Shown here one piece after another: positions 1 to 25,671 of a stretch of DNA of 25,671 bases (its first letter is position 1; each line of letters begins with the position of its first letter). The stretch lies in the IMG/VR virus record IMGVR_UViG_3300032242_000104, positions 1 to 25,671 of that record. The stretch is one strand, 5' to 3'. A program made the position numbers and the translations under genes. The notes beneath the pieces were generated by a model. That model had not been told where the DNA came from. It made no database searches and worked only from the letters and a program-made list of their open reading frames with translations. This stretch comes from a virus.

Positions 1-170
1 AAAAACCCAGCTTCGGGTAATCCTGTTTCGGGATTAATAGTCAGGGAGCCGCCATGCGCCTGCGCCATACTCTGGAGACTTTGCAGCTCCTTGGGGGACA
101 TGTGGACAAGTGTGGAGTCAGGCCCGCGACCCTGCGCTGCCATGTGATTTGCTAGTACGTGCAGGCTCAT
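1..170 (-). CDS. Virion-associated protein, N-terminal fragment (runs off window)
   Basis: The frame opens with ATG at 170 and stays open to base 1, giving 56 codons of a longer protein. It starts MSLHVLANHMAAQGRGPD and continues through an HMSPKEL segment to a GLPEAGF stretch at the edge. A GAGAGG ribosome binding site lies about 6 bases upstream of the ATG. This N-terminus resembles that of a conserved phage protein I remember as following the nozzle/tail genes in aquatic phages, possibly an internal or ejected virion protein. That function is inference from position and memory; no catalytic motif is visible. It is the last gene of the minus-strand structural operon in this window, and its C-terminal part lies outside. 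Confidence 0.7.
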   Translation of the reverse strand, partial: MSLHVLANHMAAQGRGPDSTLVHMSPKELQSLQSMAQAHGGSLTINPETGLPEAGF

Positions 171-209
171 ATTTGCCTCTCAAAATGGGGGTTATCCGAT
201 ATTATCATG

Positions 210-557
210 TCAACCGACTTTCCAGTTAGTTCCGTCTGAATATACGGGGACAGCAACAGCGCCGCCGGTTACGACCGTAGCGCCAAAAGTAGGGGCCAGC
301 GCATCAATCACAAAAGCCCTAGCGCCTACGCCGGAAGTTGCTGCGCTAGGTAGTGCAGCCACTGTGTAATTTTTTAATGGCGGTATGACTTCTTGTGTCG
401 TTAATTGCTGCGCCAAATTGGTTATTTGATTGAAATACAGCCGAAAAATGTTATTGAGCTGGTCTGTATATTGCCGGTCATACTCCGGCGTAGCCAACGG
501 CAAGTTAGGCGCGGCAAACTTGGTAAGTGTGTTTTTGGTGCTAACAATGTATGACAT
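210..557 (-). CDS. Small conserved virion/tail-associated protein
   Basis: A 115-residue protein of unknown function. I chose the ATG at 557 (MSYIVSTKNTLTKF) over one 15 bases upstream because it follows the TAG of the preceding gene directly and has a CAGG ribosome binding element at good distance. The N-terminal half (PEYDRQYTDQLNNIFRLYFN, about residues 24-43) looks amphipathic helical. The C-terminal half is small and beta-like and ends in YSDGTNWKVG, a pattern seen at the ends of some phage fibre or head-associated proteins. It sits between the nozzle-like gene and another virion gene, so a structural role is likely but not shown. Confidence 0.75.
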   Translation of the reverse strand: MSYIVSTKNTLTKFAAPNLPLATPEYDRQYTDQLNNIFRLYFNQITNLAQQLTTQEVIPPLKNYTVAALPSAATSGVGARAFVIDALAPTFGATVVTGGAVAVPVYSDGTNWKVG

Positions 558-558
558 A

Positions 559-2643
559 CTACCTGCGTCCATCCGGGCGAATATCTATTCTCGGGGCCCC
601 CAACTGCCAAGCCGTACCAAGATTGCTGCTGCCCATCTTAAAGATCAACTGTCGTCCGCGAACCCGTGTATATACAATCCCCGTGAATTCTTCGGTGATG
701 TTGTAGTTTGCGCTTTGGGTAACCTGCATCACGCCGGGCTGGCTTGCGCCCGATCCTGAGTTCTGCATGGGGTACAGCGTCATCGTGGTCTGGCCGGTAT
801 AGCCGCTGGTGGTTCCGCTAAATGTCAAGTCCGGCAGCACGCGCCAAATAAACGAGTAGTGGTCGCCGTCTCCAATATCAAACTCCGAAGAGGAGATATA
901 AGCCACAATAGGCGCGGGGGTGCCGGTCTCAACGTCGTCGTTACCTTGCTCGTGCCTTACAGTGTAGCCGTTGTAGGTTGTGGCCAGTGGGCTGGGCTGG
1001 AGACCAGAATCAATCCAAGCCGTGCGCGCCATCGTGCCGTAATACCAAGTATTTTCGAGGTAGTTGTACACCACGTATTTATTGATTGTCGTGCTTTCTG
1101 CCGAGCAGTAGAACCACCAGACTTCGTTGAACGCCTCGACCGTGCTGGCAAACACCTGTTGATTCTGGTACAGATTAATGTCGTTAAACACATATTTACG
1201 TAAGTCGCAGTTCTGTGTTTGCACACGACCATCGTAACGGTAGAACTTGTCGATACCCATCCAAAAGATAACGCCAGAGGCCAACGCCGCAGCGTTGGGG
1301 CCAATGATGGAGATGTTGTCGCCCAAAATTTGGGTCTGCCAGACGTAAGGCGTGCCGATATACTGCAAGCCGTATACCGCTTGGTCGGTAATCACAAACA
1401 CCTCTTGGCGCGTCTGGACAACCGTGACAATCTGCGAACCGTGGGAAAGACGGATACTGCCTGCTTGATTTGTGGCGTCGGGAGTCCAAGCGTAGGGGTT
1501 TTCCTGATCTGACCAGCGGATCAGCATGGGGTCAATAGTGGAGCTGCCGTAGTTATTGGTGCCAAAAACAAATACAAACCGCGAAGCATCCGAGACCAAG
1601 ATGCTGTTTTGAACAGTCGGCACGTCAACCAAATTGGATATGTACTGGGTGCCGGACTGCGAGCCAGAAGTGTTGACCGTGTTGCCGTTAGCGTCCAGCA
1701 ACTGAGAAGTAAGGCCATCAAGGTTATTAACGTAATACGTTACGCCTGCCGTAATGCCGGTGGGTAGCGCCCCGGTAGTCCCAAACTGGATGGCTGTACC
1801 GTCCGTCAGTGCAGTGGTGTATGTAACGATGGCTGGGGATGCAATAGTAATGGTGACGTTGCCGCCCAAACTATTTAAAAGCACGCCCGGGTTAGATGTA
1901 GTGTTGGTTGTCTGCCAGTAATAAATGCCACCGCCGCGTGGGCCGTACAGTAGGTTTTCGCCAAAGTTGTAAGCGCTCCACAGGCGGATATCCGCCTTAA
2001 CCGTGCCGCCATTACCCCAAGTTCCAGCTCCCCAAGTTGAAGCGCCCCAGCCGTAATATGGCGTTTGGATCGCGGGGCCAGTACTAATTTGGTAGGTTGC
2101 GACCACCGAGCTGCCCCCGCCGCTTGTGGAGCTTGTAGCTGTTCCTGTGGCTTGGATGGTATAGGTGCTTGATGTAGGCACCGTAAGAATTTGGTAAGAC
2201 CCGCTGACAGTCACAGTGGCAACAGCAGTGGCCCCAGAAAAACTTACAAAGTCATTGGCAATAGCGCCGTGGGACGCGTGTGTTACCGTAATCGTGGTTT
2301 TTCCGCCAGAGTTGGTGGCGGTGTTTGTCGCAAAAGGGTTTGCTCCCAGCGTAGCGGTTGACCGAACGGGGGTAATGTCGTAGTAGGTACCGCCGGTTGT
2401 CAGGTAAAACTTGAGGTTGGTGCCCAAGGAAACGTAGTTGACGTTGCTGGTCGTTATCCAGTTCCACAGGTTGCGGCAGACCCCAAGGAAAGTAGACGCA
2501 GAATACTGAATCCACCCGCCTATTTTTTCGGGGGTTCCTTGGCGAAACCGGATTTTGTCGCTTTCGTACCAGCCACTTTCATTCAAGTAGCGAGTATTTT
2601 CACGGTTTACCCCGGGTTTAAAAATCAGCTTTTGTAGAGGCAT
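559..2643 (-). CDS. Tail nozzle-like structural protein
   Basis: A 694-residue protein. Its N-terminus contains GVNRENTRYLNESGWYESDK (11-30) and then IRFRQGTPEKIGGW (31-44). This matches the start of large phage tail proteins in which residues like these open a beta-propeller or nozzle fold, as in P22 gp10 and T7 gp12. The assignment is by pattern and context, not alignment. Two beta-rich, Thr/Ser-rich modules appear inserted at about 112-185 and 262-335. A WG-repeat (YYGWGASTWGAGTWG, about 196-210) sits between them. The C-terminal third (LIRWSDQENPYAWTP, later MGIDKFYRYDG) has repeated WSD/DG-type blades. The ribosome binding site is AGGA, 8 bases before the ATG. Alternative: another large virion hub protein. 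Confidence 0.75.
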   Translation of the reverse strand: MPLQKLIFKPGVNRENTRYLNESGWYESDKIRFRQGTPEKIGGWIQYSASTFLGVCRNLWNWITTSNVNYVSLGTNLKFYLTTGGTYYDITPVRSTATLGANPFATNTATNSGGKTTITVTHASHGAIANDFVSFSGATAVATVTVSGSYQILTVPTSSTYTIQATGTATSSTSGGGSSVVATYQISTGPAIQTPYYGWGASTWGAGTWGNGGTVKADIRLWSAYNFGENLLYGPRGGGIYYWQTTNTTSNPGVLLNSLGGNVTITIASPAIVTYTTALTDGTAIQFGTTGALPTGITAGVTYYVNNLDGLTSQLLDANGNTVNTSGSQSGTQYISNLVDVPTVQNSILVSDASRFVFVFGTNNYGSSTIDPMLIRWSDQENPYAWTPDATNQAGSIRLSHGSQIVTVVQTRQEVFVITDQAVYGLQYIGTPYVWQTQILGDNISIIGPNAAALASGVIFWMGIDKFYRYDGRVQTQNCDLRKYVFNDINLYQNQQVFASTVEAFNEVWWFYCSAESTTINKYVVYNYLENTWYYGTMARTAWIDSGLQPSPLATTYNGYTVRHEQGNDDVETGTPAPIVAYISSSEFDIGDGDHYSFIWRVLPDLTFSGTTSGYTGQTTMTLYPMQNSGSGASQPGVMQVTQSANYNITEEFTGIVYTRVRGRQLIFKMGSSNLGTAWQLGAPRIDIRPDGRR

Positions 2644-2651
2644 CGCACATC

Positions 2652-3128
2652 CTAAGACAGGAAAAGGGCACGCTCGTCAATGCGGCGGTTCTGCAACCCT
2701 TTGAGGATTTTACCCCCAGCCATGCAATACTTCAAGAACTCATCCGCAGCGCCCGTCTTATCCCCGCGTAACAGTTTCTGGCGAAGCGTAGAACGCTGGA
2801 GTGTCCCAAGGCCCACGTTAAAAGAAAAACTGACAAGCCCATCAAACATACCTTGTGTAAGGCTGACAGGACAGAACTGCTCGACCCCGCGCTCAAATCT
2901 AGCCAAATCTGCTGCAAGTATTGCATCTACTTCCTCCATAGGGAAAACCCTATCATCTTCTGGGCGCAGGGGGACAGAATCCCGTTGCTCAATTTTCAGC
3001 TTGCCCTGCTCTGGGTACAGCACATGCCCTACCCCTATAGTCCAGAGCTTAGCTGGGCACCGGTATGCACGCAGGCGGGTGCCCTCGTGATGTTTGATGA
3101 CCTCCAGTGCTTTGGCTGATACTTTCAT
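2652..3128 (-). CDS. Endolysin, T4-type lysozyme (GH24 muramidase)
   Basis: This 158-residue enzyme would cut the peptidoglycan glycan backbone for host lysis. The family core is plain: HHEGTRLRAYRCPAKLWTIGVGH at about residues 13-35. The catalytic Glu is E15 and the Thr of the T4 triad is T30. The position of the T4 Asp is C24 (in YRCPA), a substitution I know from several phage GH24 enzymes. A GLVSFSFNVG segment and the C-terminal NRRIDERALFL match the family. The start at 3128 is chosen because its ATG overlaps the TGA of the upstream small gene (ATGA). An in-frame ATG 24 bases earlier is less likely. No signal peptide or SAR helix is visible, so a holin should be needed for export. Confidence 0.93.
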   Translation of the reverse strand: MKVSAKALEVIKHHEGTRLRAYRCPAKLWTIGVGHVLYPEQGKLKIEQRDSVPLRPEDDRVFPMEEVDAILAADLARFERGVEQFCPVSLTQGMFDGLVSFSFNVGLGTLQRSTLRQKLLRGDKTGAADEFLKYCMAGGKILKGLQNRRIDERALFLS

Positions 3129-3280
3129 TTGCGTTTCACCGTCTGCACGCAACCAACCTTGTACCCCAGATCACGCCATTCCTGAGCCGCTTTCTGGCAG
3201 GCGGCCTCGTATTCAAAGTACCCGACCGTAGTGACGTACTGCATATTAATTCCCGATATAAGCACCAGAGTCCAGATCAT
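3125..3280 (-). CDS. Small protein of the lysis cassette, hydrophobic N-terminus
   Basis: A 51-residue protein, MIWTLVLISG then a polar body with two Cys (EAACQKAAQEWRDLGYKVGC). Its ATG overlaps the stop of the holin-like gene (ATGA at 3277-3280), and its own stop overlaps the lysozyme ATG. This coupling decides the start against a longer upstream reading. The first 10-12 residues are hydrophobic and could be a short membrane segment or weak signal sequence. The family recurs between holin-like and lysozyme genes in aquatic phages as I remember it, with no known function. A spanin role is possible by position, but there is no lipobox and the protein is short. Confidence 0.7.
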   Translation of the reverse strand: MIWTLVLISGINMQYVTTVGYFEYEAACQKAAQEWRDLGYKVGCVQTVKRK

Positions 3281-3792
3281 TTTCCAAAGGCCCGGCCCCC
3301 GAAGTGAAACGCAATAATCGAAGCAAACAGCGCTTGGGTGTTGGAATCCCACAGCTTTTCAGCCAGCACAGGGAACTGCACACCGTTGTTGTAGCCGTAA
3401 ATAAACAGGCCGATGTCAACGAATACCAGCAGGCCAAAGAATCCAAGAGTAATAAAGCTGCGGACGCCTGCGCGCAGGTTTTTCATCCACTGGCTGGTTC
3501 CCTCGTTGAGCGACTCATCATGCTCGTAGATGGCCTGCATCTCGGCCACTTGGGCGTTGACCAGATTTTCATTGGCCTTGGCATTGGTTTGCAGTTCTAA
3601 GTCGGCACTGTGGATCTGCTCAATTCGCTCCTGTGCCTCAAAGCCAGCTTTACGTAGCTCCAGTTCCCGTTCGATCTGCATCCGAGCCAAGTCCAGCTCA
3701 TGGCGTTTATCCGCACGGTCTTGGAAAAAATCAAGCAGCTTGGGCAAGCCCCCCATGAGGAATGAAATCAGCGTAGACAGGATCGTAAGCAT
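3277..3792 (-). CDS. Holin, 3TM-type family (putative)
   Basis: A 171-residue membrane protein. A hydrophobic N-terminal helix (MLTILSTLISFLMGGLPKLL) is followed by a charged, coiled-coil-like segment rich in Glu, Lys and Gln (about 25-95). Two more hydrophobic helices follow (about 110-135, SFITLGFFGLLVFVDIGLFI, and about 150-165). This arrangement matches the 'holin of 3TMs' family first described for gene transfer agents, and the gene is two steps upstream of the lysozyme. The start at 3792 overlaps the preceding TAA (TAATG) and has GGAG 8 bases upstream. Holin activity is inferred from topology and location. Confidence 0.75.
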   Translation of the reverse strand: MLTILSTLISFLMGGLPKLLDFFQDRADKRHELDLARMQIERELELRKAGFEAQERIEQIHSADLELQTNAKANENLVNAQVAEMQAIYEHDESLNEGTSQWMKNLRAGVRSFITLGFFGLLVFVDIGLFIYGYNNGVQFPVLAEKLWDSNTQALFASIIAFHFGGRAFGK

Positions 3793-4265
3793 TAGTGTTT
3801 CTCCAACAACATAGTGAGCCACCAAAAGACAAGGCCCAAAACCAAAATAACAATTGCACCGCCAAGGAGCCAGTTGATCAACTCGTCCATCTCTTTTTTC
3901 TTGGCCGCAGCGTTCTTCTCGTCCAAGATTTCTTGCTTCTTGCGGGTTTGGATGATGTTGTTGCGCTCAATCAGGAGCTGCTGCCACAGATCGGCATGGC
4001 CAGACATCACCATCCAGTTGTTTAATTCCTTCTCGGCGTCATTGAGCATCTTGGCCTGCATGACGATCTCAAAGGCCTGCGCCGTGTCCGACTTGGCAAA
4101 GGTTCCCTTTGGCTGGGATGCGGCTTTCTGCACCACATCCTTGGCCTCGAAGAACTTCATCGCTTCGCCAGTGATGGCGTGGATATCCTTGCCCAGCTTG
4201 ATCGCAGCTTGGACTCCTTTAACCGCCGCTTGGGCAGTTGCGAAAGCGGTGATCGGGTCAAGCAT
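3792..4265 (-). CDS. Tail-anchored membrane protein next to holin, unknown function
   Basis: A 157-residue protein. The N-terminal part (MLDPITAFATAQAAVKGVQAAIKLGKD, read in two halves) looks helical. The middle is charged, and a KKQEILDEKNAAAKKKEMDE stretch looks coiled-coil. A single strong membrane helix (NWLLGGAIVILVLGLVFWWL) lies near the C-terminus. The start has AGGTGG 4-5 bases upstream. It sits directly before the holin-like gene, with which it shares a TAATG junction, so a role in lysis (for example an accessory or spanin-like part) is plausible. I cannot exclude a virion protein. Similar proteins starting with DPITA occur beside lysis genes in other phages. Confidence 0.7.
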   Translation of the reverse strand: MLDPITAFATAQAAVKGVQAAIKLGKDIHAITGEAMKFFEAKDVVQKAASQPKGTFAKSDTAQAFEIVMQAKMLNDAEKELNNWMVMSGHADLWQQLLIERNNIIQTRKKQEILDEKNAAAKKKEMDELINWLLGGAIVILVLGLVFWWLTMLLEKH

Positions 4266-4275
4266 GGGCCACCTG

Positions 4276-4509
4276 TTACGCTGGGTTGATTACCGCCGTT
4301 GAAGTTTCTCGGTCAATAGTCATCACGCCTTGGCACACCACATTCCAATCCTCGCTGTCGGCTGCTTTTTCGCTGCGCGATGGCACGTTCAGTATAAAGT
4401 GTTTGAACAGGTATTCTTTGCCGTTTTCAAAGACGCGCCAGCAATGATCCATAGTTCCACGGCCTTCCATGCCACGGGACTTGTTGAACCTGATGGCATA
4501 TTTGTTCAT
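4276..4509 (-). CDS. Conserved phage protein of unknown function
   Basis: A 77-residue soluble protein beginning MNKYAIRFNKSRGMEGRG, with HCWRVFENGKEYLFKHF and a C-terminal VMTIDRETSTAVI segment. The beta-strand-like pattern suggests a compact fold. I recognise the general type as a recurring hypothetical of aquatic phages, without known function. The ATG overlaps the TGA of the oxygenase gene (ATGA at 4506-4509), so it is translationally coupled to that gene and precedes the lysis cassette. Confidence 0.75.
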   Translation of the reverse strand: MNKYAIRFNKSRGMEGRGTMDHCWRVFENGKEYLFKHFILNVPSRSEKAADSEDWNVVCQGVMTIDRETSTAVINPA

Positions 4510-5213
4510 ATTACTTCAGCAGGCAGAAGGCCGCATTGCTGTTGTGGGGCTGGTATTACCGTCAGATTAAAGTGGACAAACTTAATTGGCTTGTCGGCAG
4601 CGTGGCGGGTAAATGAATGGGCTAACCACGAGTTAGTGAAGATTATCATGCCGGGTTTAGGCGTGAAGTTAATCATTTTGCTGGCGGGAGTTGCCATGTT
4701 CATATCCTGCTCTGGCAGGTCGACCTGCACTTTGGCTGCGCGGGGGTCATGAACTACCAAACGTGAGCAATCTTCTGGCGTTTCAAGAAAATAAAAGCCC
4801 ACTATTTGAGAGCCAAAACCATGAACGTGTGCGTCCATTGCCGAGTGCTTGTGGTGTTCCTGCGTCCACATTTCAGTAAATTGGACGGCAGTGTTTTGCA
4901 TCGCGTAGCCTTGTTCGCTAAGAATGTTCCACGCAGTGCCACCAATAAATTCAGAAAAATTTGTAAGCCGTGAGTCAGCGTAATAGTTGTCGCTCATGTA
5001 CACAGGGTAGATTTCGTTGAGGTCACGGTCTTTGCGTGCCACTTTAAGTCTTTCTTCTGATACTTGGTTTACGGCTTCCAAGAAGTCCGAGCGCTCAATA
5101 ATGTAAATTGGGCAAGGGAAGTGGTAAGCAACACCAAGCTGTGTGTTTTGTATTACGTCAGCTACTGATTTAGCAGCTTTACATACTTTTGGTTTTTTGG
5201 CTACTTTGGTCAT
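4506..5213 (-). CDS. 2OG-Fe(II) oxygenase family protein
   Basis: A 235-residue putative 2-oxoglutarate and iron dependent dioxygenase. With the start at 5213 (ATGA overlap with the upstream stop, GAGG seven bases before), the metal ligands appear as DAHVHGFGSQIVGFYFLETP (H129 and H131) and the distal His in NSWLAHS (H199). Beyond it is a KPIKFVHFNL strand that would hold the 2OG-binding basic residue. These match the phage 'putative 2OG-Fe(II) oxygenase' family, with its HxH, DPR, FP/NSWLxH and FN landmarks. The first 20 residues are Lys-rich and probably disordered. It follows the fibre and adhesin genes, so a tail-fibre protein might be the substrate, but this is inference. The substrate is unknown. 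Confidence 0.85.
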   Translation of the reverse strand: MTKVAKKPKVCKAAKSVADVIQNTQLGVAYHFPCPIYIIERSDFLEAVNQVSEERLKVARKDRDLNEIYPVYMSDNYYADSRLTNFSEFIGGTAWNILSEQGYAMQNTAVQFTEMWTQEHHKHSAMDAHVHGFGSQIVGFYFLETPEDCSRLVVHDPRAAKVQVDLPEQDMNMATPASKMINFTPKPGMIIFTNSWLAHSFTRHAADKPIKFVHFNLTVIPAPQQQCGLLPAEVI

Positions 5214-5713
5214 TCTGTTACCTCTACCCATGATGACGTATAAAAATCAATTCTGTAGTTTTTACCATCATCAGGTTTTGTTGGTCGGTCAACCCAGCCG
5301 TTGTTTGCGCCGCTCCAAATAACTTCCCTATCTGTTGGGCGTGGTATTGGCGGTTCATACTTCATGGTGTCTTCATTAAACACCCACGCAGAAAAATTGT
5401 CCCGCTGACGAAGCGCTGCCCATGCTGCTTTAGCAAAATCAATTTCACGTTGTTTTTTTGCTTGCGCTATTGCAATTCGTTCTTCTTCAGATACTTGTAT
5501 AACTTGGTGTACGTCTGTCCACACGCCATCTATTTTTTCGTAAATAACGTGCGGGTCATCAAACATTTCATGTTCGTTTAGTGATGGGGGTAAAACACGA
5601 ACAAACGGCTCCCAGTTTGATGGTATGCCGTCAGGAAATGCCTGTAAAAGATTTTCTTCCGTAGCAGGATGCTCAACAGGCTGACCGTTTTCAACTTGAA
5701 TATACAATTTCAT
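5210..5713 (-). CDS. Conserved protein, possible tail-fibre accessory/assembly factor
   Basis: A 167-residue protein. The N-terminus (MKLYIQVENGQPVEHPATEE) and FPDGIPSNWEPFVRV are followed by a Lys/Glu/Ala-rich helix (about 75-100). The C-terminal region carries MKYEPPIPRP, IWSGANNGWV and SSWVEV. The PPIPRP plus aromatic pattern resembles proteins found next to phage fibre genes, some of which act as fibre chaperones or fibre caps. That role is only inferred. The ATG overlaps the stop of the glycine-rich gene (ATGA), and its stop overlaps the oxygenase ATG. Sampled stretches here are only about 35-37% GC by hand count, lower than in the terminase region. Confidence 0.7.
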   Translation of the reverse strand: MKLYIQVENGQPVEHPATEENLLQAFPDGIPSNWEPFVRVLPPSLNEHEMFDDPHVIYEKIDGVWTDVHQVIQVSEEERIAIAQAKKQREIDFAKAAWAALRQRDNFSAWVFNEDTMKYEPPIPRPTDREVIWSGANNGWVDRPTKPDDGKNYRIDFYTSSWVEVTE

Positions 5714-6624
5714 GGCGACCCCGCATTAGTAAATGGGAATTGGCGTGTAGTACCGGGCCAAATAATACGGACTGCACCATTTGCTCCGTTTCCTCCTGTA
5801 GTATTATTATTACCAGCACCGCCGCCGCCGCCGCCATATGCTCCACCACTAGCAAAACTAGATGAAAGACCCGATGCACCGTTAGAACCACCTCCTCCAC
5901 CTTGATTAGCAGTACCTCCAGCGCCGGTACTACCTTGTCCTAAAAGTCCTATTCCTCCACCACCGCCCCCTCTGCAACCCGAAGTTCCGCTGCCGCCGCC
6001 GCCAGCCGCGCCAGTACCACCGGGGCAGCCAGCTAAACCACCACCACCTCCGTTACCTCCTTGAAAGGAATACCCCGCTGCCCCACCACCACCGCCGCCG
6101 GTAGCACAACCGGGACCAAATCCGGAACCACCATAGCCTCCGCGACCACCGGGTGCTGATCCCGTATTACATCCTGCGCCGTAGCCACCATTGCCGCCAG
6201 CAGTATTTCCTCCCCCACATCCGCCGATGCCGCCACCGCCAGTAGTAAAACAAAGAGTACTCCATTTAACCGACGATTGTCCACCATCACTACCTTTGTT
6301 ATTGCCGTATGCGGCTCCTGTTCCACCTGCGCCAACAATTATTTGTTTGCCAGAACCCGGAGTTCTATTGTTGTAATAAGCAGTACCCCCAGCACCGCCG
6401 CCGCCGCCGCCAATGTGAACGCAAACTGGGACACAGCAAAAACATCCGGAAGTTGCGCCGTAAGCGCCGCCACCGCCCCCGCCGCCAACTACAACTACAG
6501 AAATACTAGTTACCCCAGTAGGTGTAACCCATGTGTATGTGCCGGGTGTGCAATATGTAGCAGACCCAGAACCAGTTACAAAGCTACGCAAATTTTGATA
6601 AACAGCTTGTAATGCACCACTCAT
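5710..6624 (-). CDS. Glycine-rich, cysteine-containing adhesin-like tail protein
   Basis: A 304-residue protein. After a short helical start (MSGALQAVYQNLRSF), a TYTWVTPTGVTSISVVVVG segment (about 29-47) leads into a long glycine-rich domain with many GGxGG and GGGGGG tracts. By my count 11 Cys are spread through it, including the cluster GCFCCVPVC. A T(W)xxPxGVTSISVxVVGGGGGG lead-in is typical of glycine-rich domains at phage tail-fibre tips, where polyglycine-II helices form a receptor-binding lattice. That fold is inferred from known fibre adhesins. The start at 6624 is set by an ATGA overlap with the fibre gene and a GGAGTGG site. It is likely a host-recognition protein attached to the preceding fibre. 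Confidence 0.8.
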   Translation of the reverse strand: MSGALQAVYQNLRSFVTGSGSATYCTPGTYTWVTPTGVTSISVVVVGGGGGGGAYGATSGCFCCVPVCVHIGGGGGGAGGTAYYNNRTPGSGKQIIVGAGGTGAAYGNNKGSDGGQSSVKWSTLCFTTGGGGIGGCGGGNTAGGNGGYGAGCNTGSAPGGRGGYGGSGFGPGCATGGGGGGAAGYSFQGGNGGGGGLAGCPGGTGAAGGGGSGTSGCRGGGGGGIGLLGQGSTGAGGTANQGGGGGSNGASGLSSSFASGGAYGGGGGGAGNNNTTGGNGANGAVRIIWPGTTRQFPFTNAGSP

Positions 6625-7994
6625 GTCAATCCACTCCCAGAAATGAGCCAAGTTGTTGAAGTCATCTTGATAGCTGTAGCAGAACCATATTGAGCCAACG
6701 AACGTGAACCAGTAGTTCCTGCGCTAGAAAGATACATTGTGTCCGTGGTAATCGCAATAGTTACCACTTGGCTTGTCATGTTAATAAACGTGATAGCCGT
6801 ACCAATTGGGTATGCAACGCTGCTGTTTGCTGGGATTGTATAAGTCCGTGCATTTGCATCTGTTGATGGGTGATAAATGTGTTTGCCAGCGTCTGACAAA
6901 ACTAAAGTGTAAGCAGCAGATTGACTGTTTTGCGGAATGTTAAGGTATCCAACAGAATTTGTGCCGTCTACTGTGCAATTGCTCAATGTCCCTGACGTTG
7001 GCGTTCCAAGAATTGGAGTTACCAGTGTCGGGCTTGTTGCAAACACGTTTGCGCCTGTACCAGTTTCATCGGTCAAAGCAGCGGCTAAGTTTGCACTTGT
7101 AGGGGTGGCAAGAAAAGTAGCTACGCCTGTGCCTAAACCGGAAACGCCTGTGGAAATTGGTAGGCCAGTAGCACTAGTAAGCGTCCCACTTGATGGCGTT
7201 CCTAATGCGCCACCATTAACAACAAAAGCTCCGGCAGTCCCTGTGTTTACACCAAGCGCCGTAACTACGCCTGTACCCGTGGTTGTCGTTGCTGGCGCAG
7301 CACCCGCGCCCCCTCCAAGCACTATGGCATTAGCCGCCAAAGCAGCCGAAGATGCAAGCGTTCCAGTTGCAGAGTAATAGAGTACCCCGCCGGAAGTGCC
7401 GGAAGTTAAACCTGTTCCGCCGTTAGCAACTGGGAGCGCTGTGCCTGAGTAAGTAATAGCCAGCGTTCCGCTGGTAGTAATGGGGGAGCCAGCAATTGAC
7501 AAGAAAGCCGGTACGGATGCGGCTACCGAAGTAACAGTACCTGAACCAGCCGTAGTAGTTGCACTTTTAACGTAGTCAGTGCCGTTGAAGTACACAGTAG
7601 CAGACTCGCCTACTGCCACGGACACGCCGGATTGACCGGATGCTTTGATGGTTACGGTGCTGCCTGTGGCAGCGTTGACTACAACGTATGTTTTGCTTAA
7701 CGACGGGGCAGTCAGTACCTTTGCGGTGGTCAGCGTACCTGTTACCCGAATAATGGCAAACTGCGCTGAGACTGTGCCCGCGCCAGTCAGGCTGGAGACA
7801 ATGTTAGTTGCGGAGCTTGTTCCTTGGGTATTGGAAAGCGTCACGGCTCCATCGTTGGTCAGCGTCACTGTACCGGCGATTGCGTTGTCCAAGTAGGATG
7901 TCAACCCATTGTTTACATCGTCGCCCCATGTGCCGGATTCTGTTCCGGTAACTGGTTGGGCAAGCGCCAAGTTGGTTGTGTAATTGACCGTCAT
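6621..7994 (-). CDS. Tail fibre protein
   Basis: A 457-residue, Thr/Ser/Gly/Ala-rich beta-structured protein. The N-terminus (VNYTTNLALAQPVTGTESGT) matches the opening of many aquatic phage fibre proteins. The middle holds LPVANGGTGLTSGTSGG, a motif common in phage fibre shafts. Two related segments, ALGTPSSGTLTSATGLP and ILGTPTSGTLSNCTVDG, show internal duplication. The C-terminal region (SVAYPIGTAITFINMTSQ) is a head-like beta domain. AGGAG precedes the ATG. The next gene is a glycine-rich adhesin-like protein starting inside its stop codon, so the two probably form shaft and tip. Confidence 0.85.
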   Translation of the reverse strand: MTVNYTTNLALAQPVTGTESGTWGDDVNNGLTSYLDNAIAGTVTLTNDGAVTLSNTQGTSSATNIVSSLTGAGTVSAQFAIIRVTGTLTTAKVLTAPSLSKTYVVVNAATGSTVTIKASGQSGVSVAVGESATVYFNGTDYVKSATTTAGSGTVTSVAASVPAFLSIAGSPITTSGTLAITYSGTALPVANGGTGLTSGTSGGVLYYSATGTLASSAALAANAIVLGGGAGAAPATTTTGTGVVTALGVNTGTAGAFVVNGGALGTPSSGTLTSATGLPISTGVSGLGTGVATFLATPTSANLAAALTDETGTGANVFATSPTLVTPILGTPTSGTLSNCTVDGTNSVGYLNIPQNSQSAAYTLVLSDAGKHIYHPSTDANARTYTIPANSSVAYPIGTAITFINMTSQVVTIAITTDTMYLSSAGTTGSRSLAQYGSATAIKMTSTTWLISGSGLT

Positions 7995-8003
7995 TTAAAA
8001 CTC

Positions 8004-8960
8004 CTAAGCCGTTGGGACAAGAACCCAATTGGGGGTTTCGTCGTCCGATATTGTTGACCATCCCGGGGATTGATCGTCCGTGATATTTTGCCAGTTTGGG
8101 GATTGGATGTCATCAATTAGTTTCCAATATACCGCAGTTACAACCCCCACATCCGCTTGCGCGTAAACCCCAGTCAAAGCAAAAGATGCACTTTGCGCAA
8201 CTGACCCCACGTTTCCTGTAGCGGACACGCCGGTCAACGCTATTATTTTATTAAACCCAGTGTTTCCGACTGCGCCAGAAGCCGCAGCCCCAGTAAGCGC
8301 CACGGTAATGTTTGGAGTAACTGTACCTACCGCGCCAGTAGCAGTTACGCTGCCCAATGATACTAGCGGAGTAAGGCCACTTACCACCCCTGATGCACTG
8401 ACTCCAGTAAGGGCAACTGATTTGCTTGGTGCTACCGTCCCAACACTGCCTGCCGCTGCAACTCCTGTTAGTGCCAGAGAAGCAGCGTTTGTAACTGTAC
8501 CAACCGCCCCGGAAGCTGCCACCCCAGTAAGCGCAAAAGATTTGCTTGCTACTACAGTGCCTACATTCCCAGTTGCTGCAACTCCTGTCAGAGCAACACT
8601 CACATTGGGTACAGTTGTACCTACATTACCAAGCGCTGCAACCCCAGTTTCCGCCGGAGAAACTGTGTCTGTAACCGTGCCTACTGCGCCAGTAGCCCCA
8701 ACCCCTGTTAGCGCAACCGTTGTATTTGGTGCAGCTGTGCCAACATTTCCGCTTGCTGAAACTCCAGTTAACGTAGCGCCGTAAGACACTGAACCGGTAA
8801 CTGTACCAACCAAACCAGCCGTGCTAACCCCAGTAAGAGCAACCGTTACGTTTGGGGTAGCAGTTCCTACATTCCCCGAGGCAGCATTACCCGTCAAGGC
8901 GGCTTGTTGACCGCCCCAAGTATTACTGCCCCAAGTACTGTAGCCCCATGCGGTTGCCAT
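8004..8960 (-). CDS. 20-residue tandem repeat protein, probable tail or fibre component
   Basis: A 318-residue protein in three parts. Residues 5-17 are a WG-rich motif (WGYSTWGSNTWGG). Residues about 21-275 are some thirteen degenerate copies of a 20-residue unit of the form ALTGVAASGNVGTVTPNVSV, in which ALTG, the central G and VGT are best kept. The C-terminus has three short copies of a DD-x-QSPNW-like unit (QSPNW, QSPGW, ETPNW). The even 20-residue period and small residues suggest a beta-solenoid or beta-hairpin stack. I do not recognise a named family. It sits between a beta-rich tail protein and the tail fibre, so a surface or fibre role is inferred. Confidence 0.8.
   Translation of the reverse strand: MATAWGYSTWGSNTWGGQQAALTGNAASGNVGTATPNVTVALTGVSTAGLVGTVTGSVSYGATLTGVSASGNVGTAAPNTTVALTGVGATGAVGTVTDTVSPAETGVAALGNVGTTVPNVSVALTGVAATGNVGTVVASKSFALTGVAASGAVGTVTNAASLALTGVAAAGSVGTVAPSKSVALTGVSASGVVSGLTPLVSLGSVTATGAVGTVTPNITVALTGAAASGAVGNTGFNKIIALTGVSATGNVGSVAQSASFALTGVYAQADVGVVTAVYWKLIDDIQSPNWQNITDDQSPGWSTISDDETPNWVLVPTA
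8136..8900 (-). repeat. About 13 degenerate 60-bp in-frame tandem repeats
   Basis: Inside the repeat protein gene the DNA repeats with a 60-bp period, recognisable on the plus strand by recurring 'actcctgt/actccagt ... gtacctac' blocks. Copies differ at many silent and some coding positions, so selection on the protein repeat rather than recent DNA duplication seems to hold the pattern. One copy (around residues 203-220) is two residues short. Confidence 0.85.
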
Positions 8961-8980
8961 ACCAACCTTACATCAGGGTA

Positions 8981-9472
8981 TTACGTTGTTGCTAAACGAA
9001 GCAGCGCGGTAGTTGTACTGTTAGAAGGCATCGTCAATGTAAACGTACCGGCGGTCACAGTTTGTGAGCCAAAGGTATGAACGCTGACAGCGGTACTGTT
9101 CTGCGTCGAGTTATAAATCAACACAGTATCAAACGCAGTGGATAGTGTCACGCTTGTGTACACAAGTGACGCTGAAGGTGTCCAATAAGCCACGCCAGCC
9201 GTAGACGATGAATTTGTCGCTGTCGGCGCAGTGGCGTTTGTTACCGTAATACCGCCCGGTGTATAGCCTGTACCTGAGACCTCGCCGGTTGCTGAATAAA
9301 CAGTAGTACTAGCATTGATAGTAGCAGATGCCAAATACAACGCTGCTTTAAACGTATCAGTTGTAGGTGCGGTTAAGCTACCACGCGAAGTAAGCGTGAT
9401 GGAGCCGAATTGGTGCCCGCCATTGAGCAACTGCCCCATGAACGAAGTACACATTGATTGGGTGTTTGCCAT
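8981..9472 (-). CDS. Beta-rich virion/tail protein, paralogue A
   Basis: A 163-residue protein rich in Thr and Ser. It shares a core with the gene at 9676-10098. Both have a DTFxxALY segment, then TTVYSxxxEVSGTGYTxGG, then xLIYNS, and end in FTxTMPSNSTTTALLR or a close variant. The two are clearly paralogous. AAGGA lies 7 bases before the ATG. No catalytic motif is seen. Position among tail genes suggests a structural role; families of this kind are common but uncharacterised in aquatic phages. Confidence 0.78.
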   Translation of the reverse strand: MANTQSMCTSFMGQLLNGGHQFGSITLTSRGSLTAPTTDTFKAALYLASATINASTTVYSATGEVSGTGYTPGGITVTNATAPTATNSSSTAGVAYWTPSASLVYTSVTLSTAFDTVLIYNSTQNSTAVSVHTFGSQTVTAGTFTLTMPSNSTTTALLRLATT

Positions 9473-9481
9473 GATATTTCC

Positions 9482-9676
9482 TTATTCAAAAGATGCTGCT
9501 TCTGCAAACAGCGCAGGAGAAGTTTTTAGGGTTACATGGACTGATCGGTGAACAAGCTCACCATCCAGCCAGTACTCTGTCCATGTTGTGTATTCAATGT
9601 CATTGTCCAAGGAGCCTTCCCGCTTTTCCAGCAAAGAATCATCCATGTCGCCTTTGGTGGTAGTCACAAGTGCCAT
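9482..9676 (-). CDS. Small conserved protein between the two paralogues
   Basis: A 64-residue acidic protein starting MALVTTTKGDMDDSLLEKRE, followed by DNDIEYTTWTEYWLDGELVHRS. The start is fixed by a TAATG junction with the upstream paralogue and an AGGAG site 6 bases before; a longer upstream reading is unlikely. I recognise this as a recurring small phage protein whose function is unknown to me. It lies inside the tail-protein block and may be a small virion component. Confidence 0.75.
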   Translation of the reverse strand: MALVTTTKGDMDDSLLEKREGSLDNDIEYTTWTEYWLDGELVHRSVHVTLKTSPALFAEAASFE

Positions 9677-10098
9677 TAAGCGCTCCTGATAAGTGCGGTT
9701 GAATACGTGTTGCTGGGCATGGTCACGGTAAACGTGTTTGTGCAAGACTTGTCTGCCCCAAAATCAATGACCGCCACAGAGGAGTTTGCCCGGCTCGAAT
9801 TGTAAATCAGGGCGCAACGCGTGGTAAAGTTGGCTGGATTCCAAATTACATTGTCAAAGTTGACGTACACCACGCTGTTGGTGGCATCGTAGTTGAGCGT
9901 GACTCCGGTCAGGGCTTTGCCCCCGGCGGTATAGCCGGTGCCGGACACTTCGTTGGTCGAGCTGTACACAGTTGTGGTCAGGTTCAGATTGGCATTGCCG
10001 TTGTACAACGCCATGTAAAACGTGTCGGTCGTAAAGTTCTGCGTACCTTGGAACAGCTGGTACTTAAAACTGGTGGTCTGCCCTTGGACGATGCTCAT
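9676..10098 (-). CDS. Beta-rich virion/tail protein, paralogue B
   Basis: A 140-residue protein starting MSIVQGQTTSFKYQLFQG. It shares with the gene at 8981-9472 the segments DTFYMALY, TTVYSSTNEVSGTGYTAGG, ALIYNS and FTVTMPSNTYSTALIR. Its start overlaps the stop of the adaptor gene (ATGA at 10095-10098). Length and strand pattern fit a compact beta-sandwich, possibly a tail or decoration protein. This is inferred from composition and place only. Confidence 0.78.
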   Translation of the reverse strand: MSIVQGQTTSFKYQLFQGTQNFTTDTFYMALYNGNANLNLTTTVYSSTNEVSGTGYTAGGKALTGVTLNYDATNSVVYVNFDNVIWNPANFTTRCALIYNSSRANSSVAVIDFGADKSCTNTFTVTMPSNTYSTALIRSA

Positions 10099-11012
10099 GG
10101 TATAGCCACCCTAGTCTGTCCGGTGCGGTAGGCATCGGTACGCTCCATGCCATCGCCCAGACGTTTAGCCAGACCAAGAGCTTCAACGTACCGACCTTGG
10201 TACAGTTGCAGCATATCGGCCTCGCCTTTCATGAAGGTGTACGCCTCAAGCAGCGTTCCGTACAGCAGTACAGAATCAAAGTTGTCGCCCAACCACGAGG
10301 TGCCGTTTGCGTTATTTACTGTGGCCACGGTGACGGAGCAGGAAGTACCAGTGCCGCCAATGCTTGCAATCGGCACAGACAAAGAATCGCCAACTTTATA
10401 CAACGAACCACCATTGGCAATGGTTACCGAAGATACTGCGTTGGATGCTACTACTACGGTAGCCGTAGCGGCTGTGCCAGATCCGCCTGTCAAAGCCACG
10501 TTGTAATACGTGCCGTTGGTTAGCGAGCCAACAGAAGTGGGGGTATTAAATCCGGTAATGATGCCCTGCACAATGGACGGCGGGTAAAAGAAGTAGTGCA
10601 GCTCAAGACCGTAATTGGTTTCCGGAGTGGGGCCAATAATAAAAGTCAGCTCGTTGGGCACACTTGTCTGCGGGCCAAAAATGCCGTAGTACTTAGGTGT
10701 GCCTTTGATCGAGGGGTCAGGGTACGCTTCGCGCATGAAGTTGACGTCTTTATCCAGCAAGTAGCTGTAGATGCCAGTTGTCTGGTTGATAAGCGCGAGC
10801 GAATAGACCGCCAAAAAATCGTCGGGACAGGCAATATATTTGTTATTGGCTGTCGCCGTACCCGTCACGTTCTTGCGAAGTGCGGGGAACTGGATGGAGT
10901 TGAATACGCGCTGCTCAGCCTGCTGGACAAACGTAGGAATGTCGGCAACAAACGTAGACTCAGAGTTCTGAGTGTAGTCCTGTACAAGCTGAACGAGCTG
11001 CGCGTAATTCAT
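10095..11012 (-). CDS. Adaptor-like head-to-tail protein with inserted beta domain
   Basis: A 305-residue protein. Residues 1-150 (MNYAQLVQLVQDYTQNSEST, QQAEQRVFNSIQFPALRK, YSYLLDKDVNFMREAYPDPS) match a widespread phage family I relate to the adaptor of SU10-like podoviruses. That family is mostly helical and joins portal and tail. The C-terminus (GTSWLGDNFDSVLLYGTLLEAYTFMKGEAD, read in parts) belongs to the same core. Between them, at about 154-236, is a Gly/Thr/Val-rich segment with LTGGSGTAATATVVV and GGSLYKVGDSLSV that looks like an extra beta domain. Its ATG overlaps the preceding stop. The adaptor function is inferred from family resemblance. Confidence 0.75.
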   Translation of the reverse strand: MNYAQLVQLVQDYTQNSESTFVADIPTFVQQAEQRVFNSIQFPALRKNVTGTATANNKYIACPDDFLAVYSLALINQTTGIYSYLLDKDVNFMREAYPDPSIKGTPKYYGIFGPQTSVPNELTFIIGPTPETNYGLELHYFFYPPSIVQGIITGFNTPTSVGSLTNGTYYNVALTGGSGTAATATVVVASNAVSSVTIANGGSLYKVGDSLSVPIASIGGTGTSCSVTVATVNNANGTSWLGDNFDSVLLYGTLLEAYTFMKGEADMLQLYQGRYVEALGLAKRLGDGMERTDAYRTGQTRVAIP

Positions 11013-11281
11013 GCCATCGGGCCTCGGGCCATAACGCCTTTAGTGGCAGCGCCAGTTCCACGGATTTTGATGCCGGTGGTCTCGATGCTGTCGTTGATGC
11101 CAATGCTTACGCCGTTAGGCACGGGGTCTTCCAAGCTCACTTGGTCAGCCACTTTCTTGGTCATATATTCCTTGCGTGGAATACTGCCGTCAATAGCTTG
11201 GCCTTTGGAGTTATGCGGCTGGGCGTAAACGGACGCTGGCCCGTTTTCTTTACCCATGCTTTTGGAGCTGAACTTAGCCAT
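11009..11281 (-). CDS. Small conserved phage protein
   Basis: A 90-residue protein starting MAKFSSKSMGKENGPASVYA. The C-terminal end (GIKIRGTGAATKGVMARGPM) is basic and glycine-rich and loosely recalls the RGKTxG elements in the cassette at 13.5-14.9 kb. The start shares a TAATG junction with the gene before it and has AGGGG upstream; its stop overlaps the adaptor ATG. No known domain. Its placement suggests a virion or assembly role. Confidence 0.72.
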   Translation of the reverse strand: MAKFSSKSMGKENGPASVYAQPHNSKGQAIDGSIPRKEYMTKKVADQVSLEDPVPNGVSIGINDSIETTGIKIRGTGAATKGVMARGPMA

Positions 11282-11547
11282 TATTTACCCCTTGAAGAAC
11301 TGCGCTGGTTGGCAACGCGCGCCATATTGCGACCCATAGACCGCATAGCTTGTCCTGTGACTCCGCCTTTGGCCATGCGATCCAAACCGCCTTTTTTGAG
11401 GACGATCTTGGTGCCCTTGCCACCTTTGTGCTCTTGCATGTCATGCTCTTTAAACGCCTTCTTAATCATAGCGACGTCTTGTTTCTTGTCCATCTTCTCT
11501 TCGCGTTTTTGCTCAGACTTGGACTCGCCCATTTCTTTCTTGGCCAT
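11281..11547 (-). CDS. Small Lys-rich protein with AKGG motif
   Basis: An 88-residue, strongly basic protein. The N-terminal half (MAKKEMGESKSEQKREEKMD) is charged and helical. The C-terminal half has EHKGGKGTKIVLKKGGLDRM, AKGGVTGQAMRSMGRNMARV and a SSSRGK end. AGGAG precedes the ATG. The KKGG/AKGG pattern recurs in other short proteins of this window. Probably nucleic-acid binding or virion-internal by composition; function unknown. Confidence 0.7.
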   Translation of the reverse strand: MAKKEMGESKSEQKREEKMDKKQDVAMIKKAFKEHDMQEHKGGKGTKIVLKKGGLDRMAKGGVTGQAMRSMGRNMARVANQRSSSRGK

Positions 11548-11556
11548 AATAAACTC

Positions 11557-11946
11557 CTATGTTACCGATACCGTAACTGTACCAATAGTTCCGAGTAAAA
11601 CCAAGTTATTTGGTGTCAACACGGAATCAAAACTGCTGGCACCGCCAATCGGATTCCAGCCCCACTGTATATCCCTCGATCCACCGCCCGGGAATCCCAG
11701 ATAGTCCGGGCCAGACTGCGTATAGCTGCGATCTGGGCGGGGATTGCGCACCGCTTGCGGATCATCTACTGGGTACATACCCAACTGCAACTGTGGCTGA
11801 TCTGGATCCCAACAAACCGGGCAGACCAAGAGGTTGTACAACTTGGTCTTGATTATCTCTTTTTTCAGCTCCGTCAGCTTAAAGCGGAACCCACACCGAT
11901 CACATTCGGCGATTGAATTCTTGCCGGATGCGAACCTATTGCCCAT
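11557..11946 (-). CDS. Zinc-ribbon protein of the structural operon
   Basis: A 129-residue protein with four Cys placed as C15xxC18 and C42xxC45 (ECDRCGF and VCPVCW), a classic zinc ribbon with a 23-residue loop. The middle is Pro/Arg-rich (QAVRNPRPDRSYTQSGPDY). The C-terminal part is hydrophobic and beta-like, ending LVLLGTIGTVTVSVT. It sits immediately after the adaptor-like gene at 11948. The zinc site is read from the sequence; a role in the virion or connector is inferred from context. Confidence 0.78.
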   Translation of the reverse strand: MGNRFASGKNSIAECDRCGFRFKLTELKKEIIKTKLYNLLVCPVCWDPDQPQLQLGMYPVDDPQAVRNPRPDRSYTQSGPDYLGFPGGGSRDIQWGWNPIGGASSFDSVLTPNNLVLLGTIGTVTVSVT

Positions 11947-11947
11947 A

Positions 11948-12895
11948 TTATCCGCCCGAACCTATGTACATACGGCGCGGCACAAACCGCACGGAGGCTT
12001 TTTCTCGATCCTCGTCGGACGCCAACTGCCAAGCCTCATCATACTGGGCCTTCAAAATTGGCAAGCGCTCCAACGAATTTGGAATCTTGAGCGCCATGTA
12101 GTAGGCCAGCCCCGCCACCATGCAAGTAATAAACCGGAAGGGTACGTCCATGACGTTGACGCCGGTGCCTGCGTCCTGCATGCGGCGCAGCCGCCAGTAC
12201 ACGAACTGATAAGTCGTGGAGCCATCCGGCGTTGGCCAGACGGTGATGCTGTTCTTTTGGGATAGGGTTAACACTGCCCCAGAATTGTGCGAAGCCGCCG
12301 TCGTTGTCCCTTGGCCGCGTGTGCAGTTGAGCAGGTAGGCGGGGGTTGTGGCGGTGGCCGCTTGGGTTTCGTTGAACCCGATCAGCTCTGAGTCGATAGT
12401 GACAAACCCGGCGGTAGGTACGCCGGAGAGGGAGGAAACTGGGATTTGGGTGGTAGCAGCGGTGATACCAGCTTGCAAACTCACCGGCAGGATGGAGTCC
12501 TGCGCTGTCAATCGTTGAATCCAAACTTGAATTGGCCGGGCTTGCACCAGCTTGTTTGGGATCGTGGCGTAGGTAGACACGCTGATCCGGGTGATATTCA
12601 AGTCGGCTTGGTTGTTGGGGGAGTTGGCGTTTGTGCGGATGACGTGCTCAAGCAAATCCACCGTGTCGTCCGGCAGCGCGTAGGTTGGCTGGCCTTGTAC
12701 TAGGGTGATTGTCTGCTGCTCAAACGTCCACATGTTGATGCCACGATTGGCCCAATCCGCAAACAAAAGGTTCAAAGACCGGCGTGCAGTACGCAGGTCA
12801 TAACCAGTGCGCAACTCGGAGCCCGCACGCTCATACGCTTCCTCTACGATTTCCGTGAGGTCGATATTAAACGCGGCTGCTCCAGAGGTGGTCAT
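11948..12895 (-). CDS. Connector/adaptor-like structural protein with inserted domain
   Basis: A 315-residue protein. The N-terminus (IDLTEIVEEAYERAGSELRT, then TARRSLNLLFADWANRGINM and QGQPTYALPDDTVDLLEHVI) matches a phage family placed between portal and tail, related in layout to podovirus gp4/gp11-type head-completion proteins. The core resumes with ITVWPTPDGSTTYQFVYWRL near residue 217. At about 131-212 there is an extra segment with VSSLSGVPTAGFVTIDSELI and LNCTRGQGTTTAASHNSGA, a beta module known from many unrelated phage proteins. Its ATG overlaps the preceding TGA (ATGA). Function is inferred from family pattern. Confidence 0.75.
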   Translation of the reverse strand: MTTSGAAAFNIDLTEIVEEAYERAGSELRTGYDLRTARRSLNLLFADWANRGINMWTFEQQTITLVQGQPTYALPDDTVDLLEHVIRTNANSPNNQADLNITRISVSTYATIPNKLVQARPIQVWIQRLTAQDSILPVSLQAGITAATTQIPVSSLSGVPTAGFVTIDSELIGFNETQAATATTPAYLLNCTRGQGTTTAASHNSGAVLTLSQKNSITVWPTPDGSTTYQFVYWRLRRMQDAGTGVNVMDVPFRFITCMVAGLAYYMALKIPNSLERLPILKAQYDEAWQLASDEDREKASVRFVPRRMYIGSGG

Positions 12896-13068
12896 TTTTT
12901 CAGCCCTTTAAGGGTCATAGCAAGTCGTGCTTGCTTACCGGTTGTTCCCGACGACTTTGCTGCTTTTGCCAGTTTGCCTGCGGGAATTGGTTGACCCTCT
13001 TTAGCGCCAAGTTTCTTGCGTAAAGCACCGGGGTGCTTGATCGCTTTCTGTATCCATTTTTCAGCCAT
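12892..13068 (-). CDS. Small basic protein, 58 aa
   Basis: A 58-residue protein found by reading the gap between neighbouring genes. It begins MAEKWIQKAIKHPGALRKKL and ends with RLAMTLKGLKK. It has 15 Lys/Arg-dominated positions through the middle and a KLAKAAKSSGTTGKQ stretch. The start shares a TAATG junction with the preceding gene, and its TGA overlaps the ATG of the adaptor-like gene. Proteins with this PGALRK...LAKAAKS pattern recur in phages and some large viruses. Function is unknown; DNA or virion binding is plausible from charge. Confidence 0.8.
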   Translation of the reverse strand: MAEKWIQKAIKHPGALRKKLGAKEGQPIPAGKLAKAAKSSGTTGKQARLAMTLKGLKK

Positions 13069-13301
13069 TATCTAAACCCCGCTGTTTTCTTTGCAATGGT
13101 TTTGGGTTGCGCCACAAACTGTTTACCTGCCGCTTTGCCTGCACGTTTGGCCTTGGTGGTAGCTGCGTATTCGGCGGGGCTAAGAGATTTTATGGCCTTT
13201 TCCGGCAGATATCGCTCCCCCGTCTTGCTAGACGGTTTGCCAGATTTGGTGCGCCATTTTTGCGCTGTCCAATCCTTGAGCGATTGCTGCGGTGCTTTCA
13301 A
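13068..13301 (-). CDS. Small basic conserved protein
   Basis: A 77-residue protein with SLKDWTAQKWRTKSGKPSSK, GERYLPEKAIKSL and SPAEYAATTKAKRAGKAAGK, ending KTIAKKTAGFR. I recognise the pattern from a family shared by phages and large DNA viruses (I believe a DUF5872-type entry, not verified). The fold and function are unknown. It overlaps its upstream neighbour by ATGA and hands over to the 58-residue gene by TAATG, so the three short genes are coupled. Confidence 0.78.
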   Translation of the reverse strand: MKAPQQSLKDWTAQKWRTKSGKPSSKTGERYLPEKAIKSLSPAEYAATTKAKRAGKAAGKQFVAQPKTIAKKTAGFR

Positions 13302-13573
13302 TCTCTATAATCTCCGCCAGCAGCCTTGTACTTCTTGGCTACAAGCTGCGCCTTACGCGCTGACCACTGGCCTGCCTTGGTGCCTTGGGTGGCTGCGGCT
13401 TTTACTTTGGACACAATCTGCTTGCGCAGACTGGGCTTTGTGTAATTCCCCGCAGCATTAACACCGCCGCCCTTGGCGAACTGCTCAAAGTCAGTATCGT
13501 CGCGGCGAGCAACGCGCTTGCCCTTGGGCATTTTTGAGGGATTGACGTCCCCCATCCCACGGCTGGCCATCAT
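13298..13573 (-). CDS. Small basic protein with AKGGG and YRD end
   Basis: A 91-residue protein (or 90 from the second of two adjacent ATGs). The middle has EQFAKGGGVNAAGNYTKPSL, and the C-terminal half has KAGQWSARKAQLVAKKYKAA and ends GGDYRD. The second half matches a recurring phage family with GQWSARKAQ and GGGYRD features, function unknown. The ATG overlaps the stop of the preceding gene. It carries the KGG-type motif seen in several neighbours. Confidence 0.78.
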   Translation of the reverse strand: MMASRGMGDVNPSKMPKGKRVARRDDTDFEQFAKGGGVNAAGNYTKPSLRKQIVSKVKAAATQGTKAGQWSARKAQLVAKKYKAAGGDYRD

Positions 13574-14019
13574 AGGTACTTTCCACGAGTTTTACCCCGT
13601 TGGGCAATACCATCGGCACGACTGGAAGCACTGTACACTTTGCCGCCTTTTTTCATACCAAGCATATTGTCTGTGATTTTGCCCGGAGTGTCACTCCCGT
13701 AGAGTGAGTTGTCACGTTCTTTGTAATTGGCGGAATCTTGGGCTTCTTGCAAACGACGCTGACGGTCGGACTCACGTTGAGCGGCCAAAGCATCCGCTGC
13801 ATCCTGCTGCCGTTTTGCGCTGGGGGAGCCCGCAAGAGAGCGCATAATACCCCCCGCCACATCTTGGCTGCGTTGGGTAAAAGTATCGCCTGCGGCGGCG
13901 GCTTCCTGCGCTTCTTTCAGACGTGCGCGTTTGGCTAAATCCAAATTTTGTTTTTCACCACGCGACAGGTTGTCGTATTTTTTTAAATACGTTTCGTCGT
14001 CTGATAATTTTGTAGCCAT
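13570..14019 (-). CDS. Small charged protein ending in SSRADGIAxRGKT motif
   Basis: A 149-residue protein starting MATKLSDDETYLKKYDNLSR. The middle is a charged, Ala/Gln/Arg-rich helix (about 20-100) likely to form a coiled coil. The C-terminus has MKKGGKVYSA followed by SSRADGIAQRGKTRGKYL (132-149). This last element is almost identical to the end of the next gene downstream and similar to an internal part of the gene at 14467. AAGAG lies 6 bases before the ATG. Function unknown; see findings on the shared motif. Confidence 0.75.
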   Translation of the reverse strand: MATKLSDDETYLKKYDNLSRGEKQNLDLAKRARLKEAQEAAAAGDTFTQRSQDVAGGIMRSLAGSPSAKRQQDAADALAAQRESDRQRRLQEAQDSANYKERDNSLYGSDTPGKITDNMLGMKKGGKVYSASSRADGIAQRGKTRGKYL

Positions 14020-14028
14020 GATTAACTC

Positions 14029-14259
14029 TTAGCAAAACTTACCAACGGTTTTACCGCGAGAAGCAATTCCGTCAGCGCGGCTGGAGGCGGAACCGCCCGA
14101 AGCCATTTTCTTAACACCGCCGCCACGCTTCATGCCGGGGGCTCCACCCATAGCGGGGGGAGCTGCGCCCATATCAGGCGCAGCAGCGGGTGCAGCAGAA
14201 GGAGCGGCCATAGCCGCCATCATTGCCGGGGGAATGCGGCGGGCTTTACGTGTGGCCAT
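14029..14259 (-). CDS. Small Ala/Pro/Met-rich protein ending in SSRADGIAxRGKT motif
   Basis: A 76-residue protein. After a basic start (MATRKARRIPPAMMAAMAAP), it has a low-complexity Ala/Pro/Met/Gly segment (about 10-42), then MKRGGGVKKM and the C-terminal SSRADGIASRGKTVGKFC (59-76). AAGGA precedes the ATG. The translation start context (TTAATCATGGC) and first residues MAT-K/R are shared with the gene at 13570-14019, so the two may be paralogues that diverged in the middle. Function unknown. Confidence 0.75.
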   Translation of the reverse strand: MATRKARRIPPAMMAAMAAPSAAPAAAPDMGAAPPAMGGAPGMKRGGGVKKMASGGSASSRADGIASRGKTVGKFC

Positions 14260-14268
14260 GATTAATCC

Positions 14269-14457
14269 TTACTTGCGAGTCATGCCGCCACCGCACATCG
14301 CTTTGACGTGATCGGCGTGCATCTTGTGACCAGCAGCGTGCGGACGCATGAAGTCATTGTGGTGCTTATGCCCTGCGGCGTGCGGCATCACAAATTCGTT
14401 GTTCATCTTGTGAGCAGGGGTCGGCTCTTTCATCAGGGGTGGGTGATCCATTTTCAT
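14269..14457 (-). CDS. Small His/Met-rich repeat protein
   Basis: A 62-residue protein with repeats of a PHAAGHKxH element: MPHAAGHKHHNDFM and then RPHAAGHKMHADHVKAM. It ends CGGGMTRK. It contains about ten His and about ten Met, unusual beside its Lys-rich neighbours. AAGGAG is a good ribosome binding site. The GGG-M-basic end recalls the KxGG ends of the neighbours. Metal binding is possible from composition only; no family recognised. Confidence 0.7.
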   Translation of the reverse strand: MKMDHPPLMKEPTPAHKMNNEFVMPHAAGHKHHNDFMRPHAAGHKMHADHVKAMCGGGMTRK

Positions 14458-14466
14458 AATTACTCC

Positions 14467-14856
14467 TTACTTGCGGACTTTGCCGCCGCGTTTCATACCA
14501 GTATCGGAACCAGCCATCTTGGGCATCATACCCTTGGTCTTGCCGCGCTCAGCAATACCATCACGGCTGGGGGCTGCGGTTTTTACCTTACCCATTGACT
14601 TGCTATCTGCTACCATTTTTTTCGTTGCCATAAGTCCACCTTTTGCAAATATAGCCTCTTTACCGTGATCGGTCTTTGGCCGGTTAACGCCTTCTACGCT
14701 AGGCCGAGTGTACCCACCTGACCCAAACTTCTTGCCTTTGTCGGCTTGGAGGAAGTCCTCCCCGACGCTCTGCTTGATACCAACCTTCTTGGCAAACGCA
14801 GGGTTCTTGGCCACTGCTGCCATCAGGTTGTGTTGTTTCTTACTCGTCGAGGGCAT
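14467..14856 (-). CDS. Small basic protein, DUF3008-like N-terminus
   Basis: A 129-residue protein. The N-terminal part (MPSTSKKQHNLMAAVAKNPA, then KVGIKQSVGEDFLQADKGKK) matches a short conserved family I recall as DUF3008-like, found in phages and bacteria. It then has FAKGGLMATKKM, the element APSRDGIAERGKTKG (95-109) and a MKRGGKVRK end. So it combines a conserved N-domain with the motif shared by the genes at 13570 and 14029. Its start overlaps the end of the upstream gene by 17 bases. Function unknown. Confidence 0.78.
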   Translation of the reverse strand: MPSTSKKQHNLMAAVAKNPAFAKKVGIKQSVGEDFLQADKGKKFGSGGYTRPSVEGVNRPKTDHGKEAIFAKGGLMATKKMVADSKSMGKVKTAAPSRDGIAERGKTKGMMPKMAGSDTGMKRGGKVRK

Positions 14857-15037
14857 TGTCTTTACCCTTTGCCTTACGGTTAAACATTGCCTGCACCGTG
14901 TCGCTTTCGTATATACGAATGCCCAACCATATAATGGTAAAAAGCGACGCGATTGCTGGCAAAAACTCCATCATAGTACCCAAAGTAGTAAATATGGCAA
15001 ATCCGTCTACGACATCTTTGGCGTTGTGGTCGTTCAT
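14840..15037 (-). CDS. Small membrane protein, holin-like
   Basis: A 65-residue protein starting MNDHNAKDVVDGFAIFTTLG. A hydrophobic stretch of about 35 residues (FAIFTTLGTMMEFLPAIASL, then FTIIWLGIRIYES) could form one long or two short membrane helices. The tail is charged (FNRKAKGKDNALDE). GAGG lies upstream of the ATG. Similar small proteins with a DGFAIFTTLG...IASL...WLGIRI pattern occur in aquatic phages and are sometimes called holins. It is about 11 kb away from the lysozyme, so the holin label is weak. Confidence 0.72.
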   Translation of the reverse strand: MNDHNAKDVVDGFAIFTTLGTMMEFLPAIASLFTIIWLGIRIYESDTVQAMFNRKAKGKDNALDE

Positions 15038-15045
15038 ATCCTACC

Positions 15046-15291
15046 TCAGCAATTCCAAGCCCGAAGGCTCTTGTTTATACGTGAATTCGGATCTTTGGCC
15101 GTCTTCTCGCTGGTAAGTTTTTTCTTCATCCCAGTCATCCTTGCGCAAAAGGAGTCGCGCCGTTTGCCGCCTTCCGGCTGGGGAGGTTTCAAATTCATAC
15201 CTTGCTTTTTGGCCGAGGCCCGCCCCTTGGCGTTGAGGCCACCCTTCTCCGACTTGCCTTCTTTGCGAGTCCATGCTGGTGACTTAGCCAT
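15046..15291 (-). CDS. Small basic conserved protein (DUF6321-like)
   Basis: An 81-residue protein starting MAKSPAWTRKEGKSEKGGLN, then AKGRASAKKQG, LKPPQPEGGKRRDSFCARM and a KDPNSRINKSLRAWNC end. This pattern (AWTRKEGK, GGLNAKGR, RRDSFxARM, SLRAW) is a strongly conserved phage and large-virus family that I recall as DUF6321, name not verified. I placed the start at the second ATG (15291), which overlaps the preceding gene by 8 bases. Function is unknown; its basic character fits a virion or DNA-associated protein. Confidence 0.82.
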   Translation of the reverse strand: MAKSPAWTRKEGKSEKGGLNAKGRASAKKQGMNLKPPQPEGGKRRDSFCARMTGMKKKLTSEKTAKDPNSRINKSLRAWNC

Positions 15292-15775
15292 AGAACACCG
15301 TAGCAGCAATGTTGGCAGGAACGCCTACATAAATACCATCAGTGGCCAAAATACCTTCGCCGGGGATGGTTACACAAACAGGCACGCTGTTTGTGATATC
15401 AACTTCCATCAACGCTTGCGCATAGACCGACACATTACCAGTTCCTGACGAAGACGGTACAGTTGCTGTAAATGTGGTCGGGCCTGTGACGGTGATTGTG
15501 TAGATGTTGTCTGTGCCATTGCCAGAGGTGTAATCCAAAAACACGCGAGCGCCAGTTGTAAGCCCGTGTCCAGCGGCAACAGTAACAGTAACAGTTGTCG
15601 TCGAAATGCTGTATGTGCCAGCCAAAGCTACGTTGTTGGCAAAAAACACATTTGCCGGTGTACCGGATGTGGTGTTTGAAACAACCGCGCCTTTTAAACG
15701 AGTGCGGGTTGTAGTGCCCACGCTAGACGTGCTGGTCTGAACGTGAAACGACTTTACGTCGGTTTGCATTCCCAT
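15284..15775 (-). CDS. Head-associated structural protein with inserted beta module
   Basis: A 163-residue protein starting MGMQTDVKSFHVQTSTSSVG. It ends ATDGIYVGVPANIAATVFYG, a pattern shared by small phage virion proteins. Between them a VTVTVAAGHGLTTGARVFLD and NIYTITVTGPTTFTATVPSS segment (about 59-110) looks like a separate beta module also seen in other tail and head proteins. AGGAG precedes the ATG. It is the second gene of the promoter-driven block, after the hairpin at 15793-15812. Confidence 0.75.
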   Translation of the reverse strand: MGMQTDVKSFHVQTSTSSVGTTTRTRLKGAVVSNTTSGTPANVFFANNVALAGTYSISTTTVTVTVAAGHGLTTGARVFLDYTSGNGTDNIYTITVTGPTTFTATVPSSSGTGNVSVYAQALMEVDITNSVPVCVTIPGEGILATDGIYVGVPANIAATVFYG

Positions 15776-15792
15776 AACTAATCTCCTGTAAA

Positions 15793-15812
15793 TCGGGGGC
15801 CGAAGCCCCCGA
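15793..15812 (-). terminator. UUCG-loop hairpin between two virion genes
   Basis: Eight perfect base pairs (TCGGGGGC with GCCCCCGA) close a TTCG loop on the minus strand. It starts 6 bases after the TAA at 15819 and ends before the AGGAG of the next gene. The downstream bases are GATTTACAGG, so the T tract is poor; it may be a partial terminator, an RNA-stabilising hairpin or a processing site. Confidence 0.7.
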
Positions 15813-15818
15813 GGTTAA

Positions 15819-16520
15819 TTAGTCGAAGTTACCGTAGGGGTAAGTCGTCAAGCTGCCGATGTTGTTGTCCGGCTGGGTGTACTGCAAGGTGAAGTTGAGC
15901 TTACCGGTCAGGGACGTACGTGTATCCAGCGCAGTGCCAACGATAGCCACGGTAATCACCACTTGAGACAGGCTGGGGTAGCCGTTGCCTTGGGTGATAT
16001 CAGTCGAAGCAGCCGTTTGGTTGGCGATCTGTGTGGCGGTGAACGTAGCCAAAGCTTGGCGACCAGCAGTGCTGATTGCGCCAGTTGCAAAGTACGCAGC
16101 GGTACCAGCAGCCGCCGTATAGTTGTTGGACACGTAGACAGTAACCGAACTCAGCGCAGCGGTGCCGCCAGCAACGGCAAGTGCGACACCCAAGTCAACA
16201 TAGATGTTATCCAAGTCAGCGCCTGCGGGCAAATACATAACCGCGCCACGGTACACGTTAGTTGCGGTGTCTGCGGGGATGGTTTGAACTGTCGGGGGGT
16301 AAGCCGTTGCGCTGGGTGTATACACAACACCGTTCACATTTGGTACACCGTTTGATGCTACAAATATGCCCGATCCGCCCGAATAGGTGGATGTGCCAAC
16401 CGTTGTGTTGGAAAAATCTAAATCAACGTTTTGAACTAGCTGCGAATAACCTACGTTACGCAGGGGGCCAAAACGGTTATCGCCCGATAGAATCGGGCCT
16501 TCAAATGTGGAACGTGCCAT
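15819..16520 (-). CDS. Virion structural protein
   Basis: A 233-residue Ala/Thr/Val-rich protein starting MARSTFEGPILSGDNRFGPL and ending NIGSLTTYPYGNFD. This start and end match a family I recognise from other aquatic phages, encoded near capsid genes, likely a decoration or capsid-associated protein. The middle (YRGAVMYLPAGADLDNIYVD and TLQYTQPD) is beta-like. AAGGA is 9 bases before the ATG. It is the first gene behind the promoter at 16610-16637. Exact role unknown. Confidence 0.75.
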   Translation of the reverse strand: MARSTFEGPILSGDNRFGPLRNVGYSQLVQNVDLDFSNTTVGTSTYSGGSGIFVASNGVPNVNGVVYTPSATAYPPTVQTIPADTATNVYRGAVMYLPAGADLDNIYVDLGVALAVAGGTAALSSVTVYVSNNYTAAAGTAAYFATGAISTAGRQALATFTATQIANQTAASTDITQGNGYPSLSQVVITVAIVGTALDTRTSLTGKLNFTLQYTQPDNNIGSLTTYPYGNFD

Positions 16521-16609
16521 GACAAAAAGTCCTTATGCAAAAGTCCCGTTACCAATTGTTGCATCATCTGCTGGGGCAGTCCGGTAACGGTAATCACCCA
16601 GATAGCTGC

Positions 16610-16637
16610 AATATACACTATTTTTGGGCCGTGTCAA
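16610..16637 (-). promoter_or_regulatory. Sigma70-type promoter for the minus-strand structural block
   Basis: On the minus strand, TTGACA (16632-16637, consensus -35) and TATATT (16610-16615, one mismatch to consensus -10) are separated by 16 bases. Transcription would begin near 16603 and leave about 80 bases of leader before the ATG at 16520. The -35 lies just upstream of the HNH start codon on the other strand. It is the best promoter match I see in the window. Confidence 0.8.
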
Positions 16638-16638
16638 C

Positions 16639-17019
16639 ATGCCGTACAAAGATCCCGCAAAACGCAAGGAAATGGGTAAAATTTATTCTGCCCGGCACTA
16701 TGCAGCCAACGCCAAGGAACACAAGACACAGGTAAAGAAAAACAGGAAAGCGAGCAAGGAAAAATGGAGCGCATACAAAGCAACCCTGATGTGCAACCAA
16801 TGTGGGATATCACACCCCGCCGTTATAGATTTCCACCATCCCCCCGGTACAAAAGAATACAGTGTCCACGAGCTGGCAAAAAATGGCCGGTTCAAAAAAG
16901 CATACAAGGAAGCCGAGAAGTGCGTAATCCTGTGTGCTAACTGCCACCGAATCCACCACCATAACGAGCGCTTAGCCAAGAAAATGGGGGCCGAAGCCCC
17001 CACGGATTACTCACTGTAG
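16639..17019 (+). CDS. HNH endonuclease
   Basis: A 126-residue protein and the only supported plus-strand gene. The start MPYKDPAKRKEMGKIYSARH is typical for free-standing phage HNH proteins, so I prefer it to the ATG 15 bases upstream; no good ribosome binding site is visible for either. The domain shows MCNQCG (C52, C55), VIDFHH (H66, H67), then CVILCANCHRIHHH (C99, C102, H103, H106). This is a zinc-bound HNH fold with the catalytic His in the DFHH motif. It nicks or cuts DNA, either as a selfish homing enzyme or, in some phages, with the terminase. Being inverted and between virion genes, a selfish origin is more likely. Confidence 0.9.
   Translation: MPYKDPAKRKEMGKIYSARHYAANAKEHKTQVKKNRKASKEKWSAYKATLMCNQCGISHPAVIDFHHPPGTKEYSVHELAKNGRFKKAYKEAEKCVILCANCHRIHHHNERLAKKMGAEAPTDYSL
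16981..17002 (-). terminator. Terminator hairpin with TTCG loop behind the acidic gene
   Basis: On the minus strand a 7-bp stem (TGGGGGC with GCCCCCA, 16985-17002) with a TTCG loop is followed by TTTTCTT. It lies inside the HNH coding region on the other strand (codons for GAEAP). Sixteen bases (16986-17001) are identical to the core of the hairpin at 15795-15810. Confidence 0.7.
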
Positions 17020-17026
17020 TGAGTAA
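17007..17026. terminator. Hairpin over the HNH stop codon, convergent with the acidic gene
   Basis: TTACTCAC and GTGAGTAA form a perfect 8-bp stem with a 4-base loop. It contains the HNH TAG and ends 2 bases before the stop of the minus-strand acidic gene (17029). It may act as a weak terminator for both strands, together with the hairpin at 16985-17002. Confidence 0.55.
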
Positions 17027-17028
17027 AT

Positions 17029-17334
17029 TTACGCAGCGACTTCTTCCTCTTCGTCTTCTGCCTCGTCTTCGTCGTCCTCAAGGTCAACTTCAACCCAGTC
17101 GTCTTCGTCAGCGTCATACATGTACCAGACTTCGTTTTCTTCGTCCAGCCAGTACGCATTGCCTTCTTCGTCGTAGGCGTACTCTTCCTCGTCTTCTTCG
17201 TCATCGGCTACTTCTTCGTCGATGCCTTCCATGCGCTCAACGAAACTGGCCATAGCCACGGTCTTCCAAAATTCGGTGGTGTTGAATTCAACTTTCTCGC
17301 CAAAACCAAAATCAATAGTCAACGTAAATTCCAT
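17029..17334 (-). CDS. Extremely acidic small protein
   Basis: A 101-residue protein with 44 Asp/Glu and 3 Lys/Arg by my count, giving a net charge near -41. The start at 17334 (MEFTLTIDFGFGEKVEFNTT) has AGGGG 6-7 bases before it; an ATG 45 bases upstream is less likely. The first 35 residues are a normal mixed sequence. The remainder is acidic, with aromatic-bearing units such as AYWLDEENEVWYMYDADEDD and an EDEEEE tail. It is flanked by terminators on both sides, so it is separate from the capsid transcript. DNA mimicry, histone-like or capsid-binding functions are possible; none is shown. Confidence 0.78.
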   Translation of the reverse strand: MEFTLTIDFGFGEKVEFNTTEFWKTVAMASFVERMEGIDEEVADDEEDEEEYAYDEEGNAYWLDEENEVWYMYDADEDDWVEVDLEDDEDEAEDEEEEVAA

Positions 17335-17423
17335 GATATTCCCCTGTAAAAATGGTGCAGCACGGCGCTGCAAAAGCATCCTACCAAGAATCCCGGCAGC
17401 TTGTGTGACAGTTTTCGGACAAT

Positions 17424-17447
17424 AAAAAGGGCTCCCGAAGGAGCCCT
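17424..17447 (-). terminator. Strong rho-independent terminator after the capsid gene
   Basis: On the minus strand an 8-bp stem (AGGGCTCC with GGAGCCCT) with a TTCG loop is followed directly by TTTTTATT. It lies about 38 bases beyond the major capsid stop codon. This is a textbook intrinsic terminator and should end the packaging/capsid transcript. Confidence 0.9.
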
Positions 17448-17484
17448 AGTGGCAGGCCAGTCACCTCTACCTTACTGAGTCCGA

Positions 17485-18396
17485 TTAGTATGAACCGGCC
17501 GAGCCGTAGATGCCCAGAGGATCAGACCAGCCGAAACTGTAACGCTCACGAGACTTGTAACGGACGTTGCCGGTATCGAAGTCGCCGTCCATGCTGTTTT
17601 GCAGGGCAACGCGCTCGAAGTGCTTCAAACCGTTAGGTACGTCTGTGGTCAGGAACCAAGCGTTGGTGTCGGTCAAGAAGTGGTTAACGGTGTATCCCTC
17701 GGGGATCGAGCCGTTGTTCTTCAAGGCGTTGATGTCGTTGTTGTTTGTACCAACGCGCAGTTCTGTTTCCAGCAGGCGGGTAGCAACGAACATCAAAGCA
17801 GGCGGGATTACCAACTTGCGTGGCTTAGCAGCGATCAACAGACCACGCTCGTCCGTCCAAGCAGCGATCTGGATAACGGCGGCTTCCAAAGAAGTCTCGT
17901 TCAGATCGGCAGCAGTGGTGGGAGTGTTGCTGTTGGTGCCGCCATTGACCAGCGGGTGAGCAGTGCTGAACAGAGCTTGGCCGTCGCCGCCAACGTATTG
18001 GGACGAGAAACCGTTGTTCAAAACAGCAGCAGCTTTAACCTGCTTGGTGTACGCCATAGCACGGGCCAGACCTTTGGTGTAACGAGCAGACAGGCTGTCG
18101 TACAGGTTGTCCTCAATCGCCTCTTCGGTGATCGAGAAGCCCAAGGCGATGGTCTCGTGGTTGTAGCGAGCAGTCCATGCTTCCTGTGCATTGTCATACT
18201 GGATGGCTTGGCCCTCGTTCTTGACAGGTGCAGCAGAGAAACCAGACAGCTTGGTCTCTTCTTCAAAACTACGCTCCGATGTCTCGGTTTCGTAGAATTC
18301 TTTATGCTCTTCGCCGTAGCGGGCATATTCCAGACCAAACAAAGCGTTAAGTCCGGGGAGCAGCTCTTTAAGTAGCTGTGCGCGTGAAATAGCCAT
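17485..18396 (-). CDS. Major capsid protein
   Basis: A 303-residue protein expected to have the HK97 fold. The motif ALFSTAHPLVNGGTNSN (about 141-157) is characteristic of capsid proteins in the Mu gpT-like group. The middle (IAAWTDERGLLIAAKPRKLV, then PPALMFVATRLLETELRVGT) and the C-terminal RERYSFGWSDPLGIYGSAGS also fit. The ribosome binding site AAGGAG is 9 bases before the ATG, and a strong terminator follows. No N-terminal scaffold domain is evident and a separate scaffold gene is present upstream, with no protease seen. It should assemble the procapsid with the portal and scaffold. Confidence 0.88.
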   Translation of the reverse strand: MAISRAQLLKELLPGLNALFGLEYARYGEEHKEFYETETSERSFEEETKLSGFSAAPVKNEGQAIQYDNAQEAWTARYNHETIALGFSITEEAIEDNLYDSLSARYTKGLARAMAYTKQVKAAAVLNNGFSSQYVGGDGQALFSTAHPLVNGGTNSNTPTTAADLNETSLEAAVIQIAAWTDERGLLIAAKPRKLVIPPALMFVATRLLETELRVGTNNNDINALKNNGSIPEGYTVNHFLTDTNAWFLTTDVPNGLKHFERVALQNSMDGDFDTGNVRYKSRERYSFGWSDPLGIYGSAGSY

Positions 18397-18409
18397 TTTA
18401 AGTTACTCC

Positions 18410-19270
18410 TTAGGCGTTGGCGGTAGCGTTGTAGTACATGTGCTGGCCAAAGTTAATTTTCACCAGAATCTCGGGATAGTTGGTGAAAGCAACATTGGAA
18501 CCACTGGGGATTGCAGTGATTGAGGTGCCAGCGTTCGGGATTGCCGGTGTTGCATTCAAGGTAGCAGAAGTGCCGCCAGAAGCAACCGCGCCAGTCACGA
18601 AAGTACCGGTGGGAACCAACAAGCCGTTGGTATTGGTGTAGCTAACTTCAGCGCCAGCCAAGACAGCGCCGGAAACGCCGGTAGTCAAGGTAACAGTCGT
18701 AGAAGAAGAGCTGCCAACGCCGCTGTAGCTATAGGCCGTATCGGGCACCATACCAATAACACGCAGGGGGAAGGTGTTAGTAGTAGCGGGGCTTGCGGTC
18801 AGACCCAAAGCTGCGATAGCCGAGTTACCAGTAGCGGTGCTACCAGTGTTGTCAACCAATTGCAGGTTGTAGCCAATAACCGGAGTGCTTGCCGAGGCAA
18901 TGGTTGTACCAGACGATACGACGGCAATCTTGAAGATTGTGTCAGGATCATCGGTCACGATTGCAACTGCGTCACCAGCCAAGGTACCAGCGGGCCAGTA
19001 CTGAGCAAAGGTCTTTTGCTTGGTAATGGGGTTGGTATAAGAACAGCCAAGGAAAACGCCCACTGGGATTTTGCCGGATGCGAACGAGTTTGAAGTCAAA
19101 GTCGTGCGACCGATAAAGCCACCAGTTTGGTAGACCAAGTCACCATAGAAGATACTTGTGTTGTATCCGAATGCAATGGGAAGGTTACGGGTAGAACCCG
19201 CGAACACTTGCCCGCCGATCAGATTGACCGGCTTTAGCCCGTAAGGGGCCGGAACCGTAGGATATGCCAT
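18410..19270 (-). CDS. Capsid-associated structural protein
   Basis: A 286-residue protein just upstream of the capsid gene. It begins MAYPTVPAPYGLKPVNLIGG and has GVFLGCSYTNPITKQKTFAQ, YWPAGTL and a DDPDTIFKIAVV segment. I recognise this pattern as a common virion protein next to major capsid genes. It has a Thr/Ser/Gly-rich module at about 183-260 that looks inserted, with the core resuming at NYPEILVKINFGQH. GGAG precedes the ATG. A decoration or minor capsid role is likely from place and composition. Confidence 0.75.
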   Translation of the reverse strand: MAYPTVPAPYGLKPVNLIGGQVFAGSTRNLPIAFGYNTSIFYGDLVYQTGGFIGRTTLTSNSFASGKIPVGVFLGCSYTNPITKQKTFAQYWPAGTLAGDAVAIVTDDPDTIFKIAVVSSGTTIASASTPVIGYNLQLVDNTGSTATGNSAIAALGLTASPATTNTFPLRVIGMVPDTAYSYSGVGSSSSTTVTLTTGVSGAVLAGAEVSYTNTNGLLVPTGTFVTGAVASGGTSATLNATPAIPNAGTSITAIPSGSNVAFTNYPEILVKINFGQHMYYNATANA

Positions 19271-19281
19271 AAAAAACTCCG

Positions 19282-19731
19282 TTATTTAGAACCAGAACCA
19301 AATGTTGCACCACGGGATGTAGACGATTTACGGTCTGCAAACAGCGGCATACGAGGATCACTTTGACGCATGAAGTTGTTGTCCACCGATTCCATCTGAG
19401 CTTGATTTTGCTTGGCATAGTATTCAGCAATGGATTTGGCGCGTTCCGTTGGCATCTTGCACAACATGAGCCCACCTACTTCAACATTGCCGCTTGTATT
19501 ACCAGTCAGCATCAACTCTGGATGATCCACTGCCTTCACGGGTTCCCAGCCATCGCGCATCTTACGAGACACGTTGGTCGGGTCGGCCACACTCAGGACT
19601 GCGGTTGCAACCCAGCGAAATGTGTAACCCGGGATAGGGGTCGGATCAGGCAGAGTACTCGACGGTTTGTACTCATAGCGAACTTCTTTTTCGCGTGACA
19701 CTAGGTCACGATTTACGCGGTCATTAGCCAT
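19282..19731 (-). CDS. Conserved pre-capsid protein
   Basis: A 149-residue soluble protein. It has GYTFRWVATAVLSVADPTNV, KMRDGWEPVKAVDHPELM, a VEVGGLMLCKMPTERAKSIA segment and a C-terminal DNNFMRQSDPRMPLFAD. This is a familiar phage protein between scaffold and capsid genes, with unknown function. The WEPVKAVDHPEL and VGGLMLCK parts are the most conserved as I know it. A role in head assembly is inferred from position. Confidence 0.75.
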   Translation of the reverse strand: MANDRVNRDLVSREKEVRYEYKPSSTLPDPTPIPGYTFRWVATAVLSVADPTNVSRKMRDGWEPVKAVDHPELMLTGNTSGNVEVGGLMLCKMPTERAKSIAEYYAKQNQAQMESVDNNFMRQSDPRMPLFADRKSSTSRGATFGSGSK

Positions 19732-19732
19732 A

Positions 19733-20662
19733 TTAAGCCTCCAATTTCATTACTTGAGCAGCATACTGCTGCGGGGTTAAACCAAACTTCTTTGCCAACG
19801 CCATCTGCGTTGTAGTTAGCTTGATCTTGCCTGTCGCGGTTGAGCGCGACGCTGAAGCAACTACCGTTGACGGTCTTTTCGCGGCTGTAGCCGAAGATCT
19901 GTTTTCAGTTTCGCCGAATAACTCGGGGAACTTTGACTTCACGCGAGCGTTAATTTGCTCGAAATACTCATCGCTGCTCGGGCTTACGCCTGAGTTGACT
20001 AGCTTCTGGTGCAGCCCTAGTGCATAGCTGGTGTACTCCTCGAATCCCGGAGCACCGAACCACTGGTTTCTTGCCTGCCAGCGCAGGGATTTTTCGTCGG
20101 GTGCGTCCGCTCGAGGTGCGGATTGCTGCGTTTGTACAGCAAATTCTGTTTCTTGTAAAGGTACCGTGCGGATTTTTTTCGCATTGTCTAACTGTACAGT
20201 GGCATTTGACAACATTGCTTGTGCTTCCACAATGGCATCGGTGTCAAAAGCTTCATGGGCGGCTTTAAGCTGTCGCTTGGCCGTTTCCAGATCAGAAGTA
20301 GCTTTCTCGACGGACGTCTTAACGTACGCCTCCTGCCCGGTGTTTACCGTCTTCTTGAGATGATTATTCTCGTAAATCAGGCGTTGGGCTAGATTTTCCA
20401 GCTCCTGCTTTTCCCGCAAAACGGCTTCTTTGACTCGGCGCTCGTCGTGGCGGGCGTGGGTCAACTCCTTGATGCGGTTCTTTACCTTGTCCGAATACGA
20501 TTCGATTTCGTCATCGGTAGGATCTAGTACCTCCCTGTCCAGCGGCTTGCGGCCTCTGTCCCGTTCGGGGGTATCGTCCTCGATTTCAATCTCGATGTCA
20601 GTACCGGCATCTACTTCGACTTTGGTGTTTTGCACCTCGTCGGGAAACTTAAACTCGTCCAT
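19733..20662 (-). CDS. Scaffolding-like protein
   Basis: A 309-residue charged protein. An acidic N-terminus (about 1-60, with DIEIEIEDDTPERDRGRKPL) is followed by long helices with coiled-coil character (about 60-170, with ELTHARHDERRVKEAVLREK and ETAKRQLKAAHEAFD). A Ser/Ala-rich linker comes before a compact C-terminal helical end (KLTTTQMALAKKFGLTPQQY). This organisation and the position before the capsid gene match phage scaffolding proteins that guide procapsid assembly and then leave. AAGGAG is the ribosome binding site. The function is inferred; no protease motif is present. Confidence 0.78.
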   Translation of the reverse strand: MDEFKFPDEVQNTKVEVDAGTDIEIEIEDDTPERDRGRKPLDREVLDPTDDEIESYSDKVKNRIKELTHARHDERRVKEAVLREKQELENLAQRLIYENNHLKKTVNTGQEAYVKTSVEKATSDLETAKRQLKAAHEAFDTDAIVEAQAMLSNATVQLDNAKKIRTVPLQETEFAVQTQQSAPRADAPDEKSLRWQARNQWFGAPGFEEYTSYALGLHQKLVNSGVSPSSDEYFEQINARVKSKFPELFGETENRSSATAAKRPSTVVASASRSTATGKIKLTTTQMALAKKFGLTPQQYAAQVMKLEA

Positions 20663-20671
20663 GTTTACTCC

Positions 20672-21106
20672 TTATGCGCGGGTGATTCCGCGTGGGTCGT
20701 CCACCACCGCATCGACTTGATCGTCGTTGATGAGGCGGAACTCTTTGCCGTAAATCTTGAGGCGCGTACCAGAATAGGTACGTGTGACCACAAAATCTCC
20801 GGGTTTGCACCAAGCTCCACTGGGGAATTTGGCGGGATCTTTGTACGCATCCGGGCCTACCTTCAAGACAAACAGCACCGTGGTGGCGTGTTCTTCCTGA
20901 CGGATGTAGGTGTCGGGGCGCTCCAGATCGAGGTCAGTACCAGACAGTTTTGTCGATACATCGGGCAGCACACACAGCAGCTTGTAGCCTGTCGGCTCAG
21001 GTAGCAGGGTGCCTTTTTCTTCAGCAGTCTCGTCGTCCTTTGGCACGTCCGTTGTTTGGATCATGGGTGGGAGGCTAAGACCGGGGGGCAAAATGATATT
21101 ACTCAT
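20672..21106 (-). CDS. GroES-like co-chaperonin
   Basis: A 144-residue protein (start at 21106; an ATG 48 bases earlier is possible). From about residue 35 it shows LPEPTGYKLLCVLPDVSTKL, then ATTVLFVLKVGPDAYKDPAK, WCKPGDFVVTRTYSGTRLKI and NDDQVDAVVDDPRGITRA. That is the co-chaperonin beta-barrel layout with the mobile loop region near 54-72. Phages such as T4 (gp31) carry a GroES replacement that works with host GroEL to fold the capsid protein. Placement before the scaffold and capsid genes supports that. It is longer than bacterial GroES (about 97), with a 30-residue N-terminal extension. Confidence 0.78.
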   Translation of the reverse strand: MSNIILPPGLSLPPMIQTTDVPKDDETAEEKGTLLPEPTGYKLLCVLPDVSTKLSGTDLDLERPDTYIRQEEHATTVLFVLKVGPDAYKDPAKFPSGAWCKPGDFVVTRTYSGTRLKIYGKEFRLINDDQVDAVVDDPRGITRA

Positions 21107-21293
21107 CTGATTTTTCGACTTTCTCTGCAAGGTCAATGACATAACGCTCTGCAACGGCTAGACCCTGAATAACGCCGCAGAGTTTTTGATACTCATCAAA
21201 AGTTCGACACACACCTCCCGCCAAGTCGTCCGCGTAGTTGTTCATGTCTTTACGTATTTGGTCGCGCAATACGTTTGCGAATTGTTGAATCAT
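21099..21293 (-). CDS. Small helical conserved protein downstream of portal
   Basis: A 64-residue helical protein starting MIQQFANVLRDQIRKDMNNY, with AGGVCRTFDEYQKLCGVIQG and ending DLAEKVEKSDE. It starts at a TAATG junction with the portal gene and overlaps the co-chaperonin start. I recognise the general type as a recurring small phage protein between portal and head genes, function unknown. Its amphipathic character suggests it binds another assembly protein. Confidence 0.75.
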   Translation of the reverse strand: MIQQFANVLRDQIRKDMNNYADDLAGGVCRTFDEYQKLCGVIQGLAVAERYVIDLAEKVEKSDE

Positions 21294-23797
21294 TACTCAG
21301 GTTTCTCCGGTTTAAAGTTGGCAATATGCTGCAAAGCGTCGCGTCGGGCGTCTGCCTGCTGCTGTACTTTGCTCTTGGCGACGTCGATGCCCATGCGGAC
21401 ACCTTCGCGTTCTTGCTGCGCGGCCAACTGGGCCTGCTGATATTTGATTTGGGAGCCCACTTTCATGGAGTCGAGCTGCAAATTGCCCGAAATCTTCTGC
21501 TGCTCCAAATTGAGCTGGTCTGCCTTGTGCGCTGCCTCGGTGGCCAGCTTGGCTTTCTTGAGCTGCAACTCCTGCTGCTTGATCTGCAATTCTTGCTGCT
21601 GCATCTGGACAAGCGGGTCTTGGGCTTGCTGCTGAGCCTGCGCTTGCGCTGCTTGGGCTTGATCTTGCATAAGTTGTTGTTGCGCTGCTTGGGCCATCAT
21701 GGTAGATAGCGCCAGCTCCAACTGCGGTGGCAGTTTCTCGTCCTCGGGCGGCATCGCCACGCCCATCTGCTTCTCGATGTTCTGGCGCATCTGGTAACCA
21801 ACGTGCTCGGCAATATGGGCCATCGTAGCTTGCATGATGAGGGCGGCTTGGGGGCTCTGGCCAATCTGCTGCTGGATAAGTGGGTCTTGCAACATAAACT
21901 GGTGCACGGCAATATGCGCCGCGTGGTTCTGGTACATAAATGCCTTGACCGGCTTGGCTTTGAGGATGGCTTGGTTCTCGGACACCGGGTCTTTGGGTTT
22001 GTAGTCCTCCTCGACCGGCACCAGCTTCTCGGCGTTTTTGATACCCATGACGTTAAGCATAGCGCGGTGCAGCTCGGGCAGGTCGTAGATCTGCGGAGCC
22101 ATCTGGGCCATCTGGATAACAGCTTGGTACTGCACAACCCGCTGGCTCATGGTAGCCGCATTTGGGTCGCTGACGGGGATGATGTCCACCAAGTCGTAGT
22201 CAGCCTTTTTGGCTTTGCGATCGCCGTACTCAGGATCAAAGGCGTACTCGGGCGCGGTGTTGTCGCGGATCAGCTCCTTGAGCAGCTTGAGTTCTTCCTT
22301 GAGCGCGAAGTGCACCCGGGCTTGGACGGCCGTCATCACTTTGAGCTGACGCTCCAGCAGGGCCAGCGTCGTGCCCACAGGCGCACCGGCTGCGCCCATG
22401 TCACTCATATTAGTATCAGCCGTGGCGGCAAACCGGCGACCTTCGTCCACGATGTTGCCCAGCAACTGGTACAAAACTTGCGACGGTTCTTTATATGGCA
22501 GCGGGAGGATGGAGTCCCGGATGCTGCCGCTGGCTACGTCTACGTCGCGGAATTCTCCCGGAGCGATTGGCGTATCATCGCCCTTAATGCGTAGTCCACG
22601 CGATTTAAGCCCTCCGGGGAGATTGCTGAGCGTCCCGGCATCGACAAGTTGTCGCATGATGCTTGTAGCCGACTTAGCAAACCCGCCAATGAGGTGGAAG
22701 AGGCCGAAGCCGTACGCCCCAAACCCCGGGATATATTGGTAGTGGACGAAGTGTTGGCGCTTGAGCTTGAGGTCATCATCTTCCTTCCAGTTGCGGCGAA
22801 TGGACAGTACCGTGTTGGTACCTTTGATTAGTGTTACTACGTAGGGCAGGGCGATGCCGGTCTCTTCGTCCTCGTCGTCCTTGTCCTCAAATCCGTCCAA
22901 GTCCAAGTCAACGTGGCACTCCAGCAACACATAACGGTCGTCGTTAATATCGCTGAACCCAGTCTCCTTGTCCTTGGCCTTCTTGATATCGTCCCGGTCA
23001 CGCGGTGGGTCGGGCAGATCGCAGTCGCAGTAGAACCCAGCAGCTTGTAGCTTGAGGATCTCGTTTTTGGTCTTGCGCATGACGTGCGTCAGGCGGCGGC
23101 AGGTATCCAAGTCAGTGGTGCCATAGGGCAACAAGATGTCCTCGGCTGGGACAAACATCGAGACCGGACGGCCAAGGGAAGGATCGTAATAGACCTTCTT
23201 GAACCCCGATCCGGCGCTGGGCAGGTTCCACGCCAGACGCTCATGCTCCGGGCGGAACTCCTTCATGACCTCGGTCAGGTCATAGTTCATGTCGTCCTCG
23301 ACGTTGGACGCAGCCTCGCGCACTTCCTCGGTCTCTTTGCCCAAAATTTTGGTACGCACCGGGCCGCTGGCCGGGAACGTCTCGGTAATCATCTCAGCTT
23401 GGAAGCGGACAACTGCCTCGGTAATCAGGGGGTGGAACACGCCGCAAGCGCCATCCCACGGTTCTGTGCGTTCTTCGATCTGGAGGCCCAGCAGTTTCAA
23501 CCCCTCGACGATGCCCTTCTCCCACTCCTTGCGGGAGTTCTTGTCGTTGTCGATGTCCGAGGACAGATCGCCAGCTACGGTTTGCAGGACACTGTCGGGA
23601 AGGAAATCTGCAAGGTTGGAGTCAAAGTCTTCCTCGCCTTTGTCTTCCTCTTTGCCAAGGCTGATCTCGACGTCGCCCATCTTGATGTTCATCTCCTCCG
23701 GGTCGACTACCTCGATCTCCAGCGGTGACTCCTGCTCAGCCATCTGCGCGATCCCTACCGGTGCGCCGTACAGGCTCTTGTCCATATTGGTTGCCAT
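21293..23797 (-). CDS. Portal protein
   Basis: An 834-residue protein that forms the ring through which DNA is packaged and to which the tail attaches. Family features include the N-terminal DWEKG-like region (KNSRKEWEKGIVEGLKLLGL), ERTEPWDGACGVFHPLITEA, VPAEDILLPYG, GFGAYGFGLFHLIGGFAKSA and PYKEPSQVLYQLLGNIVDEG. The last 130 or so residues are Gln/Ala/Lys-rich coiled coil (QQQELQIKQQELQLKKAKLA), like the barrel of long podovirus portals. AAGGA precedes the ATG. The terminase is immediately upstream, and the small helical gene follows at a TAATG junction. Confidence 0.92.
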   Translation of the reverse strand: MATNMDKSLYGAPVGIAQMAEQESPLEIEVVDPEEMNIKMGDVEISLGKEEDKGEEDFDSNLADFLPDSVLQTVAGDLSSDIDNDKNSRKEWEKGIVEGLKLLGLQIEERTEPWDGACGVFHPLITEAVVRFQAEMITETFPASGPVRTKILGKETEEVREAASNVEDDMNYDLTEVMKEFRPEHERLAWNLPSAGSGFKKVYYDPSLGRPVSMFVPAEDILLPYGTTDLDTCRRLTHVMRKTKNEILKLQAAGFYCDCDLPDPPRDRDDIKKAKDKETGFSDINDDRYVLLECHVDLDLDGFEDKDDEDEETGIALPYVVTLIKGTNTVLSIRRNWKEDDDLKLKRQHFVHYQYIPGFGAYGFGLFHLIGGFAKSATSIMRQLVDAGTLSNLPGGLKSRGLRIKGDDTPIAPGEFRDVDVASGSIRDSILPLPYKEPSQVLYQLLGNIVDEGRRFAATADTNMSDMGAAGAPVGTTLALLERQLKVMTAVQARVHFALKEELKLLKELIRDNTAPEYAFDPEYGDRKAKKADYDLVDIIPVSDPNAATMSQRVVQYQAVIQMAQMAPQIYDLPELHRAMLNVMGIKNAEKLVPVEEDYKPKDPVSENQAILKAKPVKAFMYQNHAAHIAVHQFMLQDPLIQQQIGQSPQAALIMQATMAHIAEHVGYQMRQNIEKQMGVAMPPEDEKLPPQLELALSTMMAQAAQQQLMQDQAQAAQAQAQQQAQDPLVQMQQQELQIKQQELQLKKAKLATEAAHKADQLNLEQQKISGNLQLDSMKVGSQIKYQQAQLAAQQEREGVRMGIDVAKSKVQQQADARRDALQHIANFKPEKPE

Positions 23798-23806
23798 GAT
23801 CTGTCC

Positions 23807-25348
23807 TTAGTAATATGCAGCCCGCCTGCGGCGGAATAGGGAGGGCTCGTCCTTCTCGTCCGAGTCCAAAGGAATAAACCCGCCTTGGCGAAACCGCAGC
23901 AAGGCTTGGGATGTCGTATCCACAAAGTCGTCATTATCACCGTTCGGGAAGGCCGCGACCTCCTCGATCACCTCCCGAGCCCAGCGTGTATCTGGTGCCC
24001 AGACTTTACCCGAACTGAATAAATCCGCAATGGCGTTCACGCGCACGATCTTGTCGTTGCCCCGGCTGGGGCTGAACTCCTGCACCGGTATGCCCATCGA
24101 CCGAAGTTCTTGGATCAGCGGCGCACCAGCGGCTTTCTTCTCCACGATGAACGCATCGGGCTCCCATTCTTTATAGTGCTTGAGCGCAGCGGCCTTTAGC
24201 TCGGGGAACTCCATGCGCTCCTTGAACGCGTCGAGCAGGATGACCTGCGCCTCGTCCTTCTCTTCCTCGTTGTAGAACACGCCCCACGTTGTACAGGCGG
24301 AATAGTCCGCCCGGTTCTTGGCCTCGAACGCCGTGTCCCATGACTGGATGATGTACTCGCACGGGGGAGGATCGTCACTTGGCCAGACCCGCCAGAGTTT
24401 GCGGGAGATGATCGCCGCCGCGTTGGAAGTTGGCTGTTGCATGTACTGGGCGTTCCAATACTGCGGGTCGATGCTGGCCTTTGTCGCCTTGAGCTGCTCC
24501 AGTGGCCACTGCTCTGGCCAAAGCGATTTCTCGTTCTCTTCGCCTTCGTTGAGGATGGCTGGCAGCTCCACAATCTCCCACGGCACTGCCTGCGGGTTTT
24601 TGGTTTGGTAGTCGATCAGCCGTCCGGTCAGGTCAAGTTTGCCCCAGCGCGTCATGATGACAATGATCGCTCCGCCCGGCATCAAGCGCTGCAACGGGCC
24701 AGTCTGGAACCACGACCACGCGGTATCGAACGCCAGTCGGCTGTTAGCCTTTACATCTTGCTCGGAGTGAGGATCGTCAATAACAAAAAGATCAGCACCA
24801 CGACCGGCAAGAGCGCCACCCACACCAGCAGCGTAATACTGTCCGCCAGCAGCTGTAGACCACTTGCCAGCTGCTTTTTGGTCTGACGCGACAAGCGTCT
24901 CTGGAAAAATCCCATGATATTCCTCCGTGTCCAAAAGGTTCCTTATCCTGCGGCCAAAGTCCTCGGACAGACCCGCCGTGTGCGTGGCCATGATGATCTT
25001 CTTGTTGGGGAACTTGCCAAGGAAGTATGCGGGGAACAGGTAGCTGCTGAACTCGGACTTGCCCATACGCGGCGCGATGTTGATGATAACCCGCTTCTTC
25101 TTGCCCTCGATCACGTCGGTAAATATCTTGGCCAGCTTTTTGTGGTGCGGCCCGATCTTGAACCCCGGGTAGACCTCCGTGGCGAATCCCAGCATATTAG
25201 TCTTGGCCGCTACCAAAGAGGCGCGGCGCTCCCGAACCTCCAAATCATCCAGCAACTCCATCTTGTCCGCCAATGACATACTAGGAAGCGCCGCCTGTAT
25301 TGCAGCAATCTCCCGGGGAGTCAGCGTGGTGAACTGGTTAAGGTGCAT
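23807..25348 (-). CDS. terL: Terminase large subunit (ATPase and nuclease)
   Basis: The DNA-packaging motor, 513 residues from the start at 25348 (an ATG 60 bases upstream inside the small subunit gene is possible; no clear ribosome binding site for either). The ATPase domain has a Walker A variant APRMGKSE (92-99), Walker B LFVIDDP (187-193) and the coupling motif IMTRW (231-235). The RNase H-like nuclease has QSWDTAF (D338), FIVEKKA (E403) and DNDDFVDTTSQAL (D474, D477). Length and motifs match complete large terminases. It overlaps the small subunit gene by 11 bases and is followed by the portal gene. Confidence 0.95.
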   Translation of the reverse strand: MHLNQFTTLTPREIAAIQAALPSMSLADKMELLDDLEVRERRASLVAAKTNMLGFATEVYPGFKIGPHHKKLAKIFTDVIEGKKKRVIINIAPRMGKSEFSSYLFPAYFLGKFPNKKIIMATHTAGLSEDFGRRIRNLLDTEEYHGIFPETLVASDQKAAGKWSTAAGGQYYAAGVGGALAGRGADLFVIDDPHSEQDVKANSRLAFDTAWSWFQTGPLQRLMPGGAIIVIMTRWGKLDLTGRLIDYQTKNPQAVPWEIVELPAILNEGEENEKSLWPEQWPLEQLKATKASIDPQYWNAQYMQQPTSNAAAIISRKLWRVWPSDDPPPCEYIIQSWDTAFEAKNRADYSACTTWGVFYNEEEKDEAQVILLDAFKERMEFPELKAAALKHYKEWEPDAFIVEKKAAGAPLIQELRSMGIPVQEFSPSRGNDKIVRVNAIADLFSSGKVWAPDTRWAREVIEEVAAFPNGDNDDFVDTTSQALLRFRQGGFIPLDSDEKDEPSLFRRRRAAYY

Positions 25349-25671
25349 CGGGGACGAGGGGTTTGAGTTCTGCTTCGATCGGCTCGGCGTCTTGGATGTC
25401 CACCACATCCACCACCTGCATGAACTTGGCCAGCTTGTCTTTGATCCGCTGCTCCAACTGCAAGTCGGTCAGCTCGTCCTTCTTAATCTCGATCTTGTCG
25501 GTGAACAGCCCAACCTCTGTAACTTTGCCCAGCAACCCGAGCGCTTTGAGTCGGATGTTGGCGTTGGTACTTTGGGTTTCCTCGACCAGCTTGGCTACCG
25601 CGTAACCCCGAAGCTCCTTGGCCTGCTGTACAAATTCCCAGTCATAAGCAGTAAGCATGCCGACAATGTGC
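25338..25671 (-). CDS. terS: Terminase small subunit, 5' end outside window
   Basis: At least 111 residues are visible. There is an ATG at 25658 (MLTAYDWEFVQQAKELRGYA), but the frame stays open to the window edge (HIVG before it), so a longer protein with an upstream DNA-binding HTH is likely. The segment VAKLVEETQSTNANIRLKAL, then GLLGKVTEVGLFTDKIE and a LEQRIKDKLAKFMQVVDVVD helix, matches small terminase families that recognise the packaging site. It directly precedes and overlaps the large subunit gene. The assignment rests on family pattern and on this neighbourhood. Confidence 0.82.
   Translation of the reverse strand, partial: HIVGMLTAYDWEFVQQAKELRGYAVAKLVEETQSTNANIRLKALGLLGKVTEVGLFTDKIEIKKDELTDLQLEQRIKDKLAKFMQVVDVVDIQDAEPIEAELKPLVPDAP

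Follow-up and report, generated by a model that had tools for sequence, protein, structure and literature searches.

Three adjacent small genes in the window (the whole stretch of 25,671 nucleotides analyzed here, an IMG/VR virus record in which tail genes are present beside the head genes) encode proteins that share a short peptide tag. The tag is maintained by selection on otherwise unrelated, small, basic proteins encoded next to the head genes of one capsid lineage of phages. We consider the chances about even that it is a portable recruitment signal, which brings these proteins to the head during assembly.

An earlier note on this DNA had reported the motif in three adjacent short proteins. 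All three copies are confirmed: the minus strand encodes them in proteins of 149, 76, and 129 amino acids that have SSRADGIAxRGKT in common (Table 1). In the 149- and 76-aa proteins the tag forms the end of the protein and is preceded by MKKGG or MKRGG; in the 129-aa protein another 20 residues, MKRGG among them, come after it. The flanking element that had been pointed out is thus present in each case, before the tag in two proteins and after it in the third. The tag block sits between the DUF6321 gene and three small basic genes ahead of the adaptor gene, an order that recurs in long related contigs, and the other small proteins of the block are likewise basic and Lys-rich.

Table 1. Tagged genes, tag copies, and surrounding structural genes of the window
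Feature	Position	Strand	Remark
90-aa protein with related C-terminal tag (type ii)	11009..11281	minus	...KIRGTGAATKGVMARGPMA at 11012-11068; element RGTGAATKGVMARGPMA
88-aa K/G-rich protein	11281..11547	minus	C-terminal part like a small family that is tag-led in relatives
SU10-type adaptor (head-tail connector) gene	11948..12895	minus	closes the block
Three small basic proteins (phrog_17747, phrog_14910, phrog_20603)	12892..13573	minus	between tag block and adaptor gene
149-aa small basic protein with C-terminal tag (type i)	13570..14019	minus	ends ...MKKGGKVYSASSRADGIAQRGKTRGKYL
Tag copy 1	13573..13632	minus	SASSRADGIAQRGKTRGKYL-COOH, end of 149-aa protein
76-aa small protein with C-terminal tag (type i)	14029..14259	minus	ends ...MKRGGGVKKMASGGSASSRADGIASRGKTVGKFC
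Tag copy 2	14032..14091	minus	SASSRADGIASRGKTVGKFC-COOH, end of 76-aa protein
129-aa protein: conserved N-terminal three-helix module, probably disordered tail, internal tag	14467..14856	minus	contains ...APSRDGIAERGKTKGMMPKMAGSDTGMKRGGKVRK
Tag copy 3	14530..14571	minus	PSRDGIAERGKTKG, 20 residues before C-terminus of 129-aa protein
N-terminal module of 129-aa protein, residues 1-43	14728..14856	minus	MPSTSKKQHNLMAAVAKNP...
DUF6321 protein adjoining head genes	15046..15309	minus	without tag here; in relatives tag appended after ...SLRAWNC
HK97-fold major capsid protein	17485..18396	minus	conservation unusually high (82-90% across 18 long contigs with the tag)
Terminase large subunit, portal, weakly Cpn10/GroES-like protein, scaffold-position protein	19733..25408	minus	scaffold role assigned from position only

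The three tagged genes match no Pfam family above the cut-off. The PHROG matches of the 149-aa protein all have E > 0.05, and the 76-aa protein has none; the only significant PHROG match among the three comes from residues 1-43 of the 129-aa protein, whose matches include two families named 'virion structural protein'. These residues are 72% identical to phiKZ PHIKZ165.1, and the module is shared with further jumbo-phage relatives of that protein; the PHIKZ165.1-type proteins differ, however, in being short, without tag, and from jumbo myoviruses. An AlphaFold2 model of the 129-aa protein, computed with 38 relatives, shows three confident helices at residues 6-38 (block-mean pLDDT 89-96). The tag-bearing tail of the 129-aa protein is modeled with low confidence and is probably disordered, as expected of a linear motif.

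The DNA of the motif had been described as silently diverged, and 8 of the 10 codons that differ between copies 1 and 2 are indeed synonymous. The same holds more widely: over 119 same-contig copy pairs, 72% of the differing codons are synonymous, compared to ca. 26% expected for random single substitutions. Copies differ by 10.9 of 39 bases within a contig and by 12.4 between contigs. Since the divergence within contigs nearly equals that between them, gene conversion does not explain the likeness of the copies, and a DNA-level repeat or gene conversion is rejected as the origin of the pattern. Purifying selection acts on the tag peptide, without strong gene conversion.

The proteins that carry the tag are, on the other hand, of many kinds. 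Grouping of 384 proteins with the tag masked gave 102 body families at E 1e-3 and 122 at E 1e-5, of which 73-88 have a single member; these counts are upper estimates because the bodies are of low complexity. Simple duplication of one gene is rejected, as the bodies do not align after masking; the full-length alignment that the earlier note had named as fatal to its tag idea is replaced by some 100-120 families. Together with the synonymous excess, this diversity of bodies strongly supports a short linear motif that selection maintains on small proteins otherwise unrelated to one another. Within the block, conservation of the tag can far exceed that of the protein bearing it.

The bodies are basic (mean charge +7, only 3% acidic), poor in W, F, and C (Cys 0.12%), apparently disordered, and devoid of enzyme domains. 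Of 70 tagged proteins, two had a Pfam match, each to a family whose function is not known, and a PADLOC search of 70 tagged proteins matched no family. In relatives of the window phage the DUF6321 protein also receives the tag, at its C-terminal side. DUF6321 (PF19846) comprises small basic proteins of aquatic phages, occurs either by itself or as the C-terminal portion of a larger protein, and adjoins the capsid gene also in the unrelated phages P-SCSP1k and HTVC022P. It thus resembles the tag as a short basic element beside head genes, but it is a separate domain of ca. 80 residues, after which the tag is added in this phage group. As a further observation, the bodies in many loci reuse short modules (FSEAFRAARKAGDxTFxWxGKxYxT, IVTKEELxKSGMSLRDFLN, DLTGDGKITRADVLKGRGVF, and AGAGRG), as though they were assembled from a set of linear motifs.

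At least 119 IMG/VR stretches match a degenerate DNA pattern encoding ADGIAx[KR]GKTx[KR]G, which sets no distance to the stop codon. With a related protein regex, 120 of the 235 ORFs among the matches listed end exactly 14 residues after the start of the Asp, a fixed distance that answers the question raised earlier of a position near the C-terminus. Most other tag copies belong either to a family ending ...GK(T/M)VKMxxGG(K)AC or to a protein of 58-64 residues (the 61-aa family) that starts with the tag; the small family resembling the C-terminal part of the 88-aa window protein likewise starts with it in relatives (MAYTRSADGIAKKGKTEGKNLGDSGP...MGRNMARANNQ). Because the tag is internal or N-terminal in two families, a free C-terminus is not always needed.

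The motif is not found mainly outside phage structural operons: all 119 tag-selected loci among the matches listed hold structural genes of the window, and 116 hold three or more. The same DNA pattern gave four matches only in 84,980 bacterial and archaeal genomes (257 Gb), by which a cellular or host origin of the tag is rejected. Two of these (L126 and L128) are phage-like contigs with the genes of this phage, one (L129) is a chance match within a 610-aa ORF, and in the last (L127) the tag profile gave no match.

A control set of loci was picked by the capsid protein rather than by the tag, and a tag profile with a threshold of E ≤ 1e-3 found 77 ORFs in it; reversed and column-shuffled profiles found 0. 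All 77 share the strand of the capsid gene and lie 1.3-8.2 kb downstream of it, which bears out the co-occurrence with capsid genes that had been put forward for checking, and no tagged ORF was found in the 447 kb upstream of the capsid gene in these loci. The tag is carried by 31 of the 33 capsid-selected loci that span DUF6321 to the adaptor, the other two having degenerate remnants only (...GIEIKGKTKGKM in L206 and ...SIQERGHTRAL in L197). Twenty records of 16-87 kb each have the exact motif in a single cluster of at most 2.7 kb and nowhere else. Among isolated phages, a tblastn search with the 28-residue tag gave one weak match only. A 309-aa protein of Planktothrix phage Pag-Yong1, UMO75986.1, ends in GRDGCAKRGRTKGRFI, a degenerate type i tag at the same C-terminal distance that was found only by reading the genes of relatives; no tag was seen in the region examined of HTVC027P and several other relatives. 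Our literature search found nothing on a phage ADGIA motif, RGKTRGK, DUF6321, or Pag-Yong1.

The consensus of the tag (type i) is SSASxRADG[I/C]AxRGKT[RK]G[KR]x-COOH, with A-D-G-[IC]-A near-invariant. Residue frequencies were tabulated for tags from the capsid-selected loci, where DG at -14/-13 is itself the selection rule. In this set D(-14), G(-13), and T(-6) never vary and G(-8) and G(-4) hardly do, position -7 is Lys in 83%, His in 10%, and Arg in 2%, and positions -9, -5, and -3 swap Lys and Arg freely. The last residue of C-terminal copies is almost always Val, Cys, Ile, Leu, or Tyr. A side observation concerns cysteine, which is present at -12 (DGC) or as the final residue, and in only 1 of 197 tags at both places (Fisher p = 2e-9, kinship among tags ignored); such alternation may point to redox chemistry, dimerization, or metal binding.

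The mean tag charge of +5, added to that of the bodies, invites the reading that both bind nucleic acid, as histone-like counter-ions that condense phage DNA either inside the head or within the cell, the tag being a DNA-binding motif. The scarcity of acidic bodies and the Lys-rich character of the other small proteins of the block agree with this. A motif driven by charge would, however, allow Lys/Arg exchange everywhere, as -9, -5, and -3 do, whereas Arg is rare at -7, T(-6) is invariant, and the ADG[IC]A half is nearly so; the hydrophobic or Cys last residue and the fixed C-terminal distance also speak against it. Because several positions (K(-7), T(-6), D(-14), and G(-13)) are specific beyond charge, charge alone does not explain the conservation and DNA binding fits less well as the main job of the tag; we consider this reading unlikely. 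Of the functions proposed in the earlier note, packaging or capsid binding would be the best fit, and DNA binding has lost ground. A decoration of the outside of the particle is less likely still. Here the tag would anchor proteins on the capsid or cement, forming a basic disordered fringe for attachment to particles, mucus, or negative cell envelopes. The tagged genes do occupy the position of the annotated cement gene in relatives, upstream of the adaptor gene, and the bodies turn over fast, as in exposed host-facing proteins; no homology of the tagged proteins to known decoration proteins was found, however, and for the family of the 129-aa protein (family A) the matches of the N-terminal module are small phiKZ-like phage proteins rather than decoration proteins.

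Fast-changing bodies without known domains could also belong to early-infection or host-takeover effectors that share a host-cell localization signal and are merely located in the structural operon. This is improbable, as the genes lie in the head module, the exact tags cluster only there in the 20 long records, and no defense or counter-defense family was matched. The least probable of the readings is a C-terminal degron or protease-recognition signal, similar to the C-motifs of ClpX, that clears assembly helpers or times their loss. Nearly all C-terminal copies have a free nonpolar or Cys end after basic residues, as a ClpX-type degron does, and this end presumably resembles the MuA C-terminus recognized by ClpX. 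Such a signal does not, however, lead one to expect the conserved ADG[IC]A half, the internal copies of family A, or the N-terminal copies of the 61-aa family, and a generic degron should not be limited to one operon of one phage group.

Recruitment to the head is favored over these readings because of the operon position, the single capsid lineage, the conservation of the capsid protein, the tagging of DUF6321, and the family A module. A large group of aquatic podovirus-type phages would then use the normally C-terminal tag on a changing set of small, basic, and probably disordered proteins. While particles assemble, the tag would carry these proteins to the phage head, most likely into its lumen through contact with the conserved capsid shell or with a shell-bound assembly factor, and the cargo may neutralize or organize the packaged DNA or leave the head together with it. 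The presence of tagged proteins in the virion, the identity of the binding partner, and the action of the cargo are inferences.

By terminase and capsid, the nearest isolates of the window phage are Synechococcus phage MinM2 and Planktothrix phage Pag-Yong1 (capsid 71%), phage DSL-LC04, and the Pelagibacter phages HTVC023P and HTVC027P (ca. 63%). The capsid protein is 82-90% identical where the terminase is ca. 55%, a conservation that has other possible causes as well. Across the group, it is far more conserved (ca. 86%) than terminase and portal (55-58%), the reverse of what we had expected. The model of the window capsid has a conserved long N-terminal helix (residues 5-27), and its structural matches include phage capsids and encapsulins. 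In encapsulins, the targeting peptide sits in a pocket formed partly by the N-terminal helix of the shell. The window capsid protein contains no Cys.

Two known systems can be compared with such a recruitment signal. In phage T4, a short portable capsid-targeting sequence (CTS) directs different small proteins (the internal proteins IPI-III and Alt) into the prohead, via the core; it is N-terminal and is cleaved (PMC5694885). The likeness lies in the same short peptide being carried by several otherwise unrelated proteins. The T4 CTS, however, has 10-20 residues and is removed by the prohead protease, whereas the present tag is mostly C-terminal (N-terminal only in the one 61-aa family), has another sequence, and is found on far more bodies. 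No separate prohead protease gene was recognized among the window proteins scanned. In Family 1 encapsulins, short C-terminal peptides are carried by unrelated cargo encoded beside the gene of the HK97-fold shell, with the consensus SDGSLGIGSLKRS (PMC8346489). The phage tag is likewise a short C-terminal peptide on products of genes beside an HK97-fold shell gene; it does not contain this consensus and is not homologous in sequence, and the cargo is basic, apparently disordered, and encoded in a real phage, while encapsulin cargo consists of enzymes and ferritins. As membership fails on position for the former class and on consensus and cargo type for the latter, we claim only a similar way of working: judged by analogy, the tag most likely works like the T4 CTS or the encapsulin peptides and belongs to neither.

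The window also encodes a candidate sister tag. The C-terminal element of its 90-aa protein, RGTGAATKGVMARGPMA, is probably such a variant (type ii); its start lies 17 residues before the end of the protein in 100 of the 109 ORFs scanned. A third type (type iii), with the full form RGxGAAx[RK]GxxFxG[VI][FK]-COOH, is borne by many small proteins of sister marine phages (L241-L359). Among them are two proteins of Pelagibacter phage HTVC023P, gp32 with the ending RGVGAAIRGHKFIGVK and gp51 with RGGGAAVRGMGFKGVF. A scan for RGxGAAx[RK]GxxFxG gave at least 120 stretches. Among the matches listed, this element lies exactly 16 residues from the C-terminus in 114 of 122 ORFs and at 14, 15, or 17 in the other 8, and 117 of 119 loci carry the structural genes of the window, with a capsid ca. 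64% identical. The three types align as R-x-x-G-x-A-x-[RK]-G, followed by G, and on this alignment we read them as putative versions of one element.

On the capsid tree, the type i and type iii states require 3 changes, compared to 25 in shuffles, and the clade-wide tag type is partly just shared ancestry. One contig (L257) departs from this pattern. It sits inside the type i capsid clade and is type-i-like at 16 of 16 clade-discriminating capsid positions, and both of its tagged proteins bear tag iii, one of them on a PSTSKKQ (family A) body that is tagged with type i elsewhere. Since a homologous family A body here bears the sister tag, the tag is a swappable part, and the presence of tag iii with a type-i-like capsid means that capsid sequence alone does not set the tag type; a strict lock of tag type to capsid sequence is thereby weakened. 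Either one tag can stand in for another or the partner is not the capsid.

It is conceivable, although we lean somewhat against it, that the interchangeable tags built on R-x-x-G-x-A-x-[RK]-G constitute a general C-terminal cargo-loading code, which would fill or coat the heads of abundant aquatic podovirus-type phages with a large, fast-changing repertoire of small disordered proteins as a phage counterpart of encapsulin loading. If recruitment to the head is correct, one short peptide would allow a head association to be predicted for dozens of hypothetical proteins from phages that are very abundant in fresh water and in the sea, and the tag would provide a simple annotation rule and a ready-made means of loading proteins into phage shells. 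It would also allow one to test whether encapsulin-style loading has a living phage counterpart.

Some minor observations concern the neighborhood of the capsid gene and the isolates. Positions 16624-17019, on the plus strand and thus opposite to the structural operon, look like a small HNH-type endonuclease gene. Right after the capsid gene, positions 17029-17379 on the minus strand encode an extremely acidic protein of 116 residues, matched in only 3 of the fetched loci. Finally, MinM2, Pag-Yong1, and Pra-JY27 (OQ594354.1, OL906435.1, and PP438419.1) are each exactly 65,014 bp long with identical match scores and are ascribed to different cyanobacterial hosts, so the host assignment may deserve checking.
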